Assembly: GCF_000007665.1 (NCBI RefSeq)
Contig: NC_006087.1
Coordinates: 930,001-994,000, forward strand
DNA length: 64,000 nt
Direction of reading: 5' to 3'
From: Leifsonia xyli subsp. xyli str. CTCB07
GTDB lineage: Bacteria; Actinomycetota; Actinomycetes; Actinomycetales; Microbacteriaceae
The notes beneath the pieces are model-generated. The model ran no database searches and was not told the DNA's origin. It saw only the letters and a program-made list of their open reading frames with translations. The translations under genes and the position numbers were made by a program. Shown one piece after another: positions 1-64,000 of this stretch (position 1 is its first letter; the number at the start of each line of letters is the position of its first letter).

Positions 1-1283
1 GCCGGGGCGCTGCCGGTCTTATCGGATGGGGCCTGCTTGACGGGCTCATCCTCGTCTTGGCTGCGCCAGTCGTCGGGGAGCAGATAGTCCAGGATGTCGT
101 CGATGGTCACCACCCCGACGAGTCGGTGCTTCTCGTCCACGACGGGAACGGAGACGAGGTTGTAGGACGCCAGGATGCGCGAAACCTCGGCGGCGGAGGT
201 GCCGGCGGTGACCGGTTCCAGGCTCGGATCGAGCAGCGTGCCGAGCCGGACATGCGGGGGATAGCGCAGCATCCGCTGGAAGTGGACGACGCCGAGAAAG
301 CGCCCGGTCGGCGGCTCGTAGGGCGGCAGCGTCACGCACACGGCCGCCCCGAGAGCGGGGGCGAGCTCGTGCCGGCGGATGAGCGCCAGGCCCTCCGCGA
401 CGGTCGTGTCGGCGGAGACGATAATCGGCTCGGTGGTCATGAGGCCCCCGGCGGTGTCCGGGGCGTAGCTGAGCAGCATTCGGACGTCCTCGGCCTCTTC
501 GGGATCCATCAGCTCCAGGAGGTGCTCGCCGCGCTCGTCGGAGAGCTGGGCGATCAGGTCGGCGGCGTCGTCCGGCTGCATTTGGTCGAGGACGTCGGCG
601 GCACGGTGGTCGTCGAGGCTCGCGAGGATCTCCACCTGCTCGCTCTCGGGCATCTCCTCGAGCACATCGGCGAGGCGGTCGTCCGGCAGCTCTTCCGTCA
701 CCTCCAGCATCCGCTGCGCCGGCAGGTCGAGCAAGGCGTTCGCGAGATCGGCGGGCTGCAACTCGGAGTAGGTGGCGATCAGCTGCTCGGCGGACTGCGC
801 CTCGCCACGTGCCAGCCTCTCGCGCACGTCGTTCCAGGCGGCGAACGTGGTCGGCCCCTTGCCGAACGGCGACGCGCCGCTCTTCGGGCGGCGCACGAAC
901 AGCGGGCCGACCGCCCACTCGCCGGTCGCGGACTCCTCGATCGCGACATCCTCGATCGTCGCTTCGCCGCTGCCGTCCGCAAAGTCCACTTTGCGGCCGA
1001 GCAGCTCCGCGATCACTCGAACTTCGCCGCCCCGCTGCTCGAACCGGCGTACGTTGATGAGCCCGGTCGTGATGATCTGGCCGCTGGAGATGCTGGTCAC
1101 CCGGCCGATCGACACGAACACCCGCCGCTTTCCCGGGATCTCGACGATCAGGCCCACGACACTCGGCGGGTCCCTCTTCCGGTAGACGACCAGTACATCC
1201 CTGACCCGGCCCACCCGGTCGCCGACCGGGTCGAACACGCTGGTCCCGGCCAGCCGGGCGACGAAGATACGGGAAGCGCTCAC
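1..1283 (-). CDS. Magnesium transporter-like MgtE N-domain/CBS protein (C-terminus outside window)
   Basis: The frame reads open from a GTG at 1283 to the window edge (427 codons) with no stop. An N-terminal PRC-barrel-like segment (about residues 1-120) is followed by the helical MgtE_N superhelix (about 160-290, repeated LPxxR/LPDDRLADVLEEMP-type units) and two CBS motifs (about 290-410, ending VVTIDDILDYLLPDDW). MgtE_N plus CBS domains sense Mg2+ or nucleotides in MgtE transporters; no membrane part is visible before the edge, so this may be a soluble MgtE-like regulator. A TAGATT -10-like box lies 7 nt before the GTG, which would suit leaderless translation. The gene is divergent from the stress-protein gene. 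Family assignment is firm; transport function is not shown. Confidence 0.8.
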   Translation of the reverse strand, partial: MSASRIFVARLAGTSVFDPVGDRVGRVRDVLVVYRKRDPPSVVGLIVEIPGKRRVFVSIGRVTSISSGQIITTGLINVRRFEQRGGEVRVIAELLGRKVDFADGSGEATIEDVAIEESATGEWAVGPLFVRRPKSGASPFGKGPTTFAAWNDVRERLARGEAQSAEQLIATYSELQPADLANALLDLPAQRMLEVTEELPDDRLADVLEEMPESEQVEILASLDDHRAADVLDQMQPDDAADLIAQLSDERGEHLLELMDPEEAEDVRMLLSYAPDTAGGLMTTEPIIVSADTTVAEGLALIRRHELAPALGAAVCVTLPPYEPPTGRFLGVVHFQRMLRYPPHVRLGTLLDPSLEPVTAGTSAAEVSRILASYNLVSVPVVDEKHRLVGVVTIDDILDYLLPDDWRSQDEDEPVKQAPSDKTGSAP

Positions 1284-1340
1284 AAAGATAAATCTATGCC
1301 CTTCCCACTCGTTGAGGCGGAGCAATGGAACAATGGGGCG

Positions 1341-1961
1341 ATGACCACACCGAGCCCGCTGGGCGGACGCAACCGGATACCCTTCCCGACCCTCCCTCGC
1401 GGCGAGATCGTGGCCACGTACGAGACCTACCCCGAGGCCCAGCAGGCCGTCGACGCGCTCGCGCGCGCCGATTTCCCCGTGGACAAGGTCTCCATCGTCG
1501 GCAGCGATCTGAAGAGCGTCGAGCGGGTCACCGGCAAACTCACCTGGGGGCGGGTGGCGCTGGCGGGCGCGGCCTCCGGCGCCTGGATGGGAATCTTCTT
1601 CGGACTGCTGCTGCTCATCTTCTCGCCGACCCTCAGCTACGCTTTCGTCATCGCCGCTGTGCTGATCGGCGCTGGCTTCGGGATGCTGTTCGGAATCGTC
1701 TCCTACGCGATCAACCGCCGCCGTCGCGACTACACCTCCGTCATGCAGGTGATCGCCACCAGCTACTCCGTGCTCGTGGACGGCGAGCTGCTGAACCGGG
1801 CGCGGAACCTGCTTAGCGGGGTTGCGGCCGAACCGGCCGCTTGGGCGCAGCCCGCGCACCCGAGCGACCCGCCTCCCGCGCAGCCGCTGCCGCCGGCCGC
1901 GCAGCCTGGGCCGCCTCCGGCGCAGACGGGCGATGAGCGCCCGCCCGCGCCGTCCGCGTAG
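1341..1961 (+). CDS. General stress protein 17M-like membrane protein
   Basis: 206 aa. Residues 20-70 form a YflT/general-stress-17M-type fold with the typical start EIVATYETYPEAQQAVD and FPVDKVSIVG. Two hydrophobic segments (about 75-95 and 98-120) probably cross the membrane, and the last 45 residues are a Pro/Ala-rich tail. The ATG at 1341 is chosen because homology begins just after it; the open frame extends upstream to 57 but is antisense to the MgtE/CBS gene there. The gene ends 18 bp before the convergent aminopeptidase stop. The exact role of this family is unknown. Confidence 0.75.
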   Translation: MTTPSPLGGRNRIPFPTLPRGEIVATYETYPEAQQAVDALARADFPVDKVSIVGSDLKSVERVTGKLTWGRVALAGAASGAWMGIFFGLLLLIFSPTLSYAFVIAAVLIGAGFGMLFGIVSYAINRRRRDYTSVMQVIATSYSVLVDGELLNRARNLLSGVAAEPAAWAQPAHPSDPPPAQPLPPAAQPGPPPAQTGDERPPAPSA

Positions 1962-1979
1962 CGCCGCCCGACACGGCGT

Positions 1980-3524
1980 TCAGTTCGCGTTGAGCCGCCG
2001 CACCCACGCCTCCACGTCGTTCGCGGTGCGCGGGATGCCGATCGACAGGTTCTCGGCGCCGTCCCCGGTGACCAGAATGTTGTCTTCGATGCGCACGCCG
2101 ATCCCGCGGAAGCTCTCCGGCACGGTCAGATCGTCCGGCTGGAAGTACAGCCCTGGCTCGATCGTGAACGTCATCCCCGCCTCCAGCACGCCGTCGAGGT
2201 AGAGCTCGCGGCGAGCCTGCGCGCAGTCGTGTATATCGAGCCCCAGGTGGTGACTCGTGCCGTGAACCATATAGCGCCGGTGGTGCTGGTTGTCGGCTTC
2301 GAGCGCCTGCTCGGCAGTCACCGGCAGCAGGCCCCACTCTGCCGTGCGGCGGGCGATCACGGCCATCGCGGTCGCGTGGATCTCGCGGAATCGGATGCTG
2401 GGCTTCACGATCGCGAACGCCGCGTCTGCGGCCTCCCGCACCGCCTCGTACACCAGCCGCTGAGTCTCGGTGAAAGTGCCGTTGATCGGGAAGGTGCGCG
2501 TGATGTCCGCGGTGTAGTAGCTGTCGACCTCGACGCCAGCGTCGAGAAGGATGAGATCGCCCGGGATGACCGGCCCATCGTTGCGCGTCCAGTGCAGGAT
2601 GCAGGCATGCGGACCGCTTGCGGCGATCGTGTCGTAGCCGACCGCGTTGCCGTCGGCGCGCGCCCGGCCGTTGAAGACCCCCTCGACGAGGCGCTCGCCG
2701 CGCGGGTGCGCGACAATGCGCGGCAGGTCGGCGATCACGTCGTCGAAGCCGCGCGCGGTGGCTGCGACAGCGGCGCGCAGCTCGCCGATCTCGAAGGCGT
2801 CTTTGACGAGGCGCAGCTCGGAGAGCTTGCGCGCGAGGCGGTCGTCGCCGGCGCGGTCCTCGGGGTCGAATTCGGCACCGTCCCCCGCGGCGAGGAGCAG
2901 CCGGGCGCCGTCCACCCGGTCGGTGAGCGCCGGGTCGGCTTCGCGCAGCACGAGCGTGTCCGCGTCCACGGCGTCCAGCACGGCCTCCACGGCGGCGATC
3001 CCGCGGGTCGGCAGGCCCAGGTCGCTCTCGACCTGGGCGAGTGAGGGGCGCGGACCGATCCAGAACTCGCCGATCTCCGGGTTCGCGTAGAACTCGTCGG
3101 AGTCTCGGCCGGCGCGCTCGCGGAAGTAGAGGGTCGCCTCGTGCCCGGCGGCGGTCGGCTCCAGCACCAGCACGCTGCCCGGCTCGGAGTCCGACTCCCA
3201 GCCGGTGAGGTGCGCGAACGCCGAGTGGGCCCGGAAAGCGTAGTCGGTGTCGTTCGAGCGCTGTTTCAGCCGCCCGGCCGGGACGATGAGGCGCTTGCCG
3301 CGGAAGAGCTTCGACACGCGCGCACGGCGGGCGGCCGCGAAACCGGCTTGCTCGCGGACGCCGGGGAGAGCCTCGGGGCGCTCGGCCCAGTCGCGGCCGA
3401 TGTACTCCTTGAAAGCCGCTGACCCGGGCGTGGTGGACCGGTTCGCCGTGGCGCGGGGGGCTTCCTCGGCGGGCGAGGCATCGGACGGCGAGACAGTGGG
3501 GTTCTGGGAGGACATGCCGACCAT
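1980..3524 (-). CDS. pepP: Xaa-Pro aminopeptidase (aminopeptidase P)
   Basis: 514 aa cytosolic M24B metallopeptidase that removes N-terminal residues preceding proline. The AMP_N domain spans about 60-240 and the pita-bread catalytic domain about 265-505. All five dinuclear-metal ligands can be read: Asp in LLDAG, Asp in TADITRT, His in HGTSHHLGLD, Glu in TIEPGLYF and Glu in RIEDNI. The frame is open further upstream to 4424, but the start at 3524 has a strong AGGAG 7 nt away; a second ATG lies at 3515. The first 45 residues are Ser/Pro/Ala-rich and disordered-looking. It is divergent from the PHP gene with 24 bp between starts, so its promoter must lie inside that gene. Confidence 0.93.
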   Translation of the reverse strand: MVGMSSQNPTVSPSDASPAEEAPRATANRSTTPGSAAFKEYIGRDWAERPEALPGVREQAGFAAARRARVSKLFRGKRLIVPAGRLKQRSNDTDYAFRAHSAFAHLTGWESDSEPGSVLVLEPTAAGHEATLYFRERAGRDSDEFYANPEIGEFWIGPRPSLAQVESDLGLPTRGIAAVEAVLDAVDADTLVLREADPALTDRVDGARLLLAAGDGAEFDPEDRAGDDRLARKLSELRLVKDAFEIGELRAAVAATARGFDDVIADLPRIVAHPRGERLVEGVFNGRARADGNAVGYDTIAASGPHACILHWTRNDGPVIPGDLILLDAGVEVDSYYTADITRTFPINGTFTETQRLVYEAVREAADAAFAIVKPSIRFREIHATAMAVIARRTAEWGLLPVTAEQALEADNQHHRRYMVHGTSHHLGLDIHDCAQARRELYLDGVLEAGMTFTIEPGLYFQPDDLTVPESFRGIGVRIEDNILVTGDGAENLSIGIPRTANDVEAWVRRLNAN

Positions 3525-3532
3525 TCTCCCAC

Positions 3533-3540
3533 TCCTAGGA
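3533..3540. promoter_or_regulatory. Shared palindromic Shine-Dalgarno for two divergent genes
   Basis: The string TCCTAGGA carries AGGAG-type pairing on the minus strand (7 nt before the pepP ATG at 3524) and AGGA on the plus strand (8 nt before the PHP ATG at 3549). The same six-base palindrome CCTAGG therefore seems to serve both genes. There is no room for promoters between the two starts. Confidence 0.6.
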
Positions 3541-3548
3541 TGGACTGT

Positions 3549-4418
3549 ATGGCAGCTGAGCGACGCTTCCGCGCTCCGGCCGATCTGCACACGCACTCCA
3601 CCGTGTCGGACGGCACGGACACTCCGGGCGAGCTCGTCCGCGCCGCTGCGGCGGCCGGTCTCGGCACGGTCGCGCTCACCGATCACGACTCCACCGCCGG
3701 CTGGCTGGACGCGGCCGCCGCCGGAGCCGAGGCCGCCGTCACCGTCCTCCCCGGCATGGAGCTCTCCACCCGCCTCGATTTCGCGAGCGTCCACCTGCTG
3801 GGCTACCTGTTTGACCCCGAGGACGCCGCGCTCGCGGCCGAGACGCAGCGCGTCCGCGACGGCCGACGCTGCCGGGCGGAGGACATGGTGCGCCGCATCG
3901 CGGAGGACTACGACATCACGTGGGACGATGTGCTCGCCCAGGTCGCGGAGGGCGCGACCGTGGGCAGGCCGCACATCGCGGACGCGCTGGTCGCCCGCGG
4001 ACTGGTCGAGAGCAGGAGCGCGGCGTTCGCCGGAGTCCTCCACTGGCGGAGCGGCTATGTCTGGCCGCACTACGCTCCCGAGCCGCTGACGGGTGTGCGG
4101 CTGATCCGGGAGGCCGGGGGCGTCCCGGTGCTTGCGCACCCCGCGACGTGCGGCCGCGGCACTGTCATCCCGGAGGAGCGGCTGCGCCGCCTGGTCGACG
4201 CCGGGCTCTTCGGCCTCGAACTCGACCATCGCGAGAACCGGCCGGCCGGCGTTGCGCTCCTCCGCGAACTGGCTGCGAAATACGGCCTCGCGGTCACCGG
4301 CTCCAGCGACTATCACGGTTTTGGGAAACCCAATCGTCTCGGAGAGAACACCACCGATCCGGCCGTCGTGGACCGGATGATCGAAGAAGCGACAGGCGCG
4401 GCACCTTTCTTCGCGTGA
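3549..4418 (+). CDS. PHP-domain phosphoesterase (RNase AM/TrpH-like)
   Basis: 289 aa. Complete PHP metal-binding set: LHTHSTVSDG at about 14, TDHDS at about 45, GMELS at about 75, AHPATCG at about 197 and SSDYHG near 257. This architecture matches the YciV/TrpH family (3',5'-nucleotide bisphosphate phosphatase, 5'-3' exonuclease on short RNA); the substrate here is inferred. The ATG at 3549 is preferred over that at 3540 because AGGA at 3537-3540 is 8 nt upstream. It follows no gene on its strand and stands divergent from pepP. Confidence 0.85.
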   Translation: MAAERRFRAPADLHTHSTVSDGTDTPGELVRAAAAAGLGTVALTDHDSTAGWLDAAAAGAEAAVTVLPGMELSTRLDFASVHLLGYLFDPEDAALAAETQRVRDGRRCRAEDMVRRIAEDYDITWDDVLAQVAEGATVGRPHIADALVARGLVESRSAAFAGVLHWRSGYVWPHYAPEPLTGVRLIREAGGVPVLAHPATCGRGTVIPEERLRRLVDAGLFGLELDHRENRPAGVALLRELAAKYGLAVTGSSDYHGFGKPNRLGENTTDPAVVDRMIEEATGAAPFFA

Positions 4419-4486
4419 GCACACGCGGCTACCCTGGTGTTCCGGTGTACGACGATCGGGGATCCGGAAAGCGAGGTGTTCATGTG

Positions 4487-5614
4487 ATGCGACGGTACGG
4501 GGTGTCCGCGACCGTGGCCGCAGCGCTCGCCGGCGCTCTGATCCTGACCGCCGGTATCGCGCCGGCCGCAGCCGACGACTATCCCTCGTGGGACGATGTC
4601 CAGGCCGCGAAGGCGAACGCTTCGTCGGCGCAGGCCGAGGTCGACAAGATCAGCGGTCTTCTCACCCAGCTCCAGTCCACGGCGAACGCGGCGGGCGATC
4701 TCGCGATCAAGCGCGCCGGCGAATACGGGACCGCCGAGACGAGCCTCCAGGCGGCGACAGCGAAATCCGACGGCCTCGCGCAGCAGTTAGCCGCAGCCGC
4801 CGCGAAAGCCGACCGGCTCAAGACGCAGAGCGGCAAACTCGCCGCCCAGCTGACCCGCTCCGGGATATCGGATGTCTCCCTCCGGGTCTTCCTGAGCGCA
4901 AGCGATCGCTCGCCGGCCGACTCGTCGCTGCTCTATCAGCTCGGCGCGATGTCGAGACTCGCCGATCAGGCCAGCAATCTGTTCGCTCAGGCGACCGCGC
5001 AGAGGAACATCGCGGACGCGCTCAGCGCCCAGGCCGCCGTCGCTCAGAGGATACGCGATCGGCTTGCTCAGGACGCGCAGACGGCGTTGCAGGCCGCCCA
5101 AGCGGCCAAAGCGGCTGCGGACGCGGCGCTCTCCGATCAGCAGACCCGGGCGAACACCTTGTACGCACAGCTCGCCTCGCTCAAGAACACCGAGGCATCG
5201 GTCGAGAGATCGTACGCAGAGGGCGTGGCGGCCCGGGCGGTCGCGGCGGCGGCCGCGAACAGCGGCGGCGACGCCGACGGCTTCGCCCCGCCCCCGGGCG
5301 TCGTCGTGGACCCCGCCGGAGCCCAGGCGTACGCGCAGAGCCGTCTCCCCGCCTACGGCTGGGGAGGTACCCAGATGGCATGCCTCATCAAGCTCTGGAA
5401 CCAGGAGTCCGGCTGGCGCGCAGACGCGTACAACACGTCGTCCGGCTCCTACGGCATCCCGCAGTCCCTCCCGGGCAGCAAGATGGCCACCGCTGGCTCC
5501 GACTGGATGACGAACGGCAAAACCCAGATCGACTGGGGACTCGGCTATATCAGCGGCCGGTATGGATCACCGTGTGCCGCGTGGTCGCACGAGATCGCGT
5601 ACAAGTGGTACTGA
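4487..5614 (+). CDS. Secreted coiled-coil protein with C-terminal lysozyme/transglycosylase-like domain
   Basis: 375 aa. Residues 1-30 are a Sec signal peptide ending APAAADD. Residues 35-250 are an Ala/Gln-rich coiled coil of the kind found in cell-wall hydrolases (PcsB/RipA-type N-domains). The last 85 residues hold a lysozyme-like fold: CLIKLWNQESGW with a candidate catalytic Glu, YNTSSGSYGIPQSLPGSKM, and a final WSHEIAYKWY, as in aggregation-promoting-factor C-terminal domains. The probable role is peptidoglycan cleavage or remodelling outside the membrane. The ATG at 4487 has GAGG 10 nt upstream. Converges with the helicase gene 26 bp downstream. Confidence 0.8.
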   Translation: MRRYGVSATVAAALAGALILTAGIAPAAADDYPSWDDVQAAKANASSAQAEVDKISGLLTQLQSTANAAGDLAIKRAGEYGTAETSLQAATAKSDGLAQQLAAAAAKADRLKTQSGKLAAQLTRSGISDVSLRVFLSASDRSPADSSLLYQLGAMSRLADQASNLFAQATAQRNIADALSAQAAVAQRIRDRLAQDAQTALQAAQAAKAAADAALSDQQTRANTLYAQLASLKNTEASVERSYAEGVAARAVAAAAANSGGDADGFAPPPGVVVDPAGAQAYAQSRLPAYGWGGTQMACLIKLWNQESGWRADAYNTSSGSYGIPQSLPGSKMATAGSDWMTNGKTQIDWGLGYISGRYGSPCAAWSHEIAYKWY

Positions 5615-5640
5615 CTCTCGTGCTGCCCGAGCGGCCGTGA

Positions 5641-7116
5641 TCAGTTGCCCGTCGCCTGCGGGGCGGACGCCCCGCCTCCGCTGCCACCGTGCGAACGAAG
5701 GCGTCGGCGTCGCGGCGTGCTGTTTCCGTCGCGGTGCTGGGAGCCACCGCCGTCGTGCGTGCCCGACGCGGACATCGCTTCGTCGCCCGCGGGCTCTTTG
5801 TCCACGGTTCCCGAGCTTTTCGCGGCGGCCCGGGCCCCTTGCCCGCCGCGTGTGCGCCGGCGCTGCCGGTCGCTGCCTCCGCCGGCCGGACCGCGGTCGT
5901 TCGGCCGGCTCTCCGGCGCTTTGACAGCCGGTGTGGACTTGAGCCGGCCTTTGGCTCCCTCGGGGATACCCAGATCGATGAAGAGGTGCGGCGACGACGA
6001 GTACGTCTCCGTGGGCTCGGGCTGGCCGAACTCGAGGGCGCGGTTGATCAGCGCCCACTTGTGCAGGTCCTCCCAGTCCACGAACGTCACGGCGATACCG
6101 GACTTGCCCGCGCGGCCGGTGCGTCCGGCGCGGTGCAGGTAGGTTTTCTCGTCGTCCGGGATGGTGTGGTTGATCACATGAGTGACGTCGTCCACGTCGA
6201 TGCCGCGGGCGGCGACATCGGTGGCGATGAGCACGTCCTTCTTGCCCGCCTTGAATGCGGCCATCGCGCGCTCCCGCTGCTCCTGGTTGAGGTCGCCGTG
6301 AACGGCGGCGGCGTTGAAGCCTCGGTCGTTCAACTCTTCCATGAGTTTGGCGGCGCTGCGCTTGGTGCGCGTGAAGATCACCGTCTTGCCACGGCCCTCG
6401 GACTGCAGGATGCGCGCGACGACCTCGTCCTTGTCGAGCGAGTGCGCCCGGTAGACGAGGTGCTTGATGTTCGCCTGGATCTGGCCCTCGTCGGGGTCGG
6501 TCGCCCGGATGTGGATGGGCCGGGTCATGAAACGGCGCGCCAGGGCGACGATCGGGCCCGGCATGGTCGCCGAGAACAGCATGGTGTGACGGGTGGCGGG
6601 AGTCTGCGCGAACAGTTTCTCGATATCGGACAGGAAGCCGAGGTCGAGCATCTTGTCGGCCTCGTCGAGCACCATCTCCCGCACCGTGCTGAGGTTCAGC
6701 AGACGCTGGCCGGCGAGGTCGAGCAGACGGCCGGGGGTGCCGACCACGACCTGCGCGCCCGCCTTCAGCTGGGCGATCTGCCCCTCGTACGCTTTGCCGC
6801 CGTAGATCGCTGCGATCGAGGTGGGACGGTTGGAGGCGGCCTGCTCGAGGTCCTCGTACACCTGGACGGCGAGCTCACGGGTCGGCACGACCACCAGAGC
6901 CTGCACACCGGGCTCCGGGTCGGCGCCGAGCCGCTGGATGATCGGCAGGCCGAAACCGAAGGTCTTGCCGGTTCCGGTCTTCGCCTGGCCGATGATGTCC
7001 TGGCCGGTGAGGGCGAGCGGGATCGTCTGCGTCTGGATGGGGAACGGCTCGGTGATGCCCTTGGCCGCGAGGGCGTCCACCATGTCCTGGTCGATGTTCA
7101 GTTCGGAGAAAGTCAC
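5641..7116 (-). CDS. DEAD-box ATP-dependent RNA helicase (RhlE-like)
   Basis: 491 aa, GTG start. All motifs are present: Q motif PFPIQTQTIPLAL, Walker A AKTGTGKT (about 44-51), PTRELA, TPGRLLD, VLDEADKM (about 150), FSATMP, VAARGIDV and HRAGRTGR (about 330). After residue 390 the protein becomes a basic, Gly/Arg-rich tail typical of RNA-binding extensions. It unwinds RNA duplexes in ribosome assembly or RNA decay. Its position next to the MiaE-like and DUF3107 genes matches the actinobacterial order around rhlE. Confidence 0.92.
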   Translation of the reverse strand: MTFSELNIDQDMVDALAAKGITEPFPIQTQTIPLALTGQDIIGQAKTGTGKTFGFGLPIIQRLGADPEPGVQALVVVPTRELAVQVYEDLEQAASNRPTSIAAIYGGKAYEGQIAQLKAGAQVVVGTPGRLLDLAGQRLLNLSTVREMVLDEADKMLDLGFLSDIEKLFAQTPATRHTMLFSATMPGPIVALARRFMTRPIHIRATDPDEGQIQANIKHLVYRAHSLDKDEVVARILQSEGRGKTVIFTRTKRSAAKLMEELNDRGFNAAAVHGDLNQEQRERAMAAFKAGKKDVLIATDVAARGIDVDDVTHVINHTIPDDEKTYLHRAGRTGRAGKSGIAVTFVDWEDLHKWALINRALEFGQPEPTETYSSSPHLFIDLGIPEGAKGRLKSTPAVKAPESRPNDRGPAGGGSDRQRRRTRGGQGARAAAKSSGTVDKEPAGDEAMSASGTHDGGGSQHRDGNSTPRRRRLRSHGGSGGGASAPQATGN

Positions 7117-7238
7117 AGAATGCCTGTCGTTTTCGAGTGTGGGGTGCTACGCCCTGATCCTCTCGCAGGCGTAGGGCCGTCGATCCAACGCCGATCGGTA
7201 CGCCAAGCCTACTGGACGTCCCCGTTACACTGCTGTAC

Positions 7239-7955
7239 GTGTCAACCTGGTTTACGCGACGCCCGCCCTCCGCCGAACTGCCGCGCCTCGCGCCCCGAGC
7301 CTCGAAAGCGCCTTCCGCGCGCGTCGATCTGCACGAGGTGATGCCCGACCTGCTGCCCTACCTCGCCCAGGCCGCCTACCTCCAGCTGGAGCAGTTCCAG
7401 ACCCTCGCGCGCGTCGTCGCGGACACCGATTCGCTGCGCGCCAAGGTCGCCGCCGCCGCCGCTGCCGGCCTCGCCATCTCCAAGCACCAGGGCATCGTCG
7501 CCGAGATCCGCCGGCGCGCAGACGATCCCGCGGAGGTCATGGCCCCTTTCGCCGAGGAGGTCGAGGGCTTCCGAGCTCTGCTCGTCGGCTCCGACTGGCG
7601 GGAGACGCTGCTGGCGGCGCTGATGACAGGTGGCCTGCTCGACGACTTCTTCATCCGTCTCGCTGCTGGCCTCCCCGGAGACGCCGGCCCCCGCCTCGCC
7701 CAGCTCCTCGGCTCTGACTCCGGACAAGACGCCCTTCTGAGCGTCCTCCGCAGCGAGATCGAGACCGACCCCCGTCTCGCCAGCCGCCTCGCCCTGTGGG
7801 GCCGCCGGCTGGTCGGCGACACCCTCCTCGTCGCCCGCTCCGCTCTCCACCTCTCGGGCAATCCGTCGACCGACGAAGAACGCATCGAGCCCATCTTCAC
7901 CGAACTCATCGCCGCCCACACTCGCCGCATGGACGCCCTCGGCCTGACGGCCTAA
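7239..7955 (+). CDS. Ferritin-like fold protein, MiaE-type tRNA hydroxylase family
   Basis: 238 aa, GTG start, all-helical. Matches the MiaE_2 ferritin-like family found in actinobacteria beside the DEAD helicase. Residues 28-200 hold the four-helix core, with carboxylates and a His (for example QLEQFQT, AISKHQGIVAEI, SEIETDPRL) that could bind a di-iron centre as in tRNA-(ms2io6A) hydroxylase. The catalytic ligand set is not complete enough for me to call enzyme activity. Divergent from the helicase, 122 bp apart. Confidence 0.7.
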   Translation: MSTWFTRRPPSAELPRLAPRASKAPSARVDLHEVMPDLLPYLAQAAYLQLEQFQTLARVVADTDSLRAKVAAAAAAGLAISKHQGIVAEIRRRADDPAEVMAPFAEEVEGFRALLVGSDWRETLLAALMTGGLLDDFFIRLAAGLPGDAGPRLAQLLGSDSGQDALLSVLRSEIETDPRLASRLALWGRRLVGDTLLVARSALHLSGNPSTDEERIEPIFTELIAAHTRRMDALGLTA

Positions 7956-8059
7956 CCCGCTCCCCGACCCCGCCGCGCCTCCTCCTCCCGCTGCCGGAAA
8001 AGCAGCTGCCGTCCGCCCTCCGTCCGCAGATCTCCTCCCTTTTCGGTGGAGGGGCGCGG

Positions 8060-8362
8060 TCAGCGGGTGGCGGCGCCGCGGTTGAGGGTGTGGAACAGCT
8101 TCTCGTCGTGGGCGGCGCGGACGCGGCCGATGACCAGGTCGGCGGCGGCGGCGATGGCGGCCGTGCCGAGCAGAGTGAGCCACCAGATCCAGCCGCCGGA
8201 CCAGGCGAGCCCGGCCCAGGTGAGGGCGACCCACAGGACGCACGCGACGCTGACGCCGACGGCGGGGATGAGCGCCGAGCCGTGTGTGTGGCGGTTGGGC
8301 AGAAGGTAGCGGGCGCCGAGGCCGAGGATGGCGCCGGCGAGGGCGACGAAGAGGAGTTCCAC
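8060..8362 (-). CDS. Small hydrophobic membrane protein
   Basis: 100 aa, GTG start. Three hydrophobic stretches: residues 2-22, 32-52 and 58-80, the second and third Trp-rich (WVALTWAGLAW, GGWIWWLTLL). The tail is charged. It lies 10 bp downstream of the DUF3107 gene on the same strand, so the two are probably co-transcribed. No function recognised. Confidence 0.65.
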   Translation of the reverse strand: MELLFVALAGAILGLGARYLLPNRHTHGSALIPAVGVSVACVLWVALTWAGLAWSGGWIWWLTLLGTAAIAAAADLVIGRVRAAHDEKLFHTLNRGAATR

Positions 8363-8372
8363 AGACGGGAAC

Positions 8373-8603
8373 CTAGCCGACGAAGCCGATGCGGCGCGAT
8401 TCTTCGGCGCCGACCTCGACGTAGGCGATGCCGTCGGTGGGGACGAGGTAAACGCGGCCCTTGTCGTCGGTCAGGCGGAGGATGCCGGTTCCGCTCGCGA
8501 TGCCGGCCTGCACCTGCTCGGCGAGCTCCTCGGCCGGCTGCGCGGACTCGAAGCTGAGCTCGCGGGGGGCGTTGACGATTCCGATTCGGATCTCCACTGA
8601 CAT
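8373..8603 (-). CDS. DUF3107 protein (Rv3208A/TB9.4-like)
   Basis: 76 aa. Reads as the small DUF3107 family: start MSVEIRIGIVNAPREL, then SAQPAEELAEQV, TDDKGRVYLVPT, and conserved C-terminus AYVEVGAEESRRIGF. In Mycobacterium the homologue sits between the RhlE-like helicase and adnAB, as here. Function is unknown; the fold is a small beta-alpha-beta protein. First gene of a two-gene operon with the small membrane protein. Confidence 0.85.
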   Translation of the reverse strand: MSVEIRIGIVNAPRELSFESAQPAEELAEQVQAGIASGTGILRLTDDKGRVYLVPTDGIAYVEVGAEESRRIGFVG

Positions 8604-8704
8604 GCCTTTCCAAGGTGACCGGCTGAGGTGAGTTCAGACTACCGGTTGGCGGCGCGCGGCCCGGGTCGCGTTCTCTGTCGGCGGACGCCGTTAGCGTGGA
8701 TGCC

Positions 8705-11700
8705 ATGACCACCCGGGGCTTCTGCGCGCGCGAGTCGGCCCGCGCCGCCGACGCCGAATTCAGCCTCGATCCCGCCCAGCGCGAGGTCGCGGCGCTGCCG
8801 GACGGGGTCTCCGCCGCTGTGTTCGGCGCACCGGGCACGGGCAAGACGACGGCGCTGGTGGAGGCGCTTGCCGAGCGCGTGCTCGGCCGCGGCTACGCGC
8901 CGGGCGAGGTGCTCGCGCTGAGCGCATCCCGCGCCGCCGCGACGGCGCTGCGAGACCGGCTCGCGCTGCGCCTCGGCGTCCCGACCCCGGGCCCACTCGC
9001 GCGGACGGCCACCTCGCTCGCTTTCCAGCTCGCCCGTGAGCGGGCCCGTCGCACGGGGGAGGAACCGCCACGGCTGCTCACCGGCGGCGAGCAGGATCGG
9101 ATCATCGCCGAGCTCCTCGCCGGTCAGCTCGAGGACGGCACGGGACCGCTCTGGCCTGACGTCCTCGGCCCGGAGGTCCGGTCGCTGCGCGGTTTCCGCA
9201 CCGAGCTCCGCGAGCTGATCGCCCGGTGCGCCGAACGCGGTGTGAGCCCCGCCCGGCTCTCCGAGCTAGGCACGATCACTGGCCGCGAAGGGTGGCGGGC
9301 CGCCGCCGGGTTCATCGCCGAGTACCAGAGCGTTCTCGACAGCTACCGCGGCCGTTTCGTGGACGCCGCGGAACTCATCGCGTCGGCTGTCGCCATCGTG
9401 CGCGACGGCAGCCCGCTCGACTGCCTCCGCGCCGTGTTCGTCGACGACCTCCAAGAGGCGACCGTCGCGACCGTCGCTCTGCTGCGGGCGCTCGCGTCGC
9501 GCGGGGTCGCCATCATCGCCTTCGGGGACCCGGATGTCGCCTCCACTGCGTTCCGCGGCGCCGAGGCGACCGCGCTGGGCCAGCTGGGAGCGCGCCTGGG
9601 CGTCCCGGTGACCCGGTTCGTGCTCGCGACCGCGCACCGTCAGACACCGGTCCTGCGGGAGCTGACCGCGCGTATGACCGAGCGGATCGGCACGGCAGCA
9701 GCCGGTGTGCAGCGTGTCGCGTCGGCCGGCCGCGGCGAACCGGAGAGGACCGGCGGGACCCGCCCCGAGGTCGTCATCATCTCCGCCGTTTCCACTCCGT
9801 CCGAAGCCGCCCGGCTGGCCAGGAGACTGCGCGAGCGGCGGCTGCTCGACGGCGTGCCGTGGGGTGAGATGGCCGTCGTGGTGCGCTCGGGTGCGCACAT
9901 CCCCGGCCTCGCCCGCGCCCTGGCCGTGGCCGAGGTCCCCACCAAGACGAGCATCGCGGGCCGGGCCCTCCGCGACGTCTTCGCGGCGCGGCAGCTCATC
10001 ACGCTGGCGGGCATCGAGGTCGGCGCGCTCGAACTCACCCCGGAGCGGGCGGCCGAACTGCTGCTGGGTCCGTTCGGCGGCCTCGACAGCATCAGCCTGC
10101 GGCGCCTGCGCCTGGCCCTCCGCCAGGAGGAACTCGCCAGCGACGGCAACCGCGCCGCCGACGATCTGCTTGTGGAGGCGCTGGCCGATCCCGCCCGGCT
10201 GGCCACCATCGACTCGTCGCCGGCCCGGCGCGCCGCCCGGTTGGCGGAGACGCTGCGCAGCGGGCGCGAGAAGGCGGCCACGGGTTCCACCATCGAAGAA
10301 CTGCTCTGGCACGCCTGGGAGCGCAGCGGCCTCGCCCGGCGCTGGATGGAGCAGTCCGAGCGCAGCGGCATCGTCGCCGACGAGGCGAACCGGCACCTCG
10401 ACGGCGTGGTCGCGCTCTTCACCGCCGCTCGCCGTTTCGTCGAGCGCTTCCCGGAACGCCCCGCCTCCGACTTCGTCGTGGAACTGCTGGGCGCCGACGT
10501 CCCCGAAGACACACTCGCCGCCCAGACCGCGGGCGACGCCGTCCTCGTCTGCACGTCCAGCGCCACCATCGGCCGGGAGTTCGAGGTCGTCGCGGTCGCC
10601 CGGCTGCAGGAGAGCGTCTGGCCGAACCTGCGCCTGCGCGGCTCGCTGCTGCATCCCCAGGAACTCGGCAGCGCACTCGACGGACGCAAGACCGAGACCG
10701 AGGACCAGCGCGCGCAGGTGCTCGGCGATGAGCTCCGGATGTTCGCGCTCGCCGTCTCCCGGGCCCGCGGCCAGGTGCTGCTCACAGCGACCGTGAACGA
10801 TGACGAGCAGCCGTCGCCGTTCCTGCGCCTTGCGGGGGAGCTGGCGGCACCGGACACCGAGGACAGCATCCACCCCCTCTCGCTCCGTGGCATGGTGGGC
10901 CGGTTGCGTCGCCGCCTGGTCACCACAGGTGCGCCGGAGGCGGCGGCTGCGCTCGCGCGTCTCGCTGACGCCGGGGTGGAGGGCGCCGACCCCGCCGACT
11001 GGTACGGGCTCGCGGAGCCGACCACGGAGGAGCCGCTGGTCGATCTGACGGACCCGGAGGCCGGGGTGCGCCTCTCGCCCTCGCGGCTCGGGACCTTCGA
11101 GAAATCGCCGCTGGCCTGGTTCGTGGAGGAGATGGCCGCTTCGCCCAGCAGTCTCACGGCCGGTATCGGCACCGTCGTACACGCTGTGATGGAGGAGGCC
11201 AGCGCGACCGGCGAGTTCGGTGTCGATGCGCTGTGGGCGGGCATCGAGCAGCGCTGGGCGGAACTCGCTTTCGAGTCCCCGTGGGTCGAGGAGCGCGAGC
11301 GCCGCCGCACTCGCGGACTGGTGGGCGGAGTCTCCGACTACCTGCGCGACTTCGAGCGGGCGGGCGGCCGGTTGCTCGGATCGGAGGGAGAGTTCGAACT
11401 GCGGCTCGGCCGGGCGCGCATCGGCGGCAAGATCGACCGCGTCGAGGCGACGCCAGACGGGACGGTCGTCCTCGTCGATCTCAAGACCGGGCGCACTGTG
11501 CCGAGCGCGGCCGAGACCGCGTCCCACGCGCAGCTCGGCGCTTACCAGCTCGCCCTCGAGCACGGCGCGATCGAGGAGGCGGGGGAACGGCCGCCCGGCG
11601 GCGCGAAGCTGCTCTTCGTCGCGAAGGGGGTTCGCGGCAAGCCCTACCGCGAGCTGGTCCAGGACCGGGTGGATGCCGAGGGTCTGGAACGGCTGAAGCA

Positions 11701-11827
11701 GCGCGTCGCGACCGCGGCGGAGGGCATGGCCGCAGCCACGTTCGCGGCGGTGGTCGATCTGGGCGACCGCGACCCACACGCGGCGTACCAGTACCGCCTT
11801 CACCTGGTCCCGGCGGTGAGCGCGTGA
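8705..11827 (+). CDS. adnA: ATP-dependent helicase/nuclease subunit AdnA
   Basis: 1040 aa from the ATG at 8705 (GTG at 8696 also possible). UvrD-like motor with Walker A GAPGTGKTT at 41-49. Motif II reads VDDLQEA near 246 instead of the usual DExQ, a weak motor as expected for this subunit. A C-terminal PD-(D/E)XK RecB-type nuclease is present: GTVVHAVME near 825, GGKIDRVE, and VDLKTGR near 925. With AdnB it forms the heterodimeric motor-nuclease that resects double-strand breaks. Stop overlaps the AdnB start by 4 bp (GTGA). Confidence 0.9.
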   Translation: MTTRGFCARESARAADAEFSLDPAQREVAALPDGVSAAVFGAPGTGKTTALVEALAERVLGRGYAPGEVLALSASRAAATALRDRLALRLGVPTPGPLARTATSLAFQLARERARRTGEEPPRLLTGGEQDRIIAELLAGQLEDGTGPLWPDVLGPEVRSLRGFRTELRELIARCAERGVSPARLSELGTITGREGWRAAAGFIAEYQSVLDSYRGRFVDAAELIASAVAIVRDGSPLDCLRAVFVDDLQEATVATVALLRALASRGVAIIAFGDPDVASTAFRGAEATALGQLGARLGVPVTRFVLATAHRQTPVLRELTARMTERIGTAAAGVQRVASAGRGEPERTGGTRPEVVIISAVSTPSEAARLARRLRERRLLDGVPWGEMAVVVRSGAHIPGLARALAVAEVPTKTSIAGRALRDVFAARQLITLAGIEVGALELTPERAAELLLGPFGGLDSISLRRLRLALRQEELASDGNRAADDLLVEALADPARLATIDSSPARRAARLAETLRSGREKAATGSTIEELLWHAWERSGLARRWMEQSERSGIVADEANRHLDGVVALFTAARRFVERFPERPASDFVVELLGADVPEDTLAAQTAGDAVLVCTSSATIGREFEVVAVARLQESVWPNLRLRGSLLHPQELGSALDGRKTETEDQRAQVLGDELRMFALAVSRARGQVLLTATVNDDEQPSPFLRLAGELAAPDTEDSIHPLSLRGMVGRLRRRLVTTGAPEAAAALARLADAGVEGADPADWYGLAEPTTEEPLVDLTDPEAGVRLSPSRLGTFEKSPLAWFVEEMAASPSSLTAGIGTVVHAVMEEASATGEFGVDALWAGIEQRWAELAFESPWVEERERRRTRGLVGGVSDYLRDFERAGGRLLGSEGEFELRLGRARIGGKIDRVEATPDGTVVLVDLKTGRTVPSAAETASHAQLGAYQLALEHGAIEEAGERPPGGAKLLFVAKGVRGKPYRELVQDRVDAEGLERLKQRVATAAEGMAAATFAAVVDLGDRDPHAAYQYRLHLVPAVSA

Positions 11828-14800
11828 ACGACGGCAACGACATCCTCGGCGATGTGCTTGGGGTCGATGCCGAACGGACCGGCCCCGACCTGGTCGAGGG
11901 CGGCTTCGCGCTCTCGGAGCCGGAGTCCCGGCCGCCTCGACCGTGCCGGAGGGTCTCCGCCCTCGAGATCGCGGACGCGCTCGGTCTCCCGCGACCGACC
12001 GGGCAGCAGCAGGCTGTGGTCGAGGCGCCGCTGAGCCCCGCCATCGTCGTCGCCGGCGCGGGCAGCGGCAAGACCGAGACGATGGCGAATCGTGTGGTCT
12101 GGCTGCTCGCGAACGGGGAGGTCCGCGTCCCGGAGGTGCTCGGTCTCACTTTCACGCGCAAGGCGGCTGGCGAACTCGCGGAGCGTGTCCGGAAGCGCAT
12201 CGAGCAGTTGGCCGCCTCAGGTCTGACGGAAATCGAGTTCGACCCGTTCGAGGCGCCGGACGTGGCGACCTACAACGCGTTCGCGAACGCGATCTTCCGC
12301 GAGAACGCCCTTTTCATCGGGCGCGAGCCGGAGGCGGCCGTCCTCAGCGAGGCATCTGCCTGGCAGCTCGCGCGGCGTGTGGTGGTCGACAGCGCCGATG
12401 ACCGCCTGGCCGATCTCGACCGGAACGTGGACGCCGTCACCACCGCCGTTCTGAACCTCAGCCGCGCGCTCAGCGAGAACATCGCCGGCGCAGCCGAGGT
12501 CGGCCGGATGGCCGAGGGCTTCGGCCGGGTGATCGACCTCCCCACCGGCAGCGCCCGCAAGGCGGGGCCGTACGCCACCGTGAAGGCGGCCGTCGAGACC
12601 GTCGGCGCGCTGCCGTCGCTGCTCGGCCTCGCTGAACGCTTCGCGGAGGAGAAGCGCCGACGCGGCTTCGTGGAGTACTCCGACCAGGTCGCCCTCGCCC
12701 TTGCCGTCTGCGAGCGACTGCCGGACGTCGTGGACGACTACCGCCGCCGCTACCGTGTGGTGTTGCTCGACGAATACCAGGACACGTCCGTCGTCCAGAC
12801 CCGGCTGCTCTCCACCCTCTTCTCCGGGGAGGCGGTGATGGCGGTCGGTGATCCGCACCAGTCGATCTACGGCTGGCGGGGAGCGAGTGCGGCGAACCTC
12901 AGCCGGTTCGCGACCGACTTCACCGGGCGTCCCCGGCGCGCGGACGAGTATGTGCTCAGCACCAGCTGGCGGAACCCGACCCGTGTGCTCGACGCGGCCA
13001 ACATCCTCGTCGCTCCGCTGGGCGCGGTCTCGCCTGTGCGTGTCGAGCGGCTCCGGGCCCGGCCGGGCGCGGTCGCCGGCGAGCTGGCGTGTACGTTCGG
13101 GCAGACCGTCGAGGAGGAGGCGGAGGCGATCGCGGCCTGGTTCGCGGAGCGGATCGCGCGGCGGGATGCCGAGGGCACGCTGCCCTCGGCCGCGATGCTC
13201 TGCCGCTCCATCAAGAAGATCGAGGTGTTCACGGCCGCGTTGAGCCGGCACCGCGTTCCGTTCCACGTCCTCGGCCTCGGCGGGCTGCTGGAACAGCCGG
13301 TCATCGCCGATCTCGTGAGCGCGCTGCGGGTGATGCACGACCCGACGGCCGGTTCGGAGCTGATCCGCCTGCTCACCGGTGCGCGCTGGCGGGTCGGGCC
13401 GAAGGACATCGCGGCGCTCCGCCGCGTCGCATCCTGGCTCGCCGGGTGCGACCACCGCTTCCAGGAACTCGAACCCGATGTGCGCGACCGGCTGCGGCGC
13501 TCGGTCGCGGGGGAGGAGTCGGCCTCTCTCGTCGACGCTCTCGATTTCGTGGTGGAGGCTCCCGAGGGCCACCGTCAGCTCTCCGCGTTCAGCGGGTCCG
13601 GCGTCGAGCGGATGCGCGCCGCCGGCCGCCAGCTCGACCAGCTGCGCTCCCGCGCCGGTCTCGATCTGCTCGACCTCGTCACCATCGTCCAGCAGGAACT
13701 GCGCCTCGACATCGAAGTCGCCGCCAACGAGACCGCTCAGCTGGGTCAGGCCAGCCTCGATGCGTTCGCCGAACAGGTCGCGTCCTATCTCGCCAGCGAC
13801 GACCGCGCGACGCTCGGCTCCTTCCTCTCCTGGCTCGCCGAGGCCGAAAAGCGCGACAACCTGGCGCCGCGCAGCGAGGACCCGGAACCCGGAACGGTCC
13901 AGATCCTCACCATTCACGGTTCCAAAGGGTTGGAGTGGGATGTCGTGGCCGTGCCGCGCCTGGTCGAGGGCGAGCTCCCCGTACCGCCGCAGAGCAGACG
14001 GGGCTGGCTCGCGTTCGGGCAGCTCCCGAACGAGTTCCGGGGCGACTCCGCCGAACTCCCGGTGCTGCCCTGGCGGACCGTCGAGGACCAGAAGGCCCTC
14101 GACGGCGCCATTGCGGACTTCGAGGCCGAGAACCTCGCCCGCCACCGGGACGAGCAGCGGCGTCTCGTCTACGTTGCCGTGACTCGTGCCCGCGAGAGCC
14201 TGCTCCTCACCGGCTCGTACTGGTCGACGCAGTCGCGCCCGCGCGGCCCGGGCGCCTATCTGCGCGAGCTGCAGGGGGCTGGCCTCATCGCCGGGGACGC
14301 GTTCCCGCCCTGCGACGACCCCGAAGACAACCCGCTTGCCCCCGCTTCTCGGACGGTCAGCTGGCCCCTCGATCCCCTCGGCGCGCGCCGCCGCTCCGTC
14401 GAGACCGCAGCCGAAGCCGTGCGCTCGGCCCGCGCGCGGGGTGCGGGGGACGGCGGAGTGTACGCCCGGGACCTCGATCTGCTCCTCGCCGAGCGCGCCC
14501 GCCGCCCGTCCGAGTCCGGGCTGGTGGAGCTGCCCGCGCGCATCCCGGCCTCTCGTTTCAAGGACTACGTCAGCGATCCGGCCGGGGTCGCTTCGGCTTT
14601 GCGTCGCCCGATGCCGGAGCGGCCCTACCGCCAGACCCGCCTCGGCACGCTCTTCCACCGCTGGGTGGAGGAGCGCTATGGCACCGTCGCCGGGAGGGCC
14701 GATGAACTCGACGCGACTGCTCACGAACTCGACGATCCGGCCGGTGAGATCCTCGAGGCGGAGCGCCTGGCCGACCTTCAGGCGACCTTCGCCGCCAGCG

Positions 14801-15231
14801 AGTGGGCGGCTCGGGCGCCGGACGAGGTTGAGCTGGAGATCCACATCGCACTCGCCGGTCAGGTCGTGGTCTGCAAACTGGATGCCGTCTACCGGATCGC
14901 GGACGGCCGCCACGACTACCAGATCGTGGACTGGAAGACGGGCAGGGCGCCTCATGACGTCGGCGATCTGGACCGTAAGCAGCTTCAGCTGGCGCTGTAC
15001 CGCCTCGCGTTCGCGCAGTACGCGGGGATCGAGCCGGAGCGAATCGACGCTGTGTTCTACTTCGTGGCGGATGACGCGGTGGTGCGGCCGTCTCGGCTGT
15101 ACTCGGAGCGGGAGCTGGCCGAACGGTGGCAGGCGGCGGTGGCTGAACGCTCGGTCTCCGATGCGGTGCTCCTTCAAAATAAATGGGGTGTCACGGTGTC
15201 GGTTCCGCCGGTCAGCCCGTCTGGAACTTGA
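11824..15231 (+). CDS. adnB: ATP-dependent helicase/nuclease subunit AdnB
   Basis: 1135 aa from the GTG at 11824, inside the adnA stop. UvrD/Rep motor with Walker A GAGSGKT at 78-84, canonical LLDEYQDTS near 316, GDPHQSIYGWRG, TIHGSKGLEWD (motif V) and YVAVTRAR (motif VI). The nuclease domain at the C-terminus shows GTLFHRWVEE (about 946), CKLDAVY and VDWKTGRAP (about 1036). This is the main translocating subunit in the mycobacterial complex. Homologous to Rv3201c by order and size. The open frame extends upstream to 11233 but only as a shadow of adnA. Confidence 0.92.
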   Translation: MNDGNDILGDVLGVDAERTGPDLVEGGFALSEPESRPPRPCRRVSALEIADALGLPRPTGQQQAVVEAPLSPAIVVAGAGSGKTETMANRVVWLLANGEVRVPEVLGLTFTRKAAGELAERVRKRIEQLAASGLTEIEFDPFEAPDVATYNAFANAIFRENALFIGREPEAAVLSEASAWQLARRVVVDSADDRLADLDRNVDAVTTAVLNLSRALSENIAGAAEVGRMAEGFGRVIDLPTGSARKAGPYATVKAAVETVGALPSLLGLAERFAEEKRRRGFVEYSDQVALALAVCERLPDVVDDYRRRYRVVLLDEYQDTSVVQTRLLSTLFSGEAVMAVGDPHQSIYGWRGASAANLSRFATDFTGRPRRADEYVLSTSWRNPTRVLDAANILVAPLGAVSPVRVERLRARPGAVAGELACTFGQTVEEEAEAIAAWFAERIARRDAEGTLPSAAMLCRSIKKIEVFTAALSRHRVPFHVLGLGGLLEQPVIADLVSALRVMHDPTAGSELIRLLTGARWRVGPKDIAALRRVASWLAGCDHRFQELEPDVRDRLRRSVAGEESASLVDALDFVVEAPEGHRQLSAFSGSGVERMRAAGRQLDQLRSRAGLDLLDLVTIVQQELRLDIEVAANETAQLGQASLDAFAEQVASYLASDDRATLGSFLSWLAEAEKRDNLAPRSEDPEPGTVQILTIHGSKGLEWDVVAVPRLVEGELPVPPQSRRGWLAFGQLPNEFRGDSAELPVLPWRTVEDQKALDGAIADFEAENLARHRDEQRRLVYVAVTRARESLLLTGSYWSTQSRPRGPGAYLRELQGAGLIAGDAFPPCDDPEDNPLAPASRTVSWPLDPLGARRRSVETAAEAVRSARARGAGDGGVYARDLDLLLAERARRPSESGLVELPARIPASRFKDYVSDPAGVASALRRPMPERPYRQTRLGTLFHRWVEERYGTVAGRADELDATAHELDDPAGEILEAERLADLQATFAASEWAARAPDEVELEIHIALAGQVVVCKLDAVYRIADGRHDYQIVDWKTGRAPHDVGDLDRKQLQLALYRLAFAQYAGIEPERIDAVFYFVADDAVVRPSRLYSERELAERWQAAVAERSVSDAVLLQNKWGVTVSVPPVSPSGT

Positions 15232-15308
15232 CATGAGAGATTCTGTATTGGAAAGATCAAAGTGATAATCCAATTGGTCCGTGTGGGCCGTTTTGAGGGG
15301 AAGTAATT
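15228..15308 (+). promoter_or_regulatory. Probable promoter and RBS of the WXG100-like gene
   Basis: An AT-rich stretch in otherwise GC-rich DNA. TTGACA at 15228-15233 overlaps the adnB stop; GATAAT at 15264-15269 is a good -10, but the gap of 30 bp means TTCTGT at 15241 (17 bp spacing) may be the true -35. AGGGGAAG lies 6-7 nt before the ATG at 15309. Confidence 0.4.
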
Positions 15309-15589
15309 ATGTCGCGTGTGCTTTCGACCGAAAAGGCGAAGACGGCTATTCGTCAGATCCAGTCGATTGTCAATGGGGGTTCACCGATCAGATCGCCCAG
15401 TTGGATGCTCAGGGTCGTATTCTGTCCGATTCGAATGTGTGGGATGGGCCGTTGGCGTCGACGTTCCGGGGGTCGACGTGGCCGGAGACCAAGGCTGCGT
15501 TGGATAAGGCTAAGCAGGAGCTTGAGGAGCTGAGGACTCAGCTCGACCGCATCTCGCAGGATATTTTCACGGCTGGTGGCGGGGCTTGA
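15309..15589 (+). pseudogene. WXG100-family small secreted protein, frameshifted
   Basis: The N-terminus is read in one frame from the ATG at 15309 (MSRVLSTEKAKTAIRQIQ) and the rest in another (TDQIAQLDAQGRILSDSN, then VWDGPLASTFRG with the W-x-G turn, then a charged helix ELEELRTQLDRISQDIF). Adding one G to the G run at 15374-15378 restores a continuous protein of about 93 aa. Length, two helices and WDG turn fit the WXG100/ESAT-6 fold exported by type VII secretion. It has its own promoter-like region and a terminator. The single homopolymer change could be mutation, sequencing error or, less likely, programmed shifting. Confidence 0.65.
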
Positions 15590-15607
15590 TCCGGCCGGGA
15601 GCTGTCT

Positions 15608-15641
15608 GGGTGCCCTCGTCTTTTGGCGGGGGCACCCTTTT
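15608..15641 (+). terminator. Rho-independent terminator after the WXG100-like gene
   Basis: GGGTGCCC at 15608-15615 pairs with GGGCACCC at 15630-15637, followed by TTTT. Confidence 0.75.
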
Positions 15642-15654
15642 CCGTTCGGTGAAG

Positions 15655-15970
15655 GGGACCGGATCGTAGCGGACTGCACATCTTCGGCGCGGCCGATCTG
15701 GCCTTGACGGGCGTTAATGTGCCCAGGACGCGTTGCCGTCGGTGTCGGTGGTGGATCCGTTCGATCCATGTCACGATCGCGAGGCGGAGGTTGTCCTGGG
15801 TGACCGACCGGCGGGTGTTGAGCACGTTCTTCTGGAGCAGGGCGAAGAATGATTCCATGGCGGCGTTGTCCCGGCGGCGCCGACCCGGCCCATCGATCCA
15901 ACCAACCCGTGGCGGTCCAGTTCGGCTTGGAAGCGCCGCGAACGAAACTGGCTGCTCTATGACGAATGAA
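15655..15970 (-). pseudogene. IS3-family transposase relic (3' end of orfB)
   Basis: On the minus strand the conserved end of an IS3-type DDE transposase can be read in two frames: SQFRSRRFQAELDRHG, then, after a lost base, DNAAMESFFALLQKNV, LNTRRSVTQD, WIERIHHRHRRQRVLG and LTPV. The catalytic Glu in AMESFF remains, but the upstream two thirds, orfA and recognisable terminal repeats are gone. It lies between the WXG100-like gene and the phosphotransferase gene, so an element probably entered and was then deleted. Limits are approximate. Confidence 0.75.
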
Positions 15971-16060
15971 TCGTCGTACCGATCGATGCGCGCGCTGTCG
16001 CGCGATCGCCATGTCATCCTTTGCCGCCAACGATCGGGCCGAGCGTGCTCAGGCCGTGGA

Positions 16061-17110
16061 TCAGCCCGCGTCCTGCTCCGCGACCGGCCGCATCCCGTCG
16101 CTGCGCGCCCCCGAACGGTCGCCGGGCGTGCGGTCCAGCAGCGCCTCGACATCGCCGACCGCGAGGATCGGGCCGGTCGCCATCGAGAGTGGGGTCGCGG
16201 TATTGCTGTGTACGCGGTCGACGAGGCCGTCGAGCATTTGCACCGCGTCATCCACGATGCTCTGGTCGCGGAGCCCGCGGCCGTGCAGGAGCCAGCGCGC
16301 GACTTCCAGCTCCGCGTAGAGCATGGCCCGCTGCGTGAACTGGCGGTCGGTCGCCACTTGCCGGGTGGCGGCGTACGCGCCGAGCGCGCCGTCGGTGGCG
16401 TCCGGGTTCAGAGCGAGCAGCCAGTGGAGGTCGCGGGCAGGGTCGCCGACGCGGAGGGTCGACCAGCCGAGCACGGCTGAGACGGTGTCGTCCTCCACGA
16501 GGAAGGATTCGACGCCGAGGGCTCCGTTGATGACGCTCGGCTGGAACTGCCACACCGAGTGGTCGGCCACCGCGTCCCGCCACCGGTCCCGGAGCGCGGC
16601 CGGAACCAGGCTGGTCGCGGTCGCCGACTCGATGACCTGGACGGTCGAGGCGAGACATTCGGCGGAGGTGAGGGCCGGGAGGCCGGCCTCGCCGACGAAG
16701 CTGGTGGGGAGGGCGTGGATCGTCGCGATCGCGTTCCCGATGGACCCGGCGAGGCCGTCTCCGGGCGGGATGTCCTCCACGTCGATGTGGTGCCCCGGGA
16801 GGTAGTCGTAGACGATGGCGCGGGTGCCGCCGACGGGCGCCTGGCCGAGGTAGCGCGGCACGTCGAACGGCAGCCGGCTGCGGATACCGGCGGTGAGGGC
16901 GCGCAGGGCGACCAGATCTGCGCTCTGCTCGGTCTCGGCGACCTGGCTGAGCGGGACGCGGACGATGAGGGTGCTGCCGTCCCGCGCGGTCAGCAGCGCG
17001 GAGTCGAACTCACCGGCTCCGTCGCCGCTGTGCGGGCGTGCCCCGGAGACGGCGAGGCCGGGCACGGCCGAGGCGGCCAGCGCGGCTAGAGTGAGAGGGG
17101 ATCTGGCCAT
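16061..17110 (-). CDS. Aminoglycoside phosphotransferase-family kinase
   Basis: 349 aa. A kinase-like APH fold: N-lobe with TLIVRVPLSQ and YDYLPGHHIDV, C-lobe with QFQPSVINGALGVESFLVED in place of the usual HGDxxxxN catalytic loop, then AVLGWSTLRVGDPARDLHW matching the DFG/DP region. The catalytic Asp of the HGD motif is not visible (NGALG), so it may be inactive or atypical. In related actinobacteria an APH-like gene lies between adnB and nudC. Substrate unknown. Divergent from nudC, 61 bp apart. Confidence 0.7.
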   Translation of the reverse strand: MARSPLTLAALAASAVPGLAVSGARPHSGDGAGEFDSALLTARDGSTLIVRVPLSQVAETEQSADLVALRALTAGIRSRLPFDVPRYLGQAPVGGTRAIVYDYLPGHHIDVEDIPPGDGLAGSIGNAIATIHALPTSFVGEAGLPALTSAECLASTVQVIESATATSLVPAALRDRWRDAVADHSVWQFQPSVINGALGVESFLVEDDTVSAVLGWSTLRVGDPARDLHWLLALNPDATDGALGAYAATRQVATDRQFTQRAMLYAELEVARWLLHGRGLRDQSIVDDAVQMLDGLVDRVHSNTATPLSMATGPILAVGDVEALLDRTPGDRSGARSDGMRPVAEQDAG

Positions 17111-17171
17111 GCTTCCAGGCTAAACGGCCATCCTCGCGCGAGGAGTTCCGCCACGCCTTGAAAGGATCTCG

Positions 17172-18191
17172 ATGTCGTCCGCCCCCGTCGCTCTGCCGCT
17201 CGCTGCGCTTCCGCTGTCGCGGCACGCTGTGGATCGGGACCACACAGCGCGCTCGCGTCCGGCGCTGTTCGACGAGCTCTGGGCGGAGCCGGTGACCCGC
17301 GTGCTCGCCCTGTGGCAGGGACGCGCTTTGCTCACCCCCGAGAGCGTTCCGGACGCGACGCCGCCGGGCGACGGCTGGAGCGTCCCGGACGCCGGGACCG
17401 CCGCCGTCGCTCTGCTGCCGGTCGAGCGCGTGCCCGCCGCTCTGCTGCGCGTCTACCTCGGCCGCACACGGGCGGACACGTCCCCGGAGCCTGCCGGGAC
17501 CCCGGTCGTCCTCGAAGTGCTCACCGATGCCGCTGCGCGCGAGCTCGAGCCCGATGAGGCGCGCTGGGGGAGTCTCCGCGCCGTCGCGACGGCTCTGGAC
17601 GATCGGGACGCCGGGCTCTTCACCGAGGCGCTCGCCATCGCCAGCTGGCACGCTTCGCACACGCACTGCCCGCGCTGCGGGACGCCCACCGTTGTGGAAC
17701 AGGGCGGCTGGGTGCGCCGCTGCGCCGAAGACCGATCCGAGGTCTTCCCGCGCACCGACCCCGCCGTGATCGTGACCGTTCTGGACGCCGACGACCGTCT
17801 GCTGCTCGGCTCGAACGCGCTCTGGGAGCACTCGCGTTACTCACTGCTCGCCGGTTTCGTGGAGCCCGGCGAGTCCTTCGAAGCGGCTGTCGAGCGGGAG
17901 ATCTTCGAAGAGGCCGGTGTGCGCGTGGTGGACGCCCGGTACAAGGGCTCGCAGCCCTGGCCTTTCCCGGCCTCCATCATGGTCGGGATGACCGCGCGGC
18001 TCGCCGACGACCAGCCTGCCGCTGCCCTCGAACCGGATGGCGAGGAGATCCTCAGCCTTCGCTGGTTCAGCCGGTCGCAGTTGTGGGAGTCCCGTGAGCG
18101 GGTCATTCTGCCCGGCCGCTCCTCGATCGCCCGCGCGCTGATCGAGGACTGGTATGGCGGTCCTCTGGACGAGCCTCCGGTCCGCCCGTGA
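17172..18191 (+). CDS. nudC: NADH pyrophosphatase (Nudix)
   Basis: 339 aa. Hydrolyses NAD(H) to NMN(H) and AMP, and in several bacteria removes the NAD cap from RNA. A zinc-ribbon start CPRCGTP (about 163) is followed by a single later Cys (RRCAEDRSE), so one ligand position is not Cys. The Nudix box GFVEPGESFEAAVEREIFEEAGV lies near 227-249 and the NudC signature SQPWPFPASIM follows it. The stop overlaps the uvrD2 start by 4 bp (GTGA). Confidence 0.9.
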   Translation: MSSAPVALPLAALPLSRHAVDRDHTARSRPALFDELWAEPVTRVLALWQGRALLTPESVPDATPPGDGWSVPDAGTAAVALLPVERVPAALLRVYLGRTRADTSPEPAGTPVVLEVLTDAAARELEPDEARWGSLRAVATALDDRDAGLFTEALAIASWHASHTHCPRCGTPTVVEQGGWVRRCAEDRSEVFPRTDPAVIVTVLDADDRLLLGSNALWEHSRYSLLAGFVEPGESFEAAVEREIFEEAGVRVVDARYKGSQPWPFPASIMVGMTARLADDQPAAALEPDGEEILSLRWFSRSQLWESRERVILPGRSSIARALIEDWYGGPLDEPPVRP

Positions 18192-19900
18192 CCCCCGAGC
18201 GGCTCCTCTCCGGCCTGGACGATCAGCAGCGCGTCGCGGCCGAAGCGCTGTTCGGTCCCGTCTGCGTTCTCGCCGGCGCTGGAACCGGCAAGACCCGCGC
18301 GATCACCCACCGCATCGCCTACGGCGTCGCGTCCGGGGCGTTCACGCCGAACCGCGTGATGGCCCTCACTTTCACCACCCGTTCCGCCGCCGAGCTGCGC
18401 GGACGCCTCCGCCAGCTCGGGGCCGGAGGGGTCGCGGCGCGGACCTTCCACTCCGCTGCGCTGGCTCAGCTCAACTACTTCTGGCCCCAGGTGGTCGGTG
18501 GCCAGCTCCCGAGCGTTCTGGACGGCAAGGGCCGCGTTCTCGGCCACGCCGCGGAGAAGCTCGGTGCGCGCGTGGACACGGCGACGCTCCGGGATGTCGC
18601 CGCGGAGATCGAGTGGCGCAAGGTTACCGGCCTCAGCATCGACCAGTACGCGGAGCGGCTGACCGAACGCTCGATCCCCGGCGCGCTCCGCCCGGAGCAG
18701 CTGGTTGACCTCCACCGGACCTACGAAGAGCTCAAGGATGAGCGCAAGCAGCTCGATTTCGAGGATGTCCTCCTCGCCTGCGCCGGCATGATCGAGGTCG
18801 AGCCCTCCGTGGCCATGCAGGTGCGCGAGCAGTACCGCTTCTTCGTCGTCGACGAGTATCAGGATGTCTCCCCCCTTCAGCACCAGCTCCTCCGGTTGTG
18901 GCTCGGTCCCCGCAAGGACCTCTGCGTGGTCGGCGACGCCAGCCAGACCATCTACTCGTTCGCTGGCGCCCGCAGCGACTATCTCCTCGATTTCGGTCGC
19001 GAGCACCAGGGCGCGACGGTCGTCCGGCTGGAGCAGAACTACCGTTCGACACCGGCCGTGATCCGCACCGCCAACAACCTCATGCGCGGACGTGCGGGAG
19101 CGCTGACCCTGCACGCTGTCGCCGAACCCCGCCCCGGCGACGACGTCCCCCCGTCCGCCGAGTTCGAGGACGACCGCGCCGAGGCCCGCGCCGTCGTCGA
19201 AGCGATCGCCGCCGAGCTGGCCGCCGGGGCCCGCCCGGAGGGCATCGCCATCCTGTACCGGGTCAACGTTCAGTCCGCCGCCCTCGAACAAGCCCTCGGC
19301 GACCGGGGCATCAGCTACACCGTGCGCGGGGCCCGGCGCTTCTTCGACCTGCCCGAGGTCCGTCAGGCGATCATGACGCTGCGCGCCGCGAGCATGGCCG
19401 CCACCGACGAGCCGTTGTTCAAGTCTGTCAGCGATGTCCTCCGCACTCTCGGCTGGTCCGTGCAGCCTCCGGAGGCCCGCGGAGCCGTCCGCGACCGCTG
19501 GGAGTCGCTCAACGCGATCATGGGTCTCGTCGACGACGTCCCCGCCGGCACCTCCTTCCGCCGTTTCACCGACGAACTCCTCGCCCGTCAGGCGGGCCAG
19601 CACGAGCCGATCCTCGCCGCCGTCACCCTCGGCACCCTGCACGCCGCCAAGGGCCTCGAGTGGGACTCGGTCTATCTCATCGGCCTCAGCGAGGGGCTCG
19701 TCCCCATCAGCTACGCGAGCTCGTTCGAGCAGATCGACGAGGAGCGTCGCCTTCTCTACGTCGGCATCACCCGCGCCCGCAAGCGCCTCCGCCTGAGCTG
19801 GGCGCAGCGGAGCGCTCAGCCGGGACGCCCGGTTCTGCGCCAGGCGTCGCGTTTCCTGGCGGAGCTCGCGGCGCCCGCGGTCGACCAGCGGCGCGCCTGA
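18188..19900 (+). CDS. uvrD2: UvrD2-type superfamily 1 DNA helicase, without HRDC domain
   Basis: 570 aa, GTG start overlapping nudC. All SF1A motifs are intact: AGAGTGKTR (about 31-39), FTTRSAAELRGRL, FFVVDEYQDVSPLQ (about 220), GDASQTIYSFAG, QNYRS, TLHAAKGLEWD and YVGITRARKRL. Mycobacterial UvrD2 is about 700 aa and carries an HRDC domain and a tetracysteine motif; both are absent here. Acts in DNA repair or replication restart. Co-transcribed with nudC. Confidence 0.88.
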   Translation: MTPERLLSGLDDQQRVAAEALFGPVCVLAGAGTGKTRAITHRIAYGVASGAFTPNRVMALTFTTRSAAELRGRLRQLGAGGVAARTFHSAALAQLNYFWPQVVGGQLPSVLDGKGRVLGHAAEKLGARVDTATLRDVAAEIEWRKVTGLSIDQYAERLTERSIPGALRPEQLVDLHRTYEELKDERKQLDFEDVLLACAGMIEVEPSVAMQVREQYRFFVVDEYQDVSPLQHQLLRLWLGPRKDLCVVGDASQTIYSFAGARSDYLLDFGREHQGATVVRLEQNYRSTPAVIRTANNLMRGRAGALTLHAVAEPRPGDDVPPSAEFEDDRAEARAVVEAIAAELAAGARPEGIAILYRVNVQSAALEQALGDRGISYTVRGARRFFDLPEVRQAIMTLRAASMAATDEPLFKSVSDVLRTLGWSVQPPEARGAVRDRWESLNAIMGLVDDVPAGTSFRRFTDELLARQAGQHEPILAAVTLGTLHAAKGLEWDSVYLIGLSEGLVPISYASSFEQIDEERRLLYVGITRARKRLRLSWAQRSAQPGRPVLRQASRFLAELAAPAVDQRRA

Positions 19901-19914
19901 CGCCCCGCATCCCC

Positions 19915-20677
19915 TCACCACGGCCGCACCGGCCGTGCCGCATCGGGCCGGACGCACCCGCACTCGGGATGCGCTGGCCGCTCCACTTCGGCCCAGTGCG
20001 CTGAAGCCCGATCGTAGATAGCGCTGGCCGTGCCGCTTCGGGCGTGCCCCGTCGAGGACCCCCAAGACCAGTCCCGCTGCGGTCGACGCCACCGAAGCGC
20101 TCACGAGTTTCGACTCCGCGGGCAGCGGCGCGACATGCAATTGCGCGGCCATCGCCGGCTACGCCGGGTCCGCGTCCCGGCGGTGATCGGCTGTGGCGAT
20201 CGGCGTTTCGGGTGCGGTGACCCCATCGGGCGCGGCAACGGGCGCAGCGGGGCCGAGCGGGGCTCCGGCGCTCGGTCCTTCCCGAGGCGGCTCCGGCCAG
20301 CCGGCTTCCCGGACGGCGACGCCGCCCTCCCGGAGCATCCCGCCCAGCTTCTCAGCGGTGCGCCTGCCGCCGTCCACCACGACCATCGGCGGTCTGCGCG
20401 GCGGACTCCCGGATTCGCTGACCCCGCCCGCGTTTCTCTCGACGATCAGCGGTCCCAGAAGCCCGAGCAGCTGCGCGGCGGCTCCCGGCGCTCCGCCCGC
20501 TGTCCGTGCCACCACCTCGAGCACCCCGAGCGACACCCCGCTCGCGAGCGCGGCGAGCATCCGCTCCTCGACGGTCCCGAACGGATCGAGAACGAGCACA
20601 GGCGCGTCGATGCCGAATTGGAGGGCGTTCGGGGAGCGCCAGACGCGCTGGATGCGAGGGGCGAGTGCCAGTGCCAT
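19915..20677 (-). pseudogene. Cyclodehydratase-like protein (Rv3196-type), frameshifted
   Basis: The first 172 codons (start MALALAPRIQRVWRSPNALQ, then VLDPFGTVEERMLAAL and MVVVDGGRRTAEKLGGML) resemble the Rv3196-like proteins with a bacteriocin cyclodehydratase-type N-domain. That frame stops at 20159. The C-terminal part continues in other frames: VSASVASTAAGLVLGVLDG around 20080, then ERPAHPECGCVRPDAARP ending with a TGA at 19915-19917; HPECGC is a hallmark end of this family. At least two frameshifts are needed. The position between uvrD2 and the zincin gene matches Mycobacterium order. Confidence 0.65.
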
Positions 20678-20763
20678 CTCGCCACCCTGCCAGCAGCGGA
20701 CGCTTCCCGGCGGTTATCCACAGGATAATGTTTGGGCAAAAAAGAGAAGTGGCGCTGTTCCGG

Positions 20764-22107
20764 TCACCCCTCGGCGGGTCGCTCCCCGTCCTCGCGCAGC
20801 AGGTCCTCGATCGCCTGGTCGACCGCGTCTCGTTCCGGTTCCTCTCCCGACGCCAACGCGGTCAGCCGCGCGACGAGCGGGGAAGGATCGTCCAGGTCGC
20901 TCGGCTGGGGGAGCAGGTCCGGGTGCGACCAGAGGGCGTCACGTCCCTCCTGGCCGATGGCTTCCGTCACCGCTCGCCACATCGCTGCGGCCTCGCGCAG
21001 GCGGCGCGGCCGGAGCTCCAGGCCCACGAGCGTCGCGAAGGCGGACTCGGCCGGCCCACCGGACGCGCGGCGTCGGCGCACTGTCTCCGCGATCGCGTCG
21101 GCCCGCGGCAGGAGGCCGGTCGCGCTGGTGGTCACGACATCCACCCAGCCCTCGATGAGCGCGAGCATCGTCTCGAGACGCCCGAGCGTCTCCAGCTGGT
21201 CCTCGCTCTTCGGCGGGATGAGGGCGCCGGAGACCATCGCCTTGCGCAGCTCTTCGGGGTTCGCCGGGTCGAAGTTCTCTGCCAGCGACTCCAGACGCGC
21301 GGTTTCGATCGCGATGCCTTTCGCGAAAGCGGTGATCTGGGTGATGAGCTGCAGGCGCAGCCACTTGGCGTGCCGGAACAGCCGCGCGTGGGCGAGCTCA
21401 CGCACCGCGAGGTAGAGCTGGACCTGGTCGGCCGGGATGTCGAGTCCCTCGCCGAACTCCGCGACGTTCTGGGGGACGAGCGCCGCCGTGCCTTCCGCCA
21501 GGAGCGGAATGCCGATGTCGCCCCCGGAGACGACTTCCTTGGAGAGCTGTCCGACCACCTGGCCGAGCTGCATCGCGAAGAGGGCGCCGCCGACCGATCG
21601 CATCAGGGCGCCCGCGTTCTGGATCATCCCCTGCATCTCCTCGGGAGCGTGTTCGGTCAGCACACGGGTGAGGGCGTCGGAGATGCTGAGGGCGACGGGC
21701 TCGGCGAGCTGAGTCCACAGCGGCATCGTCTGGCGCGCCCACTCCGCGCGGCCGATCAGCTCGGGGGCGCCGGGGAGTCCCGCGACGGTCGTGGCCCCAT
21801 CGAGCCAGAGCTCGGCGATATGGAAGGCCTGGTCGAGCGTCGCGTGCTCCGCCGGGGCAGCGGAATGGGCGCCCTGGCTCGCCAGCGTGCGTGCCTGCTG
21901 GGTCGCGAGGTCCCAGTTGACGCCGCCGCCGGGGTTCAGCAGGGCGTTCTGCAGCTGTCCGAGCAGCTGCTGGATGCTGGCCGGGTCGTTCGGGAGCCTG
22001 GCGGCGCCGGCGAGCTGACCGGGGTCGATCGCGGAGCCGCCGGAGAGGAACTCGCGCAGCATGTCCCGGAACTCGTTCTCCGGGTCCTTGTCCGGTTCCT
22101 CGCCCAT
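20764..22107 (-). CDS. Zincin-like putative metalloprotease (DUF2342)
   Basis: 447 aa. Belongs to the DUF2342/TIGR03624 group next to UPF0182 and PDZ-protease genes in actinobacteria. Seen here: NEFRDMLREFLSGG at the start, ALFAMQLGQVVGQLSKEVVS (about 165-185), and VRELAHARLFRHAKWL (about 238), the family's zincin-like helix. A classical HExxH is not present at that site; E and H are in the order RELAHARLF. No signal peptide. Biochemical activity is not established. Confidence 0.8.
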   Translation of the reverse strand: MGEEPDKDPENEFRDMLREFLSGGSAIDPGQLAGAARLPNDPASIQQLLGQLQNALLNPGGGVNWDLATQQARTLASQGAHSAAPAEHATLDQAFHIAELWLDGATTVAGLPGAPELIGRAEWARQTMPLWTQLAEPVALSISDALTRVLTEHAPEEMQGMIQNAGALMRSVGGALFAMQLGQVVGQLSKEVVSGGDIGIPLLAEGTAALVPQNVAEFGEGLDIPADQVQLYLAVRELAHARLFRHAKWLRLQLITQITAFAKGIAIETARLESLAENFDPANPEELRKAMVSGALIPPKSEDQLETLGRLETMLALIEGWVDVVTTSATGLLPRADAIAETVRRRRASGGPAESAFATLVGLELRPRRLREAAAMWRAVTEAIGQEGRDALWSHPDLLPQPSDLDDPSPLVARLTALASGEEPERDAVDQAIEDLLREDGERPAEG

Positions 22108-22271
22108 GAGCGCGCCCTTCGTCTCGAATCTTTCCCGGCCGTCTGGTTACGGCTTTCCAGGCTTGCCCTCTACGCTAGCCCGTGACACCCAAGAGCCGGG
22201 TGAAAATCGGCCCATGCCCGCCTGGCCCGGCGTGCGCCTGTGGCGAACATAACCGAAGGGACCAGCTGGAC

Positions 22272-23435
22272 GTGATCCTCCTCGACGACGGTGACCCATA
22301 CCGCCGAGCGCAGGGCGGCGAAGACGGCGACCTCCGTCAGCCCGGGAGCGTCGCTCCCTCCCGGCGCGTCGTCGCTGGCTGGGTCGCGGTCGCCCTCGCC
22401 GTCGTTCTCACACTGGTGCTCGCGCTCGTGCCCGCTCCGTTCGTCATCGAGCGGCCCGGGCCCGTTTTCAATACGCTCGGGACCGACCAGCGCGTCGGCG
22501 CCGCACCGTCCAAGGATGCGAAAGAGCTGATCAGCATCCCCGGACAGAAGACTTACCCGACCTCGGGCTCCCTCGACCTGCTGACAGTCTCGGTCGACGG
22601 GAACCCCGACGAGCGGCCGAGCTGGCTCGACATCCTGGGTGCGTGGTTCGACCCGAGCCGCGCGGTTCTGCCGATCGACGCCGTGTTCCCGCCCGGGACC
22701 ACGACGCAGCAGTCGAACGCCGAGAACGCGGCGTTGATGGTGGACTCGCAGCAGGATGCCGTCGCCGCCGCGCTCACTCAGCTCGGCTACGAGTTCCCCC
22801 AGGCCGTCTCCGTCAAACAGCTCATCAAGGGCACGCCTGCGGCGACCGTGCTGAAGGACGGGGATGAGATCATGAGCGTCAACGGCGCGACGGTGCAGAG
22901 CGTCCAGGGCCTCCGCGGCCTCGTCGAGAAGAACGGCACCTCGAAGCCGGCTGAACTCGGGATCGTGCGGGACGGCGCGGCGAGCACCGTCCAGCTGACC
23001 CCCGTGGAGAGCGGGGGTCGTGCCGTGCTCGGGATCGGTGCGGGCATGGACTACACCTTCCCGTTCGAGGTGAAGATCCAGCTGGACGATGTGGGCGGCC
23101 CGAGCGCCGGCCAGATGTTCGCGCTCGGCATCATGGACAAGCTGACGCCGGACGAGCTCACCGGCGGCAAGAAGATTGCCGGCACCGGGACGATCGACAA
23201 CGTGGGAACGATCGGCCCTATCGGCGGCATCCGGCAGAAGATGTATGCCGCTCGCGACACCGGCGGTGCGCAGTACTTCCTCGCGCCGCGGTCCAATTGC
23301 GATGAGGTGACCGGTCACATCCCCTCCGGTCTGCAAGTGTTTGCGGTCACGAAGCTCGTCGACTCGCTGAAGGTGCTGAAGGCCGTGAGCGCGGGGGCGA
23401 GCACAGACGGCCTGCCACGCTGCCCGGCCTCCTGA
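22272..23435 (+). CDS. PDZ-domain membrane protease, Lon-like (YlbL family)
   Basis: 387 aa from the GTG at 22272, with GAAGGGA about 10 nt upstream; the frame is open to 22182. One N-terminal membrane helix (about 35-57, VVAGWVAVALAVVLTLVLAL) is followed by a PDZ domain (IKGTPAATVLKDGDEIMSVN, about 185-260) and a Lon-type S16 domain. The Ser-Lys dyad reads GGPSAGQM (about 280) and IGGIRQKMYAA (about 322). The active site faces the outside. Divergent from the zincin gene, upstream of UPF0182, an order shared with Rv3193c-Rv3195. Confidence 0.88.
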   Translation: MILLDDGDPYRRAQGGEDGDLRQPGSVAPSRRVVAGWVAVALAVVLTLVLALVPAPFVIERPGPVFNTLGTDQRVGAAPSKDAKELISIPGQKTYPTSGSLDLLTVSVDGNPDERPSWLDILGAWFDPSRAVLPIDAVFPPGTTTQQSNAENAALMVDSQQDAVAAALTQLGYEFPQAVSVKQLIKGTPAATVLKDGDEIMSVNGATVQSVQGLRGLVEKNGTSKPAELGIVRDGAASTVQLTPVESGGRAVLGIGAGMDYTFPFEVKIQLDDVGGPSAGQMFALGIMDKLTPDELTGGKKIAGTGTIDNVGTIGPIGGIRQKMYAARDTGGAQYFLAPRSNCDEVTGHIPSGLQVFAVTKLVDSLKVLKAVSAGASTDGLPRCPAS

Positions 23436-23545
23436 GCCTTCCCAGACCGTCCGGTTCCCGGCCGCGGGCGGAGGGAGGCTTTTCCAGCGATGCTCGCCTA
23501 GGATGGGTTCCGATCCATGTCAGGCGAGAGCAAGAGGGCCCATAG

Positions 23546-26509
23546 GTGACGTCAGCAGCTGCAGTTCGATCCCCAGGACGCCGTCGGGCGGCCGTCTGGA
23601 CCACTCTCGGGGTGATCGTGGCGCTGGTGATCCTGTTCTTCATCTTCGCCGGACTGTACGCTGACATCCTCTGGTATCAGCAGTTCGGCTTCCTCAGCGT
23701 GTTGACAACGCAGTGGTTCGCGGCCATCGCGATGTTCTTCGTCGGATTCCTGGGGATGGCCCTGCCGCTCTGGGTCGTCATCCAGCTGGCGTACCGGCTG
23801 CGCCCTGTCTACGCGAAGCTCAACAGTCAGCTGGACCGTTACCAGCAGGTGATCGAGCCGCTGCGGCGGCTCGCGATGTACGGCATCCCGATCGTTTTCG
23901 GGATTTTCGCGGGTGTCTCGGCGGCCAGCCGCTGGCAGACGGCCGCGATGTGGATCAACGGCACGCCGTACGGCAAAACGGACCCGCTCTTCCACCTCGA
24001 CATCGGCTTCTACTTGTTCGCGCTGCCGTTCTACCGCAGTGCGGTCGGCTTCGCCTCGGCGGTCGTCCTCATTTCGCTGCTTGCCACGCTCGCGACCTGC
24101 TATCTGTACGGCTCGATCCGGCTCAGTGGCCGTGAGGTGCGCATCGCCCGGGCGGCCCGGGTGCAGATCTCGGTCATTGCCGCCGTCTACCTGCTGCTCC
24201 AGGGTGTGAGCGTCTGGCTGGATCGCTATGCCACCGTGACCGATGCCAATGTCAACAATATGATCAACGGCGCGGCCTACACCGACGTGAGCGCGACGAT
24301 CCCGGGCCAGGCCGTGCTGGCCGTCGCCGCCGTGTTCGTGGCCCTCCTCTTCGCTGTCACCGCGTTCACCGGCCGCTGGCGGTTCCCGGTCGTCGGAACC
24401 GCGCTGCTTATCGTGGCCGCTCTCGTCATTGGCGCGATCTACCCGTGGGCGATCCAGCGCTTCCAGGTGGAGCCGAGCCAGAAGACACTCGAGACGCCGT
24501 ACATCCAGGACTCCATCGAAGCCACCCGGGACGCCTACGGCCTGAGCGATATCGACGTTGTTCCGTACAACGCCACGACGAGCGCCGAAGCGGGCGCTCT
24601 GCGGCAGGACGCTCAGACCACCGCGCAGATCCGGATCATGGACCCGGCCGTCATCAGCCCGTCGTTCCAGCAGCTGCAGCAGTTCCGCCAGTACTACTCG
24701 TTCCCGCGGAACCTCAATGTCGACCGCTACACTCTCAATGGCAGCCAACAGGACGCCGTGGTCTCGGTGCGCGAGCTGAACCAGTCGGGCCTCACCAGCC
24801 GCAGCTGGTACAACGACACGGTCGTCTACACCCACGGCTACGGGATGGTCGCCGCGTACGGCAACCAGCGCTCCAGCGACGGCCAGCCCGTGTTCATGGA
24901 GTACGGCATCCCGACCCAGGGGACGTTCGGCGCATACGAACCGCGCGTCTACTTCGGCCAGCAGTCGCCGACCTACTCCATCGTGGGAGCGCAGAAGAGC
25001 GCCAAATCCATCGAACTCGACTACCCCGGTGGCGACAACGACGCCCAGCAGACATACACCACCTTCAGTGGCGACGGCGGTCCAAAGCTCGACAACATCT
25101 TCAATCGTCTGGTCTATGCGCTGAAGTTCCAGGACGAGCAGATCGTCCTCTCCACCGCCGTCAACAAGGACTCGCAGATCCTCTATGATCGCGACCCGAT
25201 CAAGCGCGTGAAGAAGGCGGCCCCCTACCTGACGATGGACTCGCAGGCCTACCCCGCCGTCATCGACGGCCGCATCAAATGGGTCGTCGACGGGTACACC
25301 ACGAGCAATCAGTTCCCCTATTCGCACGTCGGCAGCCTGAGCGATGCCATCGCAGACACCGAGACGCCGAAGTCGGCCTATGCCTTCGACGACATCAACT
25401 ACATCCGAAACTCGGTGAAGGCGACCGTGGACGCTTACGACGGCTCGGTCACGCTTTACGCCTGGGATGCCAAGGACCCGGTGCTGAAGACCTGGCAGAA
25501 GATCTTCCCGTCGACCATCAAGCCGATCAGTGCTATGAGCGCCCAGCTGCTTCAGCATGTGCGCTACCCGTCTGATCTGTTCAAGGTGCAGCGCTCGGTG
25601 CTGGGCCAGTATCACGTCACCGACGCGGGTTCCTTCTACTCGCGAGACGACGCCTGGACGACGCCGAACGACCCCACCTCGTCACCGACGGACCCGACAC
25701 TGCAACCGCCGTACTACCTGACGATGCAGATGCCGGGACAGAAAGCTCCGACGTTCTCGCTCTACACCACGTTCATCCCGCAGGCCGCGAGCGACTCCAG
25801 CCGGTCGATCCTGAAAGGCTATCTGGCGGTGGACGCGGACGCCGGCTCGACCAAGGGAAAAGTGGCCCCTGGCTACGGCAAGCTCAGACTCCTTTCGCTT
25901 CCCTCCAGCGACACCATCCCGGGGCCGGGGCAGGTGCAGAACAACTTCAACTCCGATCCGACCGTGTCTCAGGAACTTAACCTGCTGAGACAGGGCAAGA
26001 CGGATGTGACCAACGGCAACCTCCTCACATTGCCGGTGGGAGGTGGCCTGTTGTATGTGCAGCCGGTCTACGTCAAATCGACCGGTGAGACCAGCTACCC
26101 GATCCTGCAGAAGGTTCTCGTCGCCTTCGGCGACAAGATCGCGTTCGAGGACACCCTGGACCAGGCGCTCGACTCGCTGTTCGGCGGCGACTCGGGCGCG
26201 ACGGCCGGCGACAACAATGTCCCGGCCACGCCCGGTGGCTCCGGCGGCGGATCGAGTGGCGACGCTGGCTCCAGTGCCGGGGGTGGATCGAGCGGTGGGG
26301 GCGGATCGAGTGCCGGTGGGTCGAGCAGCGGCTCGGGTTCCTCGGGGACGCAGAGCAACGCCGCCCTGCAAAGGGCGCTTCAGCAGGCCAAGCAGGCGCT
26401 CTCCGACCGGGAAGCGGCGCTGAAGGCCGGCGATTGGGCCGCCTACGGCGCGGCGGACTCCCGCTTGCAGCAGGCCCTGCAAGCCGCCATCGCCGCAGAA
26501 GGAAGATAG
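23546..26509 (+). CDS. UPF0182 large membrane protein
   Basis: 987 aa, GTG start. Seven hydrophobic segments in the first 300 residues (for example LGVIVALVILFFIFAG, then QWFAAIAMFFVGF) precede a large external domain and a Gly/Ser-rich linker (about 890-935) with a final Ala/Gln helix. The sequence follows the UPF0182 (Rv3193c-like) family throughout (YADILWYQQFGF near 35). Role unknown, probably envelope. TAGGAT at about 23501 could be the -10. Confidence 0.9.
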   Translation: MTSAAAVRSPGRRRAAVWTTLGVIVALVILFFIFAGLYADILWYQQFGFLSVLTTQWFAAIAMFFVGFLGMALPLWVVIQLAYRLRPVYAKLNSQLDRYQQVIEPLRRLAMYGIPIVFGIFAGVSAASRWQTAAMWINGTPYGKTDPLFHLDIGFYLFALPFYRSAVGFASAVVLISLLATLATCYLYGSIRLSGREVRIARAARVQISVIAAVYLLLQGVSVWLDRYATVTDANVNNMINGAAYTDVSATIPGQAVLAVAAVFVALLFAVTAFTGRWRFPVVGTALLIVAALVIGAIYPWAIQRFQVEPSQKTLETPYIQDSIEATRDAYGLSDIDVVPYNATTSAEAGALRQDAQTTAQIRIMDPAVISPSFQQLQQFRQYYSFPRNLNVDRYTLNGSQQDAVVSVRELNQSGLTSRSWYNDTVVYTHGYGMVAAYGNQRSSDGQPVFMEYGIPTQGTFGAYEPRVYFGQQSPTYSIVGAQKSAKSIELDYPGGDNDAQQTYTTFSGDGGPKLDNIFNRLVYALKFQDEQIVLSTAVNKDSQILYDRDPIKRVKKAAPYLTMDSQAYPAVIDGRIKWVVDGYTTSNQFPYSHVGSLSDAIADTETPKSAYAFDDINYIRNSVKATVDAYDGSVTLYAWDAKDPVLKTWQKIFPSTIKPISAMSAQLLQHVRYPSDLFKVQRSVLGQYHVTDAGSFYSRDDAWTTPNDPTSSPTDPTLQPPYYLTMQMPGQKAPTFSLYTTFIPQAASDSSRSILKGYLAVDADAGSTKGKVAPGYGKLRLLSLPSSDTIPGPGQVQNNFNSDPTVSQELNLLRQGKTDVTNGNLLTLPVGGGLLYVQPVYVKSTGETSYPILQKVLVAFGDKIAFEDTLDQALDSLFGGDSGATAGDNNVPATPGGSGGGSSGDAGSSAGGGSSGGGGSSAGGSSSGSGSSGTQSNAALQRALQQAKQALSDREAALKAGDWAAYGAADSRLQQALQAAIAAEGR

Positions 26510-26524
26510 CCCCGCACGGGCCCT

Positions 26525-26606
26525 CCCTCCTCAGCCATCGATCCTCGCTCCTTCCGGGCGCACTGGCGTGCGCCCGGAAGGAGCGAGGATCGATGGCTGA
26601 GGAGGG
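26525..26606. repeat. 39-bp perfect inverted repeat
   Basis: Arms 26525-26563 and 26568-26606 are perfectly complementary with a 4-nt loop TGGC. It lies 16 bp after the UPF0182 stop and before the tRNA-fMet terminator. It lacks a clean U tract, so it is unusual as an intrinsic terminator; it could protect the 3' end of the mRNA, block read-through or be the relic of a small mobile repeat. Confidence 0.9.
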
Positions 26607-26624
26607 GACTCGGGCTGGGGAGAG

Positions 26625-26664
26625 AAAAAGCCCCTGATCTGGGGATACAGATCAGGGGCTTTTT
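26625..26664. terminator. Bidirectional terminator between UPF0182 gene and tRNA-fMet
   Basis: AAGCCCCTGATCT pairs with AGATCAGGGGCTT around an 8-nt loop. T runs flank both sides (TTTTTT on plus, TTTTT on minus), so it can end the tRNA transcript on the minus strand and read-through on the plus strand. Confidence 0.9.
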
Positions 26665-26741
26665 TGGTTGCGGGGGCAGGATTTGAACCTACGACCTCTG
26701 GGTTATGAGCCCAGCGAGCTACCGAGCTGCTCCACCCCGCG
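26665..26741 (-). tRNA. Initiator tRNA-Met (fMet), anticodon CAT
   Basis: 77 nt on the minus strand with encoded CCA. It starts CGCGGGGTGGAGCAG and ends CCCCCGCAACCA. The C1 x A72 mismatch and three G-C pairs in the anticodon stem (GGGCTCATAACCC) mark it as initiator tRNA. TAGAGT at 26753-26758 on the minus strand could be its -10. Confidence 0.95.
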
Positions 26742-26752
26742 TCACAATAATG

Positions 26753-26839
26753 ACTCTAGCACGGCTTCCGTGACCCTCGAAATCGGGGTCACCGACCGGG
26801 CGCGTCTCTGTATCGGTAGAACGCTCGTCCCAGTATGCT
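26753..26839. promoter_or_regulatory. Divergent promoter region with inverted repeat
   Basis: Between tRNA-fMet and the receiver/PIG-L operon. A minus-strand -10 TAGAGT sits at 26753-26758 and a plus-strand -10-like TATGCT at 26834-26839. GTGACCC (26770-26776) and GGGTCAC (26786-26792) form an inverted repeat around TCGAAATCG, a candidate operator for a response regulator. Confidence 0.4.
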
Positions 26840-26861
26840 CATCGCGAGAAAGGGATACGGA

Positions 26862-27929
26862 ATGGCGAATGCCTTTGAGAAGTATCGTGTTTGTGTGATC
26901 GAGGACGATCCGGATGTCGCCTTCTACATGAAGACCGTGCTCGAGAAGCGCGCGGACGCCCAGGTGGAGGCGGTCACCGATCCGTCCATTGCGCTGGAGA
27001 CCATCGCGGCGTTCGAGCCGGATCTCGTTCTGACGGACATCGAGATGCCGGGCGTCTCCGGACTGGAACTGCTGCGCGAACTGCGCGTGACCCATCCCGG
27101 GATGCCGGTCGTCATCATGACGGCGCACGTCTCGATCGACTACGCGGTCTCGGCGCTGCGTTCGCAGGCTGACTATTTTGTCACGAAGCCCATCAACTCG
27201 ACCGAACTGGTGTCGATTGTGCGGCGGCTCGCCGAGGAGGGCCGGGCGAACCGCTCGGCGCAGAATCAGCAGGTCGTCCTCGCGATCGGCGCGCATCCCG
27301 ACGATATCGAGATCGGCATCGGCGGCCTCCTGGCCGCGCACCGGGATGCCGGCAACCAAGTCGTTATGCTCACCCTCTCACGCGGTGCGCGCGGCGGCGA
27401 CGCCGACGACCGTCAGCACGAATCCCTCGCGGCCGCGGAGCTGCTCGGTGCGCGCCTCTTCCTCGAAGACATCGAGGACACGCAGGTCTCGGCCGCCGAT
27501 CCGACGGTGAGCATCATCGAGCGAGTGGTGAACGAGGTGCAGCCGGACATCGTCTACACGCACTCCGAGCACGACCGCCATCAGGACCATCGCGCCGTGC
27601 ATGCCGCGACGAACGTGGCCACCCGCTCGGTGCGCACGGTGTGCTGCTACCAGAGCCCTTCTGCGACGAGCGACTTCCGGCCGACCCGGTTCGTCCCGAT
27701 CGACGACTTCACCGAGATGAAGCTGCGGCTCATCGACTGCTTCCGCTCGCAGACCGAGGTGCGCGCCTACCTCGAACCCGACTTCGTGCTCGCGACGGCC
27801 CGCTACTGGTCGCGTTTCGGCGGTGGCACGAGCTGCGAGCCCCTGGAAGTGATGTGTGACACCGCGGACATCTCCGTGCCCACCTCAACGATGCAGACCG
27901 GCGCCCGACTCAGAAGGACCCACGAATGA
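26862..27929 (+). CDS. Receiver domain fused to PIG-L (LmbE-type) deacetylase
   Basis: 355 aa; AAAGGGA precedes the ATG. Residues 8-125 are a complete CheY-like receiver: acidic pocket EDD 14-16, phosphoacceptor D59 in LVLTDIEMPG, MTAH and K109 in TKP. Residues 137-320 are a PIG-L N-deacetylase with the zinc motif AHPDD at 144-148 and HxxH in DRHQDHRAVH (about 238-247). PIG-L enzymes remove acetyl groups from GlcNAc-type sugars (MshB, LmbE). The fusion implies deacetylation controlled by phosphorylation; the substrate is unknown. First gene of a coupled operon (ATGA with the next gene). Confidence 0.85.
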   Translation: MANAFEKYRVCVIEDDPDVAFYMKTVLEKRADAQVEAVTDPSIALETIAAFEPDLVLTDIEMPGVSGLELLRELRVTHPGMPVVIMTAHVSIDYAVSALRSQADYFVTKPINSTELVSIVRRLAEEGRANRSAQNQQVVLAIGAHPDDIEIGIGGLLAAHRDAGNQVVMLTLSRGARGGDADDRQHESLAAAELLGARLFLEDIEDTQVSAADPTVSIIERVVNEVQPDIVYTHSEHDRHQDHRAVHAATNVATRSVRTVCCYQSPSATSDFRPTRFVPIDDFTEMKLRLIDCFRSQTEVRAYLEPDFVLATARYWSRFGGGTSCEPLEVMCDTADISVPTSTMQTGARLRRTHE

Positions 27930-28937
27930 CAGTCCCCCCGACCCGCGTGCTCGTGACCGGAGCGGGAGGTCCCGCGGGGATCGCGGTGATCCGCTCGCTG
28001 CTGAAGCGAGAGGATGTCGAGGTCCTCGCCGCCGATATGGACGGCTGGGCCAGCGGACTGTACCTGGTTCCCGGCGGTGATCGCCGTATCGTGCCCGCCG
28101 GGCGCTCCGAATCGTTCGTGGACGAGGTGATCGGGATGTGCCGCGACGACTTCGTCGACGTCCTCTTCTCGACCGTCGATGTCGAGCTGCCGGGCCTCGC
28201 CGCGCGCCGCGACCGATCTCGCCGCCGTCGGCACCGCCCTCGCCGCCCCGAGCCACGAGACGCTCGTCACCTGCCTCGACAAGCACCGGCTGGCGACGGC
28301 CGTCGACGGCTGGGCCCGCATCCCGCTCACGCGGCTGCTGAACCGTGCCGGGAAGAGCGAGGACTGGACCTTCCCGGTCATCGTCAAACCGCGCAGCGGC
28401 GCCGGCTCACGCGGGGTGCGCCTGATCGCCGATCGTGTGCGGCTGGAGGCGCTGGACGACGATGACAGCATCCTGATCCAGGAGAACCTGCCCGGTGAGG
28501 AGTTCTCGGTGGATGTGCTGGCCGGTCTCGACGGTTCGGTCATCGCCGCCGTTCCCCGCTCGCGCGAGAGCGTCGATTCCGGTGTGTCGATCGCAGGACG
28601 GACGCTGCGCCGTGCGGAGCTGGAGGAAACGGCCGCCGCTGTCGCCCGCGCCATCGGCCTGACCGGCGTCGCGAACGTCTAGCTGCGCTACAGCGCGGAC
28701 GGGGTGCCAGCTCTTCTGGAGGTCAACCCGCGCTTCCCGGGGACGATGCCGCTGACCATCGCGGCGGGGGTCGATATGCCGGCTCTGTTGTTGGACCTCG
28801 TCCTCGGCCGTCCCGTGCGGTCCACGGTGGACTTCGTGGAGCTCGCCAATGTGCGCTTCCTTGAAGACGTCTTCCTGGACCCAGCGGAGGTGCTCGTCTC
28901 CGAGAACGCCGCGCACTCGGAAGGTCCCGGCAAATGA
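27926..28937 (+). pseudogene. ATP-grasp ligase (CarB-like), frameshift plus nonsense
   Basis: Begins at the ATG at 27926 overlapping the previous stop. N-terminal Rossmann part VLVTGAGGPAGIAVI is read to about 28195, then the protein continues one frame over (ATDLAAVGTALAAP, CLDKHRLATAVDGW, FPVIVKPRSGAGSRGV, IQENLPGEEFSVDV). A TAG at 28680-28682 replaces what looks like a Gln codon, after which the same frame goes on with VPALLEVNPRFPGTMPLT and stops at 28937. Restoring both gives an ATP-grasp carboxylate-amine ligase of about 337 aa. It would have supplied a ligation step between the deacetylase and the PHP enzyme. Confidence 0.8.
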
Positions 28938-29677
28938 CAGATCCGCTCCGTGGCGACTTTCACGTCCACTCCATCTTCTCGGACGACGCGCGGAGCACGC
29001 TCACGGAGAACATCGCTGCGGCACAAGCGGCCGGCCTGGAGCGGCTGCGGCTGACCGATCACGTCCGAGCGTCCACGACGTGGGTGCCCGAGTTCCTCGC
29101 GGCGGTAGCCGCGGAGTCCGTGCCGGAAGGGCTCACCGTCCTCACCGGTGTCGAGGCGAAGCTGCTGGATGTGTCCGGGGCGGGCGACGTCCCGGCCGAT
29201 CTCGTCGTCGGACCGGGCGGCGTCGGCGCTGTGGTCATCGGCGACCACCAGTTCCTCGGCCCAGACGGACCCTGGTCGCCAGAGACGACGCGCGCCCGGA
29301 TCGCTGCCGGACTCTCCCCGGACGACGCGCTCGACCTGCTGGTGACTGCCAGCGTCCGGGCGATGCAGCGCACGCCGAACGCGCAGCTCGCGCACTGGTT
29401 CTCGATCCTGCCCAAGGTGGGTCTCAGCGAGGATCAGCTCGGCGACGACCGGCTGCTCGCTTGGGCCACCGCCGCGACCGCGACCGGCACGATCGTCGAG
29501 GTCAACGAGAAGTGGGACTGCCCGGGACCCGCTGCCGTCGCTGCGCTCCAGAGCGTTGGAGCGCGTATCGTCGCCTCCACCGATAGCCACCAGGCCGGCG
29601 ATGTCGGCCGGTATGAGCGCGTGAGCGCCATCCTCGATGCGGCTGCCGTCATCCGGCAGCCGAAGGGAGACCGATGA
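28934..29677 (+). CDS. PHP-domain hydrolase of the receiver/PIG-L operon
   Basis: 247 aa, ATGA overlap with the ATP-grasp gene. PHP metal ligands are all visible: GDFHVHSIFSDD (8-19), LTDHVRAS, TGVEAKLLD, VIGDHQFLG, AHWFSI and ASTDSHQAGDV near the end. It is shorter than the PHP protein at 3549 and resembles histidinol-phosphatase-like PHP enzymes, so a phosphate monoester is the likely substrate. Intact although the neighbouring ligase is broken. Confidence 0.8.
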   Translation: MTDPLRGDFHVHSIFSDDARSTLTENIAAAQAAGLERLRLTDHVRASTTWVPEFLAAVAAESVPEGLTVLTGVEAKLLDVSGAGDVPADLVVGPGGVGAVVIGDHQFLGPDGPWSPETTRARIAAGLSPDDALDLLVTASVRAMQRTPNAQLAHWFSILPKVGLSEDQLGDDRLLAWATAATATGTIVEVNEKWDCPGPAAVAALQSVGARIVASTDSHQAGDVGRYERVSAILDAAAVIRQPKGDR

Positions 29678-29829
29678 GTCCTGTCGAACCGAATCGCAAA
29701 CAGAGCGCGATTCTCCAGCGCGAGATCGACGCGGACCGGCGCTGGGAGCGCCACCTGCCGCTGTATGCGCTGATGGCCTTCTCCGTCCTCGCGGCGATCA
29801 TTGTCGTGCGGGTGGTGTTCTTTTCGTGA
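29674..29829 (+). CDS. 51-aa single-span membrane protein
   Basis: ATG at 29674 overlaps the PHP stop (ATGA). The first 30 residues are charged (NRKQSAILQREIDADRRWER) and the rest is one hydrophobic helix (LPLYALMAFSVLAAIIVV). Its stop overlaps the next GTG start. Coupling on both sides supports it as a real gene, perhaps a membrane tether for the operon's soluble partners. Confidence 0.65.
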   Translation: MSPVEPNRKQSAILQREIDADRRWERHLPLYALMAFSVLAAIIVVRVVFFS

Positions 29830-30218
29830 GCGAGCCTCTGAAGCGCGTCGTCATCGCTGATGACGACGACGATATCCGAGCCCTGATGATGATCGCCGCG
29901 GGCCGTGCTGGCGTCGAGATCGTCGCCGCCGTCGACAACGGGCTGGCTGCTCTCGCCGAGGTCCGCGCCGTTGACATCGACCTGGCCGTCCTCGACATCT
30001 CCATGCCCGGGCTCAACGAGGTCGAAGTCGCGGGGGCGATCCGCGGCGACACAGGGATGCGCAACACGCTCATCCTCATGGTGTCGGCCTCCGTGCAGCT
30101 CCTGACCGATCACGGTGTCGTTGCCGACCGCTCGGACAGCTTCATCATCAAGCCTTTCAGCCTGAGGCTGCTCTCGCAGCGCATCCGCGAGATGCTGGCG
30201 ATCGGAGAACCGGCATGA
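29826..30218 (+). CDS. Stand-alone response regulator receiver
   Basis: 130 aa, GTG start overlapping the small membrane protein. CheY-like: VVIADDDDDIRALM at the start, phosphoacceptor Asp in LAVLDISMPG (about 58), VSAS and the Lys in FIIKPF (about 109). No output domain, so it acts by protein contact. The ATG of the histidine kinase overlaps its stop, so the two form a cognate pair. Confidence 0.88.
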   Translation: MSEPLKRVVIADDDDDIRALMMIAAGRAGVEIVAAVDNGLAALAEVRAVDIDLAVLDISMPGLNEVEVAGAIRGDTGMRNTLILMVSASVQLLTDHGVVADRSDSFIIKPFSLRLLSQRIREMLAIGEPA

Positions 30219-31592
30219 CTTTCGAACGCTTGCTGAGCCGGATACCCATCGACTCCCCTTCGCCACTGATGAAGCAGCTGCCGACACTCATCGGGTTCGG
30301 CCTGGCGGTCATGCTGTCGTTCTTCCCCCAAGTGGTCACTACGATGCTGCCGCTGTACTTGTTCCTCGCGCTCGGGCTCATCGTGCTGGCGACGGTTCTC
30401 GCTGCGGTGCTGCCGTGGAACCGGCTGGGCACCCGCTGGGCGGTCATCGTCCCGATCGTCTCGATGTTCGCGGTCGGTGCGCTGCGGCTCGCGACAGACG
30501 CCTCGGCGTCGCCGTTCGTCGTGCTGACGCTGCTGCCGTTCGTTTGGATCGCGACGGAAGCGGGACGGATCAATGTGCTGTACGCCGGAGCCGGTACTTT
30601 CCTGGTGCTGCTGGAGCCGCTGGTGGTCGGGGACATCCCGACGAACGACGGGGACATCGTGCGCCTCGTCTTCTCCCCGTCCATTTACGCGATTGTGGCA
30701 CTCGTCGTCAACGAAGTGGCGCACCGGATGCGGGTCCATCTGGCGGCGGCCCGGACGGCCGCGCTTGAGCAGGAGGCCGCTCTCGCCCGGGCGGTCAAAG
30801 CGCAGGACGAGCTGGTGCTCAACGAAGCGCGGCTCAAGACGGCCAATCGGCTCATCCAGAGCGTCTGGAACGCCGTCACCGAGCAGTCAGTCATCTCGGA
30901 TCTCAACGGACTCATCGATGTGTGGAACCCCGGCGCCGAGAAGATGCTCGGCCTCACCGAGAAGCAGGTCATCGAGGGACGCCGCCACATCATTGAGTTC
31001 CACCTCGCCAGCGAGCTCGAAAGCCGGCTGCGCGATATGGACGCACAGTTCATAGCGGTTCCCAGCGTCGATGACTTCTCGGCCCTCATCGACGCGGTCC
31101 GTGCGGGCTACGCCGATATCCGGGACTGGACGTACGTGCGCGCCGACGGCAGGCATGTGCCGGTGCAGGTCGCGGCCACGCCACTCCTGGATGAGAACGG
31201 CCACCGCGTCGGCTTCATCTTCGTGGCGACGGATATGACACAGGCTTGTGAGTTCGCGCGGCTGAAAGACGAGTTCGTCGGGCTCATCTCGCACGAATTG
31301 CGGACGCCGCTCAGCAGCATCCTGGGGTTATCTGGAGCTGATGCGCGACGACGAAGAGGCGCCGCTGTCGGACAAGCATCTGCAATACCTGAGCGTCGCC
31401 GAGCGCAACGCGCACCGGCTGCTGCGGCTCGTGGGGGATCTGCTGTTCACGGCGCAGGTCGAGTCCGGTCACTTCCCCATCAGCCTCAAGGAGGCCGAGC
31501 TCTCGGCCGTCGTCGCAGCCTCGGTGGAGTCCTCCGGACCGGTCGCGGCGAACGCGAAGGTGGGGCTCCTCAGCGAGGTCTTGGGTTCTAGC
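30215..31592 (+). pseudogene. PAS sensor histidine kinase, frameshifted and truncated by an IS
   Basis: Residues 20-165 hold about five membrane segments, 210-345 a PAS domain (VISDLNGLIDVWNPGAEKML, then FIFVATDMTQACEF) and the H box follows: FVGLISHELRTPLSSILG. An extra T near 31328 shifts the frame; the dimerisation domain goes on in the next frame (YLSVAERNAHRLLRLVGDLL). The reading is cut by the left end of the IS30-type element at 31593, and the ATP-binding N and G boxes are nowhere downstream. The kinase is therefore dead, and part of it was deleted, not merely split. Confidence 0.85.
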
Positions 31593-33067
31593 GGTTGTTG
31601 CAACATCTGGAGTTTCTAGGAGTTGCAAGGACCGTGTCCCGTTTAAGGCGCAGTGCGGGGAAGAGGAAGTACACCCAGGCGGAGCGTGAAGCCTTCTTCG
31701 TCATTTTCAAGGAGTCCAGGAGTACGACGATCGCGGCGAGGGAGCTAGGGTTCAACCCCGCGACGTGCGCGCAATGGGTTCGCAAGGCGGGCCTGGCTAG
31801 TCACGGCTACACCGGCGGCGGCATGAGCGCGCACCCATGCAAGGACGAGTACCTGGAGCTGCGGAGCAGCGGGCTCTCGCGCCGCGAAGCGGTGGGACGA
31901 GTCGGAATCAGCCCGAACACGGGATACCTCTGGGACAGTCGAACGGGCGACGCATTTATCCAGATGGTCGCGTGGTCGATTACAAAGACAGGGTGCCTGT
32001 CGTTGTTGATCCTGTTCAGCGGGCGTCGATGCGTTCGCTCGAAGCCGCACTCCACCCACGATTCCTCTCCCTGCAGGAGCGTGAGCTGATCCGGGACCTG
32101 ACCAGGGCCGGCCTTTCGTTGTGTCGGGTCGCGGCCAAGCTTGGTCGCTCGGTGTCGACGATCAGTCGAGAGATTCGCCGGAATCAGCTTCCTGGAGAGG
32201 GCGGCTACCATCCATACGTGGCGCATCGGAAAGCGGCCAGCCGCCGACCGCGACCGAAAGCCACGAGGCTGGTCCGCAATCCGCAGCTGCGCAGTTACGT
32301 TCAACGGAAGCTGACGCTACGTTGGTCGCCGGAGCAGATCAGCCGGTCGCTGATCCGCGAGTTCCCCGGCGATGCGGAGATGCGCGTGGCGCACGAGACG
32401 ATCTATCAAGCCTTCTACGTGCAGGGCCGTGGACAACTCCGCCGCGAGCTCACGATGGTGCTGCGGACCGGCCGGGCCAAGCGGAAACCGCATCGTTCTG
32501 GCGCCGCTCGCAGACATCGTTTCGCGGATCCGATGGTAATGATCTCCGACCGTCCCGCCGAAATCGAGGACCGCGCCGTTCCCGGACATTGGGAAGGCGA
32601 CCTCATCATCGGCGGACACCGCAACAGCGCCATCGGCACCCTCGTGGAACGCTCCACCCGGTTCGTGATGCTGATCCATCTCCCCATCGATCGCACCGCA
32701 GAATCCGTCCGGGACGGACTGATCAGCGCCGTCAAGACACTCCCACGCGAACTCCGTCGCTCGATCACCTGGGACCAGGGCTCGGAAATGGCAGCTCACA
32801 AGTCGTTCACGATAGCCACCGACATCCCGGTCTACTTCTGCGACCCCGCGAGTCCCTGGCAACGCGGCAGCAACGAGAACACCAACGGACTCCTTCGCCA
32901 ATACTTCCCCAAGGGAAAGGGAACAGACCTCGCCCGATTCACCGCAACCGACCTGACGAACGTCGCCCACGAGCTCAACACCCGCCCACGCAAAACGCTC
33001 GGCTGGGAAACCCCAGCCGAACGCCTCGCTAAACTACTCGCCAGCTAATCGTCGTGTTGCAACAACC
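31593..33067 (+). mobile_element. IS30-family insertion sequence, about 1475 bp
   Basis: Terminal inverted repeats GGTTGTTGCAAC (31593-31604) and GTTGCAACAACC (33056-33067) bound one transposase gene. The repeat may extend by about 3 nt (AGC/AGT). No target-site duplication is seen: left flank ends GGGTTCTAGC, right flank begins ACTGGAAGATG. Together with the missing kinase 3' end this points to a deletion next to the element after insertion or recombination between copies. Confidence 0.8.
31634..33048 (+). pseudogene. IS30-family transposase, one frameshift
   Basis: N-terminal HTH part from the GTG at 31634 (KRKYTQAEREAFFVIFKES, then AARELGFNPATCAQWVRKAG) reads to about 31935; the rest is in another frame (NGRRIYPDGRVVDYKD onward). 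The second HTH (VAAKLGRSVSTISREIRRN) and the DDE core are intact: GHWEGDLIIG, TWDQGSEM and SNENTNGLLRQYFPKG. Translation could restart at the ATG at 32029, giving a shorter but catalytically complete protein. Otherwise the frameshift inactivates it. Confidence 0.78.
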
Positions 33068-33240
33068 ACTGGAAGATGATCGTGACCGTGCCATCGGGTG
33101 CCGAGGTGACGATGAGCGTAAAAGCCGGAGAAGCGGAGACCAAGGCAGCGGAAATCCGGGCTGCCGACGAGGACGGCTCTTTGGCGGGTAAAGCTATCCG
33201 TTCGCCCTGATCTGCGGGGTGTGGGGTTAGCGTGCGCTCG
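33068..33240 (+). other. Right flank of the IS30 element: coding remnant
   Basis: The plus frame MIVTVPSGAEVTMSVKAGEA up to the TGA at 33208-33210 reads like a protein tail that enters from the element without a start. It does not match the kinase C-terminus I would expect. Probably a remnant of whichever gene was joined here by the IS-linked deletion. Confidence 0.4.
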
Positions 33241-33681
33241 ATGGCCCACCCGACTGGATACTCTACCAGCGTGCAGGGCTGCGCCGTGATAGGCTACAAC
33301 GGCTACAAACGGGAGTACAAGTGGGAAGTCACCTCGGATGTCACCGTTTGCACCAAGGGTAAAGGGTTCAACGGTTCCAATGCCGCCACCTGGTACTCGA
33401 CGAGATGTGGTGGCGGAACATATTCTGTGCCGTGGGGTAATGTCCTCGCTTACACGCAGATGCAGGGTATCGCCATGTCTGGTGTGACGGGCGCAACGTA
33501 TGGCGAGCATAACCTTCTACCCCCTATTGGAGGTCAACATGCAGGATCTCAAAGTAACTCCCAAAGCAATCCTTGTTTGCGGGATTGCCTTTCTCCTGGT
33601 GGGAGCTGTACTGCAGCTCTTCCTGCCCAATATCGGCTTCGCGGTAGCCAACAGTACGGCGGACGCGGCCACCGGTGTTGA
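33241..33681 (+). CDS. Unrecognised small extracellular-type protein, probably damaged
   Basis: An ATG at 33241 (GTG at 33232) opens a frame rich in Gly, Tyr, Ser, Thr and with three Cys in the first 90 residues (TSVQGCAVIGYNGY, VTSDVTVCTKGKG, WYSTRCGGGTYSVPWG). That composition suits a secreted peptide or toxin, but no signal peptide is present, so the 5' end may be lost to the IS event. After about 33530 the frame runs over the next gene's RBS and start for 140 bp, so the natural stop may also be lost. Confidence 0.35.
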   Translation: MAHPTGYSTSVQGCAVIGYNGYKREYKWEVTSDVTVCTKGKGFNGSNAATWYSTRCGGGTYSVPWGNVLAYTQMQGIAMSGVTGATYGEHNLLPPIGGQHAGSQSNSQSNPCLRDCLSPGGSCTAALPAQYRLRGSQQYGGRGHRC

Positions 33682-33835
33682 CCAAGGCATCCTCCTTGCG
33701 TTCGAAACAGTGGGACGTGTGCTCGGCGTATTGGTTACCCCTATTGGGGCGGCCTTTTTGGGTGCCGGAATCGTGTTGTCCTATCAAGTCTCCACCGCCA
33801 GACGGCAGAGGGAACCACAGTCTGATTTGAAGTAG
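33539..33835 (+). CDS. Small two-span membrane protein
   Basis: 98 aa with a good GGAGGT 5 nt before the ATG. Two hydrophobic helices: AILVCGIAFLLVGAVLQLFL (8-27) and VLGVLVTPIGAAFLGAGIVL (about 58-80), ending in a charged tail. Directly downstream of the extracellular-type ORF, so the two may have formed a secreted peptide and membrane partner (an immunity protein is one guess). No family recognised. Lower GC than its surroundings. Confidence 0.6.
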   Translation: MQDLKVTPKAILVCGIAFLLVGAVLQLFLPNIGFAVANSTADAATGVDQGILLAFETVGRVLGVLVTPIGAAFLGAGIVLSYQVSTARRQREPQSDLK

Positions 33836-33847
33836 GAAAACGACACG

Positions 33848-33878
33848 GTAATGCGCCTGGGAATCCGAGGCGCATTAC
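33848..33878 (+). terminator. Hairpin downstream of the small membrane protein gene
   Basis: GTAATGCGCCT and AGGCGCATTAC form an 11-bp stem with a 9-nt loop. No long U tract follows, so termination is likely but not certain. Confidence 0.55.
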
Positions 33879-33936
33879 TCGTTACTGTGGGTTGCGGTGG
33901 CCCCAAGTTGATTCCACCGTGCCTTCACGATGAATT

Positions 33937-33967
33937 TGTTGTGGGTGCCGAGTCGGCACCCACAACA
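33937..33967. repeat. Perfect 15-bp inverted repeat
   Basis: TGTTGTGGGTGCCGA, one G, then TCGGCACCCACAACA. In a gene-free stretch upstream of IS3 relics; could be a terminator without U tract or an old element end. Confidence 0.6.
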
Positions 33968-34106
33968 TCTCCCCGACCCTGAGGTTTGTGACAGATATAT
34001 CACCTCATGCTCTATGCGAATACTAGATGTTGTGCTTAGGGGGTTTGCCCTGGGTTTGGTTGACGCCTGATCGGTGAGGATTTGTCCTCGCTGGAAGGAT
34101 GTTGTT

Positions 34107-34400
34107 ATGGCGAAGCCGTATCCCAGGGGGTTCCGTGATGAGGGCGTGAGGAGTGAATTGGTGATAACTGGTCGTTAGTGCCGGGGGGTGTTGACGGGGA
34201 GGATGTCATTATGCCCGGCCTATACTCCGGAGAGTTCCGGGAGGGTGTTGTCGCGGTCGCAAGATGTCGTGAGAGTGGTGTGACGATCAAGCGGATCGCG
34301 GTCGACTTCGGTGTCAGCGAAGCGATGCTGGAGAGCGGGCTCTGCCTGGCTGATGTTGAGGAAGGCAATCGGTCCGGTCCACGGTGTTGGGCTCCGGGTG
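34107..34400 (+). pseudogene. Two IS3-family orfA fragments
   Basis: ATG 34107 opens MAKPYPRGFRDEGVR and then stops. ATG 34211 opens MPGLYSGEFREGVVAVARC, then SGVTIKRIAVDFGVSEAML and CLADVEEGNR. Both match the start of IS3-type orfA (MPKPYPxEFRxDVVxVAR, HTH, KxADVEEG), the second with its HTH nearly whole. No orfB follows. The stretch 33968-34461 holds nothing else that I can identify. Confidence 0.65.
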
Positions 34401-34461
34401 CGGCGGTGGGTCACGATACGCGTATTCGGCGCGCTCGGTCGTCGCGGGGACGCTAAACTAG

Positions 34462-34473
34462 CTGACGTGTCAG
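34462..34473. promoter_or_regulatory. Candidate MarR operator over the start codon
   Basis: CTGACGTGTCAG has 5-bp palindromic arms around GT and overlaps the GTG start at 34467. It resembles TTGACGCGTCAA found in front of the second MarR gene. Confidence 0.4.
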
Positions 34474-34955
34474 GTAATTTGAGTGTGGAGCAGTTGCGGG
34501 TCTGGGAGCAGCTGCAGGATGCGACGGAGATCCTGCGCCGCGAGGTCGGTCGTGGTCTCTGGAGCGACGCGCAGCTCTCCGATGCCGAGTTCACGGTGCT
34601 GGCCCACCTTGCTCAGTCGGGTGGGGGTCGTCCGACGGAGTGCGCCCGCAGCATCGGCTGGGACTCGAGTCGCCTGGCTCACCAGCTGAGGCGGCTAGAG
34701 AAGCGGGGCCTTGTTCAGTCCGTTCCTGGTGACGCCGATCGGCGCTCGACGCGGATCGCTCTGACCGAGGAAGGGCGCAGCATGCATCGGTGTGCCCTCG
34801 GCCCGCATTTGCGTGCGGCGAAGAAGTGGTTCGCGGACGCTCTCACCAACCAGCAGATGGTCGCGCTGGGCGACGCCCTCGACGCCCTCCTCGCCCACGC
34901 CGCCACTCTCACCGAGGCAGACGCCTCCGCCACACTCCCCGGAGCACGACAATGA
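34467..34955 (+). CDS. MarR-family transcriptional regulator (first of two)
   Basis: 162 aa, GTG start. Winged-helix DNA-binding part: LSDAEFTVLAHLAQ, IGWDSSRLAHQLRRLEKRGL as recognition helix, and the wing DRRSTRIALTEEG. The dimerising helices lie at both ends. Intact, whereas the three coupled genes behind it are broken. Stop overlaps the next start (ATGA). Similar in layout to the MarR at 37349 (xSRLxHQLxRxExR shared), so probably a paralogue. Confidence 0.85.
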   Translation: MSGNLSVEQLRVWEQLQDATEILRREVGRGLWSDAQLSDAEFTVLAHLAQSGGGRPTECARSIGWDSSRLAHQLRRLEKRGLVQSVPGDADRRSTRIALTEEGRSMHRCALGPHLRAAKKWFADALTNQQMVALGDALDALLAHAATLTEADASATLPGARQ

Positions 34956-35723
34956 ACCCAACTCAGACGTCCGTCGCCGACCTGACGGGAAAGGCCGCCG
35001 TGGTGGTCGGAGGCTCCGGCGGAGTCGGGGAAGGCGTCACCCGTGCTCTCCTCGGCGCCGGAGCTTTCGTCATCGCGACCGGCCGAGACCCCGAGCGGCT
35101 GGTGGATCTCGCCGCCCTCGTCGACGCGGACGAGGTCTCGCGCGGGCGATTGCACACGGTCGCTCTCGAGGGGCTCGCGCCCGACCTGGACTCCCGCGTC
35201 GCGGCTCTGGTCGACGCCTATGGCCGTCTGGACATCGTGGTGGTGAGCGTCGCCGCCTCCGGTGCTCCGGGTCGCAAACCGTTGCTGGAGTTCACTGATG
35301 ACGAGTGGGATGCGCTGGTCGCGGGGAATCAGACCGCGGTGTTCCGCCTCTACCGGGCGTTGACACCTTGGATCCAGCCGGGCGGGATCCTGGTGCAGCT
35401 GAACGGGATGAGCGCGGAGATTCCGTTCCCTGGCGCCTCTGTCGTGGCCGCGGGTTCCGCGGCGACGAAGTCCCTCACTCGCACCCTCGCCGCCGAGCTC
35501 TGCGGACGCGGCCCGCGCGTCTCTACGAGGTCATCCTCGGCGTCGTCCGCACCCGGGCGCGGCAGCTGGCGGGCATCGATGACCATCGCTGGCTGGAGGG
35601 GGAGCAGATTGGAGAGCACATCGCCGCCCTCGCCGCCGGACCAGCCCGCTGAGAGGGGACGTCGTGCATTACTACGTCGACAAGGCCGCCGGTCCACAGT
35701 CGACCGCACCGGTGCTCGCATGA
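34952..35723 (+). pseudogene. Short-chain dehydrogenase, two frameshifts
   Basis: Starts at the ATGA overlap with the MarR gene. NAD(P)-binding start AAVVVGGSGGVGEGVTRALL, then YGRLDIVVVSVAASG and GGILVQLNGMSAEIPFPG are read to about 35515. A 2-base gain then shifts to LYEVILGVVRTRARQL and AALAAGPAR with a stop, and a third frame gives VVHYYVDKAAGPQST ending in TGA 35721-35723. The catalytic YxxxK is not obvious (VVAAGSAATKSL). Second gene of a four-gene coupled operon. Confidence 0.8.
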
Positions 35724-37031
35724 CGAAGCTGGACATTGTCCGCCCCGGCGACCCCCGATACGGGCGGCTGCAGCATGTCTATGGCGCTACCGGCACACCC
35801 GCCGCGATCATCCGCCCGGCCACTGCGGGGAGGTGCCCGAGGCCCTTGCCTACGCCCGGAGCCAGGCGGGGCCGTTGTCGATCCGTAGCGGCGGGCGCGG
35901 CATCAGCAGCATCTCCACCAACACGGGCGGCACCGTCATCGACCTCGGTGCCCTCGCGACGATCGAGCGTGTGGGTGAACGGGTCGTCCGGCTCGGGCCT
36001 GGCATGCACTGGGGGCATGTCGCCCGGGTCCTGTATCCGTGGGGGTTCGCGATCAGTTCCGGTGACTCCGGGGATGTCGGCGTCGGGGGACTTGCGACCA
36101 CCGGCGGGCTGGGTCTCATGGGCCGCGCGCACGGTCTGACAATCGATCGGCTCACCGCCGCCGATATCGTCACCGCCGACGGGCGGAAGCTGCACGCCTC
36201 GGCGACGGAGAATCCGGACCTGTTCTGGGCGATCCGTGGTGCGGGCGCCAATGTCGGGATCGTCACCTCGTTCGCGTTCGATGCCTCGCCCACCCCCGTC
36301 GTCGCGCAGGCGACCATCGCCTACCAGGTCCGCCAGGTCGCCTCATTCCTGCAGCAGTGGGGAGAGACCGTCGAGCATGCGCCCCGCGAGATCTCCGCTT
36401 TCCTCTACGTGGGCGCCGGCGCCGCCCCGTTCGCGCAGGCGACCGTCGTGTACGCCGGCGACGGCCCCGCACCGGCCACGCGAGCGCTCGACCGTTCCTG
36501 ACCCTTCCTGGTGTCGTTGGGCAGCGTGCGGCGATCGTCCCCTACGCCGCCGTCCTGGTCGCCGCCGATGCCCCGCACACGGGACAGCAGACCGCTGTCT
36601 CTCACACCGGCCTCGCCGACCACCTCGACTCCGATCTGACCGGACTGGTCGAACAGCTGCTCACCGGCCGTGCTGCCGACATGGTCCACATTCGCTCCGC
36701 CGGGGGTGCGATGAACGACGTTCCCACCGACGCGACTGCGTACGCGCACCGGCACCAGAACTTCTCCGTCACCGCGATCGCCGGGCACCCCTCGGCCGTG
36801 TTCGACGCCGGGTGGGCACCTCTCCCGGCGCGGATGGACGGCATTTACCTCAGCTTCGAGTCCGACCATCTCCTTGGCGACATCGAGCGAGCCTTCCCTC
36901 CCGACACTCTCCGCCGCCTCCGCGCGATCAAGCAGCAATGGGACTCAGACCGGGTCTTCACTCAGAACTTCGACGTCTCCGCGCCCGCCGAGACAGTGTC
37001 GGCCATCACCCATCCAGGAGGAAACCAATGA
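35720..37031 (+). pseudogene. Berberine-bridge-type FAD oxidoreductase, two frameshifts
   Basis: Starts ATG 35720 (MTKLDIVRPGDPRYGRLQHV), shifts near 35830 to the FAD-binding PCMH part (LSIRSGGRGISSIS, GHVARVLYPWGFAISSGDSG, GVGGLATTGGLGLMGRAHG), and shifts again near 36490 for the substrate domain and BBE end (LRRLRAIKQQWDSDRVFTQN). The motif RSGGRG has Arg where many relatives have the His that binds FAD covalently. Ends in ATGA with the next gene. Oxidised a small alcohol or sugar when intact (inference). Confidence 0.82.
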
Positions 37032-37346
37032 CTGTCGCACTCTGGATCTGCGCAGGGATCACCGCTGTCAGCGCGGCGGTGAGCTTCGGCTACTCTATCG
37101 CCGCGCTGCGCGGAGCCGACGGCGATGTATGCCTTCGCGCGCAGCCTCGCGCTGGTCGTGGTTGCTGTGATCGCATTGTTCACCGGAGCAGTGCCATTCG
37201 TCGTCGCCATCGCGATCGCCATGATCATCGTGCAAGGCGTCGACGCCGTGATCGGCGTGGTCATCCGCGACCGGACGAAGACGATCGGCCCCGCGGTCAC
37301 CGCGGTCGCCAACCTCGTCGCACTGGTCTGGCTGCTCGCCAGCTGA
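37028..37346 (+). pseudogene. Small membrane protein, frameshifted
   Basis: MTVALWICAGITAVSAAVSF and SIAALRGADGD are in one frame; at about 37125 the reading moves one base to MYAFARSLALVVVAVIALF, then AIAIAMIIVQGVDAVIGVVI and VANLVALVWLLAS. Restored, it is about 105 aa with four membrane helices, similar in style to DUF4267 proteins found beside SDR and FAD oxidases. Last gene of the MarR operon. Confidence 0.65.
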
Positions 37347-37348
37347 CC

Positions 37349-37813
37349 TCAGACTCCCTCGACAGGCCCGGCATTCGGCGTCGCTTCTGCCGAGCCGGCC
37401 GCCGCCCCACGCCGGATGACCGCGCGGTCGGCGTCCTCGAGTCGATCCAAGAAGTGGGCGCGCACCGACTCGGCATGGACGTGTGCGGCCGCGACGAACT
37501 CGCTTCGCCCCACGGGGGTCAACGTGACCGTGAGCGCGCGTCCGTGGCCCGTTGCCTCCCGCATGATGAGTTGCCGCTGCTCCATCCGCTTGAGCTGATG
37601 GGACAGCCGAGAGGCAGACCACTCCAGCGAACTCGCCAACTCGCCCTGTGGCAGACCGTCGGCCTCGGCCAGCCGCGCCGCCACCTCGAAGTCACTCACC
37701 GACATCGACGACCGCGACGCGAGATCCGCCGCGACTGCAGCAACCACAGTCTCGGACCAGCGGAGAAAGCCCCGCCACGCAGACACGTCTTCCGGCGACA
37801 ATTTCTCAGCCAT
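37349..37813 (-). CDS. MarR-family transcriptional regulator (second)
   Basis: 154 aa, ATG at 37813. DNA-binding helices: MSVSDFEVAARLAEADGL, ELASSLEWSASRLSHQLKRM and wing HGRALTVTLTPVGRS. Divergent from the membrane-protein gene at 37904 with two palindromes between. Its stop lies 2 bp from the stop of the decayed operon. Likely represses itself and the divergent gene in response to a small ligand. Confidence 0.88.
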   Translation of the reverse strand: MAEKLSPEDVSAWRGFLRWSETVVAAVAADLASRSSMSVSDFEVAARLAEADGLPQGELASSLEWSASRLSHQLKRMEQRQLIMREATGHGRALTVTLTPVGRSEFVAAAHVHAESVRAHFLDRLEDADRAVIRRGAAAGSAEATPNAGPVEGV

Positions 37814-37838
37814 GGCCCCTATCCTCTCAGGCGAAAAG

Positions 37839-37882
37839 TTGACACATCAAGTCGCTCGAGGCATACTGACTTGACGCGTCAA
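37839..37882. promoter_or_regulatory. Twin palindromic operators of the MarR regulator
   Basis: TTGACACATCAA at 37839-37850 and the perfect palindrome TTGACGCGTCAA at 37871-37882, 32 bp centre to centre (three helical turns). Both lie in the 90-bp gap between the MarR gene and the divergent membrane-protein gene, where a MarR dimer would block both promoters. Confidence 0.65.
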
Positions 37883-37903
37883 CTTCGGTGGAGGATCATC
37901 GAT

Positions 37904-38903
37904 ATGAATGCGACCGCCCCCTCGGCCCGCCGAGCGTTCTCCCTGCTCTGGTTCCCGTTTTTCTTCGCCGCCGCGTTCCCTGCTCGGCCTGCTCGCGTTT
38001 GCGCCCCCTGCACCCCACGGCCTGGACATCGGCATCGTCCAGGCCGCCGACACGCAGACGCTCCAGTCTGAGCTCCCGGACGGGATCACCCTTGTCGATG
38101 CCGCCACCGCCCCGGACGCGCGCGCCGCGGTCGCATCCGGGGACCTCGCCGCGGCCATCGACGGCAATCAGCTGCTCGTGTCATCCGCCGCCAGCGCCAC
38201 CCGAGCCGACTACCTGACCGCGGTCTTCACCACTGCCCGCCCAGGCCTGGAGCTCATCGATGTCCAGCCTCTCGCCGCCGGCGACGTCTCCGGAGTCGGT
38301 CTGTTCTTCTACGCCCTCCCGAACCTTCTGGTCGGACTGATCACCTCGATCGTGCTCCTGCAGTTCGAGGCCTGGCGGATGCGCGCGAAACTCGCCACCA
38401 TCGCCCTCACCGGCGCTTTCTCCTCCGTCTTCACCTTCGCCTTCGCCACCAGCCTCGACGTGATCCCACCCGACTTCGCCCTCCTCGGCTACGTGTTCCT
38501 GCTGACCCAGGCGATCGAATGGCTCACCACCGTCGCCGCCCTGCACGTCAAGCACTTCTTCATGCCGATCGCCATGACCTTCGTGCTCCTCCTGGGCATC
38601 CCCACCTCCGGCGCCACCGTCAGCAGCGACATGCTCCCGACCTGGCTCGCCGCCATCGGCGACTGGCACCCCTTCGCCCAGTTCATCATCCTCACCCGCG
38701 CCGACGCCTACCTCGGCAGCGACGCCATCCGCCCCATCCTGGTCCTCACCGGCCGGGCGGTACTCGGCGCGACCCTGCTCTGGTTCCACGTGCGCGCGAC
38801 CCACCGTACCCAGACCCGAAACCAGGACTCCGCGCAGGCAGCGTCCGCCCTCGTGCCTACGGACAGTCCTTCACCGTTCAGTTTGTACAATTCGGAAACG
38901 TAG
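37904..38903 (+). pseudogene. ABC-2/YhgE-like membrane protein, frameshifted
   Basis: GGTGGAGG precedes the ATG at 37904. The first helix starts FSLLWFPFFFAAAF, where an extra C at about 37981 shifts the frame; the rest follows in the next frame (LLGLLAFAPPAPHGLDIGIV, then an extracellular domain LVDAATAPDARAAVASGDL, then five helices). One helix outside, an outer loop and a C-terminal membrane block is the layout of YhgE/Pip and ABC-2 permeases. About 333 aa when restored. Regulated by the divergent MarR. Confidence 0.72.
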
Positions 38904-39754
38904 CGTTGCTGACGCGTTGCTGGCGAACGATGGCCAGCGGTTCGCGGTCTTTCCGTCGACGGGTGCCAGATTCAATGCGACCACGCATGTGCGATCACCC
39001 CGGCCATCGCGTCTCCTCGCAGGAGTGGCTGGGTCAGGTGTTCGAGACCCACGGCCAGTCGTTCGATCGGCTACGGTGATTCGAACTGCAGCTGGGTGGG
39101 GAGGTTTCCTGACGAAGCGAACTGCCTGGATTGCCACGTTCCGGTTTGCTGAGCCCCTGGTCTATCCGGCCTGCCCTTGCCGGACTAGGGGCTTCAGGCT
39201 GCGATCGCTGTCGGTGGCGCTGTCGTCACGCTCATCGGATTCGTGGTCTTCGGGATTCGGATTGCCGGCACTGATCAGCGTCTGACGAAGAACCTCGTGA
39301 TTGGTCGAGTCCGCGACTCGCGTGGGCTCCCGCAGGGAAGGCAAAACGAACGACTCAACGTAGAGCGTTCGCGTCCATAGTCACGGCAGCGGGTCTCGTT
39401 GCGCTCGGCATGACGCCGGCGCACGCGACCGCTGCCAGCACCGTGAGTGAGTCCGGGTCCGCTCTATTCGCGCATGAGCGTCACGAAGGCTTGGGCGGCT
39501 GCGGTGCTTGCCACCGTCGGTGACGGCCGCGTCGCCACCGTCCCTCCGTCTTCGGCGAGGAACGCCGTGTCACTGTCCCGTCGCAGAACTCCCGGCCGGA
39601 CCGGGCGCGGCGCTGCCTGGCCCGGCGGTCCGCGTCGCTCATCGCGGTGCGGGTCGCCGGGCCTGAAGCGTCCGGGCCGAGATGACCTCGCCTTCCCGCA
39701 CGAGAGCGGTCAGGACGATCGAGACGGCGGTCGTACTGACCTCGGTTGAGACGG
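38904..39754. other. Decayed stretch without an intact gene
   Basis: Plus-strand fragments remain: AIAVGGAVVTLIGFVVFGIR (39196-39255), a membrane-anchor-like helix followed by charges, and AFASIVTAAGLVALGMTPAH (39364-39423), a signal-peptide-like segment ending AHATAAS. They look like the end and start of exported-protein genes whose bodies are gone. I see no start with RBS, no RNA gene and no element ends. Confidence 0.5.
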
Positions 39755-40930
39755 CTACCCTCGCCAAGGACCATTCTGTGCCCTCGGGATGGAGCGCATC
39801 GCCTCGCCGCCCGATTTTGGCGTATCGCCCTTCGACGTGGATCCGAGCAGCTCAGGAGCTCTGACGCTCACGGAACCGATCGCTACGCGGTTGTTGCGGC
39901 CAGTGGCCACGCGGTTCCTGCGCCCCGCGGGGAGCAGCTGCGTGCTTTTCTGGGCGTTCCCCCCGGCCAGACTCGGCACGGGGCCAGGACGCGACCCCAC
40001 GCGGTGTCGCAGCCCTGGATCATAGGGGGAACCGGGGAGGTGACGGGCGACACGGCGACCGGTTCGGCCGGCGCCGTTCACGTTCATGAACACCACACCG
40101 AACGTCACGAGCGCGGCCGCCAGCACCACAACGGGGAGCATAACGTTGAGCCCGGTGAAAGGCAGGCCGATACCGGGGGTTGTCGCGCGGTTTGGGGACG
40201 AGAGGGCCGCTATGTTCAGCCCTTTCATCGTTGGCGATTGCGAGCAGGCCTGGGTGGAGGCGAAGGCGGTGTGGTTGCTCTGGCCGGTCGGTGGGCTCAC
40301 CGCCAGTGGGGCTTTCCTGGCCATCGGGATCCTCTTCGCCTTCGGCGCGATTCTCACGAAGGGGGCGCTGTTCGATCTCAGCATGCCGGTTACGGTGGGG
40401 ACGCTGTCCGATTCCGGGGTGTTTTTCGTCACGGGGGGTGCTGCGATACCCGGGTTCGGGATGTTGTTCGAACTCGGGGTGTTGTTCCGTCTCGGGTCGT
40501 TACCCGGCTTCGAGGTGTTGTCCGGCTTCTGAGGCGTGCTTGGCGTGGGTGTGTTGGAGCCGTCGGAATTGGATTTGCATACCGGGGGCTCACCGCCCTC
40601 GCCGTAGTGGTAGTTAGTGCCACCGTACTGCACCCACACGATGCACTCGCCGGGGGCCAGGTCGATGGGCAGGAATGTCTTGCCGATGTAGACACCGCCC
40701 GGCTGATTGTTGTTCGGGTCGAAGTGGACGCCGCCGCTGCGGAGCGTTGTGCGGTAGTTCACGTGCCCTCCCGCCTGAAAAGTGCTCCCGTCTGTGAGAG
40801 TCACGCCGGCGGAGGTCACAGTGTAAGGTGGGGCCGCGGCGGCGTCGGCGGCGACGTTTCCGCTCACGACGGTGGCCCCGAGCACGGAGAGGGCCAAGCT
40901 CCCGCGAATCAGGATGCGGTACAGGCTCAT
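39755..40930 (-). CDS. LPxTG-type surface protein with abnormal C-terminal extension
   Basis: 391 aa. A signal peptide (residues 1-32, ILIRGSLALSVLGATVVSG) is followed by a 90-residue domain (TLTDGSTFQAGGHVNYRTTL, PGECIVWVQYGGTNYHYGEG), then an Asn/Pro/Ser-rich wall-spanning stretch (120-250). LPFTG lies at 256-260, followed by a helix (MLPVVVLAAALVTFGVVF) and basic residues RTGRR. Sorted proteins end there, but this one runs on for about 98 residues of Arg/Gly-rich text, so the original stop is probably lost. A role in plant-surface contact is possible but not shown. Confidence 0.6.
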   Translation of the reverse strand: MSLYRILIRGSLALSVLGATVVSGNVAADAAAAPPYTVTSAGVTLTDGSTFQAGGHVNYRTTLRSGGVHFDPNNNQPGGVYIGKTFLPIDLAPGECIVWVQYGGTNYHYGEGGEPPVCKSNSDGSNTPTPSTPQKPDNTSKPGNDPRRNNTPSSNNIPNPGIAAPPVTKNTPESDSVPTVTGMLRSNSAPFVRIAPKAKRIPMARKAPLAVSPPTGQSNHTAFASTQACSQSPTMKGLNIAALSSPNRATTPGIGLPFTGLNVMLPVVVLAAALVTFGVVFMNVNGAGRTGRRVARHLPGSPYDPGLRHRVGSRPGPVPSLAGGNAQKSTQLLPAGRRNRVATGRNNRVAIGSVSVRAPELLGSTSKGDTPKSGGEAMRSIPRAQNGPWRG

Positions 40931-43446
<2,516 letters not shown>

Positions 43447-43744
43447 CGCCCCCTCGATTCGCCATCGCTGCGAGCGGGCTGATAGCGTCGAAGGCGTCCT
43501 CGGATGCCGCCTGGCAGTGTCCGGGGCCGTGAACCCAGCCCGCGACCCGGGCCGTGCGGCCGCACCTGTGGTCCGGCCTGGAGCGTATGGTCTGCCGGCG
43601 TGGGCGCACCCCGATGGTCGCGCCCGCGGAGGGATTCGTGCGGAGAGCCCGTGCTGGAGTCCTGATTTCTCCGCCGCACGCCGCCGACCCGGGCACAACC
43701 ACTGAGCGCGTGCCGCCGCCGGGTGTGCTCGCCGCGGAGAACTA
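43447..43744. other. Intergenic region, no gene seen
   Basis: 298 bp between sufU and the betaine-transporter operon. Short ORFs on both strands are shadows by composition. GGAGA at the right end is the RBS of the ATPase gene. Confidence 0.4.
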
Positions 43745-44255
43745 GTGAGCGAATCCATCGCCGTCGAGGCGAAGAATGTCTTCAAGGTGTTCGGACGCAA
43801 GCCCGGGGAAGCCCTCCGCCGCCCGCGCGAGGGGACGGAAGTGACCGCGCTCGGAACGGCCGCCGTCATTGACGCGTCGCTGGCCGTCCGGCGTGGGGAG
43901 ATCTTCGTCGTCATGGGCCTGTCCGGGTCGGGCAAGTCCACCCTCATCCGCCTGCTGAACGGTCTGCTGGAGCCGACAGCGGGCGAGGTGGCGGTCATGG
44001 GCGCCACGATCACCGGGCTGACCGGCAAGCGGCTCCGGGAGGTGCGGCAGCGTCACATCTCGATGTGTCTTCCAGCACTTCGCCCTGCTGCCGCACCGTA
44101 CCGTGCTCGACAACATCGCCTTCGGCCTCGACAAGGGCGTGCCCGCCGCCGTCCGCCGTGAGAAGGCCGCGGAGGTCCTCGACCTCGTCGGCCTCGGCGG
44201 CTGGGGCGGCAAGCTCACCGGTGAGCTCTCCGGCGGGATGCAGCAGCGTGTCGGC

Positions 44256-45254
44256 CTAGGTGTGATGTCCAGGGAGGTTGTTGTCGATTCTGCTAATGGG
44301 TGGGGCTCTGATGGCGGAGTGGTGCTGGTGATGATTGTAGAAGTGGGGCCAGCCGGGGAGTGCTTCTCGTCGTTCGGCCTCTGAACCATAGAACTGGGCG
44401 TAGGCCCAGCCGTCGGCGAGTGTGCGGTGGAAGCGTTTGATCTTCCCGTTGGTCTGTGGTCGGTATGGTCGGGTCTTCTTCGCCCTGATCCCGAGCTCTG
44501 TGCAGGCGTCTCGCCAGGCGTAGGACTTGTAGGCGGAGCCGTTGTCCGAGAGGACGAGTTCGACGCTGACATCCCGGTCGGCGAACCAGGCGACAGCACG
44601 CCGCAGGACACCGATCGCGGTGTCCGCCTTCTCGTCGGAGCAGATCTCGGCGTAGGCGACGCGGGAGTGGTCGTCGATGATCGTGTAGACGAACACGGTG
44701 CCCAACCGTGGCTCGTAGCGGTGGTTCCTGCTCTTCGTGCGGGTGGCGGTCGCTTCCCGGTTGCGTTCGCCCTGGACGCGGCCGACGAATCGTCAGCCGC
44801 CGCCGTCGGGGATGTTGCCGAACTTCGTCACGTCGACATGGATCAGCGATCCAGGGTGGTCGTGCTCGTAGCGACGGATCGGCTCGCCCGTGACCCGATC
44901 AATGGTGCAGAGCCGGTTGATGCGGCAGCACACCAGGACGGCGTGGACGGTCGAGGCGGGAAGGCCAAGCTCGCCGGCGATCTGCACCGGCCCCAGGCGT
45001 CGTCGCCACCTCGCCCGCACGATCCGCTTGAGCACGGGCAACGGCGTCCGCGTTGGCATCGATCGTGGGCGGCTAGACCGGTCGGTCATCCCTCCCGTGC
45101 CTTCGGCGCGGAACCTCGCCGCCCATTTCCGCGCGGTAACGGGCGAGACCATAAACATCTTCGCTGCGACGGAGACCAGCCAATGGTCCTCGACGATGAG
45201 CCTGGCAAGGCGCAGACGAGCGCGCGGTGTGAGAGCAGCGTTAACGTGGGACAC
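44256..45254 (-). pseudogene. IS481-family transposase, nonsense and active-site change
   Basis: ATG at 45254: HTH part ARLIVEDHWLVSVAAKMF and SPVTARKWAARF, then the rve-type core. IHVDVTKFGNIPDGGG ends in TGA (44793-44795) where relatives have Trp; the same frame continues RFVGRVQGERNR to SDNGSAYKSYAWR and RPYRPQTNGKIKRFHRTL. The Asp-35-Glu position holds Lys (KIKRF instead of KIERF). The stop TAG at 44256-44258 lies in the target duplication, not in the element. Dead by two changes. Confidence 0.85.
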
Positions 45255-45371
45255 GAAGGCCTCCTGGATCGTGAAGCGGTTGAACTGAACAGCTCCACTT
45301 CACAACCGGAGGCCCTCGCCCCTCAACTCCTCACGACCGTATCGCCGAAACAACCCCCCTGGACATCACAC
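44260..45371 (-). mobile_element. IS481-family insertion sequence, 1112 bp, with CTAG target duplication
   Basis: Terminal repeats begin GTGTGATGTCCAGGGAGGTTG on the left and GTGTGATGTCCAGGGGGGTT (reverse complement) on the right, nearly perfect. CTAG is duplicated at 44256-44259 and 45372-45375. Removing the element and one CTAG restores the proV frame around the junction, so insertion was simple with no deletion. Confidence 0.92.
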
Positions 45372-46138
45372 CTAGGGCGCGCGCTCGCCGCCGACACCGA
45401 CGTCCTGCTGATGGACGAGGCGTTCTCGGCGCTCGACCCGCTCATCCGGCGCGAGATGCAGGAGCAGTTACTCGAACTCCAGGCCAAGCTCGGCAAGACG
45501 ATCGTCTTCATCACCCACGATCTCAACGAGGCGATGCTCCTCGGCGATCGCATCGCCGTCATGCGCGACGGCCGCATCGTTCAGACCGGGACGCCGGAGG
45601 AAATCCTGACCGATCCGGCGAACGATTACGTCGCCAGCTTCGTCCAGGATGTCGACCGTGCCCGTGTGCTCACCGCCGCGAGTGTCATGGAGCCCGCACG
45701 CTCTCTCGTTACCGTCGCAGGCGGACCCCGCGCGGCCATGCGCACCATGCGCGACCTGCAGACCTCGGCCGCGTTCGTCGTCGGCCAGGGCCGCACCCTG
45801 CTCGGGGCCGTCCGCGACCACGACGTGATGCGCCAGGTTCGCGAAGGACGCGGGGACCTCACCGAGGTGATCGACAGCGACATCGCCTCGGTCTTCCGCG
45901 ACGAGGTGCTCAGCGAGCTGGTCGAGCCGTCCGCCGGCAGCGCTCTGCCCCTGGCTGTGGTGGACGAGCGCCATCGCCTGCTCGGCGTCATCCCGCGCGT
46001 CACCCTGCTCGCGGCCCTCGGCAATGTGACGAGTGACACCGCCGAGATCCCGGTCGTGGTCGAACCGCCCGCGACCGTCTCCGCGCACGCGATGACCCTG
46101 GCTCTGAGAGAGTCCGTCGAGACTGTGAGGACGAGCGC

Positions 46139-47854
46139 ATGAGCTTCCGTCTCCCGCTCGGCGACGTGGCCTCCCACGCCGTCGATGTCGTGACCGTCGC
46201 CCTCGGCGGCTTGGGGGAGTTCGACGCGGTCCGTGCCGTCTTCGGCGGCCTCTACGCCGGGGTGGACTGGGTGCTCCAGACCCCGCCTTTCTGGGGCGTC
46301 ATCCTCCTCTTCGCGATCCTTGGCGTGTGGCTGCGTGGCTCGGTCTTCGGTGCGGGGACGACGGCCAGGTTGCTCCTCATCGCCAGTGTCGGCCAGTGGG
46401 CGAACGCGATGGACACCCTCGCACTCGTCCTCGTCTCCGCCGCGGCCGCCATCGCTCTGAGCCTGCCGCTCGGTATCCTGGCGGCCCGGTCGAAAACCGC
46501 TTCGGCGATCATCCGGCCGGTGCTCGACCTCATGCAGACGATGTCCGCGTTCGTGTATCTGATCCCCGCGCTCATCCTGTTTCGCATCGGCGTGGTTCCC
46601 GGCATGGTCGCGACGATCGTGTTCGCGATGGCGCCGGGCGTGCGGCTCACCGAACTCGGCATCCGCGGTGTGGACCACGAACTCGTGGAGGCCGGGCGCG
46701 CCTTCGGCTCCTCGCCCAGCCGCATCCTGCGGCAGATTCAGCTGCCGCTGGCTCTGCCGTCCATCCTGGCCGGTGTGAACCAGGTCATCATGCTCTCGCT
46801 CTCGATGGTGGTCATCGCCGGTATGGTCGGCGCCGGCGGTCTCGGCCGCGATATCGTCCAGGCGCTCAGCCGGGTGGATGTCGGGCTGGGATTCGAGGCC
46901 GGGGTGGCCGTGGTCATCCTCGCGATCGTCCTCGACCGGCTCACCGCCGCCATGGGCAACGCGCGGCGGCGTATGCCGAAGCGGGCACTCGCCGTGCTCG
47001 GCGCCGCTCTTCTCGTCGTGATCGCCGGCACCGCGGTGACCGCGGCCTCCACGGCGGGCGGCGGCAAAGGCACCGTGAAGGTCGCCGTCTTCAACGGCTG
47101 GCCGGAGGGTGAGGCCGCCTCCTATCTCTGGAAGCATGTGCTCCAGCGGAAGGGCTACGACGTCGACTTCGAGTACGCTGACGCCGGTCCGGCCTTCGCC
47201 GGCCTCAGCACCGGCGACTACGATGTGGCCTTCGATGGCTGGCTGCCGACGACGCACGCGCAGTATCTGACGAAGTACGGAGCGTCGCTGACCGATCTCG
47301 GTTCCTGGAACGACGAGGCCAAGCTGACCATCGCGGTCAACAAGGACGCGCCCATCGACTCCCTCGACCAGCTCGCTGCCCACGCGAGCGACTTCGGCGG
47401 CCGGCTCGTCGGCGTCGAGCCGGGGGCGGGCCTCACCGATCTGACCGAGAACACCGTCATCCCGGCCTACGGGCTGCAGAAGCTGGACTTTGTGACCTCG
47501 TCGACGCCGGCCATGCTCGCCGAGCTGACGGCGGCCATGAAGAGCGGCGATGACATCGCCGTCACCCTGTGGCGGCCCCACTGGACCTACGACGAGTTCG
47601 ACCTCAAAGACCTCAAGGATCCGCGCGGCGCGCTCGGGACGGCCGAGTCCATCCACTCGATCGCCTCGAAGGGCTTCGTCGAGGAGTTCCCCGAGGTCGC
47701 CGGTTGGGTCAGGGGATTCCGGCTGAACTCCGAACTGCTCTACTCCCTGGAGAATGCGCTCTTCAACAGCGGCTCCGGCTCTCAGGACTACGACCGGATT
47801 GTGGAGAAATGGATGTCCAAGCACACGGACTATGTGGAGTCGCTGACCGGCTGA
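46139..47854 (+). CDS. Glycine betaine transporter, fused permease and substrate-binding protein
   Basis: 571 aa. Residues 40-290 are a ProW/OpuAB permease with about six helices and the EAA loop [20 protein letters not shown] (about 185). A further helix near 285-305 leads to an OpuAC-type binding domain (310-571: [45 protein letters not shown], with Trp residues for a quaternary-ammonium box). The fusion resembles Lactococcus OpuABC. Intact, but its only ATPase in the operon is broken. Confidence 0.9.
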
Positions 47855-48026
47855 CAGCGCCTTCTCCCGCCCCGCTTCGCCGGATGACGGGGGCCTCCGC
47901 CGGCGAGTCTTCCTCTGAGAGGGCTGCTCTGCCCCGCACGGACATGATCGTCACCTGCCCCGAGGGGCGCTCGTCTCCAGCGGCGGCCAGCCCGGATGCC
48001 GGCGTCGCCTGCGCCGGCTCCGGGCT

Positions 48027-49427
48027 CTACGACCGCTCCGCCGTGCCCCGTGCCGCCTTCACCGTCTCCCACGCCGCCAGCGCCGCGCGCCGGGTCTCCG
48101 CAAGGTCGACCAGCGGCTCCGGATAGTCCGCCGTGTCCCACTCCGGCACCCAGCGCCGCACGTAGTCGCCGTGCGGATCGAACTTCTCGCGCTGTACCTC
48201 GGGGTTGAACACCCGGAAGTAGGGCGCCGTGTCCGCACCCGACCCGGCCACCCACTGCCAGTTGAACGGGTTGCTCGCGGGGTCGGCGTCGACCAGGGTG
48301 TCCCAGAACCACTGTTCGCCCCGGCGCCAGTCGATCAGCAGGTTCTTCGTCAGAAAGGACGCGGCGACCATGCGCACGCGGTTGTGCATGACGCCGGTTC
48401 TCCACAGTTCGCGCATTCCGGCGTCCACGAGCGGGACGCCGGTGCGACCCTGCTGCCAGGCCCTCAGCGCGCTCGGGTGGAGCCGGGGCCACGGAAAGGA
48501 GTCGTATTCACGGTGGATGTTGACCGTTGCCAGCGCCGGACGCTCGAAATACGTGTGATAAGCGAACTCGCGCCAGCCGAGCTCGCTCAGGAAGGTCGCC
48601 GCCCCCTCCGCTGTCGACCGGTCGCGCGCCGCCGCCGTCGCGTGCCAGACCTGGAAGGGGCTGAGCTCGCCCCAGCGCAGGCGCGGCGAGAGCCGCGAGG
48701 TGGCCGCGATGCCGGGCACGTCCCGTTCGGCCCGGTAACGGGCAAGACCCTCGCCGAGAAAAGCCGACAGTTCGCGGTGCGCCGCGCGCTCGCCCGGCTT
48801 CCAGGTCTCGCGCAGACCGTCCGCCCAGTCTGGATGCACCGGCAGCAGTTTGAGCTCGTCCAGCTCCAGTGACGGCAGGCTCGGTCCGGGCCGCAGCCTC
48901 CGCAGCGCCGGCAGCGGCCTCCGCGGCTCCGGCCTCGCCAGACAGGCCCGCCAGAACGGTGTGTAGACGGAGAACGCCGTCCCCGATCCGGTCCGTACCG
49001 TCCACGGTTCGAAGAGCAGATTCGCGCCGAAGCTGTTCGCCACGAGCCCGGTGTCCCGCGCGGCGGACTTCACGCGCTCGTCCACCCGCCGCTCGCCCTC
49101 GCCATAGCGCCGGTTCCAGAAGACGGCCCCGGCATCCACCTCGGCCAGCACCTCGGCCAGCACCCGTTCGGCTGGTCCGGTTCGGATCGCCAGGGCGGAA
49201 CCGGCGCGGCCGATGGACTCCTCGAGCGAGGTCAGCGAGTGGTGCAGCCACCACCGTGCTGCCTCGCCGGGGGAGCGAAGGCCGGGAGAGTCCTCGTCCC
49301 AGACGTACAGGCAGATCACCGGCCGCCCCGACTCCGCCGCCGCGTGCAGGGCCGGGTTGTCTGCGAGGCGCAGATCGTCGCGGAACCAGACGACGGCGGG
49401 ACGGTCGTCGGCGTTCGTCTTCCTCAC
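48027..49427 (-). CDS. phr: Deoxyribodipyrimidine photolyase
   Basis: 466 aa, GTG start. Light-driven repair of cyclobutane pyrimidine dimers. N-terminal cofactor domain VVWFRDDLRLADNPAL; FAD domain with TSRLSPRLRWGELSPFQVWH (about 250), GWREFAYH, MRELWRTGVMHNRVRM (about 345), DWRRGEQWFWDTLVDADPAS and NPFNWQWVAGSGADTAPYFR (about 395). All FAD and DNA contacts typical for class I are readable. Downstream of the metallo-hydrolase on the same strand. Confidence 0.93.
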   Translation of the reverse strand: MRKTNADDRPAVVWFRDDLRLADNPALHAAAESGRPVICLYVWDEDSPGLRSPGEAARWWLHHSLTSLEESIGRAGSALAIRTGPAERVLAEVLAEVDAGAVFWNRRYGEGERRVDERVKSAARDTGLVANSFGANLLFEPWTVRTGSGTAFSVYTPFWRACLARPEPRRPLPALRRLRPGPSLPSLELDELKLLPVHPDWADGLRETWKPGERAAHRELSAFLGEGLARYRAERDVPGIAATSRLSPRLRWGELSPFQVWHATAAARDRSTAEGAATFLSELGWREFAYHTYFERPALATVNIHREYDSFPWPRLHPSALRAWQQGRTGVPLVDAGMRELWRTGVMHNRVRMVAASFLTKNLLIDWRRGEQWFWDTLVDADPASNPFNWQWVAGSGADTAPYFRVFNPEVQREKFDPHGDYVRRWVPEWDTADYPEPLVDLAETRRAALAAWETVKAARGTAERS

Positions 49428-49458
49428 TGTGTTCGCCTTCCCTGCGGTGTCGTCCTGC

Positions 49459-50098
49459 TCACAGGTCGAGGGTGTCGCCGGGCTCGAGCGGGAAGAACTC
49501 GCCGCCGTTCTGTTCCGTCGCCCAGCCGATCCGCGCGTTCGCGAGGTCTTTGCCCGCGCGGGAGAGCACCATCTCGTGAGTCGGGAAGCTTCGTTTGGGT
49601 TTCACCGCGAGCACGTAGTCCATCGTCTCGGCCAGCTTCAGCCAGGGCGCGCCCGCGGGCGCCGCCAGCACATCCACCTCGACATCCTTTCGGGACGGCG
49701 AAGGAGTCGCCGCCGTAGTACAGCTCGCCGTTGACGAGCACACCGAGATTGTCGACCACCGGGATGCTCTCGTGGATGATCGCGTGCTTTCCGCCGAAGA
49801 ACCGCAGCGTGAACAGGCCCGCCGTCACGGTGTCGCCCGCATGCACCACCGTGATCGTGAAGTCCCTCGCCGCTGTGGCGACCCCCTCCGGCGCGAAGAT
49901 CGGCGCTTCGGGATTGAGGTCGAGGATGCGGCCCAGATGTTCGGGGGTCCAGTGGTCGGCGTGCTCGTGAGTAATGACGACGGCGGCCGTGTTCACCGTC
50001 TCGGTGAGCGGTGAGGTGAAGGAGCCCGGGTCCAGGAAGAGCTTCCTTCCCGAGTCTTCGAGGAGCAGCGCGGCGTGTTCGAACTTCGTGAGTCTCAT
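49459..50098 (-). pseudogene. MBL-fold metallo-hydrolase (UPF0173-like), frameshifted
   Basis: ATG 50098: MRLTKFEHAALLLEDSGRKL, metal motif ITHEHADHW (about 40), VVHAGDTV, YYGGDSFAVPK. At about 49693 an extra A shifts the frame; DVEVDVLAAPAGAPWLKLAE to FFPLEPGDTLDL follows in the next frame. About 212 aa when joined. Substrate unknown. Ends 31 bp before the photolyase start, so probably one operon. Confidence 0.83.
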
Positions 50099-50249
50099 GC
50101 TCTGTATCTTCCTCCTCCCTGCGGTCCAGCCCTTTGCCGAATCGGGGAGACAGGTGTGGAATCGCGGCACTCGCGCGACACACCCGGGCGGGATGTCCCG
50201 TTTTGGTGCGGCGAAGTCCCCTGTGTCATGATTGACGAGTTGCAAATCC

Positions 50250-50323
50250 GGCCCCATCGTCTAGCGGCCTAGGACGTCGCCCTCTCACGGCGGTAACGCG
50301 GGTTCAAATCCCGCTGGGGTCAC
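50250..50323 (+). tRNA. tRNA-Glu, anticodon CTC
   Basis: GGCCCCATCGTCTAGCGG start, anticodon loop CCTCTCA, T arm GCGGGTTCAAATCCCGC, acceptor closing TGGGGTC with discriminator A. CCA is not encoded. One G-T pair in the acceptor. Confidence 0.95.
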
Positions 50324-50333
50324 AACATAGGGA

Positions 50334-50368
50334 AGCCTTCCCGGGCACGCGTGCCGGGAAGGCTTTTC
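50334..50368 (+). terminator. Terminator of tRNA-Glu
   Basis: AAGCCTTCCCGG and CCGGGAAGGCTT form a 12-bp stem over GCACGCGTG, followed by TTTT. Confidence 0.88.
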
Positions 50369-50692
50369 CGTCAGCGGTGGAGGGGAACGTGGGCCCTCGT
50401 TCGGCCTGGCGAATCGCCGCCTTCACTTCGCCGTCTCCGCTCCTGCATCCCTGACCTCTTCTTCGGGGAACGCCCGGCCGACACGGCCGGTCGGGGTCTC
50501 CGCCACACGTTCGGCGGCGCCGGGACGTAGCGGTAGCGCTCTCCGGAGGCGAGCCGGATCCCGAGCGCGTTCCGGCTGGGATCGTGGCCGGGACGCGATT
50601 ATCGTGCTCTCGAAGCGTTCGTGGCGCAGAGGCGCACGATATGTCGGCGTTCCATGAGGAGATGCCCAGGGGAGCCTGCCTAGAGTGGTAGC
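50369..50692. other. Intergenic region between tRNA-Glu and the ankyrin lipoprotein
   Basis: On the minus strand LGIRLASGERYRYVPAPPNV looks protein-like around 50520-50580 but has no start or continuing frame. Otherwise nothing recognisable; GGAG-type RBS is lacking close to the ATG at 50693. Confidence 0.4.
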
Positions 50693-51457
50693 ATGACTGA
50701 GATTCGATATGTCAGATTGCTGACCCTCGTTCTGGCATCCAGCGTTCTGCTGGCGGGCTGCTCAAGCGCGGTTCCGACGACGCCGGTCCGCTCGGCGACC
50801 CCGAGCGCAGCGGCGACCCCGACGGCCACTCCCGTCGTTCCGCCGACCGTGAACCCGGCTGCGACCGCGAGCCTGCACGCGGCCGCCCGGTCGGGGGACG
50901 CGGAGGCGGTCCGCAGCGCTCTCGCCGCGGGCGCGGCCATCGAGGACCGGGGCGAGGGGGGCAGAACACCTCTGGTGGAAGCGGCCAAAGGCAACCATGT
51001 CGAGGCCGCTCGGGCCCTCATCGAGGCGGGCGCCGATGTGAATGCGAAGGACGACATCCAGGACTCCGCCTACCTGTACGCCGGGGCGGAGGGCTACCTG
51101 GAGATCCTGCGGATGACCCTCACCACCGGCGCGGACGTGAATGCGAAGAACCGTTTCAATGGCACCGCGCTCATCCCGGCGTCCGAGCATGCGCACACGG
51201 AAGTGGTGCGGATGCTCATCGCTGCGGGCGTCGACCTCGACCACGTGAACACCCCCGGCTGGACGGCGATGCAAGAGGCGATCGTGCTGGGCAACGGCGG
51301 CGCGGGGGCGCAGGATGTCGTCCGCCAGCTGCTCGCCGCTGGCGCCAATCCGGACATCCGCGACTCCCGCGGACGCACCTCGCTCTGCAACGCCACCCGC
51401 CTGGGCTTCGGCGCCATCGCCTCCCAGCTGCGAGCCGCCGGCGCGACCGGCTGCTGA
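50693..51457 (+). CDS. Ankyrin-repeat lipoprotein
   Basis: 254 aa. Lipoprotein signal with lipobox LAGC at about 19-22 (LVLASSVLLAGCSS), then a Thr/Pro/Ala linker to residue 60 and five ankyrin units (for example TASLHAAARSGDAEAVRSAL, GRTPLVEAAKGNHVEAARAL, GADVNAKDDIQDSAYLYAGA, TALIPASEHAHTEVVRMLI). Protein-binding scaffold on the outer face of the membrane. Standing alone, no operon partner visible. Confidence 0.85.
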   Translation: MTEIRYVRLLTLVLASSVLLAGCSSAVPTTPVRSATPSAAATPTATPVVPPTVNPAATASLHAAARSGDAEAVRSALAAGAAIEDRGEGGRTPLVEAAKGNHVEAARALIEAGADVNAKDDIQDSAYLYAGAEGYLEILRMTLTTGADVNAKNRFNGTALIPASEHAHTEVVRMLIAAGVDLDHVNTPGWTAMQEAIVLGNGGAGAQDVVRQLLAAGANPDIRDSRGRTSLCNATRLGFGAIASQLRAAGATGC

Positions 51458-51747
51458 CGGCAGGCCGCCGGCAGCCTCGATGGGTGTCGGCTGGACCCCT
51501 TGCCTCGGTCGCGTCCCCTCGCAGCTGCCGTGTCGGGCCTCTTTTGACCTCACAAGCCGCCGAGACGCCCGGCGGTTGTGCCGTTCCTCCTCTCGGTCGA
51601 TGCGTTTTCCGGCACTCAATCACCTCCCCGCCGCACTGAGATGGGCGATGCTGTGCCGCACAATCCCCTTCGACCCCCCCCGCGCGTCATGCAATGTTCT
51701 CTTGCAAAGAGTTTGATTCTCAGCAGAAGGATTCACAGGGTATTCAG

Positions 51748-53197
51748 TTGAACGAAAATATTCTCGACAGAGTCTCATCCGTGAGCGTGGGACGTCGCGG
51801 GATCGTGAGGGCCGCGGCCTGGGCGACCCCCGCCATCGTCGCTTCCACGGCTCTGCCCGCCGTCGCCTCGTCGACACGGCACGCACTCGCGTTCGGTAAC
51901 TCCGCCCACACCGCGTCCGCCTGCGGACGGCTCCAGAACGTGACCGTCCACGTCACGACGAATGGTGCAGCGGCGTCGAACGTGAGCGTGACCGTCACCC
52001 TGCCGAGCGGATTCACCTTCCGCGGGGGAGCCGCCAGCTTCACAGACGGCAGGACGCTGCCGGAGCGATCGTTGTTCCCGAGATCGCGGTCCCTGCGACT
52101 CCGGGAGAGATGACGATCCAGGCCGTCGCCGCAGCGCTCGGCCTGACGGCGAGCGTGAAGCTCACCGTCCAGCCCGGAGGCGGGAACGCCTACCTCGCTG
52201 TGCGCAACGGCTCACAGTCCATCGTCTCCGCCGTAGGGGTGCCCGCCGGGTCGACTCCGGTCTGGGGCCGGTGGTTCCTGACTCCGGACGCTGACGTCGT
52301 CGACGGGGCCAGCGGCGCCGTCGTGATCTCGGATGTCGCGGCGGTGAGCAGCGGCTTCCTCTGGGGCACGAATGAGCTGCGGATGGGCTTCACGCGCAAG
52401 GACGGAACATCCGGCTACGCATTCTTCCTGGGGGCGGAACGGACGATCGTTCCCACCTCCGGCGTTCCGAACGGCTCCCGTCCGCTCTGGGGCTCGTGGT
52501 TCCTGACCGAGGACGGCCGGATTCTCGAAGGGAGCGGTGGAGGAGTGTGGGCCACCGACGTGGCAGAGACCGGGCTCGGTCACAGTGCCACCGATGCGTC
52601 GGAGATGATTTTCCCGCTCCGTCACGCCGATGGCAACTGCGAGTACATCGTGATCCGGCAGAACATTCCGAGCGTCCAGGCGCCGGTCAACGTCCCCGCG
52701 GGCTCGACGCCGCTCTGGGGCTCCTGCTTCCTGACGTCCTCGGGGGGACGTGGTCGAGGGCCAGACCGGTCGGACACTGGCCTCCGGCGTTGCGGAAGTC
52801 GGCCAGGGAGCCGACTGGGCGACTGGCGAGCGAGGGCTGCCGATGCTTATGCGCGATGGCTCGCTCGCCTATATTCGCCTCAACGCGAACAGCGTCAGCG
52901 TGAGCCCGGCCATCAACGTCTCAGCGAGCGGCCGTCCGGTCTGGGGATGGTGGTTCCTCGACAACGGGAACCTCATCAACGGCAGCGACGGGTCCGTCAT
53001 CGCGCGCGACGTCGACACCTACGGAGAAGGATTCCGGACCGCGGAAAACGAGATGTCGTTGCCGCTGCGCTACACCGCCCCCGGGCGGAACCGGTCCGAT
53101 CCCGCCGTTGGCTCCGGCCGGCGGCGGGCACCGGTTTCCGCGGAACTCGATAGTCTCGCTCTGGGAGAATCCGGTGACGAAGGACGAGACGGAATGA
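51748..53197 (+). pseudogene. Tat-exported protein with four WGxWFL repeats, frameshifted
   Basis: TTG 51748 (AGGG upstream) or ATG 51694. Tat-type leader VGRRGIVRAAAWATPAIVAS, then a beta-rich part VTVHVTTNGAAASNVSVTVT. Frame changes at about 52060 (VPEIAVPATPGEMTIQA follows), at about 52745 (extra G) and perhaps at about 53087 (extra C). About 75-residue repeats: STPVWGRWFLTPD, SRPLWGSWFLTED, STPLWGSCFLTSS, GRPVWGWWFLDNG, each followed by an acidic Gly-rich turn. With the third repair the gene ends in ATGA at the kinase start. No family recognised. Confidence 0.7.
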
Positions 53198-54318
53198 GAA
53201 CACCGAACGGCAGCGGCCACCTCCGTCTGGAGTGGACACTCTTCCTGGTTCCCACCGCTGTGCTGACCGCCTTGGACCTGCTGGTGGCCGTGCCCTCCTG
53301 GCGGGCTGCCGTCTTCCTCATCGTCCCGGCGATCGGGGCCCTCCTCCTCTGGCGACGAGGGGACATCGGCCTCGCCGGACTTCTCTCGCTCGCCCTCTCG
53401 GCGACCTTCGTCGGCGCGGGCTTCGTCTCCTCGTTCGCTCTGGGCGAAGCGCTCGTCTTGCTGGTCGTCCTCGCGCTCGGCGTGAAAGAGGCGACCGGTG
53501 TCCGTCGCTGGCTCTCCGTCGCCGTGGTCGCGCTCGCCGCGCTCGTGCTCCCGTTCCGGGTCGGCGGCGACGTGAATTTGGCGGTTCTGATGGTCGCGGT
53601 CGTCACGTTCGCGGCCGGCCTCGGCGTCGTGCTCCGCAATCTGGACGCGCGCCGACGGCTCGCGGTGGCCGCAGCGACGCAGGAGCAGCGGGACCAGCTG
53701 GCGCGGGAGCTGCACGATGAGATCACCAACCAGATCGCCGGCATCGTGCTGACGACGCAAGCCGTCCGGCGTGACCGTCCGCCGGGGGACGGTGGGCTGG
53801 ACGCGGACCTGGAGGCGATAGAGGCCGCCGGCGCCGAAGCCCTCCGCCGGATGCGCCGGTGGGCCTCCGCCTTGCGGGCCCACGACATCGAACAGAACCG
53901 GGAGCTCGGCGGGCACACCTTGGCGGAGATCCCGCGTCTCCTGGAACGCCTCACGGCCGCCTCCGGTGTGGACACCCTCCGGGTCCATCAGACGGTCGAC
54001 CGCCCGGTGGCGGCGGGGGTGCAGGCCGCGGCCTACCGCATCGTGCAGGAGGGGCTCACCAATGTCCAGCGCCACGCGCCCCAGGCCCGCTGGGTGGAGG
54101 TCTCGATCGAGGTCAGCGGCTCCGCTCTGGGGGTGCGGGTGGTGAGCCCGCTCGACTCCGGCGCGACGGCCGTCCCCGTTGCGGGAGCCAGCGGGCTGGG
54201 ACTGCGAGGCATGACGGAGCGGGCGGCGCTGCTGGGCGGGCATGTGACCGCGGGACCCTCCCCGGCCGGCACCTGGTGCGTCGAGGCCCTGCTGCCGCTG
54301 AAGGGAGCGGCCCGATGA
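53194..54318 (+). CDS. NarL-type sensor histidine kinase
   Basis: 374 aa. Six hydrophobic segments in residues 15-150, short coiled linker, HisKA_3 box ELHDEITNQIAGIVLTTQA with the phosphorylated His (about 180), then a HATPase_c end: YRIVQEGLTNVQRHAPQARW (N box, about 285) and SGLGLRGMTERAALLGG (G box). The regulator gene overlaps its stop by 4 bp. Intact, but the partner is broken. Confidence 0.9.
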   Translation: MRTPNGSGHLRLEWTLFLVPTAVLTALDLLVAVPSWRAAVFLIVPAIGALLLWRRGDIGLAGLLSLALSATFVGAGFVSSFALGEALVLLVVLALGVKEATGVRRWLSVAVVALAALVLPFRVGGDVNLAVLMVAVVTFAAGLGVVLRNLDARRRLAVAAATQEQRDQLARELHDEITNQIAGIVLTTQAVRRDRPPGDGGLDADLEAIEAAGAEALRRMRRWASALRAHDIEQNRELGGHTLAEIPRLLERLTAASGVDTLRVHQTVDRPVAAGVQAAAYRIVQEGLTNVQRHAPQARWVEVSIEVSGSALGVRVVSPLDSGATAVPVAGASGLGLRGMTERAALLGGHVTAGPSPAGTWCVEALLPLKGAAR

Positions 54319-54961
54319 TCCGTGTGCTGATCGCCGACGACCCCCCGCCGTGCGGGCCAGCGTCGCGCGCATCCTGTCGGCCGAGCCCGACATCGAGGTG
54401 GTGGCGGAGTGCGCGGACGGTCTGGCGGCCCTGGTCTGTGCGCGGGAGCTCGCACCGGACGTGGCCATCGTCGACATCCGGATGCCGCGGATGGACGGCC
54501 TGGAACTCACCCGGCAGCTCGCCGGAGCCAGCGCTTCCGTTCCGGTGAAGGTGGTGGTGGCGACCACCTTCGATCTCGACGAATACGTCTACGGCGCACT
54601 GGAGGCGGGGCGTCCGGATTCCTGCTCAAAAGACGCGGGGCCCATCCTGCTCGTCGAGGCGGTGCGTGCGGCCGTCTCCGGCGACCAGCTCATCAGCCCC
54701 TCCGTCACGGTGCGTCTCCTGCGGCATCTCAGCCCACGACCGGAGGTCACGACCGCCGCGGGGCCGCAGCTGACACCCCGCGAGCGGGAGACGGCGGCCC
54801 TGGTCGGGCGCGGACTGACCAATGCCGAGATCTGCGTGGAGCTCGTCATCGCGCTGGGGACGGTGAAATCGCACCTGTCCTCGCTCCAGCTCAAGCTCGG
54901 CGTGCGCAATCGGGTGGAGATCGCGGCGTGGGCCTGGCGCAACGGGCTGCTGAGCCGCTGA
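54315..54961 (+). pseudogene. LuxR/NarL-type response regulator, three indels
   Basis: Starts MIRVLIADD at 54315; one base is missing in the C run at 54342-54350, so the receiver continues in the next frame (ASVARILSAEPDIEVVAECA, phosphoacceptor Asp in AIVDIRMPRMDG). At 54609-54635 a lost G and a gained A turn the expected ASGFLLKDAG into RPDSCSKDAG. The output HTH is whole: LTPRERETAALVGRGLTNAE and LGTVKSHLSSLQLKLGV. Only the first indel blocks translation; the other pair cancels. Confidence 0.78.
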
Positions 54962-55014
54962 ACCGCTTCTGACCCCCTGAAACCCGGTGAACCGCCGAAA
55001 ACGTGGTGAACCGC
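54960..55014. repeat. Three GAACCGC direct repeats
   Basis: GAACCGC at 54960-54966, 54989-54995 and 55008-55014; the last two extend to GGTGAACCGC and are 19 bp apart. They sit between the response-regulator end and the DUF418 gene and could be regulator binding sites. Confidence 0.45.
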
Positions 55015-55116
55015 TGCGCCTGCCGAAGACCGGCCATTCGGCTGATGCGACAGTCTGGCGCGCTTGGCGACGCTGGTTCTACGGTCCTCATCGGCCCCCG
55101 GAAAGGAACAGCACCC

Positions 55117-56211
55117 GTGTATCAGACCTCCACACCGATCCCACCCGCTGCGAACGGAACAGCCGCGCCGCGCCGCCTTCCCGCTCTGGATGTCATCCGG
55201 GGCTTCTCCCTCTGCGGCATCATCTTCGTCAACATCGGACCGCTCACCCGCTTCGGCGAGTTCGCCGAGCGGAGTCCGGTCAGCCTGAACGACGCCTCCG
55301 GCTGGATGGAGCTGGTCGTCCATCAACGCTTCTTCGTGCTCTTCTCGCTCCTGTTCGGCATCGGCTTCGCGCTGTTCTTCTCATCGGCGCAGAGCCGGAC
55401 GGAACGGCCCCGGCTCGCTCTGCTGCGCAGGCTGCTCCTCCTGCTGGCGATCGGCGTCCCCTTCGCGATTCTCATGCCCGGCTCGGCGTTGCTTCCGTAC
55501 GCGGTCGTCGGCCTGGCCGTGCTGCTGCCGAGCACCTGGCTCCCGCGCTGGCTGGTGGCCGTGGCCGGGGTCGCTTTCGCGGCCGGCGCCCTGGCGTTCG
55601 ACGGCGGACTGTTCCTCATCCCCGGTCTGTTCCTGGTGGGGGCCGCTCTCACCCGCTACGGCGTCGTCTTGCGGCTCGGTGCGTCCCGTACGGGTTCCGC
55701 CCTCGCCTTCCTGGCCTTCGCGGCCGCCTCCCTCCCGGCGCTGCTGTGGCAGCTGAGCGACGGCTTTGAGGCGTCCGGGTTCACGGTGTCCTCCGCCGTT
55801 GCCGGGTTCACCCTGGCCGGGGCCTACCTGTCGCTGCTTTCTCTGCTGATGACGACCCGGGCCGCCGTAGCGTTGGAGACCGTCTTCGTCCCGCTCGGCA
55901 GGATGGCCCTGACGAACTACGTCGCCTCGGCCCCGCTCATGCTTCTCGCCGGGGCTCTGCTCGACCTGCGGCGCTCCGACTCGTGGACGCTTCTGCTGAT
56001 CATCGCTGCGACGGTCCTGGCGGTGCAGTGGATCTGGTCGGCGCTCTGGCTGCGCGCGTTCGCCCAGGGGCCGTTGGAGTGGCTGTGGCGCTGGGGCACC
56101 TGGGGCCAGCGCCCGCCGTTCTTGCGTGGGCGTGAGCGCCACCGCGCCGAAGCGGAAAGCAGCGCACCGAACGAGATGGCCGGACGAGTGGCCGACGGTC
56201 TGCTGCGCTGA
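55117..56211 (+). CDS. DUF418-type membrane protein
   Basis: 364 aa from GTG 55117 with GGAAAGGA about 10 nt upstream; the frame is open to 55003. RLPALDVIRGFSLCGIIFVN is the family opening, and about ten helices follow. The C-terminal DUF418 block shows PLGRMALTNYVASAPLM and ALWLRAFAQGPLEWLWRWGT. The fold is acyltransferase-3-like in arrangement; function unproven. Downstream of the two-component pair and a possible target of it. Confidence 0.83.
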   Translation: MYQTSTPIPPAANGTAAPRRLPALDVIRGFSLCGIIFVNIGPLTRFGEFAERSPVSLNDASGWMELVVHQRFFVLFSLLFGIGFALFFSSAQSRTERPRLALLRRLLLLLAIGVPFAILMPGSALLPYAVVGLAVLLPSTWLPRWLVAVAGVAFAAGALAFDGGLFLIPGLFLVGAALTRYGVVLRLGASRTGSALAFLAFAAASLPALLWQLSDGFEASGFTVSSAVAGFTLAGAYLSLLSLLMTTRAAVALETVFVPLGRMALTNYVASAPLMLLAGALLDLRRSDSWTLLLIIAATVLAVQWIWSALWLRAFAQGPLEWLWRWGTWGQRPPFLRGRERHRAEAESSAPNEMAGRVADGLLR

Positions 56212-56339
56212 TCGACATGGCCGGCGAGCGGGTTCGTCCCGCTCGCCGGCCGCGCTCGGCGCCCCGCGGTTGCCGGGCACGTCGGCCGGTCCGCGCTCGC
56301 ATCGCCGGTGCCCGGCGCGGCACCCCGGCCGCTCCGGTA

Positions 56340-56495
56340 GGATGAAGGATCGCGAAGGGGAGTATCCCGAAGGGCCGCCGAGCCGGCCGCCCGCGTTGTG
56401 TACGTCATCACGGTCCGCTCCGGACCCGGGCACAGCGGCACCGTGAGGGTGCGGGAGAGACTTTCGGGTCCCTCGCCCACAGCTCTCGAAAGGTC
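56340..56495 (+). ncRNA. Probable yybP-ykoY (Mn2+) riboswitch ahead of terC
   Basis: Contains GCGAAGGGGAGTATCCCG (GGGGAGTA at 56357-56364, the L1 signature), CGTCATCACGG at 56403-56413 as L3-like loop, the hairpin GGTCCGCTCCGGACC, and GGGAGAGACTTTCGGGTCCC near the 3' end. Position directly before a TerC gene is the classic context. TAGGAT at 56338 could be the promoter -10. Mn2+ binding is inferred from the family. Confidence 0.68.
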
Positions 56496-56503
56496 TCCGC
56501 TCA

Positions 56504-57553
56504 TTGGAATTGGCCCTCCCGCTCTGGTTCGAGATCGGCAGCTTCGTCATCCTGCTGCTGATCCTCGCATTCGACTTGCTGATCGTCTTCAAGCGGCCGC
56601 ACATCCCGAGCCCGAAGGAATCGGCGCTGTGGGTGTCGTTCTATGTGGCGCTCGCGCTGCTCTTCGCGCTGCTGATGCTGGTGTTCGGGGATGCCGAGCA
56701 CGTCGGGCAGTTCCTCGCCGGCTGGCTGACGGAATACAGCCTGAGCATCGACAACCTCTTCGTGTTCGTCATCATCATGGGCCGCTTTGCTGTCCCACGG
56801 AAATACCAGCAGGAAGTGCTCATGGTGGGCATCATCCTGGCGCTGGTGTTCCGCGGGGTCTTCATCGTCCTCGGCGCCGGTCTCATCGCGAGCTTCTCGT
56901 GGATCTTCTACCTCTTCGGCGCGTTCCTGCTCTGGACGGCCTTCAACCAGGCGTTCGGCAACCACGACGACGAGGGAAAGGACGACAGCTGGTTCATTCG
57001 CTTCGCGCGCAAGCGCCTCAAGGTCTCCGACCAGTACGAGGGCAGCAAGCTCCGCACCACGGTGATGGGCAAGCGGATGTTCACCCCGCTCATCATTGTG
57101 TTCCTCGCGCTCGGCACCACGGACCTGCTGTTCGCGCTCGACTCCATCCCCGCGATCTTCGGCATCACGCAGAGCCCGTTCATCGTGTTCACCGCCAACG
57201 TCTTCGCGCTGATGGGCCTCCGCCAGCTCTACTTCCTGCTCGGGCACCTGCTCGACAAGCTCGTCTACCTCAAGTACGGCATCGCGTTCATCCTCGCGTT
57301 CATCGGCGTGAAGCTCGTCTTCCATGCGATGCACGAGAACGAACTGCCGTTCATCAACGGCGGCGGGCACATCGAATGGGCGCCCGATATCAGCACCTGG
57401 ACCTCGCTCGCCGTGATCGTCGGTGCGATGGGGGTCGCGACGGTCGCTAGTCTGGTGAAGCTGCGTATGAGCGGCGAGACGGTCGCCCACGCCATCCACG
57501 GCGATAACGAGGGCGGCGAGGAGCAGACCATCGAGGCCGCCCCGGCCCCCTAA
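56504..57553 (+). CDS. TerC-family integral membrane metal exporter (Mn2+-linked)
   Basis: 349 aa, TTG start with GAAAGG 8-9 nt upstream. TerC core in about eight helices: TEYSLSIDNLFVFVIIMGRF (about 75-95, the conserved Asp-Asn), ILALVFRGVFIVLGAGLIAS, GTTDLLFALDSIPAIFGIT (about 205) and LRQLYFLLGHLLDKLVYLKY. TerC proteins are implicated in Mn2+ export or metalation of secreted proteins. The upstream RNA supports Mn2+ control. Confidence 0.9.
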   Translation: MELALPLWFEIGSFVILLLILAFDLLIVFKRPHIPSPKESALWVSFYVALALLFALLMLVFGDAEHVGQFLAGWLTEYSLSIDNLFVFVIIMGRFAVPRKYQQEVLMVGIILALVFRGVFIVLGAGLIASFSWIFYLFGAFLLWTAFNQAFGNHDDEGKDDSWFIRFARKRLKVSDQYEGSKLRTTVMGKRMFTPLIIVFLALGTTDLLFALDSIPAIFGITQSPFIVFTANVFALMGLRQLYFLLGHLLDKLVYLKYGIAFILAFIGVKLVFHAMHENELPFINGGGHIEWAPDISTWTSLAVIVGAMGVATVASLVKLRMSGETVAHAIHGDNEGGEEQTIEAAPAP

Positions 57554-57573
57554 TCCCCGGAGGAACCCCGCAC

Positions 57574-58315
57574 ATAATCCCTTTCGTCGGCGTGAGCGCC
57601 CGCAGCGACACCGGTGCGGTCCGGCACGTCAACGAGGACAGTCTGCTCGCGCAAGACCCCGTTTTCGTGGTGGCGGACGGAATGGGCGGCCACGCCCGCG
57701 GCGACCTGGCCAGCCGGACCGCGGTTGAGAGCCTCGCCCGCGCCCTCCCGGCGGGCAGCGCGCCGACAGCGGATGACGTGGTCACCGCGATCGATGAGGC
57801 CAACGCGGCTGTCCGCGCTCTCTCCAGCGCGGACGAGTCGGGTGCGGCGGTGGCGGGCACGACGCTCGCCGGTGTCGTCCGCGTGCGTGTTCCGGAGCGT
57901 TCCGGGGAGCGGTGGATGATCGTCAACGTGGGCGATTCCCGGGTGTATTCCTGGGATGGTCGCGACCTCCATCAGCTGACGGTCGACCACTCGGCTGTGC
58001 AGGAGCTGGTGGACGCCGGACTGATCACCGCCGAGCAGGCCCGTGCATCCCGAGCGTAACGTCATCACGCGCGCGCTGGGCGCGGAGGACACCGTGGCCC
58101 CCGATGTCGAGGTGCTGCCCGAGGAGGAGGGGAGCCAGGCGTTCCTGATCTGCTCCGACGGTCTGAGCCGCGAACTCTCCGACGCGCGCATTGCCGAGAT
58201 CCTCGCGCAGGGTCACCCCGACCCGGCCGCTGTTCTGGTGACAGCGGCCGTCGAAGCGGGCGGCCACGACAACATCACGGCGATCGTTCTCGAATCGGCG
58301 GCGGCGCGCTCCTGA
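57574..58315 (+). pseudogene. PP2C-type Ser/Thr protein phosphatase, start lost and frameshifted
   Basis: GGAGGA at 57559-57564 is 9 nt before ATA at 57574, which is in frame and looks like a mutated ATG; the next start is GTG 57592, too far from the RBS. PP2C motifs: VRHVNEDSLLAQ, VVADGMGGHARGD (metal Asp), MIVNVGDSRVYSWDG. At about 58040 the frame changes to HPERNVITRALGAED, FLICSDGLSREL and AGGHDNITAIVL. Complete when joined. Resembles PstP/PrpC phosphatases but lies far from any kinase here. Confidence 0.82.
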
Positions 58316-58355
58316 CCGGGGCGCCCGCCTGGCCGTTCGAGGCCCACTCAGGTGG

Positions 58356-58452
58356 TACTCTGGCAAACGTGTTCGCGGGTCCGAATCTCCTTAGCCGCAG
58401 CGGCGAGTCCTCACCCCAGGCCACTCTCGCCGCGGAGTCCGTCGACGGCTGA
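58356..58452 (+). promoter_or_regulatory. Putative leaderless 27-codon leader ORF before leuC
   Basis: TACTCT at 58356-58361 is a -10-like box whose start point 7 nt on would fall on GTG 58369. That GTG opens 27 codons ([20 protein letters not shown]...) containing Leu-Leu (CTC CTT), ending TGA 58450-58452, 32 bp before leuC. Leucine codons suggest attenuation control; no clear alternative hairpins were worked out. Confidence 0.35.
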
Positions 58453-58484
58453 TTCGCGTACGAAGCTCAAGGAGTTCGAAAGCA

Positions 58485-59945
58485 ATGACCACCGAAGCCC
58501 TCCCGCTGACACTGGCCGAGAAGGTGTGGCAGGATCATCTGGTCGTCAAGGGCGAGGACGGTTCTCCCGACCTCATCTACATTGACCTGCACCTCGTCCA
58601 CGAGGTGACCAGTCCGCAGGCGTTTGACGGCCTCCGGGTGGCGGGCCGACCGGTCCGCCGGCCGGACCTCACCATCGCCACGGAAGACCACAACACCCCG
58701 ACCATCGGCATCGACAAGCCGATCGCCGACCTCACGAGCCGCACCCAGATCGAGACGCTGCGCCGCAACGCCGAGGAATTCGGCGTCCGCCTGCACTCGC
58801 TGGGCGACATCGAGCAGGGCATCGTCCATGTCGTCGGCCCCCAGCTGGGCCTCACCATGCCGGGCATCACTGTGGTGTGCGGCGACTCGCACACCTCGAC
58901 CCACGGCGCGTTCGGCGCGATGGCGTTCGGTATCGGCACCTCCGAGGTCGAGCATGTGCTCGCCACGCAGACCCTGCCGCTGAAGCCGTTCAAGACGATG
59001 GGGATCACCGTGGAGGGTGAGCTGCGCCCCGGTGTGACGGCGAAGGACATCATCCTGGCCGTCATCGCCAAGATCGGCACCGGCGGCGGGCAGGGGTATG
59101 TGCTGGAGTACCGCGGCAGCGCCATCCGCGCCCTCTCGATGGAGGGCCGCATGACCGTCTGCAATATGTCGATCGAGGCCGGCGCGCGTGCTGGGATGGT
59201 CGCGCCCGATGAGACCACGTTCGCCTACCTGAAGGGCCGCCCTCACGCGCCGGAGGGCGAGGACTGGGACGAGGCTGTCGCCTATTGGACCACGCTCCAG
59301 ACGGACGACGCTGCCGTGTTCGACGCCGAGGTCTTCCTCGACGCCGGCGAGATCGAGCCGTTCGTCACCTGGGGCACCAACCCCGGTCAGGGCGTCTCGC
59401 TCAGCCAGGACGTTCCGGACCCCGCCGACATCGAGGAGCCGAACGCCCGCGCGGCCGCTGAGCGCGCGCTGGAGTACATGGACTTGAAGTCGGGAACGCC
59501 GATGAAGAGCGTCCCCGTGGACGCCGTCTTCATGGGCTCCTGCACTAACAGCCGCATTGAGGACCTGCGCGCCTTCGCCTCCGTGATCAAGGGCAGGAAG
59601 AAGGCCGAGGGGGTGCGCGTCATGGTGGTGCCCGGCAGCGCCCGGGTGCGTCTCGAGGCCGAGGCCGAGGGCATCGACAAGATCGTCGAGGAGTTCGGTG
59701 CGGAGTGGCGGTTCGCCGGCTGCTCCATGTGCCTCGGCATGAACCCCGATCAGCTTGCGCCGGGGGAGCGCTGCGCCTCCACCTCCAACCGCAACTTCGA
59801 GGGCCGGCAGGGCAAGGGCGGCCGTACGCACCTGGTTTCGCCGCTCGTCGCGGCGGCGACGGCCATCCGTGGCACACTGTCGAGCCCCTGGGACCTCGAA
59901 CACGAGGACGCTGACACCCGGACCGGGGAGAAGGTGGGCATCTGA
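58485..59945 (+). CDS. leuC: 3-isopropylmalate dehydratase large subunit
   Basis: 486 aa. Converts 2- to 3-isopropylmalate with LeuD in leucine synthesis. 4Fe-4S ligands: Cys in [24 protein letters not shown] segments is followed by [15 protein letters not shown] (about 350) and [14 protein letters not shown] (about 410-413). Substrate loop EDHNTPT (about 68) and [12 protein letters not shown] are intact. Stop overlaps the leuD ATG by one base. Confidence 0.96.
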
Positions 59946-60544
59946 TGGAGAAGTTCGAGACTGTGAACGGGGTCGCCGTTCCGTTCCGGCGGTCGAACGT
60001 CGACACCGACCAGATCATCCCCGCCGTCTTCCTCAAGCGGGTCACCAAGACCGGCTTCGACGACGCGCTCTTTCACGCCTGGCGTCAGGACCCCGGCTTC
60101 ATCCTCAACCAGGAGGCCTACCAGGGGGCGACGGTGCTGATCGCTGGCCCGGACTTCGGCACCGGCTCCTCGCGCGAGCACGCCGTGTGGGCGCTGCGGG
60201 ACTATGGTTTCCGCGTGGTGCTGAGCCCCCGGTTCGCCGACATCTTCCGTGGCAATTCCGGCAAGCAGGGACTGCTGACCGGCGTGATCTCCGAGGAGGA
60301 CGCGGAGCGGCTCTGGGGGGCCATCGAGGCCCAGCCGGGAATAACAGCTACCGTCGATCTGGTTGCCAAGACTGCGACCGTCGGCGAGGTCCAGGTGTCT
60401 TTCGACATCGACCACTACACTCGCTGGCGTTTGCTCGAAGGGTTGGACGACATCGCTCTGACCCTGCGCGACGAGGTGCGAATCTCCGAATACGAAGCCG
60501 CCCGCGCCCGCTGGCGGCCCAAGACCCTCCCGGTGAAACTGTGA
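59945..60544 (+). CDS. leuD: 3-isopropylmalate dehydratase small subunit
   Basis: 199 aa. Swivel domain: [20 protein letters not shown] at the start and [20 protein letters not shown] (about 63-82), which closes on the Fe-S cluster of LeuC. The stop overlaps the murA GTG. Confidence 0.96.
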
Positions 60545-61911
60545 ACTCACTCCTTCAGGACGCTGCCGCCTCCGGTGCCCACGTCGGCCTCAAAGGCGAC
60601 CGCATCACCATCAACGGCGGCATCCCGCTCCGGGGTCGCATCGAGGTGCGGGGTGCGAAGAACTTCGTCACGAAGGCTATGGTCGCCGCGCTCCTGGGCG
60701 AGGGGCCGAGCGTGCTGCGGAACGTCCCGGACATCAGCGATGTCCGCGTCGTCCGCGGGCTCCTCGAAGTCCACGGCGTCAAAGCGACGGACGGCACCGA
60801 GGAGGGTGAGCTGCTGCTCGACCAGAGCGCGGTCGAGCAGGCGCACATGGCCGACATCGACGCGCACGCCGGCTCCAGCCGCATCCCGATCCTGTTCTGC
60901 GGCCCGCTGCTGCACCGCCTGGGCGAGGCGTTCATCCCCGACCTCGGCGGCTGCCGCATCGGCGACCGTCCGATCGACTACCACCTCGAGGTGCTGCGCC
61001 AGTTCGGCGCCGTCGTCGACAAGCTCCCCAGCGGCATCCGGATGAGCGCCCCGAACGGTCTGCACGGCGCGAAGCTCGAACTGCCGTACCCGAGCGTCGG
61101 TGCGACCGAGCAGGTGTTGCTCACCGCCGTCCGCGCCGAGGGCATCACCGAGCTCAAAGGCGCGGCGATCGAACCGGAGATCATGGATCTCATCAACGTC
61201 CTCCAGAAGATGGGGGCGATCATCTCGGTCGACACCGACCGGGTGATTCGCATCGAGGGGGTCGACAAGCTCGTCGGCTACAGCCACACCGCGCTGTTCG
61301 ACCGCAACGAGGCCGCCTCCTGGGCCGCCGCGGCGCTCGCCACCGGCGGCGACATCTACGTGGGGGGGGCGCGTCAGCCCGAGATGCTGACGTTCCTCAA
61401 CGTCTTCCGCAAGGTCGGCGGTGCGTTCGAGATCCAGGACGACGGCATCCGCTTCTTCCACCCGGGCGGCGACCTCAAGCCGGTCGTCATCGAGACCGAT
61501 GTCCACCCCGGCTTCATGACCGACTGGCAGCAGCCGCTCGTCGTGGCGCTCACCAAGGCGAACGGTGTCTCCATCGTCCACGAGACCGTCTACGAGCAGC
61601 GTTTCGGCTTCGTGGACGCCCTCATGGACATGGGTGCGAAGATCCAGGTCCACAAGGAGTGTCTCGGCGGCCACGCTTGCCGCTTCGGTCAGCGCAACTT
61701 CAAACACTCGGCGGTCATCATGGGCCCGGTCGATTTGAAGGGCGCCGATGTGGAGATCCCGGATCTTCGCGGGGGCTTCAGCCACCTCATCGCCGCCCTG
61801 ACCGCCGAGGGCCGCTCGACCGTGAGCAACGTCGGCATCATCAGCCGCGGATATGAGAAGTTCATCGCCAAGCTGGAGCTGCTCGGGGCCGATTTCATCC
61901 TCGGGAGCTGA
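60541..61911 (+). CDS. murA: UDP-N-acetylglucosamine 1-carboxyvinyltransferase
   Basis: 456 aa, GTG start in the leuD stop. First step of peptidoglycan precursor synthesis (PEP transfer, fosfomycin target). Lys-Asn pair in [15 protein letters not shown] (about 37), catalytic Cys in [15 protein letters not shown] (about 138), [14 protein letters not shown] and [12 protein letters not shown] are intact. Cytosolic. Order leuC-leuD-murA-plsC-gpsA-ddl links amino-acid, wall and lipid synthesis. Confidence 0.95.
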
Positions 61912-61930
61912 GGTCCGGGATAATAGGACG

Positions 61931-62695
61931 GTGCCCCAGCCCGACGAACCCATGACCCCCGCCCGCCCGCGCTCCGAGAAGAGCCGTCCGTTGATTTTCT
62001 GGGTGCTCACGCTCATCGTGGCTCCGCTGGCGCGGTTCCGGATCGTGGACGGGCACAAGCTGCCGCGGCACGGTGCGTTCATCGTCTCGCCGAACCACTA
62101 CAGCGAGATCGACCCGGTGATGGTGGGTCTCGTCCTCTGGAAGCTGGGGCGGCTGCCCCGGTTCCTGGCGAAGGAGAGTCTGTTCAGGGTACCCGTGCTG
62201 GGCTGCTTTCTGCGGAAGTCCGGCCAGATTCCGGTCGCGCGCGGCGGTTCGGGTCGTGGGTTCGCGCCGCTCGACGCGGCGCAGAGGATCGTGGAGGACG
62301 GTCGTGTGGTCGTCATCTACCCGGAGGGCTCGCTCACGCGCGACCCGGGCATGTGGCCGATGCGCGGTAAGACCGGGGCCGCCCGGATGGCGCTGGAGCA
62401 CGGCATCCCGGTTGTCCCGATTGCCCACTGGGGTGCCCAGCAGGTGATGGCGCGCTATGCGAAGAAGATCAGCGTCTTCCCCCGGAAGACGATCGCGGTG
62501 AAGGTGGGGGACCCGGTCGACCTGTCGGCGTTCACGGGGCGTAGTCTGGATGCAGCGACGCTGAACGAGGTCACCGATGTGATCATGGCTGCGATCACCG
62601 CCCTGCTCGCGGACCTCCGCGGAGAGAAGGCGCCCGAGACCCGGTGGGACCCGTCCCAGCACAATCAGAAGGAGACCGGCCGCTTCGATGGCTAA
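61931..62695 (+). CDS. plsC: 1-acyl-sn-glycerol-3-phosphate acyltransferase
   Basis: 254 aa from GTG 61931; ATG 61952 is the alternative and neither has an ideal RBS. Makes phosphatidic acid. Acyltransferase motif SPNHYSEIDPVM (HX4D, about 57), FLAKESLFRVPVLG, and YPEGSLTRDPGMWPM (about 132). One hydrophobic anchor near the N-terminus (LIFWVLTLIVAPL). The end overlaps gpsA by 8 bp. Confidence 0.9.
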   Translation: MPQPDEPMTPARPRSEKSRPLIFWVLTLIVAPLARFRIVDGHKLPRHGAFIVSPNHYSEIDPVMVGLVLWKLGRLPRFLAKESLFRVPVLGCFLRKSGQIPVARGGSGRGFAPLDAAQRIVEDGRVVVIYPEGSLTRDPGMWPMRGKTGAARMALEHGIPVVPIAHWGAQQVMARYAKKISVFPRKTIAVKVGDPVDLSAFTGRSLDAATLNEVTDVIMAAITALLADLRGEKAPETRWDPSQHNQKETGRFDG

Positions 62696-63845
62696 CGCAC
62701 GAGCCCGATCGACCACACCGTCCCGTCGGATTGCCGTGATCGGCGCCGGAAGCTGGGGAACCACGTTTGCGAAGATCCTCGCAGACGGGGGCAACGACGT
62801 CGTCGTCTGGGCGCGCCGGCCCGAGCTGGCGCGCGAGATCGACGAGGGGAAGCGCAACAGCGACTATTTGCAGGGCATCAACCTCCCGCGCAGCTTGCGC
62901 GCGACCTCGCACCTCGGTGAGGCGATGCGCGGTGCGGAGCAGGTTTTCGTCTCTCTGCCGAGCCAGACGCTGCGCTCGAATCTCGACGCGATGATCCCGT
63001 ACCTCGGCCCGGCGACGGTCGTCATCAGCCTCATGAAGGGTGTGGAGAAGGGCACGGGCCTGCGCATGAGCGAGGTCATCGCCCAGGGTCTGCCGATCGA
63101 TCCGGAGCAGATCGCCGTGGTGTCAGGGCCGAATCTGGCTCTCGAGATCGCTCGTGAGCAGCCGACGGCCGCTGTCGTCTCCTCGGTGAGCCCGGCGACA
63201 GCGGTGGCCGTGGCGACCTCAGCCACCAACCGGTACTTCCGCAGCTTCGTGAACACCGATGTCATCGGCACCGAGTTCGGCGGCGTGCTCAAGAACCTCA
63301 TCGCGGTCGCGATCGGCATCGTGGATGGCGTCGGCTACGGCGAGAACACGAAAGCTTCGATCATCACGCGCGGTCTGGTCGAGATGACCGATTTCGCGGT
63401 CGCCTACGGAGCGGATCCCCAGACGCTCTCCGGGCTGGCCGGCCTCGGCGATCTGATCGCGACCTGCGAGTCGCCGCTCAGCCGCAACAACACGGCCGGA
63501 CGGCTGCTCGGCCAGGGCTACAGCTTCACCGACGTGGTGAAGCAGATGGATCAGGCGGCGGAGGGGCTGGCCTCGGTGACGCCCATCCTGAGCCTCGCGG
63601 AGGCTCGCGGTGTCGAGATGCCGATCGTGCGTCAGGTGAGCCAGGTGCTCGCGGGCACACTCGCTCCGAAGGATATCGCGCCGCACCTCACCACCGATGA
63701 CGAGCCGCAGGGCGAAAGAACACGGGGCGAAAGGACTACGGATGACGGACAAGGTCAGGGTCGCACTTCTGTTTGGGGGTCGCTCAAGCGAGCATTCGAT
63801 CAGCTGCGCGACGGCGGCGGGAGTTCTCGCCGCGATCGACCGTGA
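62688..63845 (+). CDS. gpsA: Glycerol-3-phosphate dehydrogenase [NAD(P)+], C-terminus probably frameshifted
   Basis: 385 aa. Supplies glycerol 3-phosphate for phospholipids. NAD site IAVIGAGSWGTTFAKIL, GPNLALEIA, FGGVLKNLIAVAIGIVDG with catalytic Lys (about 204), and GLAGLGDLIATCESPLSRN. The enzyme fold ends near 345; the last 40 residues are Gly/Arg/Ser-rich and overlap ddl by 104 bp. A one-base shift would end it in ATGA at 63742-63745, as its neighbours do. Core activity should survive. Confidence 0.9.
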   Translation: MANARARSTTPSRRIAVIGAGSWGTTFAKILADGGNDVVVWARRPELAREIDEGKRNSDYLQGINLPRSLRATSHLGEAMRGAEQVFVSLPSQTLRSNLDAMIPYLGPATVVISLMKGVEKGTGLRMSEVIAQGLPIDPEQIAVVSGPNLALEIAREQPTAAVVSSVSPATAVAVATSATNRYFRSFVNTDVIGTEFGGVLKNLIAVAIGIVDGVGYGENTKASIITRGLVEMTDFAVAYGADPQTLSGLAGLGDLIATCESPLSRNNTAGRLLGQGYSFTDVVKQMDQAAEGLASVTPILSLAEARGVEMPIVRQVSQVLAGTLAPKDIAPHLTTDDEPQGERTRGERTTDDGQGQGRTSVWGSLKRAFDQLRDGGGSSRRDRP

Positions 63846-64000
63846 CACCTACGAGGTCCTCCCCATCGGCATCACGCACGAGGGCGCTTTCACGCTTCAG
63901 CCGGACGACGCGGCGGCGTTCGAACTGAACCCGGAGCGGATGCCGGAGGTCGAGGACAACGGCAGCCGCGTCCTGTGGCCGGAGTCCGCGGCGACGCGGG
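63742..64000 (+). CDS. ddl: D-alanine--D-alanine ligase (N-terminal part; continues past the window)
   Basis: ATG 63742 with GAAAGG upstream. Opening VRVALLFGGRSSEHSISCAT and YEVLPIGITHEGAFTLQPDD are the Ddl ATP-grasp N-domain (GGxSSEHxIS). 86 codons are visible. Makes D-Ala-D-Ala for peptidoglycan, next to murA and gpsA. Confidence 0.93.
   Translation, partial: MTDKVRVALLFGGRSSEHSISCATAAGVLAAIDRDTYEVLPIGITHEGAFTLQPDDAAAFELNPERMPEVEDNGSRVLWPESAATR

What the first reader, a model, noticed from the sequence alone, without database searches (positions are those of the whole stretch)
26862..31592. Signalling-coupled chemistry operon: receiver/PIG-L fusion, ATP-grasp, PHP, small membrane protein, receiver, PAS kinase
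Six genes in a row overlap by ATGA or GTGA, so they were built to be translated together. The fusion of a phosphorylatable receiver with a zinc N-deacetylase is rare, and the operon then adds a ligase, a phosphoesterase, a membrane tether, a stand-alone receiver and a PAS kinase. The order suggests a kinase that directly controls the deacetylation and conjugation of a sugar-like or amine metabolite, bypassing transcription. I know of no described system with this composition. PIG-L, ATP-grasp and PHP assignments are from motifs; the pathway is inference.
Basis: partly seen in the sequence, partly recalled or inferred. Interest (0 to 1): 0.78.

Follow-up and report, generated by a model that had tools for sequence, protein, structure and literature searches.

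The report
Kinase-controlled amino-sugar operon, decaying here
A set of bacterial genes that appears to build a modified amino-sugar chain or lipid under the direct command of a membrane sensor kinase is intact in larger-genome relatives but broken in this genome, and no description of it was found in the papers searched.

Summary
The six genes and their five 4-base overlaps are real, but here the operon is broken: the ATP-grasp gene has a frame break and a TAG; the kinase has a frame break and is cut by an IS30-family element, with its last part 464 kb away beside an identical element copy. In 24 of 24 other same-genus genomes with the full region, the six gene families checked are whole. In 299 family genomes GT2 and PHP occur in exactly the same 31; Leifsonia keeps GT2 elsewhere. 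The small membrane protein goes with GT2 rather than the kinase. The fusion is not rare. Its receiver is phosphorylatable in 37 of 37 loci with a same-strand kinase and 3 of 7 without. Best reading: a phosphorelay gates a deacetylase inside an amino-sugar glycan pathway; pathway order and product are inferred. New variant of a known kind; interest 0.62.

The parts
26862..27929 (+). Receiver + PIG-L N-deacetylase fusion, 355 aa, intact
   Evidence: Pfam PF00072 and PF02585; receiver and zinc residues present; model pLDDT 83.6, pTM 0.65; start chosen by relatives; an in-frame ATG lies upstream at 26835
27926..28937 (+). ATP-grasp (PRK12767/PylC-like) gene, BROKEN: frame break between about 28198 and 28215, TAG at 28680-28682
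   Evidence: whole in 24 of 24 other full same-genus regions
28934..29677 (+). PHP-domain phosphoesterase, 247 aa, intact
   Evidence: Pfam PF02811 4.7e-08; H/D/E columns of the metal-ligand kind kept in 62 rows, all or all but one
29674..29829 (+). Small one-helix membrane protein, 51 aa; in other genera it follows GT2
29826..30218 (+). Stand-alone receiver, 130 aa, intact
   Evidence: Pfam PF00072 3.9e-15
30215..31592 (+). Membrane PAS histidine kinase, first part only, BROKEN: frame break near 31326, cut by the insertion element
   Evidence: the last part lies outside the window at G000:C1:1425247-1425652, minus strand
31593..33067 (+). IS30-family insertion element, 1475 bp, inverted ends, transposase 31837-33048
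   Evidence: NCBIfam IS30 4.9e-90; inverted repeats; 14 full identical copies in the genome
26665..26741 (-). tRNA-Met (CAT) just upstream; neighbour, not part of the operon

Best explanation
In its whole form this is a glycan-building system gated by a phosphorelay. A membrane PAS histidine kinase phosphorylates the receiver of the fusion, and in many loci one or two stand-alone receivers that share or buffer the phosphate. Phosphorylation switches the attached PIG-L domain, much as the receiver of CheB switches its methylesterase. The deacetylase removes the acetyl group from an N-acetylated amino sugar (GlcNAc or a short GlcNAc chain) on the cytosolic side. The ATP-grasp enzyme then joins a carboxylate, such as an amino acid, to the freed amine; the PHP enzyme removes or processes a phosphate; and the PgaC/NodC-like GT2 with its small membrane partner polymerises or exports the product. 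SHOWN: gene content, invariant core order outside Leifsonia, co-occurrence of GT2 with the operon even when unlinked, conserved catalytic and phosphorylation residues, decay in this genome. INFERRED: substrate, reaction order, that phosphorylation activates rather than inhibits, that the kinase phosphorylates these receivers. In this genome the pathway is most likely dead: the ATP-grasp, kinase, nitrilase and GT2 genes all change frame.
Against: No substrate, product or phosphotransfer was measured. GT2 scores far below the PNAG-synthase cut-off, and its nearest solved relative is a mannosyltransferase, so the sugar is open. The kinase-receiver link rests on few independent events: the four fusions without the Asp lie in one GT2 clade. 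Two loci with complete receivers show no kinase in the stretch held (L107, L110) and a third only one on the opposite strand (L105). PIG-L enzymes also act on glycolipids, antibiotics and thiols. The nitrilase is found in only 11 of the 43 core loci outside Leifsonia. In Leifsonia GT2 is unlinked, so co-expression is not assured.
Confidence: 0.5

Rival explanations
1. Glycolipid rather than polysaccharide: GT2 puts one N-acetyl-amino sugar on a membrane lipid, the PIG-L domain deacetylates it (as PIG-L does on GlcNAc-PI, recalled), and ATP-grasp adds an amino acid, giving a charge-switchable surface lipid under kinase control.
For: GT2's closest solved relative by sequence and by Foldseek is the membrane mannosyltransferase PcManGT. 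The fusion has no obvious export signal (my reading of the letters), so it would act in the cytosol. No polymer exporter or secreted deacetylase was recognised beside the core, but most neighbours were not annotated.
Against: The D, D, D, QxxRW columns of processive GT2s are identical in all or all but one of 51 sequences (motif meaning recalled), and PgaC/IcaA and NodC head the curated matches.
Confidence: 0.25
2. Thiol-like or small-molecule pathway analogous to mycothiol or bacillithiol synthesis (glycosyltransferase, PIG-L deacetylase, ligase), making a soluble conjugate.
For: Same three reaction classes (recalled); the PIG-L part is closest in fold to BshB and also matches MshB; the nitrilase resembles deaminated-glutathione amidase below cut-off (219 of 355 bits).
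Against: The glycosyltransferase is a multi-helix membrane GT2, not a soluble MshA/BshA type (recalled); the ligase is a PRK12767-like ATP-grasp, unlike MshC and BshC (recalled).
Confidence: 0.1
3. The receiver is only a docking or dimerisation module and the kinase mainly drives transcription through another regulator; the deacetylase is not phospho-regulated.
For: Seven of 44 charted loci with the fusion have no same-strand kinase; three of these have a degenerate receiver yet a complete zinc site, and one has no receiver at all.
Against: All five receiver signature residues are kept in 57 of 62 fusions; the stand-alone receiver in the window has no DNA-binding part (130 aa).
Confidence: 0.15
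4. A chance row of unrelated genes, or a remnant without a common function.
For: In this genome several members are broken.
Against: Order, co-occurrence and selection across the family.
Confidence: 0.02

Closest known systems
Response regulators with enzymatic output: CheB, PleD, WspR
   Same: Receiver fused to an enzyme so that phosphorylation can gate chemistry directly; CheB (1a2o) and PleD appear in the fold search of the whole fusion, WspR in the second look; these align well over the receiver only
   Different: Output is a zinc N-deacetylase; the receiver sits in a biosynthetic operon with its own kinase
Bacillithiol BshB / mycothiol MshB / diacetylchitobiose deacetylase (PIG-L family)
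   Same: Fold and zinc residues
   Different: N-terminal receiver; different partner enzymes; BshB1 curated cut-off not met (83.5 of 182.5 bits)
icaADBC / pgaABCD poly-N-acetylglucosamine systems (make-up recalled)
   Same: Processive-type GT2 with a small membrane partner and a de-N-acetylase
   Different: Deacetylase is PIG-L, not a secreted polysaccharide deacetylase; ATP-grasp and PHP added; GT2 below the PgaC/IcaA cut-off
PRK12767 ATP-grasp proteins (solved relative 2pn1)
   Same: Nearly full-length match 1.5e-47; 2pn1 3.4e-40
   Different: Below every curated cut-off listed; partners and context differ

Membership tests
Response regulator with enzymatic output domain | Receiver with acidic pair, phospho-acceptor Asp, Thr and Lys, fused to an enzyme domain | tested here: met
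   E/D-D-D-T-K in 57 of 62 fusions, window included; PF02585 C-terminal
Response regulator with enzymatic output domain | Phosphorylation changes the enzyme's rate | not testable with these tools
   Needs biochemistry
PIG-L (PF02585) N-deacetylase | Curated Pfam score and AHPDD...HxDH zinc site | tested here: met
   87.9 bits against 28.2; residues H,D,D,H,D,H in the window (roles recalled)
BshB1 bacillithiol deacetylase (TIGR04001) | Curated score 182.5 bits | tested here: not met
   83.5 bits
PgaC/IcaA poly-beta-1,6-GlcNAc synthase (TIGR03937) | Curated score 422.3 bits | tested here: not met
   127.9 bits for the operonic GT2 of L016; the works-like claim stays open
Processive GT2 synthase | D,D,D,QxxRW columns and membrane helices | tested here: met
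   Columns kept in 51 sequences, all or all but one; long helices in the model and synthase fold matches; processivity itself not testable here
ica/pga operon | Secreted polysaccharide deacetylase (IcaB/PgaB type) and exporter in the operon | tested here: inconclusive
   Neighbours were listed but only 12 were printed and 5 scanned against Pfam, without such a match
Mycothiol/bacillithiol pathway | Soluble GT4 glycosyltransferase plus MshC/BshC ligase among the partner genes (recalled) | tested here: not met
   The operon of L016 holds GT2 and a PRK12767-like ATP-grasp instead; the rest of the genome was not searched for them
Known anti-phage defence system (PADLOC) | Credible match to a defence model over a characteristic domain | tested here: not met
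   Two weak hits over receiver and ATPase regions (18.5 and 22.7 bits) among 6 proteins of L016

The most novel reading that the evidence does not exclude
A two-component phosphorelay whose output is the chemistry of a glycan itself: a CheB-like receiver-deacetylase sets how many amines are exposed on an amino-sugar chain or lipid, an ATP-grasp ligase caps them with amino acids, and GT2 plus its small partner put the product on the cell surface. Surface charge would then follow a membrane signal quickly, without new transcription, and the lineage of the two small-genome Leifsonia (recalled as plant-restricted) has abandoned it.
Probability: 0.3. Interest if true: 0.82.

Novelty: new variant of a known kind. 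Interest (0 to 1): 0.62.

Why it matters
If true, it is a direct signal-to-glycan switch: the sensor controls an enzyme rather than a promoter. It gives a defined, lab-tractable gene set of about seven to nine genes with a clear prediction (which glycan disappears when any one is removed). It also shows how a presence/absence match across 299 genomes can recover a pathway enzyme that has moved away from its operon. The decay in the two small-genome Leifsonia, one shared break followed by different ones, raises the question of why their way of life (recalled as xylem-dwelling) makes the system useless or harmful.

Tried and rejected
Chance arrangement: rejected by order, co-occurrence and selection. 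'Fusion is rare': rejected. 'Small protein is a kinase tether': disfavoured, since it follows GT2 also where no same-strand kinase was found (L083, L105, L107, L110, L121-L123). Defence system: PADLOC gave two weak local hits. RNA families between 25000 and 34000: only the tRNA at gathering score. My own first view that the two small genomes lost the system quite separately: corrected, which shows that the ATP-grasp frame break near residue 90 is common to both, while the other breaks differ. Literature: 8 searches on the system listed no paper describing it; five of these gave none, and searches gave 2, 1 and 1 papers, unrelated by title and start of abstract. on the organism listed 4 and 12 (of 215) papers, none on this operon by title and start of abstract. 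Only search listings were seen; no paper was opened. The large protein after GT2 in L121-L123 has no Pfam match (L121 and L123 scanned). The apparent absence of the fusion in G006 is a contig edge (L106). The split fusion of G005 lies at a contig start, with a whole copy near the other end (L063, L085); likely an untrimmed overlap, not checked further.

Rows dropped and limits: one search left the window and L055 out of the ATP-grasp columns (broken), and GT2 pieces under 380 aa were left out of the tree and columns; the first piece of this genome's own GT2 (L090) was kept in the tree. Profile searches of genomes scored only the top 4-9 candidates per genome. The Fisher test on kinase and receiver (p 2.6e-4) is not corrected for kinship. 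'Same-strand kinase' means within the stretch held. The small-protein rule found one after GT2 in 42 of 43 core loci (none in L120); several starts it chose are too far upstream. Pairwise dN/dS is Nei-Gojobori on 3 genes and 6-7 loci, with dS near 1 for some pairs. One search calls a gene whole if one frame covers over 90% of the profile; GT2 and the small protein were not in that table.
Full report
WHAT IS THERE. The window is G000:C1:930001-994000 of a single 2,584,158-base contig. Their five junctions are ATGA, ATGA, ATGA, GTGA, ATGA. Pfam gives Response_reg + PIG-L, ATP-grasp pieces, PHP, nothing for the 51-aa protein, Response_reg, and PAS + the first part of HisKA.

THE LOCAL COPY IS BROKEN. 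A relative's ATP-grasp protein matches in two frames, residues 2-87 and 93-332, and the second frame holds a TAG at 28680-28682. The kinase matches residues 1-373 and 373-457 in two frames and then ends at an IS30-family element, 31593-33067, with inverted ends. The missing kinase end and the nitrilase gene that follows it in other Leifsonia lie at G000:C1:1424452-1425652 on the minus strand, about 464 kb away, themselves in more than one frame. A 100% identical copy of the element, in opposite orientation, abuts that kinase piece at 1425663-1427137. With 14 full identical copies in the genome, the simplest reading is an inversion between two copies, one of them inside the kinase gene (inference). 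The single GT2 gene of this genome also changes frame.

WHOLE COPIES IN RELATIVES. The fusion query matched 31 of 60 genomes at E<=1e-40, the own genome included; two of them, G040 and G046, match over the deacetylase part only. Of 29 rows checked for whole genes, 24 full regions of other same-genus genomes have fusion, ATP-grasp, PHP, receiver, kinase and nitrilase each covered by one frame. Of the remaining five rows, one is the window, one is G022 (2.69 Mb, broken in fusion, ATP-grasp and kinase), two are the contig ends of G005 and one is a contig edge of G006. G000 and G022 are the two small genomes of the genus set (2.6 and 2.7 Mb against 3.6-5.1 Mb). They share the ATP-grasp frame break near residue 90, but G022 has further breaks in that gene, a stop in the fusion and a kinase break at another place, while the window alone has the TAG, the element and the earlier kinase break. 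So decay seems to have begun before the two parted and went on separately (inference). dN/dS among non-window pairs is 0.05-0.19 for the fusion, 0.16-0.27 for PHP and 0.17-0.51 for the receiver.

THE MISSING ENZYME. In Diaminobutyricibacter (L016), Nakamurella (L019) and others a GT2 glycosyltransferase stands between PHP and the small protein. A profile of it is found in 31 of 299 Microbacteriaceae genomes; a PHP profile in 31 of 299; the two sets are identical. If genomes were independent this would be a chance of about 10^-42, but kinship makes that figure far too strong; the 31 fall in 15 of 85 genera. Phylum-wide the same 3 of 396 genomes hold both, and order-wide PHP is in 20 of 396. By the coordinates, GT2 lies next after PHP on the same contig in all 25 non-Leifsonia genomes and elsewhere in all 6 Leifsonia. 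All 28 genus genomes searched have it, beside what looks like an oxidoreductase pair in the loci read (names from my reading of the letters). The Leifsonia copies and a second copy in G722 form one clade (100/100) inside the operonic Microbacteriaceae clade (100/99), so the enzyme moved or was replaced by an operon-derived copy.

ANATOMY ACROSS RELATIVES. Of 46 loci charted, 43 hold fusion-ATP-grasp-PHP-GT2 in this order on one strand. The others are L082 (fusion, two receivers and kinase only), L106 (Leifsonia G006, contig edge) and L128 (second GT2 alone). Of the 43, 36 have a kinase on the same strand, and 11 have the nitrilase up- or downstream. None to two stand-alone receivers are seen. 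By a simple rule a small membrane protein follows GT2 in 42 of 43, often overlapping its stop by 4 bases, also where no kinase is near. An alignment of 25 shows a conserved D/N-x-R-x-E stretch before one hydrophobic helix and an Arg near its end.

A NATURAL TEST OF THE COUPLING. Key residues were read from 62 fusions. The receiver signature is complete in 57. It is degenerate in L121-L123, absent in L083 and not covered in L055 (broken). All 37 charted loci with a same-strand kinase have a complete receiver; of 7 without, 3 do (Fisher 2.6e-4; uncorrected for kinship, and the four exceptions form one GT2 clade). One of the 7, L105, has a kinase on the opposite strand. The reverse case is L082: kinase and receivers kept, GT2 and PHP not found in the genome, ATP-grasp not at the locus, and the PIG-L site changed from AHPDD to AHPND and from HxDH to SxDH. 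Losing the signal side goes with losing the receiver; losing the chemistry goes with losing the zinc site. This is suggestive, from few events.

HOW IT MOST LIKELY WORKS. Kinase to receiver(s) to deacetylase; deacetylated amino sugar to ATP-grasp conjugation; PHP removes a phosphate; GT2 and its partner polymerise or transfer and export. The logic joins a CheB-like switch to a PNAG- or mycothiol-like chemistry. Polysaccharide is favoured over glycolipid by the processive-type motif and curated matches, but the nearest solved relative argues for caution. The order of steps, the sign of regulation and the product are inference.

NOVELTY. Each enzyme and signalling protein belongs to a known superfamily. 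The combination was not found in the open-licence full-text library (listings only); subscription papers are not covered. I rate it a new variant of a known kind.

Noticed in passing
window 31593-33067; G000:C1:1425663-1427137: IS30-family element with 14 full identical copies in the genome; two copies in opposite orientation abut the split parts of the kinase gene, pointing to an inversion of about 464 kb.
   Followed up: partly
L082 (G035) 2995-4005: A receiver-PIG-L fusion whose zinc site is altered (AHPND, SxDH) beside receivers and a kinase, without the biosynthetic genes: a deacetylase perhaps turned into a signalling protein.
   Followed up: partly
L121 10441-12399, L122 4805-6667, L123 10193-12100: Large protein after GT2 in the three loci with degenerate receivers; to my eye secreted in L121 and L123, no Pfam match there; it may belong to the pathway.
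   Followed up: partly
L128 (G722:C1:2492507-2493958): A second, unlinked GT2 in a genome that also has the core operon, in the same clade as the unlinked Leifsonia copies: hints at transfer of this lineage.
   Followed up: partly
L055 (G022): The other small-genome Leifsonia shares the window's ATP-grasp frame break near residue 90 but has its own breaks in fusion, ATP-grasp and kinase, while nitrilase and GT2 (L091) stay in one frame.
   Followed up: yes
window 26665-26741: The operon sits beside a tRNA-Met gene and a large membrane protein gene (23546-26509, PRK00068 family by NCBIfam, below cut-off).
   Followed up: no
L063 and L085 (G005): The fusion appears whole near the end of the contig and in three frames at its start, as expected from an untrimmed low-quality overlap of a circular chromosome.
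   Followed up: no
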